The position numbers were made by a program, and so were the translations under genes. From the IMG/VR virus record IMGVR_UViG_3300048597_000080, positions 1 through 33,395 of that record: 33,395 nt of DNA. One strand, 5' to 3'. The first letter of the stretch is position 1; each line of letters opens with the position of its first letter. Positions 1 to 33,395 of the stretch are shown here, in pieces. Source of the stretch: a virus. The notes under the pieces are model-generated. The model did no database searches. It worked only from the letters and a program-made list of their open reading frames with translations, and had not been told where the DNA came from.

Positions 1-34
1 TGTGCACGCCCCGCGCGCGTGGCGCCAAAACGGC

Positions 35-60
35 GGACACCCTCTCGCAAGAGGGTGTCC
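35..60 (-). terminator. host tRNA terminator hairpin
   Basis: The sequence shows a perfect 11-bp inverted repeat (35-45 with 50-60) around a four-base loop. Read leftward it is followed by GCCGTTTT, a short T-rich tail. It lies just beyond the CCA end of the tRNA-Lys fragment, so it is probably the native terminator of the host tRNA gene, left on the host side of the prophage junction. Confidence 0.65.
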
Positions 61-82
61 TGGCCATGCCGTCAAATGGGGT

Positions 83-127
83 TGGTGGGTGATGAAGGAT
101 TCGAACCTTCGACCCGCTGATTAAGAG
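83..127 (-). tRNA. tRNA-Lys(CTT) 3' half; probable attachment site
   Basis: On the minus strand this reads as the 3' part of a tRNA: anticodon loop CTCTTAA (anticodon CTT, Lys), 3' anticodon strand TCAGC, variable GGGTC, T-arm GAAGG-TTCGAAT-CCTTC, acceptor strand ATCACCC, discriminator A and encoded CCA. Identity to a tRNA stops at loop position 32: the bases further right do not form the matching anticodon stem, D-arm or a GGGTGAT acceptor strand. A tRNA 3' half ending in the anticodon loop is the classic duplicated core left by tyrosine-recombinase integration, so I read it as attL or attR. The intact tRNA-Lys should lie at the far prophage end, outside the window. It could instead be an old remnant, but T-arm and CCA are undamaged. 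Confidence 0.85.
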
Positions 128-265
128 GCCGTGCAGGGCCTTTGAAAACGCTAGATCAAATTTCCAACCGGGCGCTCGGCGGCCCTAGCAGGATCAAAGG
201 GTTGCGCGCGGTTTCCCAACTGACAGGCTTGACGTGCGCTCTGCACGATGTGGCAGGGTCCCGCC

Positions 266-652
266 ATGCTCGATTACCCCGACACGCTGCACGCCCTCGC
301 CCGCGAGGGCTACTCGATCGAGGTCACCTGCACCTGGTGCAGCCACAGGATCGAATGGCGCCCGGCTGATCTGGAGAGCGTCGAGGACCGGGAAATCCGG
401 CCCGGCGAGATCCGCTGCGCCAGGTGCGGCCGGGAGGCGGTGCAGATCGGGGTCGTGCCACCGACCTATCTGGCCGAGCGCCGGCCGACCCCTACGCCCT
501 ATGTGGTGCCGCCGAAAAAGGGCAAGCCGAACTGGTTTGAGATGGCGATGCGGATTGGAGAGCGCGCCGCACTGGAGGATTTCAAGGCGCGAGACGCGGA
601 AGGGTATGCGCGGATGGCGGCGGAGGTGGATGCCGAGGCGAATCGTGCCTAG
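266..652 (+). CDS. small zinc-ribbon-like hypothetical protein
   Basis: I do not recognise a named family. The 128-residue product has two CxxC pairs, CTWC near residue 22 and CARC near residue 53, spaced as in a zinc ribbon. A proline-rich linker follows, then a charged helical tail rich in Glu, Arg and Ala. The start at 266 is preferred over 248 because an AGGG-like site sits seven bases before it and nothing resembles a ribosome site before 248. The gene points rightward, against the phage late operon, and lies at the very edge of the prophage with the next small gene eight bases on. That position suggests cargo (moron-type) DNA rather than a virion gene. Its function is unknown. Confidence 0.6.
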   Translation: MLDYPDTLHALAREGYSIEVTCTWCSHRIEWRPADLESVEDREIRPGEIRCARCGREAVQIGVVPPTYLAERRPTPTPYVVPPKKGKPNWFEMAMRIGERAALEDFKARDAEGYARMAAEVDAEANRA

Positions 653-660
653 CCTGCCCC

Positions 661-897
661 ATGGCCGACCCGACGCCCGTCACGCTCACCCATGAGGACC
701 TGACGTGGTTGCTGCGCAATCTGACGATGGAGATCGTCGGGGCCTGCAGCGCGGAGGACGACCCCGCCGGACAGGCGATATCCGCCCGGCTGCGGCGCAT
801 TGCCGACGGCCTGCGCCAGATGGCGGAACCGGCTCTTTCCCCTGCCCTGCGCCGTATCGTGGCGCAGCTGGCAGACGAACTGGATCAGGCGCCCTGA
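661..897 (+). CDS. small hypothetical protein, prophage edge
   Basis: A 78-residue product with no recognised family. It is predicted mostly helical, with a Thr-Leu-Thr-His start, an acidic patch (AEDDP) and two amphipathic helices rich in Leu and Arg. It follows the zinc-ribbon gene by eight bases on the same strand, so the two are probably co-transcribed. It converges on the end of the leftward late operon, with the 901-933 hairpin between them. Amino-acid composition is normal for a protein, unlike the Arg/Pro-rich shadow frames around it, which is the main reason to call it. Its role is unknown; phage cargo is a reasonable guess. Confidence 0.5.
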   Translation: MADPTPVTLTHEDLTWLLRNLTMEIVGACSAEDDPAGQAISARLRRIADGLRQMAEPALSPALRRIVAQLADELDQAP

Positions 898-900
898 AAC

Positions 901-933
901 GAAAAAAGCGCCCCACCCCGGAGGGTGAGGCGC
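901..933 (-). terminator. late-operon terminator
   Basis: Read leftward, a GC-rich stem (GCGCC with GGCGC, extended by CACCC with GGGTG around one mismatch) is followed directly by six T residues at 907-902. This is a textbook rho-independent terminator, placed just after the last leftward gene (975-1271). It probably ends the whole late transcript. Confidence 0.8.
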
Positions 934-934
934 G

Positions 935-967
935 AACTCTAAAGCGGCTTTCGAGTGGTTTAGAGTT
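935..967. repeat. 9-bp inverted repeat by the late terminator
   Basis: AACTCTAAA at 935-943 is the exact reverse complement of TTTAGAGTT at 959-967, with a 15-base spacer that itself contributes AAAGC/GCTTT. The stem is AT-rich in GC-rich surroundings. It lies between the final gene and its terminator, and may be an mRNA 3' stabilising hairpin or a protein-binding site. Nothing in the sequence decides between these. Confidence 0.5.
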
Positions 968-974
968 TGGACGG

Positions 975-1271
975 CTACTTCCCGCGCGCGATCTGCCGGG
1001 AAAGCACCTGCCAGTTATGGTGGCAAACCCACAAAAACGGCGCGCAGAACAGCGCCAGCGCCCAGGCGTGCGGCCAGGCCAGCCAGCAGTAGCCGACCAC
1101 CACCGCCAGCTTGATCGCCCACCGCAGGGGCCGGGTAAGCGGCTGCGCCATCAGGAACGCCATGACCGGGTTCGACTCGCGCCCGCCGCGCCGGATAATG
1201 GCGTCGGTCAGCAAGGCATCCGCGACGTTCAGGGCGAACGCCAGCAGGCAGAGGAGAAGTGCGAGGGTCAT
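975..1271 (-). CDS. small multi-pass membrane protein (DUF5658-like)
   Basis: A 98-residue hydrophobic protein with three or four membrane segments. The first segment carries an N-x-x-D-A-L-L-T pattern, followed by a basic loop and an E-S-N-P-V-M motif. This combination resembles DUF5658-type membrane proteins, from memory only. I use the ATG at 1271, which overlaps the stop of the Rz1-like gene as ATGA, rather than the upstream TTG. It is the last gene of the lysis end of the late operon, so a lysis role or a host-modifying cargo role is possible. No catalytic residues are visible. Confidence 0.65.
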   Translation of the reverse strand: MTLALLLCLLAFALNVADALLTDAIIRRGGRESNPVMAFLMAQPLTRPLRWAIKLAVVVGYCWLAWPHAWALALFCAPFLWVCHHNWQVLSRQIARGK

Positions 1272-1537
1272 GAGCAAGAGGCCTCTATCCAGCGTTGAAG
1301 GGCGGCGAAGTCACGCGCGGTTGTGGTCATCCACGTCCCGTCGCGAGCGGCGCGTTCGGCCATGGGCTCGCCCGCGCGGATTAGAGGAACGGCCGGCTTG
1401 ACCATGAGATCGGCCGGCGGACGGCAGGGTCCTCGCACAAGGTCGACGGGAACGGCGGCGACGGGCTCAGGGCGAGATGCGCAGGCGGTTGAGAGCGTCA
1501 GCACTGCCAGCATCGAAAACACATGTCGCAGGGACAT
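1268..1537 (-). CDS. Rz1-like outer-membrane spanin lipoprotein
   Basis: The 89-residue product starts with a lipoprotein signal: basic MSLRH, a hydrophobic stretch, then L-S-T-A-C as lipobox, which predicts cleavage before Cys19 and outer-membrane anchoring. The mature part is Pro- and Ala-rich, as in Rz1 proteins. Its start lies 71 bases inside the upstream Rz-like gene in another frame, the typical overlapping Rz/Rz1 arrangement. A GAGGTGG ribosome site precedes the ATG. With the inner-membrane partner it should fuse the two membranes in the last step of lysis. It is longer than lambda Rz1, so a general small lipoprotein is the alternative, but the nested position favours spanin. Confidence 0.75.
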   Translation of the reverse strand: MSLRHVFSMLAVLTLSTACASRPEPVAAVPVDLVRGPCRPPADLMVKPAVPLIRAGEPMAERAARDGTWMTTTARDFAALQRWIEASCS

Positions 1538-1853
1538 TGCGCACCACCTCTCGGATCACGGTTTCGGTTTCGGTCTCGCGGGCGGCGGTATCGGCCGCTC
1601 TGCCCTGCGCGTCGGCCACGCCCCTCGCATAGGCGGCCTCCTCGCTGGCCCGGATGGCGGCCCGGGCCTCAGCTTCCGCCCTGGCGCCCGCCGCCGCATG
1701 TGAGGCGTTGCAGGCGAGCGTGGCGGCCGCCTCATGCCGGGCGATCCGCGAGGCATCCCAGCGCCACAGGCCGAACGCCAGCGCCACCACAGCCAGCCCT
1801 GCGGCGACCCAGCGGCCGATCGGCGACGTCAGGAATGCAAGCGCCGCGGTCAT
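1467..1853 (-). CDS. Rz-like inner-membrane spanin
   Basis: The 128-residue protein has one N-terminal membrane segment (about residues 12-31, ending FGLWRWD) and then a long Ala/Glu/Arg-rich periplasmic region predicted to be a coiled coil, with a TETETVIREVV stretch and a C-terminal NRLRI. This is the layout of Rz-type i-spanins. The ATG at 1853 has a GGAGG site close upstream and overlaps the stop of the preceding small gene as ATGA. The lipoprotein partner begins inside its 3' end. It acts after the endolysin, linking inner and outer membranes for their fusion. An open frame extends further upstream but is composition-wise a shadow. Confidence 0.75.
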   Translation of the reverse strand: MTAALAFLTSPIGRWVAAGLAVVALAFGLWRWDASRIARHEAAATLACNASHAAAGARAEAEARAAIRASEEAAYARGVADAQGRAADTAARETETETVIREVVRNVPATCVFDAGSADALNRLRISP

Positions 1854-1993
1854 AGGAACCTCCAGACCCATTCGGGCAGGCTTCGCAGCCCGGCCCCATG
1901 GACAAACCCGGCGCCGTAGATGACGGCGACGGCGAGCGTTCCCCAGGCGAGGCGCAGCATGGCGGGGCCAGCCGCCTTCAAGCGCAGCATCAT
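1850..1993 (-). CDS. 47-residue single-span membrane peptide, lysis cassette
   Basis: A short basic N-terminus (MMLRLKAAG) is followed by one membrane segment at about residues 16-36 and a C-terminus ending in Trp-rich PEWVWRFL. Start and stop both overlap neighbours as ATGA, tying it between the four-span protein and the Rz-like spanin. Size and topology fit a pinholin, an antiholin or a small lysis accessory peptide; the sequence does not decide. It is easy to miss by length cut-offs, but the two coupled overlaps make it convincing as a gene. Confidence 0.65.
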   Translation of the reverse strand: MMLRLKAAGPAMLRLAWGTLAVAVIYGAGFVHGAGLRSLPEWVWRFL

Positions 1994-2451
1994 GGCTGGC
2001 CTCCCGGCGGCGAAACCGGCGGCGCGTATTTGTCGAGCACCCGGTTGAAGACGATGTTGACGATCTTGGTGCCCAGGAACCCGCCGACCCCGGCGATGCC
2101 CCAGCCCACGAGGGACGGGATCGCGGCCCATTGCGCCGTCGCCCCGCCGATGATGCCGAACAGGACACAGGAGGCGATCCGCGACACGTAATAGGCCCGC
2201 CGCACCCGCGCCGGCGTCCCAGGCGTGAAGGTCGGACGCTCGCCCGATTGCGCGAGGTCGCCGATCACGGCCGCCCCGGTCGGGCCCAGGATCGCGGCGA
2301 CGCCCTTCACGGCGCTCGAATACTCCGAGTTCAGCGCCTGCCGGGCATCGTCCGGCGCGAAGATAATCATCAGCGCGATCCCCACCACGATCAGGATCGC
2401 CCCCACGAAGGGCAGCAGGATCTTGGCGATTTCATAGGCGGCGCCCATCAT
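1990..2451 (-). CDS. multi-span membrane protein, holin candidate
   Basis: The 153-residue product has a strong hydrophobic segment at about residues 12-31 (LLPFVGAILIVVGIALMIIF). A polar stretch follows, then two or three weaker segments rich in Gly and Ala at about residues 90-135, and a Pro-rich tail. It directly follows the endolysin gene (three bases apart, with GGGGGTG as ribosome site inside that gene) and precedes spanins, so holin is the natural call. It is long for a holin and I recognise no named family. It may be a holin-like pore or another membrane lysis regulator. Confidence 0.55.
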   Translation of the reverse strand: MMGAAYEIAKILLPFVGAILIVVGIALMIIFAPDDARQALNSEYSSAVKGVAAILGPTGAAVIGDLAQSGERPTFTPGTPARVRRAYYVSRIASCVLFGIIGGATAQWAAIPSLVGWGIAGVGGFLGTKIVNIVFNRVLDKYAPPVSPPGGQP

Positions 2452-2453
2452 GG

Positions 2454-3050
2454 CTACACCCCCGCCTTGCGCAGCGCCGCGCGATACGCCTGCCCCAGCC
2501 GGGCAATGTCATCTGCCTTGTCGAGCCCGTTGATGATCCGCCGGGCGTTGCGCCAGTCCTCGCTGTCGCTGTCGAAGTAATCGGCCAGCTTGCGGCCCGT
2601 GAACCACCCCTCCGCCATCCCATCGAACAACGCCCGCACGGCGATGGCAGGCCGCAGCGCGATCGAGGGATTGCCGATCAGGTCCTCGCCCGTCTTTGCC
2701 GCCAGGAGGGCATAGTTGCGCCGGCCGGTGACCTGGACGTACCCGCGCCCGCAGAACGCCACCCCGTCGCCGGGCTGGGTGTTGCCCAGCTCCTTGGCGA
2801 TGTCGGGCCGCTTGCCCTTGGGATCGTACCGGTCATGGAAATAGGCGTCGCCGCCGTATTCCTTGATCGGCTGCATCGTGCTGGCCGTTTCGTGCTGCGT
2901 CGTCGCCAGCATGTAGGCCAGCCACCGCGCGTCGTTCGCCGGCCGCGATTCCCATTCGTCCAGGATGACGCGCAGCCCGTCGACCTGGCTTTGCTTCAGC
3001 GACCCGCCGAACAGCGGCCGCACGGCATCGTGGAATGCCTGTCGGTTCAT
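2454..3050 (-). CDS. endolysin, glycoside hydrolase family 19-like
   Basis: The 198-residue protein resembles GH19 chitinase-type phage lysozymes. It has the block with Gln-His-Glu at 52-54 (candidate catalytic Glu54) and a second Glu at 64 in IKEYGGDAY. The GRGYVQVTGRRNY signature of the substrate cleft follows at about 101-113, and a C-terminal ...INGLDKADDIARLGQAYR helix resembles other phage members. It hydrolyses the glycan strands of peptidoglycan. There is no signal peptide, so it depends on the nearby holin candidate for release. The ATG at 3050 overlaps the stop of a 28-residue membrane peptide gene. Length is normal for this family. Confidence 0.88.
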   Translation of the reverse strand: MNRQAFHDAVRPLFGGSLKQSQVDGLRVILDEWESRPANDARWLAYMLATTQHETASTMQPIKEYGGDAYFHDRYDPKGKRPDIAKELGNTQPGDGVAFCGRGYVQVTGRRNYALLAAKTGEDLIGNPSIALRPAIAVRALFDGMAEGWFTGRKLADYFDSDSEDWRNARRIINGLDKADDIARLGQAYRAALRKAGV

Positions 3051-3133
3051 TTCAGTCTCCAGAACAAGAGGGCCAGCAGGATCAGCGCGCCGCCAAAGGC
3101 GACGAGGAGGAAGGCGATCGTCATCGGGTCCAT
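3047..3133 (-). CDS. 28-residue single-span membrane peptide
   Basis: The peptide begins MDPMT, runs through one long hydrophobic helix (about residues 6-24) and ends with Phe-Trp-Arg-Leu-Lys. A GGGAGG ribosome site lies six bases before the ATG, and the stop (TGA at 3049-3047) overlaps the ATG of the endolysin. Such tiny membrane peptides directly upstream of endolysins may be holin or antiholin parts. It is below normal gene-calling limits, but the ribosome site, the coupling and the clean membrane helix argue that it is real. Confidence 0.6.
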   Translation of the reverse strand: MDPMTIAFLLVAFGGALILLALLFWRLK

Positions 3134-3154
3134 GGCGCCCTCCCAGAAATGCGA

Positions 3155-3180
3155 AACCCGCCGGTCAGGGCGGGTCGCAG
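3155..3180 (-). terminator. possible terminator before the lysis genes
   Basis: ACCCGCC and GGCGGGT form a 7-bp stem with a six-base loop. Read leftward it is followed by TTTCGCATTT. The tail is only moderately T-rich, so this may be a partial terminator or an mRNA processing hairpin that separates tail from lysis expression. Confidence 0.45.
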
Positions 3181-3202
3181 GGCTTCAGTTGTGTGCGATC
3201 GG

Positions 3203-3496
3203 TCAGGCCGGCGGCAGGATCTCCGGCACCATCACCGGCGCCGGCGGGTCGAGCCTGGCGGCTTCCTGCTGCAGGAAGAGGGGCACATTCGCCAGCACCG
3301 TCAGCACGTGGCCGAGCTGCTCATAGACCTGACTGCGGTCGTCGATGATCGCGTCGCGCACCTCGGTGATTTTCGCCACCAGAGCCTTCGCCGCATCGCC
3401 CGTCAGCGCATCGAGCGCCACCGAGACGATCAGCTTGTCGCCTTCGGCTTTCGCCTTGCGGGCTGCGGCCACTTGTTCTTTGGTCAGCAGGGTCAT
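3203..3496 (-). CDS. small hypothetical phage protein after the tail fibre
   Basis: The 97-residue protein is not recognised. It is mainly helical: a basic Ala-rich N-terminal helix (EQVAAARKAKAEGDK), a Val/Ala core, an acidic DAIIDDRSQVYEQLG helix and a Pro-rich end. An AAGGAAG ribosome site lies seven bases before the ATG. Position between the giant tail-tip gene and the lysis genes would suit a small tail accessory protein or an uncharacterised lysis-associated protein. There is no membrane segment or signal peptide. Confidence 0.65.
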   Translation of the reverse strand: MTLLTKEQVAAARKAKAEGDKLIVSVALDALTGDAAKALVAKITEVRDAIIDDRSQVYEQLGHVLTVLANVPLFLQQEAARLDPPAPVMVPEILPPA

Positions 3497-3533
3497 TGTG
3501 GTCTTCCTTCAGAATTGCGGCCGCAGCCGCGGG

Positions 3534-6500
3534 TTAACTCGGGGCATAAACTTCGAACGTGAATGAGCCTGGGAGCGCCGAAACGCTCGACGTGCTCGTC
3601 GCGGTGTAGGCGACAGACGCGAAAGCGGTGATTGTCGCGCCCGTGCTGGCGTGGATGCCGAAATGCTTGCTGCCGTCGTCGGCGCCGATCGCCGGCAGGT
3701 TCACGGGCGCTTCCCAGTTCGAGAATGCCTTCGTGTGAACGCCCGCCGTCTTCTGCGACGCCTCGGTGGAGGAAAAGGCGACCGTTTCGGTCCGCGCCAG
3801 CGTGAAGCTGCCGCCAATGGCGCGATACCAGAGCTGCACGTCGCCCGACCAGTTCGTCTCCCAGTTGCCCGAACCCGGCACCTCTTCAATCGAGGACACG
3901 CACAGCGCCGTGCCGCTGAACTTGTAGACATAGGCGCCGCCATCAGCGTCCAGCGTATTGGGCTTGGGGGCGCGCCATGCCGGCGTCCCGCCCGGGTTGG
4001 TCGTCGACGTTGTGGAATAGGTCGTCGGGGTGCCGGGCGTAAACTTCTTGGCCCGGACGACGAAGCCGGTCGGGCTCGGCGACGTCGCGGAGATATCGTA
4101 GGTTTCGCCGGCGGAAACGACAGGCGGGATACCACCCGCCCACTTGATGTACGGGATGTTGCCGGTGCCATAGGAGCCGGGGAACGTGATCGTCGCGCCA
4201 TCCGCGCCGCTGTAGAGGTTCGGACGCAACTGCGGCTTGTGCGCGATCGTCGCCGCCGCTGAAGGGTAGACACTCAGCGAGCGGATCAGGGCATCCTGGA
4301 TTTGCACCTGACCGCCCACGATCTGGAAGATCAAGTTGCGCTGCGCGCCGTCCCAGATCCGGAAGCGATCCGCATAGACGTCGAAGTAGCTGACCGCGCC
4401 GGAGCTGATGACGAAGCCAGCCTTACTCGCGCTGGTGCTGACATCGACGCTGTAGAGCGCCGCCATTTTGCCGGCGGTGTCGACCGCCACAGACTGAGCA
4501 GAAACGATCTGCGCCTCGGCCGAGCGAGCCGTGGCGACCGCGCCCCATTCCAGCTTCCAGTCCCAGCTGAAGATAAACCCACCGGTGCCGCCATAGGCAT
4601 TGCCGGTCGTGTAGAGCAGCCCGAACTCGACGAAATCGGACGCCGTCGTGATGTTGACCGTCGCCGAGAACCGCTTGGTCGGCTGCGACCGGCTATCACC
4701 GTTCTTGATGGAGGTGTACCCGGCCTGGGTAGACGTCCCGCCGCCGGTGATAGTGCCGCCGGTGATCCCCTGCGCGTAGAGCAGCAAATCGCCCGTCGAC
4801 TGGCCGACCTGAAGGTGTCCCGCGGAGAGCGTCAGGTAGCCGGTACGGCCGCCGATCGGAACCCGCCACAGGAACGAATTGTAATCGCCGACCGTCGCGC
4901 TCGCCCCATAACTCTTCAGGAGCACGGAAGGCGCGAGGTCGGGATAGCTACTCGTATCTGGACCGCCAATCCCGATGCTGTTCGACACAGCGCCCGTCAG
5001 GGGCTGCTGGGTGAACTGGCCGTTGGCGAATAGGTTCGGGTTCGCATAGACGGCGGCCGAGAGCGTCGTGACGGAGGTCGCTACCGCGGCGGTCGCGCTG
5101 GCAGCGGTCGCGGCCTTCGACGCGATTTCGGCCGACAAGGTGGCGCTCGCGCCACGGGCAAGACCCAGTTCGATCTCGATCTGGGTTGCGTGGCGAATGT
5201 AGAGGCGGCGCCAGGTAAGTGTGCGCGTTTTGTCGTTGGCGGCAAACCCGTCCCACTGCGTCATGCCGTGGAGATTGTAGGTGGCGGTCCCAGCGCTCCG
5301 GAAAAGCTTGGAGAAGGCGTAGGTACGGCCGTTCGTGCCCGCGCCGATCACTGCACCGCTGGAGTCAGCCTCGGTGTAGAAATTGAGGTTATAGGTGCCA
5401 GTGACGGTAAGACCCGCGCCGTTGAGCGTCGAGCCGCTGTCAAAGGTGAACTCGCACCCCATCACATACCAATTGCCGCTGACGATGCTGACGGCCTGAT
5501 AAGGGCCAGCCTGGTTACCGCTCGTGACAGAGGATTGCAGAGCGTACGGCGACGTAGCTGCAGCCCCCGTGACGCGCGCCCAAGTGCCGCCCCAGCTTGC
5601 ATATCCGGGCGGATATGCGCCTGAGTTAGTCCAGTCGGCAAAGACCGGATTTGTGTTCAGGGAAAGCTGCCCGACCGAGGCCGAGAGGACTGCGCTAGCC
5701 GCAGCAGCGGCGGCGCTGTTCGAAGCGTTGGTGGCCGAAGTGGTCGCATTTGTGGCTTGCGTTCCGGCATTCGTGGCCGAGGTGGCTGCGTTGCTGGCGT
5801 AGGTCGACGCAGACGTCGCGCTGCCTGCTGCGGCAGTTGCGGAGCCGGAGGCCGAAGCGGCACTGGTGCTGGCCGAAGACGCCGAAGTGGCCGCGTTTGT
5901 GGCGCTCGTGCTGGCGGCGCTCGCTTGCGTCCCTGCAGTTCCGGCGCTGGTGCTAGCGGCCGACGCAGAGGTTGCCGCAGCAGAGGCCGAGCCCGCCGCC
6001 GCCGTGCTTTCGGTGATATCGATCAATTCAAGCAGATCGGCTTCACAGGAAGCACCGGACGAGCCGCCTGAGACACTATCCCAACCGAGAATGCACTTGG
6101 CACTTAGAAATGCGGCGGTCGGATACGCCGCAAGAACTGCCGCGGCTGTAAGCGTGGCAGTAGACGTCGCCCACCCGGAGGCGACTGTTTGGTTCACATA
6201 GGCAGGCCAATTATCGCCTAGTCCCGATCCCGCAGCGTTTAGAGCAAGAGCGCCAAAGAAGGTGGCGTTATTTGCGGGTATTGAACCATTAGTGGTGACG
6301 CGGGACCGGATAGTAATTCGGTAAGTGTGCCCCGAAACGACGGCTATACGCCCCAAAGAATACGGAGCGCCGAATGCAGCGGTGGTAACGAGTTTGCTTG
6401 AAGCAATAGTGTAGCTCCCACCCCCATTCACCCATTGCTGCGAGTCAGTAAAATTGCTCGGAATAGTGGCCGCCGCGCTCGACTTAGCCGACACCGCCGA

Positions 6501-9500
6501 AGCAGAGGCCGACGTGGCGCTGTTCCCCGCGTTGGTCGCCTGCGTGCTCGCGGTCGAGGCAGACGAGGCTGCCGCACTCGCCGAACCGCCGGCGGCCGTC
6601 GCGCTGTTCGCTGCGGCGGTTGCCGACGTGGAAGCATTGTTCGCTTGCGTGGTTGCCGTGCTGGCGCTCGTGGCGGCGCTACTGGCTGACGTGCTCGCCG
6701 CCCCCGCGCTCGTCGATGCCGCCCCCGCCGATGTTGCAGCGTTCGTCGCACTAGTGCTAGCGGCGGTGGCCGACGTTCCGGCCGCGGTGGCGCTGGTGCT
6801 GGCTGACGATGCCGACGAGGCGGCGGCGGTCGCACTGCCTGCCGCCGCCAGCTCCGATGTCACATCCTGGTAAGTGAGCGACTGATACTCATAGATCGCG
6901 TCGGAAAGGGTGCTGACGTTGTAGTTCCAGTGCGATCGCGGCCGCAGAAAACTGTAGGCGACCGACGCTGCGAAATCATAGGTGAGGGTTTGCCAGGCGT
7001 TGAGGGTCCATGATGTGCCGTCAAAACTCGCCTGCCCACCCGTGTAAGCAGTATCGCTGGAGCGCACGCCCCATACGCCGACGAACACCGTAGATGCACG
7101 GCCGTTCGAGACATTCTGGATGCGGCGGACGACGGCCGTCGCCCGATATGTCCGCCCGACCACCGGGACAAAATAGGCAACCGGGCACAGCACACCCTGC
7201 GCCGAAGCCGTCGTTCGGAAGACGGGAATGCCGCTCGCCGTGGTGAACGCCGCCGCGCCGGCGGCATAAGGGGCGCCGGCAAGACTGCCGTCGGAGCTGC
7301 TCCACTGCTCGGGGTTTGAAAGGCTGGCGCCAAACACCGTTTGCATGGATGACTTGGCAGAAACCGCACTGGCGGCAGCCGAAGTCGCGCTATTGCCCGC
7401 GTTCGTCGCCTGAGTGCTGGCGGTGCTGGCCGACGTGGCTGCGGCCGAGGCCGACCCGCCCGCCGCCGTGGCGCTATTCGCAGCCGCCGTGGCCGAGATG
7501 GCAGCATTATTGGCTTGAGTCGTCGCCGTGCTGGCGCTGTTGCTCGCGGACGTCGCCGAGGTCGACGCCGCACCGGCAGACGTCGACGCCGCACCCGCCG
7601 AGGTCGCCGCGTTCGTTGCCGAGGTGCTCGCAGCTGAGGCGCTGTTGCTCGCGTTCGTTGCCTGCGTCGCGGCACTACTGGCAGACGTAGCTGAGGCGCT
7701 CGCATAGTCGCGCGCATCGCGAGGACCAGGCGTCCAGGCTGACGCATCGACACCCTGCTCGAACTTGATGTCGGTGACTTCCACCACGACGCCCGCGCCC
7801 AGCGATGGTTTAAAAATGCGCAACGTCGCTGTCGCCATGTCGGCGTGGGCGGAGGTGATGTTTTCCCATTTGAACAGCGTATCTGTCGTCGTGACCGTCT
7901 TCGCGGTCTGCGGCAACGTGTCTGGAAACAGATCGATGTCGATGGACTGCGAGGTTCCGCTGGTCAGCTTTGCTCGGAACGACACGCTGTAGGGCAGCGA
8001 TGTGGAAAGCGGCGCAATGCCGGAAAGCGCGGACACGACGGTCGCGCCCGTACCGGTGAGCCGGATGCCCCAGCCGCTATTGCCCCAGGCCAGATCAACG
8101 ATCGCCGCGGTCGCACCCGAGACGGTGAAATTGCTCCGGGCGGCCATGTTGGGACGGCCGCTCGCCAGCATGTTGCTGTAGGCGGTGACGGCGGAAGCAC
8201 TTGCAGCGCTCGCGCTGTTCGAAGCGTTGGTCGCACTCGTCGCGGCGTTCGAGGCGCTGACCGACGCATTGCTTGCCTGCGTCGTCGCGGCCGTGACGCT
8301 GGCCGCTGCCGCGCTGGCCGAACCTGCGGCCGCGCTCGCCTGGAAACTGGCGGTGGAGGCCGAGCCCGCGGCAGCGGTGGCGCTACCGGACGCCGCCGTA
8401 GCCTGCGCCAGCGCGTTCGCTGCCTCGCTCGCTGCGGCGGCATAAGCTGACTGCGCGTCGTTCTTTGCAGTGACCGCCAGGTTTTTCGCGGCGACCGACA
8501 GGTCTTTTGCGGCTTCGCTCGCCGCCTGCGCCGCGACTGAAAGGTCCTTCGCGGATACCGAGAGGTTCTTCGCCGCCAGGGCATCAGCCGCACTGATCGC
8601 CGCCGCAGCCGCGCTTGCAGCCGCGCTTACCGTGTCGCCGTAGATGGTTTCGAGGTCAGCGACCGCCGTCTCGACCGCCGCCAGGTTCGTCACCAGCGTG
8701 GCCGCCTCGACCCCGCCGACATAGGTCCCCGCCGGCGCGCCGACGGTGGCGTTGTCATCCGGCTTCCGGCCGCCGCCGTCGAGCACGTCGTCCCATTCGG
8801 GCGGCTCGGCAGGCTGCAGTGCGAACGACGCCCCGGTCAGGACGTGGGTATAGGCGGTGACGTCCTCGATCGCCTGGCGCCCACCGCCGGTGTGATTGAA
8901 CGAGACGAACTTGAGGTAGAGCGTGGACCCGACCCGATCTTCGGCAAACTCGTAGGTCGCAATGTTCACATCGAGGCGGACGAACTTCGCGCCGATCGCA
9001 TGGCTGGCTATCGTAGTGCCGCGCGCACCGCGCACGAGATAGCCGAGGTCGTAGACGCCAGCCGAAACCAGGTCAGCGTCGCGATAGGCGATCAGCTCGT
9101 TCCCGATCAGCGAGAGCGTATTGAGCGCCTCCGCATCGGCCGTCGTTCCACTCGTCAGCTCGCCCTCGCTGACCGTGAGGTCCACGCGGGGGGTGTGCGC
9201 GGTGTCAGGCGAGGAGCCGGTCGGCAGCGTCGTGGTCAGCGCGCCATAGCGGGCGCCCCCGTAGATCGTGTTCGCGAGGCGATAGGTCGTGTCGTCGTCC
9301 GACACGTAGACGTCGCAGCCGCCCCAGATGCCCGGACCGTTGACCGCAATCCACAGCTCGCGCCGGCCGGTCGTCAGCGACGGGGGCGGCTCGAAGAGAT
9401 AGGGGGTCGCAACATCGGGCGCGGCGGCGTTGAAGTCCTCGCCCGGGCGCGTGCTGGTTTCGAAGGTGTAGGCGGCCGCGTTGCCTAGGCCGGCCAGGCG

Positions 9501-10727
9501 CTCCTTGGTCTGGATCGTGACCGACCCGTCGGGAGCGATCGTCACGCGCTCGATGCGGGCCGGGATGGCCGTGATCTCGGCGAGCGCGTCGGTCTTGGTG
9601 ATGGTGTCGAGCGGTTCGAGGTGGCTATAGCGGGCGTCCACCTTGGCGCGATAGGCATTGCGCTTAGCGTAGCGCGCCAGCTCGAACTGCGCGCTCAGCA
9701 TCGCAGGTTCGGGCTTCTTCCAATGCGGAGCCTGGATCGCGGAGGCGGCCCTCACTCCGATCTGGGCGATCGAGGCCTCGTCTTTCGCCGTCGTCGTGGT
9801 GACGTTGTATTCGTTCGCCCGGTCCTTCCACTCGATGGTGACTGAGTTCTTGGCGTCTGAGGCCCGGCTGCGCTCCGTCTCGACCCGGCCGATGAAGTCG
9901 TCTTCGTCGAGGTCGTAGAGCGGCGTCAGCGAGGCCGTCCACGAATAGCCATTTCCGCTGGTGTTTTCGTCGCCGAGCGGGATCAGCTTCAGCTCGCCGC
10001 CGCTCCACAGCCATTCCAGATTCGCGGATTTGGCGAGGCGGGCGAGCAGGTCGCGGACGGGCGCCTGCTCGCGGACGTAGAGCGAGCCGATCAGGCCGAG
10101 CGATTTGCAGTAGTTCTTGGCGTCGGTGAAGTCCCCGGCGTCGGCGAAGTTTACGCCCAGGCGGGGATGCGTCAGGACGAGCTCGCAGATTTCCGCGATG
10201 TCCTTGTCGCTCTCCGAGCCATAGGACCCGGCCTCGGTGTGCTGGATCTCGAAGCTGAAATTGCCGATCGTCGGCGAGTTGCCCAGCTGCAGGTTCGCGA
10301 CCGCGGCATAGGCGGTGCCGGGGTAGACGAAGGCGTCTGCGCTATGGCTGGTCGTGAGGTAGCCCCAGGGCGTGGTCTGGGCCCCGTCGAACAGCGTCAT
10401 GCCGAGGGCGGACATCGACGTGTAGGACTTCGAATTCCACCCGCCGGCACTGCCGCCGACCGTGCCCTCGCAGAACGCCAGCATGACCGAGGCGCTGTAT
10501 TCCTGGACGCCGGTCGCGCCCTTGCCGCCGGAAACGACGCCGCCCTTCCCGCCCTGGACCTTGCCCTTGGTCGCCTTGAAGTCGCCGAACCAGATGAGGT
10601 TCGGAACCAGGCGGTCCTTGCCGATCAGCACCGGGATCGCGACGCCGAGCGCCGAGGTCTGGAGGTCGAGGCCGGTATAGGCGGGCGAGTCCGCGCCGGC
10701 CGGTTTCTTGCCGAGGAGGCCCGTCAC
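3534..10727 (-). CDS. tail-tip/central fibre protein (J or GTA megatron-like), 2397 residues
   Basis: This is the receptor-binding tail-tip protein by position and content. Residues 1 to about 480 resemble the N-terminal tail-tip domains of J-like proteins (conserved PVLIGKDRLVPNLIWFGDF near residue 34, later IERVTIAPDGSV). Residues to about 690 carry Fn3-like and GGGRQAIED segments. From about 699 the protein alternates four Ala/Ser/Thr-rich stalks (about 699-855, 1010-1128, 1292-1419, 1572-1683) with beta-rich, possibly carbohydrate-binding domains. A DUF1983-like segment (VYADRFRIWDG, about 2105) and a final beta domain end it. The GTG at 10727 overlaps the peptidase stop as GTGA with GGAG upstream. 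It is about twice the length of lambda J; the stalks account for much of the excess. It probably forms a trimeric fibre. Confidence 0.88.
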   Translation of the reverse strand: MTGLLGKKPAGADSPAYTGLDLQTSALGVAIPVLIGKDRLVPNLIWFGDFKATKGKVQGGKGGVVSGGKGATGVQEYSASVMLAFCEGTVGGSAGGWNSKSYTSMSALGMTLFDGAQTTPWGYLTTSHSADAFVYPGTAYAAVANLQLGNSPTIGNFSFEIQHTEAGSYGSESDKDIAEICELVLTHPRLGVNFADAGDFTDAKNYCKSLGLIGSLYVREQAPVRDLLARLAKSANLEWLWSGGELKLIPLGDENTSGNGYSWTASLTPLYDLDEDDFIGRVETERSRASDAKNSVTIEWKDRANEYNVTTTTAKDEASIAQIGVRAASAIQAPHWKKPEPAMLSAQFELARYAKRNAYRAKVDARYSHLEPLDTITKTDALAEITAIPARIERVTIAPDGSVTIQTKERLAGLGNAAAYTFETSTRPGEDFNAAAPDVATPYLFEPPPSLTTGRRELWIAVNGPGIWGGCDVYVSDDDTTYRLANTIYGGARYGALTTTLPTGSSPDTAHTPRVDLTVSEGELTSGTTADAEALNTLSLIGNELIAYRDADLVSAGVYDLGYLVRGARGTTIASHAIGAKFVRLDVNIATYEFAEDRVGSTLYLKFVSFNHTGGGRQAIEDVTAYTHVLTGASFALQPAEPPEWDDVLDGGGRKPDDNATVGAPAGTYVGGVEAATLVTNLAAVETAVADLETIYGDTVSAAASAAAAAISAADALAAKNLSVSAKDLSVAAQAASEAAKDLSVAAKNLAVTAKNDAQSAYAAAASEAANALAQATAASGSATAAAGSASTASFQASAAAGSASAAAASVTAATTQASNASVSASNAATSATNASNSASAASASAVTAYSNMLASGRPNMAARSNFTVSGATAAIVDLAWGNSGWGIRLTGTGATVVSALSGIAPLSTSLPYSVSFRAKLTSGTSQSIDIDLFPDTLPQTAKTVTTTDTLFKWENITSAHADMATATLRIFKPSLGAGVVVEVTDIKFEQGVDASAWTPGPRDARDYASASATSASSAATQATNASNSASAASTSATNAATSAGAASTSAGAASTSATSASNSASTATTQANNAAISATAAANSATAAGGSASAAATSASTASTQATNAGNSATSAAASAVSAKSSMQTVFGASLSNPEQWSSSDGSLAGAPYAAGAAAFTTASGIPVFRTTASAQGVLCPVAYFVPVVGRTYRATAVVRRIQNVSNGRASTVFVGVWGVRSSDTAYTGGQASFDGTSWTLNAWQTLTYDFAASVAYSFLRPRSHWNYNVSTLSDAIYEYQSLTYQDVTSELAAAGSATAAASSASSASTSATAAGTSATAASTSATNAATSAGAASTSAGAASTSASSAATSASTATTQANNASTSATAAANSATAAGGSASAAASSASTASTQATNAGNSATSASASAVSAKSSAAATIPSNFTDSQQWVNGGGSYTIASSKLVTTAAFGAPYSLGRIAVVSGHTYRITIRSRVTTNGSIPANNATFFGALALNAAGSGLGDNWPAYVNQTVASGWATSTATLTAAAVLAAYPTAAFLSAKCILGWDSVSGGSSGASCEADLLELIDITESTAAAGSASAAATSASAASTSAGTAGTQASAASTSATNAATSASSASTSAASASGSATAAAGSATSASTYASNAATSATNAGTQATNATTSATNASNSAAAAAASAVLSASVGQLSLNTNPVFADWTNSGAYPPGYASWGGTWARVTGAAATSPYALQSSVTSGNQAGPYQAVSIVSGNWYVMGCEFTFDSGSTLNGAGLTVTGTYNLNFYTEADSSGAVIGAGTNGRTYAFSKLFRSAGTATYNLHGMTQWDGFAANDKTRTLTWRRLYIRHATQIEIELGLARGASATLSAEIASKAATAASATAAVATSVTTLSAAVYANPNLFANGQFTQQPLTGAVSNSIGIGGPDTSSYPDLAPSVLLKSYGASATVGDYNSFLWRVPIGGRTGYLTLSAGHLQVGQSTGDLLLYAQGITGGTITGGGTSTQAGYTSIKNGDSRSQPTKRFSATVNITTASDFVEFGLLYTTGNAYGGTGGFIFSWDWKLEWGAVATARSAEAQIVSAQSVAVDTAGKMAALYSVDVSTSASKAGFVISSGAVSYFDVYADRFRIWDGAQRNLIFQIVGGQVQIQDALIRSLSVYPSAAATIAHKPQLRPNLYSGADGATITFPGSYGTGNIPYIKWAGGIPPVVSAGETYDISATSPSPTGFVVRAKKFTPGTPTTYSTTSTTNPGGTPAWRAPKPNTLDADGGAYVYKFSGTALCVSSIEEVPGSGNWETNWSGDVQLWYRAIGGSFTLARTETVAFSSTEASQKTAGVHTKAFSNWEAPVNLPAIGADDGSKHFGIHASTGATITAFASVAYTATSTSSVSALPGSFTFEVYAPS
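5680..6012 (-). repeat. tail-fibre Ala/Ser/Thr stalk 4
   Basis: This DNA encodes about residues 1572-1683 of the tail-tip protein, built from short Ser-Ala-x-x-Ala and Asn-Ala-Ala-Thr units. The unit spacing suggests a continuous small-residue helical bundle. It is less similar to stalks 2 and 3 than they are to each other. Confidence 0.7.
6472..6853 (-). repeat. tail-fibre stalk 3, near-copy of stalk 2
   Basis: This encodes about residues 1292-1419. The protein is almost identical over some 90 residues to stalk 2 (shared runs NAATSAGAASTSAGAASTSA and TQATNAGNSATS, ending SAVSAKSS). DNA at about 6480-6765 aligns with 7349-7634. The domain after each copy also looks related (NPEQW against DSQQW), which points to duplication of a stalk-plus-domain module. 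Confidence 0.8.
7345..7705 (-). repeat. tail-fibre stalk 2, near-copy of stalk 3
   Basis: This encodes about residues 1010-1128 of the tail-tip protein. It matches stalk 3 closely in protein and more loosely in DNA, mostly differing at silent positions. That indicates an older duplication or repeated exchange rather than a recent one. Confidence 0.8.
8165..8632 (-). repeat. tail-fibre stalk 1 with AKDLSVAA units
   Basis: This encodes about residues 699-855. It opens with repeated Ala-Lys-(Asn/Asp)-Leu-Ser-Val-(Ser/Ala)-Ala units (AKNLSVSA, AKDLSVAA, AKNLAVTA) and then changes to the Ser/Ala/Thr pattern of the later stalks. The Leu/Val at regular spacing suggests a true coiled coil at this end. 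Confidence 0.75.
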
Positions 10728-11164
10728 GGCCAGAGGCTCCAGAACGAGGGCGAGCGGTCACGCAGCCATTGCGCGTTCGCCTCCTGCAGCGTGACGCCGA
10801 GGCCGACCTGCGAATGGATCAGCATGCCCTCGCCGAGCGCGATGGCGCCGTGCGATTCCACCCGACCGAACCGGTAGAGCACGAAGTCGCCGGGCTGCAG
10901 GACTTCGGGCGCAATCGAGTGCGCCAGCGAGGCGACGACGTCACGGTAGATGGGGAGGTCTTTGTGCTGGTGCCAGTCGTGCGGATAGGTCGGGACGACC
11001 AAGCCCTCGAACCGGGCGGGCATGACGGCCCGATAGACGGCGAGCGGGAACATGGCGCAGTCGGCACCTGCGCCCTTCACGGCGGCCTTATGGTGATACG
11101 GAGTCATCAACCACGATTTTGCTTCGGCGACCACCGCCGCGCGCTGCTCCTTCTCAACGTCCAA
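10724..11164 (-). CDS. tail-associated NlpC/P60 peptidase
   Basis: A 146-residue cell-wall peptidase of the NlpC/P60 fold, matching the position of the GTA tail peptidase (between hub and megatron) and of lambda K. Visible motifs are SWLMTPYHHKA near the N-terminus, catalytic Cys36 in GADCAMF, the PGDFVLYRF strand and catalytic His105 in VESHGAIAL. It should cut peptide bridges of peptidoglycan during DNA entry. The start is a TTG at 11164 with a full AGGAGG seven bases upstream. Both lie in the 3' end of the GIY-YIG gene, whose stop overlaps this start region. The N-terminal RAAVVAEAKSW is echoed at the start of that endonuclease, indicating gene rearrangement by insertion. Confidence 0.88.
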   Translation of the reverse strand: MDVEKEQRAAVVAEAKSWLMTPYHHKAAVKGAGADCAMFPLAVYRAVMPARFEGLVVPTYPHDWHQHKDLPIYRDVVASLAHSIAPEVLQPGDFVLYRFGRVESHGAIALGEGMLIHSQVGLGVTLQEANAQWLRDRSPSFWSLWP

Positions 11165-11834
11165 GAGCTTTCCTCCTGCCGTCGCTGATCGCCTTTGACC
11201 TAGCCGCGCGCTGTTCGGGCTGCATTGCGGCCCAAGAGGCTGCGACCTTCAGGGCCGTCGCTGCTTTCTCTCTCTCTGTGGGCGGATGACGCCGCGGAAT
11301 GGCACGACACGAGAGCGCGCGTCGGCGACGCTCCTCCGGCGAAAGCTGCATTTTCTTTCCGCGATTTTGCGCCGCCACCCTGCGCATTGTTTCCACCGCA
11401 TCCGGGCGCGCCTTGCCGGTCTTCCCGATGGAAATCTTGCGTCGCCATTCCTCGGTGAAGACCCTCCCCTTCAATTTCGCGCGCATGGCGGCGCGGCTCT
11501 CGGGCGTGTTCACCGGCTCGTTGCCGCCGCGCGAAAGGTTCAGCGCAGTCGCCTTGTGCTGCGCGATCCAGTGCCGCTCGCGGACACGCCAGTCGCCGTT
11601 GCCCGTCTCGATGATGACCAGCCCGGGCCTCTCACCAGCAGCGGCGAGGCCAGTCAGCCAGACATGCACCGGTTGCTTGCGCCACGCCGCCTCGGTGAGG
11701 TGTTGCTTGTAGCGCTTGGCCGCGTCGGCCGATTTGCCGACATACCGTACGACGCCATCGGCATCCGTCAGGGCATAGATTGCCCAGGTGCGCGCCTCCG
11801 CCACGACGGCGGCGCGTTCTTGCGCTTCGGTCAT
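11154..11834 (-). CDS. GIY-YIG homing endonuclease with NUMOD3-like repeats
   Basis: The 226-residue protein has a GIY-YIG nuclease domain at about residues 17-105: AIY at 18-20, YVG at 31-33, Arg41 and His45 as catalytic candidates, and an NLSRGGNEPVN end. Basic NUMOD3-type DNA-binding motifs follow (GRVFTEEWRRKIS, GKARPDAVETMRR, GKKMQLSPEERRR), and a helical Arg/Lys-rich tail. Its first 17 residues do not belong to the nuclease fold but copy the N-terminus of the next gene, the tail peptidase (RAAVVAEA then Arg/Lys, Thr/Ser, Trp). It therefore seems to have inserted at the peptidase 5' end and taken over the start. The ATG at 11834 lies just after the hub-protein stop. A longer open frame upstream is a shadow. 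Confidence 0.88.
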   Translation of the reverse strand: MTEAQERAAVVAEARTWAIYALTDADGVVRYVGKSADAAKRYKQHLTEAAWRKQPVHVWLTGLAAAGERPGLVIIETGNGDWRVRERHWIAQHKATALNLSRGGNEPVNTPESRAAMRAKLKGRVFTEEWRRKISIGKTGKARPDAVETMRRVAAQNRGKKMQLSPEERRRRALSCRAIPRRHPPTEREKAATALKVAASWAAMQPEQRAARSKAISDGRRKALGR

Positions 11835-11836
11835 GA

Positions 11837-12697
11837 TCAGATCGCCGTTTCTGCCTTGGGCACGCGGGGGAAGCCCCGGAACTTCGCGGTGTTCGAATAT
11901 TCGCCACACGCCTCGTAGGATTTCACGCAGCCGCGGGTGACCTCGAACGTGTCGCCCGCCGTCGGGACGCGCGGGAGCGCCGAGGCCAGCGTCAAGGCGG
12001 TGCCGTCCCATGACCGGATCATGCGGCGGATGCCCCAGCACGGCCCGGAGGTGAACCTGATCTGCCCGAGGTCGTAGCCGCCGGCGGCGACCGCGCTCGT
12101 CATGGGGATGGTGGTGATCGTGGGGCCGGTCCCGACGGTCTTGCTGGCGGTGTAGGTCGCCTTCGACAGGCCGCACAGGGCATCGCAGAACGTGTTGGTG
12201 CACTGCGTCGAATAGACCGCCACCGGGTGCGGCGCATCTAGCCGGCGCAGCGGGTCCTCGCAGTTGAGGATCATATCCAGGCCGCGGGGATAGGCGTCGG
12301 CGACCTCGCCCACGAACTGCAGCTCGAGGCCGGCCGAGCAGTCGCCGGGGGTATCGCCGGGAGAGAAGGCGAAGAGGTATTCCACCCGGGCGCCGTCGAA
12401 GATGCCGTCCCGCAGGCAGGTCTTCCACGTCCGGCCATAGATCAGGTCGGTCGCGCGCGGGGTAATCCGCAGCTCGAGGTTCTGCACGCCGAGGCCGGCC
12501 TGTTTCACGATGTCGCCGCGGGCGAGTAGCGGGAAGCCGGGGCTGAACGTCTCGGCCGAGGGCGCGCTGATCGTGTAGTCGGCGGTCGAGAGGCGGATCG
12601 GCGTCGATTCTTCGGGCAGATAGATGCGGCATACCTCGGCGCGCACCCACTGGCGCAGCGCCTTGAGGGCCAGGAGTTCGGCGGAATTGCTGATCAT
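11837..12697 (-). CDS. tail hub protein, DUF2163/phage BR0599 family (GTA g13-like)
   Basis: The 286-residue protein matches the DUF2163/BR0599 family: an N-terminal beta domain with LRITPRATDLIYG, the GARVEYLFAF strand, and a C-terminal Cys-rich domain. Cys pairs at STQCTNTFCDALCG and at GCVKSYEACGEYSNT resemble the cluster-binding C-terminal part of lambda gpL and the GTA hub, which bind an iron-sulphur cluster; I infer the same here. The hub joins the distal tail protein to the tail-tip fibre. The ATG at 12697 overlaps the stop of the distal tail gene as ATGA. Confidence 0.85.
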   Translation of the reverse strand: MISNSAELLALKALRQWVRAEVCRIYLPEESTPIRLSTADYTISAPSAETFSPGFPLLARGDIVKQAGLGVQNLELRITPRATDLIYGRTWKTCLRDGIFDGARVEYLFAFSPGDTPGDCSAGLELQFVGEVADAYPRGLDMILNCEDPLRRLDAPHPVAVYSTQCTNTFCDALCGLSKATYTASKTVGTGPTITTIPMTSAVAAGGYDLGQIRFTSGPCWGIRRMIRSWDGTALTLASALPRVPTAGDTFEVTRGCVKSYEACGEYSNTAKFRGFPRVPKAETAI

Positions 12698-13287
12698 GTC
12701 GGCACGTACTGGAGGGCGAGCCGCTGGTTCTCGTAGAACGAGCGGACGAATTCGCGGAAGTTCGCCACGTCGTCGTCGAACCGGACCCGCCAGTAGTAGG
12801 TGAAGCTGGCGAGAATCGCGTGGGTGTTCGCGGGCGCGGAGGTGAAGGTGATGACGCCGGTCGCGGCATTGACCGTGTACGCGGTCGTCGGCGTCCCGTT
12901 GACCTTCACCTGCGTCATGGTGTTCGGCGAATAGATGGGCTCGGCAAAGCCCCCAAGCGGGCGCACCAGCTGCCAGGCGGTGCGCGAGCCGTTGCCGGTG
13001 CCGATCGGCGCATCGGTCACCGTCTTGTCGGCGATGTCCTCGAACAGGAACGTGTCGAAGCGGCCTTTATGGCGCAGGAAGAAGCCGAGCAGCGTGCTGA
13101 ACTCGGTGCGGCTTAGGTTCTGGCGCAGGAACTCGTAACGCAGCAGCCACGATCGGATGGGATAGGCCCGCATGGCCTGGCGGACTTCGCGGCCCGAGAC
13201 GTTCTTCTGGACCTCGGTCTCGAAAGCATACTTGCGCTCGGTGCCGAAGCTGAGGCCCGACAGGACGGGGAAGACCTCGTTGGACAT
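12694..13287 (-). CDS. distal tail protein, DUF2460 family (GTA g12-like)
   Basis: The 197-residue protein has the features of DUF2460: an opening with FPVLSGLSFG, a central RHKGRFDTFLFEDIAD stretch, the short beta insert VKVNGTPTTAYTVNAATGVI, and a C-terminal TYYWRVRFDDDVANF ending. In siphophages and GTA particles it forms the ring at the end of the tail tube that receives the hub. It lies between tape measure (stop four bases upstream) and hub, exactly the GTA order. Length is typical. Confidence 0.88.
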   Translation of the reverse strand: MSNEVFPVLSGLSFGTERKYAFETEVQKNVSGREVRQAMRAYPIRSWLLRYEFLRQNLSRTEFSTLLGFFLRHKGRFDTFLFEDIADKTVTDAPIGTGNGSRTAWQLVRPLGGFAEPIYSPNTMTQVKVNGTPTTAYTVNAATGVITFTSAPANTHAILASFTYYWRVRFDDDVANFREFVRSFYENQRLALQYVPT

Positions 13288-13290
13288 GGG

Positions 13291-15690
13291 CTAGGCCGCC
13301 CTGAAATGGCCGTCGGCGACGGCGCGGTGCATGCCCTCGCCCACCTCGACGCCGTAGCGCCGGAAGAAGTCGCGCACGCCGCCGGCGTCGATCGCGTTGA
13401 CATGAAAGGTCAGGGAGCGGCCACCCAGCAACCCGGAGCCGCTGTCCTGCCCCTCGCCGCCACCCGGCAGTGACGGATAGACCGGCGCCCTGGCGCTACC
13501 GCTGGCGGCGTCGGCGAGGCTGGCGAGCCGCTGGCTCCACTTGGCTGGAAGGACGACCTCCTTCTCGTGCAGCATGTGGATGCCGTCCTTGGTGACCTCG
13601 GTACCGCCGGCAGCCGAGGGCAGCAGCAGCCCGGCGCCAAGAACCGCGGCGTAGGCGAGGCCCGCCGGGACCGCCGCGAACGGGCCCATGTAGGGCGAGA
13701 GGTAGGCGTAGACGTTGGCGAAGGTTTCCGCGGCCGATGTCATGATGGACTTCTGGGCCTTGCCCTTCTGCAGCGTGACGGCGGCCGAGGCGGCGGCGCC
13801 AGCGACGCCCGTCCGGGTGGCGGCGCCCGCGATGGCCGCTGCGGTCTCCACCTGCTCGCCATAGATGGCGGCAGCGACCCGCTGGCCGATGAACTTCACG
13901 ACCATCTGCTGGGCCTGCTGGGCGAGCGCCTGGAGCAACGTCTGGGCGTTCAGCTGGCCGGAGAGCAGCCGGTTGGTGAAGCTCTCGACGTCGTTCGCCA
14001 TCTTGTCGCGGTCGCGCGCGATCTGGTCGTTCTTCTGGCGCTCGGCCTGGATTTCGCGCTGGCGGGCCTCGTCCTTGAGGCGTTCGGCCTCGTTGGAGAT
14101 ATCGGCCATGCGCGCCTGGTGCTCGAGCTCGAGCAGCTCGAGCTCGCCCTGCAGCTGGAGGCGCTGCTGGGGCTTGAGGTTCTCGACGGCCAACTGGCGC
14201 TGGATGGATTCGCGCTGGACCGCATATTCCTGGTCCGCGATGAACCGCACCTGTGAGAGGTACAGCCAGTCGCCCATCTGGCCGAGGCCGTGGCGGGTGT
14301 CGAGCGCCTGGCGGTAGATGTCGAGCTTGGTCAGTTCCTTGTCGCGCTCGATGTCGATCTCTTGCTGGGCGGCCGAGCGCGCGAGACCTACCGCGGGGTC
14401 TTCGGAGGTGCCGACGCCGGCGCCCTTGGGATCGACGCCCTGCACGCGCGGACGGCGCTTGCCCGTGACGGTGAGCTCGCCGTTGTTCCAATTGGGGTCT
14501 GGCTTCGCGTACTCGATGCTGTCGGCGAGGGCGCCCTGCACCTTCGCGATTTCGCGCATCATCCCGATCTGAGATTCCAGTTCGGCAATGTGCGCGTCCA
14601 TCGTGTCGACGTCGGGGAGCATGAGGGCATCCCACCGCTCGCCGTTGGCGATCTCGTCACGGGTCTTCTTGAAGTTCGCGAGCTTGCCTTCGAGGTCGTA
14701 AATCTGGTCTCCGACCTGGTCCATAGGCGTGCTGCTGAGGATGCCCCAATACCGGGCATAGCGTTCCATGTATTGCAGGATGCCCGGCATCGCCTCGGCG
14801 AAGTCCTGGGCGAGCTGCTTGATGGCCTCGGAGTTCGCGGCGATCGCGACCGTGCCGGTCGTCTTGATCGTCTCCCACAGCGCGTTCAACTTGTCGTCCG
14901 CGTCGTCGGCCTTGTTGATCATGTCCTCGGTCATCACGAGGCCCAGCTTGTGCGCTTCCTCGCGGGCCGCCCGGATGCCCTCCTCGCCGGTCTTCAGCAT
15001 CTCGGCCATCTTCGGGCCGGCCGCCTTGCCGAAGAGGTCGGATGCCAGGGCGGCACGATCGGCGGCGTTCGGCACCTCCGCCAGCTTGCGCAGCACGGCG
15101 TCCATGGCCTCGTCGGTGTTCGCGAAGTCGTCCGCGGTGACCCGGCTGGCAAGGCCGAGGAACTGGAGCGCCTGAGCCGCGGGGCCCGCGCCCGACGTGC
15201 GGAACTCGCCGAGGTTCTTGTTCAGCTTGACGAGGGCGTCGTCCATCACCTGCGCGGAGCCGCCCAGCTGGCCGGAGGCGTAGCGCATCTCCTGGATGTA
15301 GGTCGTCGAGGCGTTCGCGGCGTTGCCCACGTCCTTGATAGCGGCCGCGCTCTCCAGGGCGCCCTTCACCGTCGCCACGAGGCCGCCGCCGATCAGGCCG
15401 ACGATCGCCGTGTGCACGCTGAAGATGTTCCGGTAGAGGCTGTTCAGCACGCCGCCCACGCTCGACAGCGTGCCGCCAATGCCCGACGCCATGCGCCGGA
15501 ACGCCCCACCGATGCCCGAGGTGGACGATTCGATGCGGTTCTCGGTGGTCTTGGTGCGCGAGGCGAGTTCGGCCAGGTCGGCATTGATGCGCGACGTGGC
15601 GCTGCCGATCGACCCGACCAGCTCCTTCAGGGCCGCGTCGAGCGCCCCGGTCTGGGCGCCGAACCGGACGTCGACGGTCTTCTCGGTCAT
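13291..15690 (-). CDS. tail tape measure protein
   Basis: The 799-residue protein sets tail length and enters the cell envelope ahead of the DNA. It shows the standard features: long helical and coiled-coil regions (an N-terminal heptad region, and a Gln/Glu/Arg-rich region about residues 430-560 with repeated LAVENLKPQQR-type helices), hydrophobic segments at about 95-115 and 680-700, and the expected place between the tail assembly chaperone and the distal tail protein. For a non-contractile tail, 799 residues predict a tube of roughly 110-120 nm by the usual 1.5 angstrom per residue rule, an estimate only. Start ATG at 15690. Confidence 0.88.
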   Translation of the reverse strand: MTEKTVDVRFGAQTGALDAALKELVGSIGSATSRINADLAELASRTKTTENRIESSTSGIGGAFRRMASGIGGTLSSVGGVLNSLYRNIFSVHTAIVGLIGGGLVATVKGALESAAAIKDVGNAANASTTYIQEMRYASGQLGGSAQVMDDALVKLNKNLGEFRTSGAGPAAQALQFLGLASRVTADDFANTDEAMDAVLRKLAEVPNAADRAALASDLFGKAAGPKMAEMLKTGEEGIRAAREEAHKLGLVMTEDMINKADDADDKLNALWETIKTTGTVAIAANSEAIKQLAQDFAEAMPGILQYMERYARYWGILSSTPMDQVGDQIYDLEGKLANFKKTRDEIANGERWDALMLPDVDTMDAHIAELESQIGMMREIAKVQGALADSIEYAKPDPNWNNGELTVTGKRRPRVQGVDPKGAGVGTSEDPAVGLARSAAQQEIDIERDKELTKLDIYRQALDTRHGLGQMGDWLYLSQVRFIADQEYAVQRESIQRQLAVENLKPQQRLQLQGELELLELEHQARMADISNEAERLKDEARQREIQAERQKNDQIARDRDKMANDVESFTNRLLSGQLNAQTLLQALAQQAQQMVVKFIGQRVAAAIYGEQVETAAAIAGAATRTGVAGAAASAAVTLQKGKAQKSIMTSAAETFANVYAYLSPYMGPFAAVPAGLAYAAVLGAGLLLPSAAGGTEVTKDGIHMLHEKEVVLPAKWSQRLASLADAASGSARAPVYPSLPGGGEGQDSGSGLLGGRSLTFHVNAIDAGGVRDFFRRYGVEVGEGMHRAVADGHFRAA

Positions 15691-15694
15691 GCGG

Positions 15695-15943
15695 TCACCC
15701 GTTCGCGAGCTGGATCAGCTCGTCGAGGTCAGTTTCGGAGATGGGGGAATTGGAGGCGCCAGAGGGCTTGAAGCCGGCCGCCTGCGCGACCGTGACCCGC
15801 AGAGGCGGGTATTGCCCCCAGGCGGCGTAGAGGGCACGCAGGCGGGGCAGCGTGAGGCGGCCGATCTCCGCCCAGGTCCAGCCGGTGTTGGCTGAAACCT
15901 CGGCGTAGAGGGCGGTCCAGCCTAGCCCTGCCCCGCCTGTGCT
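15695..15943 (-). CDS. tail assembly chaperone, frameshifted C-terminal part
   Basis: This is the -1 frame continuation of the chaperone gene. It has no convincing start of its own but encodes a well-formed 82-residue segment with YAEVSANTGWTWAEIGRLT, then PRLRALYAAWGQYP and an acidic end. Reading across GGGGGAA at 15949-15943 joins about 99 residues of the first frame to it, giving a product of about 181 residues. In lambda the equivalent G-T product binds the tape measure and loads tail tube subunits. It abuts the tape measure start, as expected. Independent initiation cannot be excluded. Confidence 0.7.
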   Translation of the reverse strand, partial: STGGAGLGWTALYAEVSANTGWTWAEIGRLTLPRLRALYAAWGQYPPLRVTVAQAAGFKPSGASNSPISETDLDELIQLANG

Positions 15944-16239
15944 TCCCCCGCCGAAAGCATCCCCGACACGCGGAAGACCGCGGTCATCACCGTGGTCATG
16001 TTGCGGAGATTGAGGAGCTCGCGGCCGATCCTGTCGGCGGTGACCTCGGGGTGGCGACGCCGGAGCGCGAAGCCGAGGATGGTGACGGACGCATTGCGCG
16101 CCTCGGCCACCTTCCCCGAGCCGATATCGGCGAACAGGGACTCGGCCTCGATCACCTCGTCCAGGGACAGCGCGGCGATGGTGTATTCCGCGCCGTCCCC
16201 GAGGGTGATGCGCTCCTCGTCGTCGAGCAGCGCCTTCAT
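15922..16239 (-). CDS. tail assembly chaperone, first-frame product (GTA g10-like)
   Basis: The 105-residue product has an opening typical of these chaperones: a short beta stretch with LGDGAEYTIAALSLDEVIEAE, then helical segments with NASVTILGFALRRRHPEVTADRIG. It ends shortly after GMLSAGE when no frameshift occurs. The ATG at 16239 overlaps the stop of the tail tube gene. Position between tail tube and tape measure is diagnostic. The short form should be the abundant product and the frameshifted form the minor one. Confidence 0.82.
   Translation of the reverse strand: MKALLDDEERITLGDGAEYTIAALSLDEVIEAESLFADIGSGKVAEARNASVTILGFALRRRHPEVTADRIGRELLNLRNMTTVMTAVFRVSGMLSAGEAQAGQG
15943..15949 (-). 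promoter_or_regulatory. candidate -1 ribosomal slippery site
   Basis: In the first frame the sequence reads G GGG GAA. Slipping back one base gives GGG GGA, with perfect P-site re-pairing and partial A-site re-pairing. The next frame is open to the tape measure gene. The first-frame stop is at 15924-15922, about 20 bases later. This is not the commonest heptamer, so the exact site is inferred. Confidence 0.55.
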
Positions 16240-16991
16240 CAGCCCGCCGACGCCCAGGACATGACGTTGCCGCTGTCATCGGCGAAGGCCTCGAAGCTGG
16301 TCTCGGGCAGCATGTAGTCATCCATCTTCAGCGGCATGGTGAGGCCGGAGATCGAGACGGCGTGCAGCTTCGACCAGAGCGACTTGCCTTTGGTGACCGT
16401 GCACAGGTTCAGCGAGAAGGCCGGGGCGCTGCCCATGACGGTGTTCGTCAGGGTGAAGAGCGTGTTCGGCGCGACCGGGCTGGCGACCGTGGTGTTGTAG
16501 GAGATCAGCACCGCGGCCGAGGCGTTCGCCGCGGCAAAGGTGTAGACGCCCGCCGAGACCGAATACTGGCCCGCCGCCGGCGAGGAGGCGACGCGCTCCA
16601 TGGTCTGGCCGGTGGCGGCCAGGGTCACACCCAGATCCTCGTAGAAGATCGCCGCGCCGGCGACCGTGACCGTGTAGGTCGAGGAGCCGGGGATCGCGCC
16701 GGCCTCGTCGATGACGGGGGTCTTCAGGGCGGTGGAGGGCGTGGCGCCCAGGAGGTCCGCCCAGATCCGACCGTTGATTTGGCCCTGCTTGAACTTGCCG
16801 GTGATCGAGGCGGGGCCCTGCGAGATATCGACCGGGAAGCGGAACTCGCCGCGGAGCGATTTGTTCTCGAACTTCGCCTCGAGCGAGATTTCCTGCAGCA
16901 CGCCGATGCGGCGCGCCGTGGGGTTGGCGATGTCGGTGCGGGTCAGGAAGAGCGCGCCCGAGCCGAACTGGTACTGCTTAACGGTAGGCAT
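16239..16991 (-). CDS. major tail (tube) protein
   Basis: The 250-residue protein fits a siphophage tail tube subunit: a strongly beta N-terminus (YQFGSGALFLTRTD), the GEFRFPVDISQGPASITGKFK segment, a central Thr/Val/Ala-rich beta insert, and a C-terminal KLHAVSISGLTMPLKMDDY strand. It lies between tail terminator and assembly chaperone. Phage tubes are stacks of hexameric rings of this protein. The central part (about residues 95-170, with YTVTVAGAAIFYEDLG) may be an extra surface domain. Start ATG at 16991. Confidence 0.85.
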   Translation of the reverse strand: MPTVKQYQFGSGALFLTRTDIANPTARRIGVLQEISLEAKFENKSLRGEFRFPVDISQGPASITGKFKQGQINGRIWADLLGATPSTALKTPVIDEAGAIPGSSTYTVTVAGAAIFYEDLGVTLAATGQTMERVASSPAAGQYSVSAGVYTFAAANASAAVLISYNTTVASPVAPNTLFTLTNTVMGSAPAFSLNLCTVTKGKSLWSKLHAVSISGLTMPLKMDDYMLPETSFEAFADDSGNVMSWASAG

Positions 16992-17006
16992 AGGTCAGGC
17001 CCTCCT

Positions 17007-17450
17007 TCAGGGGATCACGACGATGATGGGAATGCGGGCAAAGCCCTGTGGCCCGAGGAGGCCTTCGTCGGTGTCGATGTTGCCCTCGATGCGGCAGTCG
17101 AAGACGAGGCCGCCGAGCGTGCAGCGTTCGCCCTCGCCGCGGATATCGCGCAGCGGGTCCGGCTGCAGCGCGGCCTCGAACGCGTCGAGCACGTTGTTGA
17201 TCTGGGTCGACGGGATGGCGTTGTGTGCGCCGTCGGCGAAGCAGTAGACCCAGGCAGTGAAGGTCAGGCGCCGCAGCGGGTCGCCGCCGCGCGTGGACCA
17301 GCCATAGGATTCGGTCGGGCTGCCCAGGAAGAAGGCGGGCTGGGCGGAGCCGGGCACTTCGTCGGCGCCGGGTAGGCGGCGGCCCTTGGTCTTGAAGCTG
17401 GTGCACTCGCTGAGGCGATCGAACAGCGCGACGGAGATTTCCTCACGCAA
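17007..17450 (-). CDS. tail terminator/completion protein
   Basis: The 147-residue protein resembles tail terminators (lambda U type, DUF3168-like): an N-terminal helix LFDRLSECTSF, the FTAWVYCFADGAHNAIPSTQ strand-and-loop, and a DAFEAALQPDP helix followed by beta strands ending IPIIVVIP. Position between the gp10-like connector and the tail tube supports the call. The start is a TTG at 17450 overlapping the upstream stop (TTGCGTGA), with GGGGGTG upstream. No ATG in frame fits better. Confidence 0.75.
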   Translation of the reverse strand: MREEISVALFDRLSECTSFKTKGRRLPGADEVPGSAQPAFFLGSPTESYGWSTRGGDPLRRLTFTAWVYCFADGAHNAIPSTQINNVLDAFEAALQPDPLRDIRGEGERCTLGGLVFDCRIEGNIDTDEGLLGPQGFARIPIIVVIP

Positions 17451-17910
17451 GGGCCACCCCCAACGCGTCCGCGTATTCGGCCTCGATCAGCCCCTCGTTT
17501 TCGGACAGGGCAGGCAGCAGGAACGGCCTCGCCGCGCTGCCGGGGTGGTTGACGCGCCTGGCGAAGACCTGCTTGCCGCCGACCTTGAAGGCGAGCGCCT
17601 TCTTGTTCCGGGCCTCGATGACGTGCGGCTTCATGCCGGTCGTCTCGAAGGCGACGCCGTAAGTGACATTGGTGCCAACGACGCCCGTCACGCCCGCTGA
17701 TTTGTCCTCGACGCGGCGCGCGATAGAACCAGATAGCCTGCCCGTCCTGCGTTTCAGCACCTGGCCGGACAGCTTCTGCTTCTTCACGTACGACTGCAGG
17801 ATGATCGTCAGCTTTTCAGTACGGCGCACCAGCTCCGGGCGCAGCTTCGGCGAAATCCCATCGACGTACTGGATCAGCTCGCGGTCGCCGGTGAGGTCTC
17901 CAGAGATCAC
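17443..17910 (-). CDS. head-tail joining protein, HK97 gp10-like
   Basis: The 155-residue protein matches the HK97 gp10 family: an N-terminal helix with KLRPELVRRTEKLTIILQS, the GQVLKRRTGRLSGSI motif with the conserved TGRL, then VVGTNVTYGVAFETTG and HPGSAARPFLLPAL. This family sits at the head-tail joint. The start is a GTG at 17910 overlapping the previous stop as GTGA. Length is normal. Confidence 0.85.
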   Translation of the reverse strand: MISGDLTGDRELIQYVDGISPKLRPELVRRTEKLTIILQSYVKKQKLSGQVLKRRTGRLSGSIARRVEDKSAGVTGVVGTNVTYGVAFETTGMKPHVIEARNKKALAFKVGGKQVFARRVNHPGSAARPFLLPALSENEGLIEAEYADALGVALA

Positions 17911-18434
17911 AGCGCGACCTCGCGGTGGCGCTGCAGGATGGCCTTGGCCGACTGCGTGAGCTCGGAGACGATGAAGGCCGTCGTCTCGCCAGCCAAGCCT
18001 TTTGACGACAGCCCAAGGCGGTCCATTTCGCGGTAGCGCAGCACGACGGTCTCGATGACCGCCTGCTGCACATCGTCCGGGACGGTGGCGTAGCCGGCCG
18101 TGTAGGTGGCGACGACCGGGCCGGCGCCGAATACGCCGCTGTTCAGCGTCAGGACGCGGCCGTCGCGCGTCCAGTTCGTCGACGGGGAATCGATCCCGGC
18201 GACCGTGAGGCCGGTGAAGGTGACGACCGGGCCGTGCTTGAGGAAAATGCTGCTCTGCCCCATCGGGCGGAATGCGTCGGTGTACGACGTCACCGCGAAG
18301 GTGCGGGCGCAGAACGTCTCGGCCGCGGTGCTGACTGCGGCGATCAGCCGGTCGAGCAGCGCGTCGTCGGTCGTGTTGGCGCCCGCTATCCGCGCATATG
18401 CCCGAACGTTGTCGCGGGAGACGAGCGCCGTCAT
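17907..18434 (-). CDS. head-tail connector (head completion) protein
   Basis: The 175-residue protein resembles gp6-like head-tail connectors: N-terminal helices with DDALLDRLIAAVSTAAETFCARTF, a central beta region (GPVVTFTGLTVAG, then VATYTAGYATVPDDVQQAV) and a C-terminal helix ETVVLRYREMDR. The AGYATVPDDVQQA signature is common in this family. It forms a ring beneath the portal. It lies upstream of the gp10-like gene, as expected. Confidence 0.82.
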   Translation of the reverse strand: MTALVSRDNVRAYARIAGANTTDDALLDRLIAAVSTAAETFCARTFAVTSYTDAFRPMGQSSIFLKHGPVVTFTGLTVAGIDSPSTNWTRDGRVLTLNSGVFGAGPVVATYTAGYATVPDDVQQAVIETVVLRYREMDRLGLSSKGLAGETTAFIVSELTQSAKAILQRHREVAL

Positions 18435-18437
18435 GGC

Positions 18438-18731
18438 TTACTTCCGGCCGGGCTTCTTCGCAGGCGCCGCCGGCTGCGGGTCGAGGTCGGTGATTGCCTC
18501 GGGGACGGGATCTTCCGTCTCGACCGCCTCTTCCTCGGTTTCGGCGGGCGGCTCCGGGACCTCGATCGCCGTCAAGACGAAGCCGTGCGGCGCGAGGTCC
18601 TGGGCGATCTCGACCGCCTCTTCCTCGGTGCAGTCGACGACGCCGTCGACAACATCAAAGGAGCGGCCAAGCGCCGAGACAGCGCTGACGGTTATGGCGC
18701 CCATCAGGGCGAGGCGAGTGGACTTGCTCAA
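18438..18731 (-). CDS. small acidic hypothetical protein in head module
   Basis: The 97-residue product has a short N-terminal domain (about residues 1-55, TEEEAVEIAQDLAPHGFVL in the middle) and a Glu/Pro-rich acidic tail that ends in a basic KKPGRK. It is not recognised. The start is TTG at 18731, which overlaps the preceding stop as TTGA and has GGAG eight bases upstream. The position, between capsid and connectors, is where many phages carry short capsid-associated or head-completion proteins. Confidence 0.6.
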   Translation of the reverse strand: MSKSTRLALMGAITVSAVSALGRSFDVVDGVVDCTEEEAVEIAQDLAPHGFVLTAIEVPEPPAETEEEAVETEDPVPEAITDLDPQPAAPAKKPGRK

Positions 18732-18937
18732 GGGGAAATCTCCACGCTGATGCCCTCGCCATCGTTCGAGACGAAGACGACGTGGCTGCCGTCGCCGAAG
18801 CGCACGACTGAGAGCTGTTTGACGATCATCCCGGCCTCGTTCAGCCGGCCCGCAAGGGCGTCGTGAACGTCGGCGAGGTTCGGGAACTCGGCGAGGGCGG
18901 TCTTGAAGGCCTCGGCGATCTGCTGCTTGGGGTCCAT
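18728..18937 (-). CDS. small hypothetical protein in head module
   Basis: A 69-residue protein of unknown role: an N-terminal helix (DPKQQIAEAFKTAL), a second helix with LADVHDALAGRL, then a beta stretch VRFGDGSHVVFVSNDG. It lies right after the HNH endonuclease gene and overlaps the next gene by four bases. The regular helix-beta make-up and the coupling support it as a gene. Confidence 0.6.
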   Translation of the reverse strand: MDPKQQIAEAFKTALAEFPNLADVHDALAGRLNEAGMIVKQLSVVRFGDGSHVVFVSNDGEGISVEISP

Positions 18938-18952
18938 CGGCGTCCTCGGGTT

Positions 18953-19426
18953 TCAGCCGTGCGCGCGGCTTTCACCGCGAACGATCTTGCTGATGTGCGT
19001 CTGGCCGACGCCGTAGCGGCGGGCGAGCGAGGCTTGCGAAACGCCCGGCCGATATGCCGAACGGATCGCCATGACTTGCTCTGTGGTCAGTTTCGCAACC
19101 ACACTCTCTTCGCCATGCAAGGCTGGGGGCGGGAGCGAATCCCTGCCCTTCGCCCGCATGTCGGCGAGGTTCTCCGCCTGCGTCGCAACCCGGAGGTGAG
19201 CCGGATTGCAGCAGGGCGGGTTGTCGCAGGTGTGCATGACGACGCGGCCAGCGGGGACGTGGCCCCCGCTGAACCGCAGCGCCAGGCTATGCGCCGTGTG
19301 CGTCCGGCATTTCCAGCCGAACGACCCGTAACCAGCCTTCAGGCGGCGGCCCAGCCACGGCCAGCACTCGTCTGGACCGCGCTTGTCGACCAGTCGCCAG
19401 AAGCCCGCTTCCGTATTACGGCGCAT
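18953..19426 (-). CDS. HNH homing endonuclease
   Basis: The 157-residue protein is an HNH_3-type nuclease. Visible motifs are CWPWLGRRLKAGYGSF, then AHSLALRFSGGHVP, the core VVMHTCDNPPCCNPAHL with the catalytic His and zinc-type cysteines, and RVATQAENLADMRAKGRDS. The C-terminus has an HTH with VSQASLARRYGVGQTHISKI that should supply DNA recognition. The ATG at 19426 lies eight bases after the capsid stop. Free-standing HNH genes beside essential structural genes spread by cutting phage genomes that lack them. It could alternatively be a DNA-packaging nuclease, but those lie near terminase. Confidence 0.87.
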   Translation of the reverse strand: MRRNTEAGFWRLVDKRGPDECWPWLGRRLKAGYGSFGWKCRTHTAHSLALRFSGGHVPAGRVVMHTCDNPPCCNPAHLRVATQAENLADMRAKGRDSLPPPALHGEESVVAKLTTEQVMAIRSAYRPGVSQASLARRYGVGQTHISKIVRGESRAHG

Positions 19427-19433
19427 AGGACAA

Positions 19434-20915
19434 TCATCCGTTGGCAATATTGGTGATGACGCCCAGCGACGGCGGGAAGTAGTGCTGCAGCACGCCGTCG
19501 AAATAGACGCCGTACTCACGCTTGCGCTGCACCAGCGGCCAGTCGATGGCGTAGTAGTCGCGCCGCAGCAGCTTGCGGAACACGTCCGAGACGCCCGACA
19601 GCGGGTAAGGCAGCATCGAGGTCGTGAACAGGATCGTGCCGTTCGGCAGGTTCGGGTGCAGCTTGATCGGGATCGCCGTGGCGCCGTCCAGGCTGAACTT
19701 GTTGAGGTAGGCGCGAACCGAAATGCCGCCGACCAGGCCGGACTGGTCGGAGGTGAAGACGAAGCGTTGCGCCGCCGTCGAGGATCCGTTGAGGATCTTC
19801 GCCTGCAGGTTCTTCATCTCCTGCGACGACACCCAGATGCAGTCCGGGGACAGCTTGTAGTTGTCCCAGAAGCTGGCGAGGGCGGTGTCGATCTCGGTGA
19901 TGCCGCCGGCGCTGTCCGAGGTGAGCGGGGTGCCGGTGCCGGCGGTGCCCGTCGCCATGGTCTTGACGTAGGCGCCCGAGCCCGACTTCAGGGCGATCGA
20001 GAGCAGTCCGTCATAGACCTTGTCGTTCGTGGACTGGTCGGAGGTGAACTTCGAGGTCGTGGTCTGCGTGCCGGTGGCGAGGGCGGTGATGACGACCGAG
20101 TTGATGGTCGTGATCGCACCCAGGACTTCCGAGCCCGAGGTCGTGCCCCAGAACCAGGCGTAGGCGACGGCGCCGTTGACGGGGGTGACCGTCGCGGCGA
20201 TTTGCTGGCCGGCCGTCGGGGTGACGGTGGCGACCGAGGACTTCTGCGCGTGGCCGCCCTTGTAGGTGTCGGTCTGGCCGCCCGCGATGACGCGCGAGGC
20301 GTCGGTGACGGCGATGCCGCCGGCCACGGAGGCCCGCAGATAGGCTTCGTGGGTCAGCGCGACGCAGACCACATAGTGGGCGACGTTCGTCAGGGACGTG
20401 CCCGAACCCGAGGCCGCAAGGCTCGGCGTCGGCGTGGTGCCGAGCGCGATCGAGGTGTTGCCGCCGAGGTCGATACGCTCTTCGCCGAGCATCAGCGAGC
20501 GCAGCAGGCCTTCCTTCGCCCGGGCGTTCACGTCGTCGAAGCCCGCGCCGGCCGACTCGGCTTCGAAGGTCACGTAGTCGTCGAGACCGAAGAAGCGGTA
20601 GGCGGCCAGGTATTCGGCCACCGACGTGGCGATGATGCCGCCGCGCAGGCCCTCGGAGATACCGATGCCGACATTGCCGGTGTTGATGCCGGTGATGGCG
20701 CGCCAGTTCGCCTGGATGCCGGCCTTGCCGGTGACGCGCGGGATGATGTTCCGCAGCGGGGTGAGGACCGGATAGAGGGTCTTCGCCGGGGCTTCGAGGT
20801 CGTAATAGGTCAGGCCGGTGGTGGCCGAACCGGACTGCGAGAACGACTTGCGCAGTTCCTCGCTTGCCGCGCTGTTCGCAAGTGCGGCCTTCAACGCTTC
20901 AAGCGTCTGAGACAT
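19434..20915 (-). CDS. major capsid protein, HK97-like, with inserted beta domain
   Basis: This 493-residue protein is the shell subunit. Evidence is position after the protease/scaffold gene, the N-terminal helical region, the TLYPVLTPLRNIIPRV segment typical of the start of mature capsid proteins, and a C-terminal P-domain region ending in KREYGVYFDGVLQHY. About residues 215-295 contain an Ig-like segment (VTPVNGAVAYAWFWGTTSG), probably exposed on the shell. I prefer ATG at 20915, preceded by GGAG, to the one at 20930, which has none. The size is large for HK97-type proteins because of the insert. Confidence 0.88.
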   Translation of the reverse strand: MSQTLEALKAALANSAASEELRKSFSQSGSATTGLTYYDLEAPAKTLYPVLTPLRNIIPRVTGKAGIQANWRAITGINTGNVGIGISEGLRGGIIATSVAEYLAAYRFFGLDDYVTFEAESAGAGFDDVNARAKEGLLRSLMLGEERIDLGGNTSIALGTTPTPSLAASGSGTSLTNVAHYVVCVALTHEAYLRASVAGGIAVTDASRVIAGGQTDTYKGGHAQKSSVATVTPTAGQQIAATVTPVNGAVAYAWFWGTTSGSEVLGAITTINSVVITALATGTQTTTSKFTSDQSTNDKVYDGLLSIALKSGSGAYVKTMATGTAGTGTPLTSDSAGGITEIDTALASFWDNYKLSPDCIWVSSQEMKNLQAKILNGSSTAAQRFVFTSDQSGLVGGISVRAYLNKFSLDGATAIPIKLHPNLPNGTILFTTSMLPYPLSGVSDVFRKLLRRDYYAIDWPLVQRKREYGVYFDGVLQHYFPPSLGVITNIANG

Positions 20916-21035
20916 GATAATGGGCTCCATTGATTAGGAACGCGGCGTCTCTCGACGCTGCTGGGTTGCGAGTTGCCCAAGCCCGCAAAGTAGCAGGGCG
21001 GCGACGGCGCGGTGACGCCGACGTTGGTTCGGCCG

Positions 21036-22040
21036 TCAGGCGGCCTGGATGGGGTTGGCGAGCGCGGCCTTCATCATCAGGCGGGTGCGCTCTTCGGGGG
21101 GCATCTTGGCGAGCTCGGCCTCGATCTGGGCCTTCGTCATCGGCTCGGGGGCACCGCCGTTCTCTTCGCCCTTGGTGATGGTGCGGACGATCGCCTTGGG
21201 CTGCGCCGGCGTGGCCTCGACCTTCGCCAGACGCTCGGCCAGCTTGGCGATGTCGGCCTTGTGGGCTTCCTCGCTGGCGGCGATGGCCTTGCGCAGATCG
21301 TCGCCGAGATCACCGAGCGCCTTCTGCAGCGGCTCCAGCGCGGCCTTCGCGATGCCCTCGACGTCGGCCTTCTGCAGGTCGGCGGGGGCGTCGGCCTTGT
21401 CGGCAGGCTCGTCGCCGTCACCGTCGGCAGGCTTCTTCTTGCCCTTGCCTTCGGCCTCGTCGCCGTCGTCTTCGCCGGCGGGCTCGAACGCCTTGTTCAG
21501 CGCCTCGAGGGCCTCGCGCACGCGGGGGGCGATGTCGTCGCCCTTCTCCAGCGCAGCGGTGACCGCGGCCTTGAGCGCCGACGTGCCGTCTTCGTCCTCG
21601 CCGCCATCGTCCGCCTTGAAGCACGAGAAGATCGCGTCGGGATTCGCGGGCCGGTCGACCAGGCTGATCTCGCGGAGCGACAGGCCCTTGATCACATGGC
21701 CGTCCTTCTCGGTGACCTTGCCGCCGATCGAGAAGCCCTTGAAGACCCGGTTCAGCACCTTCTGGACCGAGTTCGCATCGACGACCTTGGCCTCGATGTG
21801 GGTGCGGCCGGTTTCGTCGACGGCCGCCTTCAGCACGACGCCGGCGGCGATCGGCTGGTGCATCTCGCGGAGCGCACCGGTACCGCCGAACGACATGTAG
21901 TCGGGGATGGCCGCCTTCATGGCGTCCGAGGTGATGATCTCGCCCTGCGAATCCTTCGTCTCGCTGGACGCGATGCCCGACACCGTGACGGTGCCGTCGT
22001 CGTGCTGCTCGATCTTCTCGAACGGCATGTAGAACTTCAT
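21036..22040 (-). CDS. prohead protease fused to scaffold domain
   Basis: The 334-residue protein combines an HK97-type serine protease and a scaffold. The protease part covers about residues 1-140: GEIITSDAM, His61 in REMHQP, Ser104 in GFSIGG, and the REISLVDRPANPDA motif. His61 and Ser104 are the likely catalytic pair. The rest is Ala/Glu/Lys-rich, with an acidic, basic-tract linker (about 185-215) and a coiled coil around residues 225-280. It drives procapsid assembly and cleaves itself and the capsid N-terminus. ATG at 22040 has AAGGAG eight bases upstream; the GTG at 22049 overlaps that site and is less likely. Confidence 0.88.
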   Translation of the reverse strand: MKFYMPFEKIEQHDDGTVTVSGIASSETKDSQGEIITSDAMKAAIPDYMSFGGTGALREMHQPIAAGVVLKAAVDETGRTHIEAKVVDANSVQKVLNRVFKGFSIGGKVTEKDGHVIKGLSLREISLVDRPANPDAIFSCFKADDGGEDEDGTSALKAAVTAALEKGDDIAPRVREALEALNKAFEPAGEDDGDEAEGKGKKKPADGDGDEPADKADAPADLQKADVEGIAKAALEPLQKALGDLGDDLRKAIAASEEAHKADIAKLAERLAKVEATPAQPKAIVRTITKGEENGGAPEPMTKAQIEAELAKMPPEERTRLMMKAALANPIQAA

Positions 22041-22045
22041 TTTCG

Positions 22046-23662
22046 TCACTCCTTAACGGTGACTGCGACGTCGCAGACGCAGTTATGTGTTAGGATTCCC
22101 TCGGCGACGTAGACGCCGCTTCCAGTCTCAAGGTTGAAGACATGGCCCTCAAAAGACCTGACCTCGATGTCGATTACCTCGTCCGCGAATACCTGGCCGG
22201 ACAGTCGATCAATCAGCTCGCCGGCATCGTCGGCGCGGACCGCGTGACCGTCACCAAGCGCCTGCGGGAGCGCGGCGTTCACATCCGAGGCATCAGCGAG
22301 GCGTACCCGCTGCACTTCGCGAAACTCTCCCCCGAGCAGCGCGCGAGCAAGGTCAAGGCCGCCCATCAGGTTGCCCGCACCCGCACGCATACTGTCGAGG
22401 AGCGGCTTGCCCGCGCCGCCACCGTCCAGGCCAAGGGCCTGCACATCAGCCCAATCGAGCGGGAACTTGCCGCCATGCTGTTGGAGCGAGGCGTCACCAC
22501 GGTCCCGCAATGCGCGATCGGCCCATACAATTGCGACCTCGGAGCCAGCCCCGTCGCCGTGGAAGTCTTCGGCGGCGAGTGGCACTGGTCTGGCCGTCAC
22601 CTGCTGCGAACGCCCGAACGCTTCCGCTACATCCTCAATGCGGGGTGGCACATCTTGGTGCTCAAGATCACCGCCCGCCGATTCCCACTCACGCCCGCGA
22701 TGGGCGACTACGTTGCTGCCTACATTGAGGAGGCGCGCCGGAACCCATCCGCCATCCGAGAGTATCGGGTGGTTCGGGGTGCAGGTGAGCTCCTTGCCGC
22801 TGGCCGTGCGGACGATGAAGACATTTCCATCGTACCGACGCTTACTCGCGGCAGAAATTCCAGCGGCCAGTACGCGAGCGTCCCCCGGTAGGCAGTTGGG
22901 GTGCGCTGGCGTCCATGCGTGGCCGCTTTGAAACGTGGCGTCGTAGGCGATCGGGCCCTGGTCGGCGTTGCCCTGGCATTCGTCGCAGGGGTTATCCTCG
23001 CCGATCAGCCATTCCTTGGTCTGGATCCCGACGCCGGAGGCCTCGAGGCCCTGCTTGAAGCCCTCCGAGTTCGCGATGGCGAGCTCGGTGCGGGCGATGG
23101 TTTCGGCGCGCGCGGCGTTGAAGGCCGGGCTTTTCGCGATCTCTTCGGCCAGCTTCCGCGAGGACCAGCCTTCCTTGATGGCGCTCGTCACCGCGCCGCG
23201 GACCTGCTTGCGGGTCGCCTTGGTCACGTCCTTGACCATTTCGGCCGCCCGCTTCTGGGCGAACTTCACGGCATCTTCGTGCACGACCTCGATCAGCTCG
23301 CGGCGCACCGCGGCGGTGACCTCGACGCCCATGCGGATCAAGGCCTGCTCGGCAGCCTCGGCGAAGACGGTCTCGGCGTACTGCGCGACGGCATCCTCGA
23401 TTCCGGACCAGTCCCCGAAATCGTGCCCTGCAATCGCGTGGTCGGCCCGGCGATTGTCGTCGTCGGGCTCGTCGGCCTTGGTCAGATCGCCGAGCGTGTC
23501 GGCCATGTCGGCGGCGAAGGCCCTGCCCGCCTTGCGCAGCACGCCGTGGACGCGGCGTGCCATCAGCTTCATGGCGCGCTGGACGCTCGGGCGCTCAGTC
23601 CTGAGCTGGATCGTCTTCACTGGCGCCCGGCTTGTGGTCGTGCGGATCCTCGCCTTCGGCAC
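22046..23662 (-). CDS. Mu F-like head morphogenesis protein interrupted by an intein
   Basis: The 538-residue precursor contains a 256-residue N-extein, a 271-residue intein and an 11-residue C-extein. The extein is the Mu F/SPP1 gp7 minor head family: the RAETIARTELAIANSEG helix, then GEDNPCDECQGNADQGP and HAWTPAHPN. After splicing the family's HPN-C-x-C motif is restored. It is thought to act inside the head at the portal. The start is uncertain: GTG at 23662 or GTG at 23620, both inside the portal gene's 3' end. The C-extein end overlaps the protease start region. The whole intein is also read on the other strand. Confidence 0.88.
   Translation of the reverse strand: MPKARIRTTTSRAPVKTIQLRTERPSVQRAMKLMARRVHGVLRKAGRAFAADMADTLGDLTKADEPDDDNRRADHAIAGHDFGDWSGIEDAVAQYAETVFAEAAEQALIRMGVEVTAAVRRELIEVVHEDAVKFAQKRAAEMVKDVTKATRKQVRGAVTSAIKEGWSSRKLAEEIAKSPAFNAARAETIARTELAIANSEGFKQGLEASGVGIQTKEWLIGEDNPCDECQGNADQGPIAYDATFQSGHAWTPAHPNCLPGDARVLAAGISAASKRRYDGNVFIVRTASGKELTCTPNHPILSDGGWVPARLLNVGSNVVAHRGREWESAGGDLEHQDVPPRIEDVAEAFGRSQQVTARPVPLAAEDFHGDGAGSEVAIVWADRALRDRGDASLQQHGGKFPLDWADVQALGLDGGGAGKPLLDSMRAGAGNLMGGLDLARALLGGEFREVQRVRLADASDVNAALPQALGDGHAVRADDAGELIDRLSGQVFADEVIDIEVRSFEGHVFNLETGSGVYVAEGILTHNCVCDVAVTVKE
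22063..22076. repeat. 14-bp perfect palindrome beside the intein site
   Basis: CTGCGACGTCGCAG is its own reverse complement. It lies in the C-extein codons, five bases from the intein end. It could be part of the endonuclease target or simply a coding coincidence (codons for Cys-Asp-Val-Ala). Confidence 0.45.
22082..22894 (-). mobile_element. intein in the Mu F-like gene
   Basis: The first residue is Cys (codon 22894-22892) in CLPGDARV, block A. Block B reads TPNHPIL at about intein residues 39-45. Block F/G is VYVAEGILTHN, ending His270-Asn271, followed by Cys as the +1 residue. All splicing residues are present, so it should be active. No LAGLIDADG or HNH domain is seen in the sense reading of the middle (about residues 75-230). 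That middle is instead the exact antisense of an endonuclease gene. The intein is inserted in the most conserved motif of the host protein. Confidence 0.9.
22142..22891 (+). CDS. antisense homing endonuclease inside the intein (HTH + Vsr/EDxHD-like)
   Basis: The 249-residue protein is encoded on the strand opposite the intein. Residues about 11-50 form a helix-turn-helix of the ...SINQLAGIVGADRVTVTKRL type. After a basic helical linker, residues 103-200 look like a very-short-patch-repair/PD-(D/E)xK-type nuclease: Glu107, Asp132 in YNCDLG, AVEVFGGEWHW with Glu141 and His148, and ILNAGWHILVLKI. The C-terminal region is acidic then basic. The ORF starts 60 bases inside one intein end and its TAG ends one base before the first intein codon, so it never leaves the element. 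AAGG lies nine bases before the ATG; no promoter is evident. Shadow ORFs are common in this register in GC-rich DNA, but the ordered domains argue for a real gene. Confidence 0.8.
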   Translation: MALKRPDLDVDYLVREYLAGQSINQLAGIVGADRVTVTKRLRERGVHIRGISEAYPLHFAKLSPEQRASKVKAAHQVARTRTHTVEERLARAATVQAKGLHISPIERELAAMLLERGVTTVPQCAIGPYNCDLGASPVAVEVFGGEWHWSGRHLLRTPERFRYILNAGWHILVLKITARRFPLTPAMGDYVAAYIEEARRNPSAIREYRVVRGAGELLAAGRADDEDISIVPTLTRGRNSSGQYASVPR

Positions 23663-24980
23663 CCAGCATGGGCGACGGCGCAGGCGGTTCGTTCGGCTCG
23701 TCGCCCCACGGCACCGGATCGCGGCCCATTTCCTCGCGGACCTCGTTGACGACCAGCACCTTGGCGTCGAGGTAGAGCTTCCGCGCCTGGGCGGTCGCGA
23801 CCTGATCCTCGTCCTCGCTGTCGTCCCAAGCGAAGTCGCAGTCGGCGTAGCCCATCACGGCGAGGCAGCGATCCATCACCGCCTCGATGTTCTGCATCAG
23901 CGGCAGGATGCCCTCGGCGGTGGCCTGCTTCTGGGCGGTCTCGGCGGTCGCCCGGTTGACCTGCGCGACGAACGGCGTCGGCGGGATCGAGAAGGCGAAG
24001 CAGACAACGCGTGCCAGCCACTCGTCGTAGGCGTCCTTGATGACCGCCTCGCGGGTCGGGACGTAGCCCTTGGCGATATCGCCCGGCACGAACCGCGCTC
24101 GGCGCTGCATCGCAGGATTGCCGGCGAGCAGGCTGTCCCAATAAGCCTGGAACTCCTTGGTCTGGTCGGTCGTCCAGGACTCGGGGACGCCGATCAGGGC
24201 CTCGGGGACGTTGCCCTCGGTGAAGTAGCTGATCTGCGTGATCTGCCGCTTCAGGGCGATGTTGACGGTCACGATGACCTGCTCGACCGGCGAGAAGCCG
24301 TAGAGCTTGTTCACCCGCGGGTTGGCAATCGCATAGATCAGCTCGTCCCGCGTGAAATCCGCGGCCGGAATGCCCTTGAGCACCTGCTGAAACGCGGCCT
24401 CGGGCGGCGCCGGCGTCCGACCGGTCTGGTCGATGATCGGCTTGATGGTCGCGCCGTCGATCAGATCGAGCGAGTAGACGCCGCCGCCCCGCGTCATGTG
24501 CGGGTAGATCGTCAGCGCATCGGTGACGAGGATTTCCTCGACCAGCATGCGCAGCCATTGGCCCCAGTTGTGGATGCGGTCAGGCGACTGCAGCGCCTTC
24601 TCCGCTTCCTCAGCCCGCTTCATATGCGCGCGGGAGGCGACCTTGCCCTTGGGGAGGCGCGGCCGGACCTTCCACTTCATCTTCTGGATCTGGTCTTTGC
24701 GTGTCTCGATGACGAGGCGCAGCAGATCGTAGCCGTCGGCGAGCGCGCGCAGTTCGGCGAAGCCGGTCCCCGCGGTCGAATCCCGGCGGGGCGTGACCTG
24801 CAGGTTCAGGCCGGTGTTGAAATCGAACTGCCGCCCCTTCACCTCGGGCGGCGCCATGGGCTGGATGGTGGGGCCGGGGCCGAACCATTCCGGGGCCTGG
24901 CCGGTGAAGGCGTAGCGGATGCCGGCAGCCACGCGCGCGATGACGCCCGGCTGAATCGGGGTGCGGACGGGCTCAGCCAT
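23595..24980 (-). CDS. portal protein
   Basis: The 461-residue protein has portal features: an N-terminal region with RQFDFNTGLNLQ, the ADGYDLLRLVIETRKDQI and KMKWKVRPR segments, a beta region with GGVYSLDLIDGATIKPI, then the FTRDELIYAIANPRVNKLYGFSPVEQV block and the long helix with AQVNRATAETAQKQATAEGI. It forms the dodecameric DNA gate at one capsid vertex. The ATG at 24980 overlaps the terminase stop by eight bases (ATGGCTGA); the open frame extends further upstream only within terminase. The C-terminal tail is acidic and overlaps the Mu F-like gene. Confidence 0.9.
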   Translation of the reverse strand: MAEPVRTPIQPGVIARVAAGIRYAFTGQAPEWFGPGPTIQPMAPPEVKGRQFDFNTGLNLQVTPRRDSTAGTGFAELRALADGYDLLRLVIETRKDQIQKMKWKVRPRLPKGKVASRAHMKRAEEAEKALQSPDRIHNWGQWLRMLVEEILVTDALTIYPHMTRGGGVYSLDLIDGATIKPIIDQTGRTPAPPEAAFQQVLKGIPAADFTRDELIYAIANPRVNKLYGFSPVEQVIVTVNIALKRQITQISYFTEGNVPEALIGVPESWTTDQTKEFQAYWDSLLAGNPAMQRRARFVPGDIAKGYVPTREAVIKDAYDEWLARVVCFAFSIPPTPFVAQVNRATAETAQKQATAEGILPLMQNIEAVMDRCLAVMGYADCDFAWDDSEDEDQVATAQARKLYLDAKVLVVNEVREEMGRDPVPWGDEPNEPPAPSPMLGAEGEDPHDHKPGASEDDPAQD

Positions 24981-26556
24981 TCTGGTCACGCTGGGCGTTT
25001 TCGGCGGCGGCAGCATCCATGACCTGTTCCCTGTAGAAGTCGATGAGACCGGTCTTGCCGCCTCCCAGCGCGAGTTCGTTCACGGCGTCGGCGAATGCGT
25101 CGACACGATCGTCGTGCGGTGCGCCGCCCGGGAACGCGCAGACCTCCTCGAGGAAGCCTTCGTTCCAGGCGCCGCGCACCAGCTTGATGTTGCCGGCCTC
25201 GGCCTGTGCGGCTGCCGGTGCGGCGCGCAGAGCCTTCTCGCCGGTGGGCCGGACGGCCTTGACGATCCAGCCGGCCAGCAGCGTCAGGTAGCTGGCGGCC
25301 TGGTCCTTGCCCGCCTGCCCCGGGTCCTCGGGGATGCGGATGCGGACGCGGGTGCCGTCGGCCTCGGCCGTGGTCTTGACCGTCTGGCGGACCATCGCCG
25401 CCGTTTGCTGCAGCCGCTCTTCCTTCTCGACGTAGAAGATGCCCGAGCGGTCACGCGCGACGCGGATGCCGACGGTCCAGTCGGGCTTGGTGCCGGGTTT
25501 CGGCTTCGTCGCCGCGAAGTCCCAGGCCCGGACGCGTGTGGCCTCGACCGGCGCGGCATCGACAATCTCGAACCAGCCCCGCTGGAACATGCCGCCGTCG
25601 CGCGGTGTGGGCCGCTGCTGGTACTGGCCGGCATAGGCGTAGCTGCCCATGTCGCGCTTGAGCTTGTCGACGACCGCGGGCGGGAAGCGCACCGGGTCGA
25701 GGAGCTCACCGTCCTGCGTCCGTGGATCCCGGAAGCCGAGCGCTGTCTCGCAGGCGCGCTCGACCTCGAACTCCATCGGCAGCATCAGGTGGACGTAATC
25801 CATGCCCAGCGACTTGATGACGCCGCTGATGTCCTGATCGTGCAAGCGCTGCATGATCACGACGATGGCGGACGCCTCCTGGTCGTTGAGGCGGTTCTGC
25901 GCGCCCTCTCGAAACTGCCGGGTCGTGGCGTTCCGGACGTCGTCGCTCTCGGCCGTCTTGGTCGAGTGCGGGTCGTCGATGACGAGACGGTCACCGCGCT
26001 GCGAGGTGAGCGACCCGAAGGCGACGCCCTCGCGGTAGCCGGTGTCGCTGTTCGCGAACGACGTCTCGCCCGTCCGGACCAGCTGCACTTCGGGCCAGAG
26101 CGCCTGATACCAGTCCGACAGGATCAGGTCGCGGGTCTTGCGCGTGTCGCGCGTGACGGGCCCGTCGTTGAACGAGGTGGTGATCGTGCGGAGCGATCGA
26201 CGGCCGCACGGCCCCCATTCCCAGGCCTGCCAGAAGACGCTGACGATCAGCGATTTCATGCTGCCGGGCGGCACGTTGACCAGCAGGCGATTGATGCGCC
26301 CGGAGGTTACTGCCTCGAGGTGATCGCAGACCGCATCGATATGCCAGTTGTGGACGTAGCGCTGGACCGGCTCGAGGACGTGCCAGGCCTCGCGGATGAA
26401 GCCGGCGAGCGTGCGGCAGCGCGCGCGGATCGCCGCGGCGTTCTGCCTTGTGGCCTCAGCCTCCCGGCGTGCCTTCTCCTGCTTGATCTGCGCCAGCAGG
26501 CTCGGAAGCGCCCGCAAGTCGAGCGAGCGTGCTCTCAAGGGTTTCGAGTTCGCCAT
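24973..26556 (-). CDS. terminase large subunit
   Basis: The 527-residue packaging motor has an ATPase domain with Walker A PPGSMKS at 96-102 and Walker B RLVIDDP at 190-196. The nuclease domain has WDFAATK with Asp346, and HDDRVDAFADA with Asp482, Asp483 and Asp486 as metal ligands. A helical N-terminal extension precedes the ATPase. It pumps DNA through the portal and cuts it. The start lies inside the 3' end of the small terminase gene (101-base overlap). Length is normal. Confidence 0.93.
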   Translation of the reverse strand: MANSKPLRARSLDLRALPSLLAQIKQEKARREAEATRQNAAAIRARCRTLAGFIREAWHVLEPVQRYVHNWHIDAVCDHLEAVTSGRINRLLVNVPPGSMKSLIVSVFWQAWEWGPCGRRSLRTITTSFNDGPVTRDTRKTRDLILSDWYQALWPEVQLVRTGETSFANSDTGYREGVAFGSLTSQRGDRLVIDDPHSTKTAESDDVRNATTRQFREGAQNRLNDQEASAIVVIMQRLHDQDISGVIKSLGMDYVHLMLPMEFEVERACETALGFRDPRTQDGELLDPVRFPPAVVDKLKRDMGSYAYAGQYQQRPTPRDGGMFQRGWFEIVDAAPVEATRVRAWDFAATKPKPGTKPDWTVGIRVARDRSGIFYVEKEERLQQTAAMVRQTVKTTAEADGTRVRIRIPEDPGQAGKDQAASYLTLLAGWIVKAVRPTGEKALRAAPAAAQAEAGNIKLVRGAWNEGFLEEVCAFPGGAPHDDRVDAFADAVNELALGGGKTGLIDFYREQVMDAAAAENAQRDQNG

Positions 26557-26905
26557 CGCTCAGACGCGAAAGAGCAGCGGCGTCGAGCATTTGGATCGCA
26601 CCGCCGTTCTTGCCCTCGTGTTGATGGATATTCGTTTCCTTCCAGCCAGCGCGGGTCTTCAGCCAGAACATGGCGCAGATAGCGGCCTCGCGGCCCTCCC
26701 CGATCGCCTTGCGGAACAGCGAATTTGCGACCTTTGCATTGGCCTTCGAGAGCCCGAACTCCAGCTCGCGGCGGTAGTATTTGTTCAGCGTGTTAAGCGA
26801 GGCGCCGATCATCTCGGCGATGTGCTCCTGCCGGATGCCGAAGGCCGCGAGGGCCTCGACCTGGCTCCGATTCTCGGGGGTCGGCTTATGTGCTTTGCGG
26901 CCCAT
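26456..26905 (-). CDS. terminase small subunit
   Basis: The 149-residue protein begins MGRKAHKPTPENRSQVEAL and has an HTH with GIRQEHIAEMIGASLNTLNKYYRREL, typical of small terminase DNA-recognition domains. FRKAIGEGREAAICAMFWLKTRAGWKET, a common motif of these proteins, follows. It recognises the packaging site and delivers DNA to the large subunit. The ATG at 26905 overlaps the methyltransferase end by 20 bases. The longer frame upstream has shadow composition. Confidence 0.88.
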   Translation of the reverse strand: MGRKAHKPTPENRSQVEALAAFGIRQEHIAEMIGASLNTLNKYYRRELEFGLSKANAKVANSLFRKAIGEGREAAICAMFWLKTRAGWKETNIHQHEGKNGGAIQMLDAAALSRLSDGELETLESTLARLAGASEPAGADQAGEGTPGG

Positions 26906-28169
26906 TGAGCCGGGCCTCCTTGGTTTCGGCGAACGAGCGGCCGTCGGCTTCGAGGACCGCGGCCTTGCCGGTGAATGCCTGCCAGCGCTCGACGGCGACG
27001 TCGACATAGGCGGGGTTCAGCTCGATCGCGTGGACGTGCCGGCCGGTCATTTCGCCGGCGATGATGGTGGTGCCCGATCCCGAGAACGGCTCATAGACAG
27101 CCTGCCCGGGGGACGAGTTGTTGCGGATCGGGCGCGCCATGCACTCGACCGGCTTCTGCGTGCTGTGGTTGGTTCGATCGTTCTCGGACGCCTGCTTTGT
27201 CGCGAGGTTGAGGTTGTCAATCGTCCAAAGCGTTGTCTGCTTCCGGTCGCCGGCCCAGCGGCCAGTCCCCTTGACCGCATACCAGCAGGGCTCGTGCTGC
27301 CAGTGATAGTCCCCGCGCCCGAAAACCATCTTCTGCTTCGCCCAAATGATCTGGGCGCGAAGGTCAAAGCCCGCCGCCAACAACGACTCAGCGACGGAAG
27401 AGGAGTGCAAACCGCCGTGCCAGATGTAGGCGATATGACCGGGGAACAGCGCCCACGCTTCGCGCCAATCTGACCTGTCGTCGTTCGCTACGGCGCCCGT
27501 CCGCCGGTTCTTTGCCTTGTCCAGCCCGTTGCGCCAGGAGGGGTCATAGCTCACCCCATAGGGCGGGTCGGTCACCATCAGGTGGGGCTCGACGCCATTC
27601 AGCGCCTTCGCCACGATCCCGGCGTCCGTGCAGTCGCCGCAGGCGATGCGGTGGCGCCCGAGGATCCAGACGTCGCCGACGGCGCTGACCGGGACCGCAG
27701 GCGGCTCGGGCACATCGTCGGGGTCAGTCTGGCCGGTGGAGCTCTCGGCAAACAGGCTCGCCAGCTCGTCCGTCTCGAACCCGAGCAGGCCGAGGTCGAT
27801 GCCCCCGAGCTGCAATTCGCCGAGTTCTACACGCAGCAGATCGTCGTCCCAGCCGGCGTTCATCGCCAGCTTGTTGTCGGCGATCACGTAGGCCCGACGC
27901 TTGGCCTCAGACCAGCCCCGGGCAGTCATGACCGGGATATCGGCCAGACCCAGCTTGTGGGCCGCCAGGACGCGACCGTGGCCGGCAATGATGCCGCCGG
28001 TCTCGTCGATCAGGACCGGGACCGTCCAGCCCCACTCCTTGATCGAGGCGGCCAGCTGGTCGACCTGGGCCGGGCTGTGGGTGCGGGCGTTGCGGGCGTA
28101 GGGGACGAGCGAATCGACCGCCCGGCGCTCAACTTGGTCCGCGGGCCAATTTATAGTCTGCTTTTTCAA
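26886..28169 (-). CDS. ParB-domain DNA methyltransferase
   Basis: The 427-residue protein fuses an N-terminal ParB/Srx-like domain (about residues 14-85: VPYARNARTHSPAQVDQLAASI and GIIAGHGR) to a permuted amino-methyltransferase. The catalytic TDPPYGVSYD lies near residue 201 and the AdoMet motif EPFSGSGTT near 360, followed by AIELNPAYVDVAVERW. It should methylate adenine N6 or cytosine N4, protecting phage DNA or marking it. I take TTG at 28169 because the open frame upstream (to 28250) runs through a strong terminator. It is the first gene after that terminator and so probably heads the late operon. Such fusions often lie beside terminase. Confidence 0.87.
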   Translation of the reverse strand: MKKQTINWPADQVERRAVDSLVPYARNARTHSPAQVDQLAASIKEWGWTVPVLIDETGGIIAGHGRVLAAHKLGLADIPVMTARGWSEAKRRAYVIADNKLAMNAGWDDDLLRVELGELQLGGIDLGLLGFETDELASLFAESSTGQTDPDDVPEPPAVPVSAVGDVWILGRHRIACGDCTDAGIVAKALNGVEPHLMVTDPPYGVSYDPSWRNGLDKAKNRRTGAVANDDRSDWREAWALFPGHIAYIWHGGLHSSSVAESLLAAGFDLRAQIIWAKQKMVFGRGDYHWQHEPCWYAVKGTGRWAGDRKQTTLWTIDNLNLATKQASENDRTNHSTQKPVECMARPIRNNSSPGQAVYEPFSGSGTTIIAGEMTGRHVHAIELNPAYVDVAVERWQAFTGKAAVLEADGRSFAETKEARLNGPQST

Positions 28170-28180
28170 GCGGTTGGCCC
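28143..28180. repeat. inverted repeat at the late operon start
   Basis: GGGCCAA at 28143-28149 pairs with TTGGCCC at 28174-28180 across 24 bases that contain the TTG start codon and TATAAAT. It could be an operator or an mRNA structure that controls the first late gene. Confidence 0.4.
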
Positions 28181-28190
28181 CGGAAAATGA

Positions 28191-28219
28191 AAAACCCGCC
28201 ACGGAAATCTCCGGGCGGG
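28191..28219 (-). terminator. strong terminator upstream of the late operon
   Basis: Read leftward: CCCGCC, CGGA, a short loop, TCCG, GGCGGG, then TTTTTCATTTT. The stem is ten pairs with one bulged base and the T-run follows at once. It lies before the late operon, so late expression needs either a promoter downstream of it or antitermination through it. Confidence 0.85.
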
Positions 28220-28234
28220 CGCGTTTCAGGCTTC

Positions 28235-28269
28235 GCGGATTCAGTCTCACGCGTCAGACTCGATGTCAA
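28235..28269 (-). promoter_or_regulatory. candidate leftward promoter with operator-like repeat
   Basis: A perfect TTGACA (28269-28264 on the minus strand) is present, with a weak CTGAAT at about -10 distance. Between them AGTCT and AGACT (28256-28260 and 28243-28247) form an inverted repeat. The -10 match is poor, so confidence is low. Together with the terminator just downstream it would be a promoter-terminator leader. Confidence 0.3.
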
Positions 28270-28337
28270 CGGGAGGTAGTTGCATCGGCGATATGGAGCG
28301 TGCCAACCTTTCCTTGATGCCCCTTTCGGGGGATCAT

Positions 28338-28409
28338 CAGTGTCTAGCTCAGCGGTAGAGCACTCGCCTTGTAAGCGAGGGGTCGGGGGTTCGAATCCCT
28401 CGGCGCTCG
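28338..28409 (+). tRNA. tRNA-Thr(TGT), possibly degenerate
   Basis: The 72-base cloverleaf folds well: D-arm GCTC-AGCGGTA-GAGC, anticodon arm CTCGC-CTTGTAA-GCGAG with anticodon TGT, T-arm GGGGG-TTCGAAT-CCCTC. The acceptor is weaker: six of seven pairs including two G-T, with C1 opposite C72, discriminator G, and no encoded CCA. It lies on the strand opposite its neighbours between two phage transcripts. It would read ACA, a codon expected to be rare in GC-rich DNA. It may be a functional phage tRNA or one in decay. Confidence 0.8.
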
Positions 28410-28415
28410 CCGCTG

Positions 28416-29015
28416 CTAGAGCCGGTAGAAATCCGCAACGACGTCGAGCGCCTCTCCCAGCCTGGGGGCCCGGTAGTTCTTGTCCATCCCCAGCCTTTCG
28501 CCCACGTCCTTCAGCGGCTTGCACTCGACGACGACGCATCGGACGAGCTCCCCGCCGACGCGGCCGAGCGCCGACATGCACAGTTTGAAGCGCCGGATGC
28601 AGTCGAGCTGGTGATCGGAGAGCGACCCGGGCGAGCCGCCACCACCCCCTGCCCCACCGATATCGACCGCCTTCATGCTGCCGATCGTCATGCCCTCGGC
28701 GTCGGCGCGGATCCTCGAGGCCCCCTCGTACTGGCGCTGGGTGAGGCTGCCGCGGTTGAACAGCCACTCGACGGGGTCGTTCGCGAGGTTCCGGACGGTC
28801 TTCGTCGCGATGTTCGCGTCGGAGGCCTGCTCGGCTACCAGGCTGAGCTTGTTCCCGTCGCGGCCAGGCTTGCCCTTCGCAGCCGCGATCTTCTGCAGCC
28901 TCGCGGCCTCGGTCTCGGCGAGGTGCTGGCGCCAGCCCTCGCGCAGCTCGGGATCGCCGACCGTCAGCACGGCGCGTGCCGGCTTCGGCGGCTTGTCCTG
29001 CCCCTCGGTGCCCAT
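28416..29015 (-). CDS. HTH-type phage protein (DUF6456-like), possible late regulator
   Basis: The 199-residue protein has a basic N-terminal half, the pattern LTQRQYEGASRIRADAEGM, a Gly-rich linker, and a C-terminal helical domain with DHQLDCIRRFKLCMSALG, then VVVECKPLKDVGERLGMDKN followed by a basic helix. That last part looks like an HTH as in alphaproteobacterial DUF6456 proteins (recalled resemblance). It is the last gene before the promoter-terminator leader of the late operon, where many phages place a late activator or antiterminator; that role is inference. Confidence 0.65.
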   Translation of the reverse strand: MGTEGQDKPPKPARAVLTVGDPELREGWRQHLAETEAARLQKIAAAKGKPGRDGNKLSLVAEQASDANIATKTVRNLANDPVEWLFNRGSLTQRQYEGASRIRADAEGMTIGSMKAVDIGGAGGGGGSPGSLSDHQLDCIRRFKLCMSALGRVGGELVRCVVVECKPLKDVGERLGMDKNYRAPRLGEALDVVADFYRL

Positions 29016-29024
29016 GCCGTCCCC

Positions 29025-29708
29025 CTACGCCGCTGCCTGCCGCCGGTTGCGCGCGGCGGCTTGTTTGATGCGCTCCAGCGCCGCTGTGTTGCGCTCGTCG
29101 TCCCCTGGGCCGTCGGGAATCGGGGCTCCGGGACGCTGGCGAAGGGCGGCGATGCGACGCGAAATCTCCGCCCGCTCCTCGTCGGTCATGTCGCGGAAGG
29201 GCTCGTCGGAGCGCGCCTTCGAAAGCCGCTCGAGGCCGGCGAGGAGCGTCATCTCGTGCCGCCAGTCATCGTCGCGCTTGGCGAGGTTAAGCAGCTGGCC
29301 GGTCGTGGGGAACCACGCCTCGCCCGATCGGCGCCACGCAGCGCAGGCCCGGCTGAGGACGGCGGCCGGCAGGTGCCCGAGGTCGGCGTGGTACGCCATC
29401 CAGAAGATCGCCTGGGCCTTCGCGTCGCCGTTGCGCAGGACGTCCGGCTTTCCGACGACATCGGCCAGGGCGAAGAGGATCGCGATGCGGTTCTTGTCGC
29501 CCGAGGGCCGCAGCTTTTCACGCAACGCGGGCAGGCTCGACCTCGCCTCGCTGATCGTCGCTTCGCTCGCGATAATCCGCGTCCCGTAGGGCTGCTCCGC
29601 TGCCTTCGTCGCGGCAGCTGCCAAGTGCCGCGGCAAGCTGGATGTCCCGCTGTGTGCGGCCGGAGCGAGCAGGTCGCCCATGCTGTCCGGGATTGTTACC
29701 GTGCCCAT
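29025..29708 (-). CDS. probable replication protein, helicase-loader-like
   Basis: The 227-residue protein has no clear domain at the N-terminus. A conserved-looking core follows (about residues 60-145) with LPALREKLRPSGDKNRIAILFALADV, FWMAYHADLGHLPAAVLSRACAAWRRSG and WFPTTGQLLNLAKR. The core resembles phage replication proteins that pair with DUF1376 proteins, similar in plan to lambda P. The C-terminus is charged (MTDEERAEISRRIAALR). It overlaps the DUF1376 gene by 191 bases if the ATG at 29708 is used; a later start would shorten this, but no good in-frame ribosome site is visible. Confidence 0.65.
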   Translation of the reverse strand: MGTVTIPDSMGDLLAPAAHSGTSSLPRHLAAAATKAAEQPYGTRIIASEATISEARSSLPALREKLRPSGDKNRIAILFALADVVGKPDVLRNGDAKAQAIFWMAYHADLGHLPAAVLSRACAAWRRSGEAWFPTTGQLLNLAKRDDDWRHEMTLLAGLERLSKARSDEPFRDMTDEERAEISRRIAALRQRPGAPIPDGPGDDERNTAALERIKQAAARNRRQAAA

Positions 29709-30399
29709 TGTTGATCTCCACCGCCCTGAACAACCAATTGTGGAATCGCGCGTCCCAGCTGGCGCATCTCGCCCCTCCGGCAAGCGCCCAGTTCCGCATC
29801 CGCTCGGCCTCTCGGGCGCAATCGAGGCCGAGTTCGGCGGCTTTTCGGATGTGCTCGGTGTTGGGCTCCCAGTCGCTCGGGAGCGGATGGTTCGCGGCAG
29901 AGCGCCGAGATTTCGGCTTCTCGGCCGTGCGCTCTCCAGGAGATGCGTCAGCATCTACTGGGATGGAGGATGGTGGAGCATTGCGCCCGCTATGCGTTCG
30001 CATGCGATCCGCATCGGGTTCCGTATGCGCTTTTGATGCGTTCGCATCTGCGCCCGCATTGCGCTCCCATCTTGCCCGAGCGCTTTCCGCAGCCGCTTCG
30101 CTCTTCTTCCGGGCGCGGTCCAGTTCCAGCTCGGCCCGCTTCTGAAACCAGAGGCCGTCCCGCTCGTCGAAGAACTCGGCGATGATCGGACGTTGCCGTT
30201 TCCATTCCTGTGGCGTCATGCGGGCGATCGCCGCCAGGCGGGAATCGTCGCAGGGGAGCGGGCCACCTCGCCGCCAGTACGCCATCAAGAGAAGCAGGTA
30301 GGCGCCGTGCTGGATGGTGGTCAGGTGCGTCGTGTCGCCGTGATACTTCTCGATCACCAGCGGCATGTAGGTCTCGACGCTATTGCTTGGCCTAGCCAT
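29518..30399 (-). CDS. DUF1376 (YdaU-like) replication protein
   Basis: The 293-residue protein has a DUF1376 domain at about residues 8-90: YMPLVIEKYHGDTTHLTTIQ, then YLLLLMAYWRRGGPLPCDDSRLA. A basic Ala/Arg/Glu helix, a low-complexity linker and a C-terminal SWDARFHNWLFRA motif follow. DUF1376 proteins appear in phage replication modules, probably as initiator or DnaT-like loaders. ATG at 30399 overlaps the preceding stop as TGATG. Past residue about 230 the sequence overlaps the next gene and looks compositionally odd, so the true C-terminus may have been extended by a frame change. Confidence 0.8.
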   Translation of the reverse strand: MARPSNSVETYMPLVIEKYHGDTTHLTTIQHGAYLLLLMAYWRRGGPLPCDDSRLAAIARMTPQEWKRQRPIIAEFFDERDGLWFQKRAELELDRARKKSEAAAESARARWERNAGADANASKAHTEPDADRMRTHSGRNAPPSSIPVDADASPGERTAEKPKSRRSAANHPLPSDWEPNTEHIRKAAELGLDCAREAERMRNWALAGGARCASWDARFHNWLFRAVEINNGHGNNPGQHGRPARSGRTQRDIQLAAALGSCRDEGSGAALRDADYRERSDDQRGEVEPARVA

Positions 30400-30716
30400 C
30401 ACGCAGCCCTCGAGAAAAGTGGGGTTTCGGAAATCGCGCGCTCCTGGGCGAGCCGGTCGGCGATGCGCGCGACCGCCTGGACGATGAGCGGGTCTGCCCG
30501 CTGCACGCCGTACATGATGGTCGTGTGGTCGCGGTTGAATCGGTGCCCGATGCGGGGGTAGCTCAGGCCGGTGGAGCGCAGGACGCTGTAGCCGGCCTGC
30601 CGGGCGGCGGTGATGACGCGGCTCCTTTGGGGGCCGGTGATCGCCTCGACGGGCACGCCGGCGTATTCGGCGCAGCCGCGGATCACGTCGCGATAGCTGA
30701 TGGGCTGCGCGTTCAT
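30399..30716 (-). CDS. stand-alone DnaA domain IV protein
   Basis: The 105-residue protein resembles only the C-terminal DNA-binding domain of DnaA: RSRVITAARQAGYSVLRSTGL, then SYPRIGHRFNRDHTTIMYGV, which corresponds to the DnaA signature that reads the DnaA box. No ATPase domain is present. It lies just upstream of the DUF1376 gene, coupled by overlapping stop and start. It may bind a phage origin or compete with host DnaA; both are inference. I see no clear TTATCCACA box nearby. Confidence 0.85.
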   Translation of the reverse strand: MNAQPISYRDVIRGCAEYAGVPVEAITGPQRSRVITAARQAGYSVLRSTGLSYPRIGHRFNRDHTTIMYGVQRADPLIVQAVARIADRLAQERAISETPLFSRAA

Positions 30717-31138
30717 CCGGACACCTTCGTGAATCTTCGCAGCCGCTTCTCCGCGACGCGCTTGTCGTTGGCGGCGCGGAGGACGGCGATTTCGGCGGTC
30801 AGGGACGCAACAGGCTCGTCCATATAGGCGGCTATCGCGGCGATGATCTCAGGCCGCTTGGGGATCTTCAGTGCGGCCTCGTAGTCGACCATCGTCATCT
30901 CATTGATGCCGATGATTACGCACGCCTTGGGGCGGCCATGCTTCTTCGCCATGCGGGCGGCGACGAGCCGGTCATGGAACGGCGCGCGGGCTACCGGCTC
31001 GGCGACCTTCGGCGGTGGCTCCTCACTGCCCAGGACGCGAAGCACGGCGTCGCGGCCGTAGGTCATCACGAGCTGGGCGCGGTACATGCCGCGGGCGGCG
31101 TGGCGGTGGATCGCGCTATCCACGGACTCGCGGCTCAT
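30713..31138 (-). CDS. hypothetical protein in early module
   Basis: The 141-residue protein is not recognised. It starts MSRESVDSAIHRHAARGMY, has a central basic stretch (RLVAARMAKKHGRPKA), then IIGINEMTMVDYEAALKIPKRPEII and a coiled-coil-like end with LTAEIAVLRAANDKRVAEKR. The size and basic character would suit a DNA-binding accessory protein. ATG at 31138 overlaps the methyltransferase stop, and its own stop overlaps the DnaA-like gene. Confidence 0.65.
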   Translation of the reverse strand: MSRESVDSAIHRHAARGMYRAQLVMTYGRDAVLRVLGSEEPPPKVAEPVARAPFHDRLVAARMAKKHGRPKACVIIGINEMTMVDYEAALKIPKRPEIIAAIAAYMDEPVASLTAEIAVLRAANDKRVAEKRLRRFTKVSG

Positions 31139-31755
31139 GCGTTCCTCCGCAGCCAGCCGATTTGTGTGCCGGTGGGCCGGGCCGTCTTGTCCCAGACCAG
31201 CCAGCACCAGTCGGAGGACCCGTTGCCTGCCTTGCCGCCAGCCTCGAGGTAGGCGCCAGGCGGGCACGAGACGCGCGGGGTTATGATCCAGACCCGGTGC
31301 GGCGGGTGCTCGGCGTAGAGACCGGCGGCGCGGTCGTCTCCCGCCAGGAAGCGGATATCGACGAAGGCGCAGACCTTGCCCCGGGCGACGTCGAGCGCCT
31401 TGCGGATGAAGGACTCGGCGCCGCGGGCCCGGAAGAAGGGTGGGTTCATTACGATGTTGGGTTCTTGAACCCAGTGGGCGGCGCAGAAATCCTGCACCCC
31501 GAGGAACCAGTCCTGGTCGTCCGCCACGCGGCGTTTGATGTCGGAGCCGAAGGCCTCATCATAGCCAGCCCGGCGCAGCGCACGGACGATGTTGCCGCCG
31601 CCGCAAGCCGGGTCGAGGATCCCGCCGACGAAGCGCTCGACGGTGCAGAGCGCGTCGGTCGCGCTTTCGGGCTCGACATACCAATCGTGCGGGTCACGCG
31701 CCCAGACGTGGGCCTGCTTGGCGATGGGCTCGGCAGTGTCGAGGGCGTCGCTCAT
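31135..31755 (-). CDS. DNA adenine-type methyltransferase
   Basis: The 206-residue protein has an AdoMet-binding motif LDPACGGGNIVRAL near residue 45, GSDIKRRV as the next acidic strand, and the catalytic motif NIVMNPPFF near residue 100, which marks an N6-adenine enzyme. CAFVDIRFLAGDDRAAGLY follows. No target recognition domain is obvious; the enzyme is short, so specificity may be low or the domain very compact. It differs from the ParB-fused methyltransferase. It sits in an early operon with overlaps on both sides (ATGA). Confidence 0.82.
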   Translation of the reverse strand: MSDALDTAEPIAKQAHVWARDPHDWYVEPESATDALCTVERFVGGILDPACGGGNIVRALRRAGYDEAFGSDIKRRVADDQDWFLGVQDFCAAHWVQEPNIVMNPPFFRARGAESFIRKALDVARGKVCAFVDIRFLAGDDRAAGLYAEHPPHRVWIITPRVSCPPGAYLEAGGKAGNGSSDWCWLVWDKTARPTGTQIGWLRRNA

Positions 31756-31973
31756 GCCACCCTGCCCCCGCCTGTGGGTCGTCCCATCGGCCCGCCGGCC
31801 ACCGGATGCTGCGGGAACGCGTGCTTCAGCATCTTGAGCGCGTCGCCGCGGCGGCCTTCGACCATGGCTTTGTGGGCGTTGACGATGATCGTCCCGAGGC
31901 GGGCGACCTCGTCCTGGGCCTTGGTGCAGGCGGTCGCCCAGTCTTCGGGGACGCCGGGGATGCGGCCGGTCAT
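31752..31973 (-). CDS. small hypothetical protein
   Basis: The 73-residue protein is not recognised: an N-terminal helix with PEDWATACTKAQDEVARLGTI, a basic helix VNAHKAMVEGRRGDALKML, and a Gly/Pro-rich tail. It is coupled by four-base overlaps to the resolvase gene upstream and the methyltransferase downstream. Confidence 0.6.
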   Translation of the reverse strand: MTGRIPGVPEDWATACTKAQDEVARLGTIIVNAHKAMVEGRRGDALKMLKHAFPQHPVAGGPMGRPTGGGRVA

Positions 31974-32521
31974 GCCGCCGCCCCCGCGATGGCGGCCGTG
32001 GCTGCGCAGCCCAGGCCCAGGTGCGTCCGGCTTCTGTAACCGGGCATGTGCTTGACCCGCGCGAGGTCGAGCAGCGCGAGCGCGTCGGCATCGTCGTCGC
32101 CGTTCGGGTTCCAGCCGCGCGCCCGGCACTCGGCTATGACCGCGCGCTTGATGTTGTCGCGGCCGGGGAAGCGCTTGCGGTGCAGCGGCCCGACGAAGTT
32201 CGTGCGGACCTCGCCCTCTCCATAGACCTCAACCCGAACGCCCTTGGTCAGGCAGACCATGTCGATCACCGTCGCAAGGCTGTAGAGCAGCCGGGCCGTG
32301 TGCAGGGTGTCGGTCGGCTTGTGGATCGGCTTCTCGTAGACGACCAGCTTCGGCTCGTGGCGGACGAGTCGGCCCGCCAGCCAGCGCCAATACTCAGCGG
32401 CAAACGCGCCATAGTTTTCGCCGCATGACGGCAGGGTGAACGTCCCGTACTGCGGCGCCCGGTGGTCTTCACCGAGCGCCCAGCCAGATCGCGTCGCCTG
32501 ATCTATGGCGAGGATGCGCAT
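31970..32521 (-). CDS. RuvC-like Holliday junction resolvase
   Basis: The 183-residue protein has a RuvC-type RNase H fold: first strand MRILAIDQATRSGWAL with catalytic Asp7, Glu63 in LVVYEKP, and the C-terminal acidic cluster GDDDADALALLD with candidate Asp143 and Asp146. It should cut branched DNA during replication, recombination or before packaging. Start ATG at 32521 overlaps the preceding stop as TGATG. Size is right for this family. Confidence 0.85.
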   Translation of the reverse strand: MRILAIDQATRSGWALGEDHRAPQYGTFTLPSCGENYGAFAAEYWRWLAGRLVRHEPKLVVYEKPIHKPTDTLHTARLLYSLATVIDMVCLTKGVRVEVYGEGEVRTNFVGPLHRKRFPGRDNIKRAVIAECRARGWNPNGDDDADALALLDLARVKHMPGYRSRTHLGLGCAATAAIAGAAA

Positions 32522-33276
32522 CAGTGTGTGCCGATGCCCGCGGCGACCGCAGCGCCGGCGGCGGGAGACGTCGCCGCGATCTGCTCATCATCAGGCCAGG
32601 ACTCGCCGTCGCCATCTTCGGCGGCTTCGGGAACCGGCTGCTCGTCTTCAGCGTCGAGCGCATCCTCGAGCGCATCGGTGCCCGGGAGCGGCGCCTGCGG
32701 GAGGGTGCCCTGCCCCAGCAGTTCGGCCTGGCCGCGCATCCGGCCTTCTTCCCATTGCGCGTTGCCGGCGCTGCCGGGATCATGCGGGTTGTCGGTGAAG
32801 CTCTTGCCGCCGACGCCGGCGCGGTGGCCGTCCTGGAAAGCCTTCTCCTCGGCGGTGAGGCCGCTCTCGTCGTTGAAGGCGAGCTCGGGCACGTCCATGC
32901 CGTTCACCTCGCAGGCGCGCAGCACGCCGCCCAGCCAACGGCGGAACTCCATCGGGTCGGCCTTTTCCCACTTGATCGCGAGCTCAAGCGAAGCGGGATC
33001 GACGTTCGCTTCTTTCGCCCGCTTCTTGTGGGTGCCGATCAAGCCGGTGATCTGCGACTGCTTTTCCTTCAGGCCCTTCAGGCCCTTCAGGTAGTGGGCA
33101 AAGTCACGCTTCTCGGGGAGGCCGAGGTCCATCACGGTGGATTTCAGGGCCTTGCCCTCTTCGCTCGCTGGGGCTGCAGCTTTGGGGGCCTTGAACGCCT
33201 TCTCGGCCTTCGCGCGGGCTGTCTTCTTGCCGGTCTCGGCGGCGTCGCGGTCAGCTCGTATCTTCCTCGGTGCCAT
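32521..33276 (-). CDS. phage protein with RMF/CrpP-like segment
   Basis: The 251-residue protein starts with a Lys/Ala-rich basic region, then a helical region with DFAHYLKGLKGLKEKQSQITG (three GLK units from a 9-base DNA repeat near 33066-33092) and LAIKWEKADPMEFRRWLGG. Residues about 140-190 contain AFQDGHRAGVGGKSF, DNPHDPGS and AQWEEGRMRGQ. That segment resembles the short ribosome modulation factor/CrpP-type motif. The end is acidic. AAAGGA precedes the ATG. Binding to RNA or ribosomes is inference from the segment; the rest is unknown. Confidence 0.7.
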   Translation of the reverse strand: MAPRKIRADRDAAETGKKTARAKAEKAFKAPKAAAPASEEGKALKSTVMDLGLPEKRDFAHYLKGLKGLKEKQSQITGLIGTHKKRAKEANVDPASLELAIKWEKADPMEFRRWLGGVLRACEVNGMDVPELAFNDESGLTAEEKAFQDGHRAGVGGKSFTDNPHDPGSAGNAQWEEGRMRGQAELLGQGTLPQAPLPGTDALEDALDAEDEQPVPEAAEDGDGESWPDDEQIAATSPAAGAAVAAGIGTH

Positions 33277-33289
33277 GTCGTTCCTTTCG

Positions 33290-33395
33290 CTACTCGGCCG
33301 CCGCGGGGGTCGCGGTGGGATGAAGGCGCTCGTTCAATTCGGCGCGCAGCTGCGTCACGACGCGGACGACGTCGTCGGTCTCGCGCAGCCATTTC
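33290..33395 (-). CDS. partial hypothetical protein, cut by the window end
   Basis: Only the last 34 codons are visible. They read WLRETDDVVRVVTQLRAELN and then ERLHPTATPAAAE before the stop, a normal helical protein end. The stop lies 14 bases before the next gene's start codon. The gene continues to the right, so its identity cannot be given. Confidence 0.6.
   Translation of the reverse strand, partial: KWLRETDDVVRVVTQLRAELNERLHPTATPAAAE

Follow-up and report, generated by a model that had tools for sequence, protein, structure and literature searches.

A phage intein in a Mu F-like head gene with a putative homing endonuclease encoded codon on codon on the opposite strand

The locus belongs to a virus record with a length of 33,395 bases, and the window analyzed here is the whole record. 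Positions 22046 to 23662 on the minus strand are occupied by a Mu F-like head morphogenesis gene with a GC content of 68%. Its 538-aa product, composed of the exteins and an intein, was matched by PF04233 (Phage_Mu_F, E = 6.5e-8) and by PHROG head proteins, and the Pfam domains assigned to it were Phage_Mu_F and Intein_splicing. A portal gene (positions 23595 to 25016) and a terminase gene (positions 24973 to 26556) are located nearby on the same strand. The initial annotation had placed a complete intein in the Mu F-like gene and an open reading frame for a 249-aa nuclease on the plus strand of the same DNA, and the coordinates of both were exact when the sequence was read again.

The intein comprises 271 aa (positions 22082 to 22894, minus strand) and is inserted at ...HPN^C, with AHPN and CVCDV at the extein junctions. 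It was matched by Pfam Intein_splicing (PF14890, E = 2.1e-8), the NCBIfam models for N- and C-terminal intein regions (TIGR01445 and TIGR01443), and intein profiles from the PDB. The signature of a class 1 intein is present: Cys1 as the N-terminal splicing nucleophile (positions 22892 to 22894), block B with its TxxH motif as TPNH at residues 39 to 42 (positions 22769 to 22780), the penultimate His and the terminal Asn271 (positions 22082 to 22087, with the Asn codon at 22084 to 22082), and Cys+1 next to it. Across an alignment of 46 relatives, Cys1, Gly23, His42, Gly49, and Asn271 are invariant, and T39, P40, and N41 are conserved to at least 90%. The AlphaFold model of the intein reached a pLDDT of about 90 or more at residues 1 to 70 and about 230 to 271, and this splicing domain has a HINT fold, with a Z score of 13.6 and an rmsd of 1.6 to the Mtu RecA intein and a Z score of 13.7 to Hedgehog. 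Residues 127 to 225, for which the pLDDT was mostly below 50, are a disordered linker according to the model. Searches with Pfam, NCBIfam, PHROG, and PDB profiles found no nuclease domain in the minus-strand protein. On the basis of its splicing residues, the profile matches, and the modeled fold, the minus-strand element is a complete class-1-type intein as annotated, and splicing is predicted.

The plus-strand reading frame (positions 22142 to 22891) encodes a putative antisense homing endonuclease of 249 aa. As a single sequence, the protein was weakly matched by the REase family MTES_1575 (PF18741, E = 4e-4) and by a helix-turn-helix in Pfam. The family profile retrieved the homing endonuclease I-Bth0305I (3R3P, E = 2.3e-7) and the DUF559-like structure 3HRL (E = 8.6e-6) from the PDB. 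An AlphaFold2 model calculated from 46 sequences (mean pLDDT 88.8, pTM 0.75) was aligned by VIA-align 2 to Escherichia coli Vsr (1cw0) with a Z score of 11.5 over 114 residues (rmsd 2.3 Å) and to I-Bth0305I (3r3p) with a Z score of 9.8 over 95 residues (2.8 Å). I-Bth0305I was the top Foldseek match as well, but only with E = 2.5e-3. The helix-turn-helix at residues 10 to 43 (positions 22169 to 22270) is indicated by a weak match to PF19575, by HTH_58 matches of 7 of 15 family members, and by helices in the model, and the Vsr/EDxHD-type nuclease domain at residues 100 to 221 (positions 22439 to 22804) by the structural matches. The profile matches and the Vsr-like fold of the model agree with the domains assigned initially, so that an architecture of helix-turn-helix plus Vsr/EDxHD-type nuclease is well supported for this protein, with its activity being presumed.

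Seven residues of the nuclease, E106, Y129, N130, D132, A139, E141, and R160, are invariant or nearly so (at least 59 of 61 to 62 loci), and the intein residues opposite conserved positions vary between Leu and Phe, Val and Ile, or Ala, Ser, and Thr. Glu is found at E106 (positions 22457 to 22459) in 60 of 62 loci and is opposed by Leu or Phe in the intein; Asp at D132 (positions 22535 to 22537) in 60 of 61 loci, opposed by Val or Ile; and Glu at E141 of the AVE motif (positions 22562 to 22564) in 60 of 61 loci, opposed by Leu or Phe, the latter always encoded by TTC. These three candidate members of the EDxHD residue set are conserved; His148, also named initially as a nuclease residue, is common (44 of 61 loci) but not invariant. 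In the profile alignment, I-Bth0305I possesses both Glu residues but an Ala opposite D132, so that an equivalence of the two active sites is tentative.

The nuclease frame is located wholly within the intein and starts 60 bases in from the end at position 22082. The frames are in codon-on-codon register, each codon of the plus-strand frame pairing in full with a single intein codon, and the details described initially could be read directly from the sequence: GCC GTG GAA, encoding AVE in the nuclease, is the complement of TTC CAC GGC, encoding FHG in the intein, and the TAG stop codon of the nuclease (positions 22889 to 22891) adjoins the Cys1 codon. Opposite this TAG, intein position 2 is a Leu encoded by the rare codon CTA, and the longest antisense-open run begins at this position in many loci. 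The complement of the block B TPNH motif is a conserved VVRG in the C-terminal part of the nuclease. At the other end, the ATG start codon (positions 22142 to 22144) is the complement of a CAT codon for the His of intein block F (HVFNLE or HVYNLE), and a Shine-Dalgarno-like AAGGT 7 nt before it (positions 22130 to 22134) lies opposite the Asn and Leu codons of this block. Most relatives contain GAGGT or GGAGGT at Shine-Dalgarno distance from the ATG. The block F His is encoded by CAT in 42 of 45 loci with a His, compared to 39% of the extein His codons, and the Leu opposite the Shine-Dalgarno sequence by CTC in 43 of 52 loci, compared to 23% of the extein Leu codons. The intein protein accounts for neither of the two preferences. 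Judged by this codon usage, the start codon and the Shine-Dalgarno sequence of the nuclease are maintained through biased codon choice. A scan for promoter and terminator consensus sequences around the start gave no match to either, and thereby no sigma-70-like promoter on the plus strand.

The arrangement is not limited to the window. A tblastn search of phage genomes with the plus-strand protein yielded 127 records, in 115 of which at least 80% of the query was aligned; most of the matches listed were located under genes for Mu F, head, or minor capsid proteins, and many were annotated just as hypothetical. Viral-contig scans with sub-family alignments added 83 loci and a genome scan one more, while a direct search of the viral contigs with the window proteins gave one remote Mu F match only. 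Wherever the nuclease and the intein ends were both detected, the two were antisense and in the same register (99 of 99 entries, the window being counted twice). The register was also the same in all 62 representatives of a non-redundant set with less than 90% intein amino acid identity, most of which were retrieved through nuclease-frame similarity, a procedure that enriches intact nucleases, although a search with the intein frame gave a similar record set. Homologues thus keep the arrangement, as the initial annotation had considered. The carriers are phages of Pseudomonadota and Actinomycetota, a Chloroflexota plasmid, and metagenomes, with Salmonella, E. coli, Pantoea, Pseudomonas, Vibrio, Klebsiella, Aggregatibacter/Haemophilus, and Gordonia as phage hosts. 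Among 369 genomes searched with the family profile, there was no full-length antisense copy besides that of the seed genome; the remaining matches were to the nuclease domain of the superfamily alone or to helix-turn-helix repeats. Cellular proteins of the DUF3320 and DUF559-like kinds contain the nuclease domain as well. In Acinetobacter phage IME285, a homologue of full length (hhalign probability 99.8 over 249 columns) is encoded by a free-standing annotated gene without an antisense intein. Directly next to this gene, and convergent with it, is a Mu F gene that has no intein and whose ...PMCKC... site is intact.

Selection on the two strands was evaluated with substitutions between disjoint pairs of relatives, classified as nonsynonymous (N) or synonymous (S) for the intein (first letter) and the nuclease (second letter). 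As control, the exteins of these genes were analyzed with an imaginary antisense frame in the same register, and pairs with less than 50% extein identity were omitted from this extein set. The pairs are few, nine with more than 66% nucleotide identity plus the Gordonia pairs. Corrected distances in the intein were 0.085 (NN), 0.235 (SN), 0.362 (NS), and 0.725 (SS), and in the exteins 0.153, 0.989, 0.179, and 1.66, respectively; the SS class comprises few sites, and dating from it is rough. In the nuclease frame, the NN/NS ratio was 0.23 (bootstrap range 0.20 to 0.27), compared to 0.86 (0.75 to 0.97) for the phantom frame of the exteins, and NN/SN in the intein frame was 0.36 (0.31 to 0.42). 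The ratios differed between regions, with 0.20 for the nuclease and 0.54 for the intein in the linker, 0.27 and 0.25 in the N-terminal splicing segment, and 0.39 and 0.18 in the C-terminal splicing segment. In independent alignments, 131 of 149 pairs showed a greater amino acid identity of the linker in the nuclease reading than in the intein reading, and the reverse was true for both splicing segments. These regional ratios and identities indicate that the nuclease core dominates over the disordered linker and the intein in the C-terminal splicing segment. As measured by the substitution classes, purifying selection acts on both reading frames.

The element is present in some and absent from other close relatives. 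Jerseyvirus ER10 contains the uninterrupted Mu F site ...PPAHPNCRST..., at which LSPA1 harbors the intein, so that the comparison with intein-free Mu F genes proposed initially gave an intact site here, in addition to the intein-free gene of IME285. The LSPA1 Mu F gene was matched by 451 phage records, and 58 of them cover at least 80% of it, the intein included. In Kagunavirus, inteins occupy two different Cys sites of nearly the same protein (fEg-Eco06, L015, compared to L001), and the fEg-Eco06 intein also has an antisense nuclease. In close pairs of the Jersey type and others, the intein has diverged less than the extein; in Gordonia phages, inteins with 73 to 84% identity are flanked by exteins with 98 to 99%. 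Intein-free sites, insertion at two sites, and this discordance of intein and extein indicate that the intein is mobile. In L063 and L064, the intein frame is intact and antisense stop codons interrupt the nuclease, a state that a homing cycle would predict.

Evaluation of the plus-strand frame needs to consider that it may be a shadow, an accident of high GC content and intein conservation in an antisense register poor in stop codons. In codon-on-codon register, an antisense stop requires a TTA, CTA, or TCA codon in the intein. The GC-rich window contains many long antisense frames, and an open one means little by itself here because only about two stops would be expected in the intein at 68% GC. 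The frame is nevertheless also open at loci with exteins of 34 to 45% GC, where 13 to 30 stops would be expected. With expectations computed from the extein codon usage of each gene itself, the 62 representatives had 113 antisense stops instead of 537, many of the 113 being the stop codon of the nuclease itself or located just beyond its frame, and the 14 loci with an extein GC content rounding to below 0.50 had 36 instead of 241. An antisense-open run of less than 200 codons was found in one representative only, L063. Synonymous shuffles that preserved the intein yielded a median nuclease HMM score of 56 bits (maximum 121), compared to 232 bits (minimum 153) for the real sequences, and no shuffle reached the real score at any of 46 held-out loci. 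In the reciprocal experiment, shuffles that preserved the nuclease protein destroyed the splicing-domain scores. The initial annotation had tied its reading to homologues outside a shadow context and to constraint not limited to the intein strand. Such homologues are the IME285 gene, I-Bth0305I, Vsr, and the DUF3320/DUF559-type nucleases, and the NN/NS ratio of 0.23 opposite 0.86 in the exteins places constraint on both strands. Stop counts, shuffles in both directions, the phantom frame of the exteins, and the region-wise substitution classes all reject the shadow as null model, and we regard it as the least credible of the explanations, with hardly any probability left to it.

Alternatively, the plus-strand gene may be real and the minus-strand frame just an open insert, tolerated in Mu F and unable to splice. 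A linker that is disordered and more constrained on the nuclease strand would agree with this. The invariant Cys1, His42, Asn271, and Cys+1, the confident HINT fold, the intein NN/SN ratios of 0.25 and 0.18 in the splicing segments, and the loss of the splicing-domain score in nuclease-preserving shuffles would not, and a non-splicing insert is very improbable. The antisense protein could also be a genuine nuclease or DNA-binding protein with another job, such as phage exclusion, defense, or regulation of Mu F through its transcript. Vsr-like and DUF559-like nucleases have varied roles, and an antisense transcript would be complementary to the Mu F mRNA. The near-complete confinement of the nuclease to Mu F inteins, its sporadic presence, and the discordance between inteins and exteins argue for homing instead, as do a homing endonuclease as the nearest characterized structural relative and the location of the free-standing homologue next to an intein-free Mu F gene. 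Another job is unlikely, if somewhat less so than the insert.

Both frames are real, conserved, and under selection, the nuclease start site is maintained, and close relatives differ in whether they carry the element; nuclease activity, a target site, homing, splicing, and transcription of the plus strand are what we infer from this. With high confidence, we regard the element as one stretch of DNA that encodes a splicing intein on its minus strand and a separately translated antisense nuclease, which probably spreads the intein by homing. The minus strand would be translated within the Mu F head protein, from which the intein should excise itself by means of Cys1, the block B TPNH, the terminal His-Asn, and Cys+1. 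The plus strand would be translated from its own Shine-Dalgarno sequence and start codon into the helix-turn-helix and Vsr/EDxHD-type nuclease. The most likely targets that this nuclease would cut are Mu F genes without the intein in co-infecting phages or prophages, and recombinational repair of the cut allele would copy the intein in. Constraint is divided such that the catalytic core of the nuclease is placed opposite the disordered, freely varying intein linker, and the splicing blocks opposite the nuclease termini, where both proteins are constrained.

A different antisense frame is present in the Gordonia phages Nordenberg, Barsten, Lennon, Sitar, Thing3, and SchottB. The intein that contains it in Nordenberg and Barsten occupies the Mu F site at which Vivi2 also has its intein, and the inteins of Nordenberg and Vivi2 are only 31% identical, compared to 97% for their exteins. 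This second frame, again codon-on-codon antisense, encodes 195 aa (AAYVAAFIDGEGTV...) and was matched by I-MsoI in the PDB (E = 0.0012), by Pfam LAGLIDADG_3 with only E = 0.26, and by phage genes annotated as homing endonucleases (E = 7e-6). Between Nordenberg and Barsten, it is 92.8% identical, compared to 73% for the intein strand and 99% for the exteins, and its NN/NS ratio is 0.25, compared to 1.06 in the exteins. A search of viral contigs yielded no relatives of it. Judged by these matches, the protein is likely, but not certainly, of the LAGLIDADG type, and the case probably represents a second origin of an intein with an antisense endonuclease.

Canonical mobile inteins, such as PI-SceI, contain an in-frame LAGLIDADG or HNH homing endonuclease domain. 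They share with the element described here the HINT splicing domain, the link to a homing endonuclease, and the sporadic presence at conserved sites of host genes, but their nuclease is in frame; here, it is a separate protein of the opposite strand, and the in-frame region is a predicted disordered linker. I-Bth0305I is an EDxHD homing endonuclease encoded by a group I intron (PMC3943268). It resembles the antisense nuclease in its Vsr-like fold (profile E = 2.3e-7, Z score 9.8) but is not antisense to a coding intein, does not share D132 in the profile alignment, and differs in layout, the N-terminal helix-turn-helix being particular to the antisense family. By sequence and model, the element thus appears akin to a mobile intein combined with an EDxHD homing endonuclease, but without the in-frame nuclease domain of the canonical nuclease inteins. 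In the ShiLan type (PMC11855218), an insertion without stop codons in the host frame likewise conceals a homing endonuclease in another of its frames; this HNH enzyme is encoded out of frame on the same strand, in a non-intein insert without a splicing domain, and not on the opposite strand of an insert with intein motifs. The antisense gene of I-DsqI in a nuclear group I intron (PMC9548176) is also located opposite a self-splicing element, but the latter is a ribozyme in rDNA with the gene in an insertion of the peripheral loop P9.2, so that no two proteins share codons there. A 'large intein' has been reported in the capsid morphogenesis protein of E. coli phage Snoke, near-identical in LSPA1 and missing from K1ind2, in an account that does not mention homing or an endonuclease (PMC6776784). 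The Snoke intein is a member of the family described here (L001), with the antisense nuclease found in this study.

Actinobacteriophage inteins were reportedly surveyed in a 2025 preprint by Gosselin et al., which is said to describe a 'non-canonical architecture'. This preprint has been cited for overlapping reading frames (PMC11855218). The actinobacteriophages of the survey include Gordonia phages of the kind found here. The preprint may have priority for the actinobacteriophage cases, which would lower a claim to priority but not the biological finding. A literature search found no description of an intein endonuclease on the opposite strand, the preprint and 'Non-canonical inteins' (Gorbalenya 1998) being outside its scope, and the nearest published cases are the out-of-frame same-strand HNH insertions (PMC11855218) and the antisense genes in ribozyme introns (PMC9548176).

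Two-strand inteins are probably a general architecture of mobile elements, a broader statement held with less confidence than that on the single element. They would have at least two origins, one involving an EDxHD/Vsr-type and the other a LAGLIDADG-type nuclease, both at the same Mu F site, in a register that would trade nuclease core and splicing blocks against the tolerant regions of each other. To our knowledge, demonstrations that two conserved, folded proteins overlap in antisense over a long distance are rare beyond chance reading frames. An overlap of about 250 codons, present in dozens of divergent lineages and supplied with its own extein control, offers a quantitative model for the co-evolution of two proteins on one DNA. 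Since one codon overlaps exactly one codon, the nuclease or the intein can each be inactivated silently for the other, which renders ideas on the homing cycle testable. For inteins called large without a nuclease, the missing endonuclease may reside unannotated on the other strand, as is the case in well-studied phages of Salmonella and E. coli.

Inteins with the antisense nuclease were located at two different Cys sites in the near-identical Mu F proteins of Kagunavirus fEg-Eco06, on the one hand, and Escherichia phage Snoke, on the other. In the Acinetobacter phage IME285 (locus L016), a free-standing homologue of the nuclease and an intein-free Mu F gene were convergent and overlapped by 7 bases (positions 455 to 1348, plus strand, and 1342 to 2055, minus strand).

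Some of the collected loci contained broken frames. In loci L063 and L064, antisense stops interrupted the nuclease while the intein frame was intact, and judged from these sequences, both nucleases are apparently decaying; L072, which is 75% identical to these two, was intact. Apparent frameshifts broke both frames in Salmonella phage GE_vB_HIL (L022), a record marked UNVERIFIED, and these are probably sequencing errors.

In a gammaproteobacterial genome, an open frame of 576 aa (L113, 1302 to 3030, plus strand) consisted of repeated stretches similar to the HTH part of the nuclease. Two other observations concern the minus strand of the window. A gene for an HNH endonuclease with a C-terminal HTH (18953 to 19519; PF13392, E = 3.5e-9), immediately 3' of a probable major capsid gene and overlapping it, likely encodes a free-standing homing endonuclease. 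A 571-aa protein (11154 to 12869) gave a marginal match to the GIY-YIG domain (PF01541, 22.5 bits versus a cut-off of 22.6).

In Gordonia phage Nordenberg (L143), the same Mu F site was occupied by a different intein, which hosted a LAGLIDADG homing endonuclease-like antisense ORF in codon-on-codon register (2004 to 2591, minus strand), with further tblastn matches in Barsten, Lennon, Sitar, Thing3, and SchottB.
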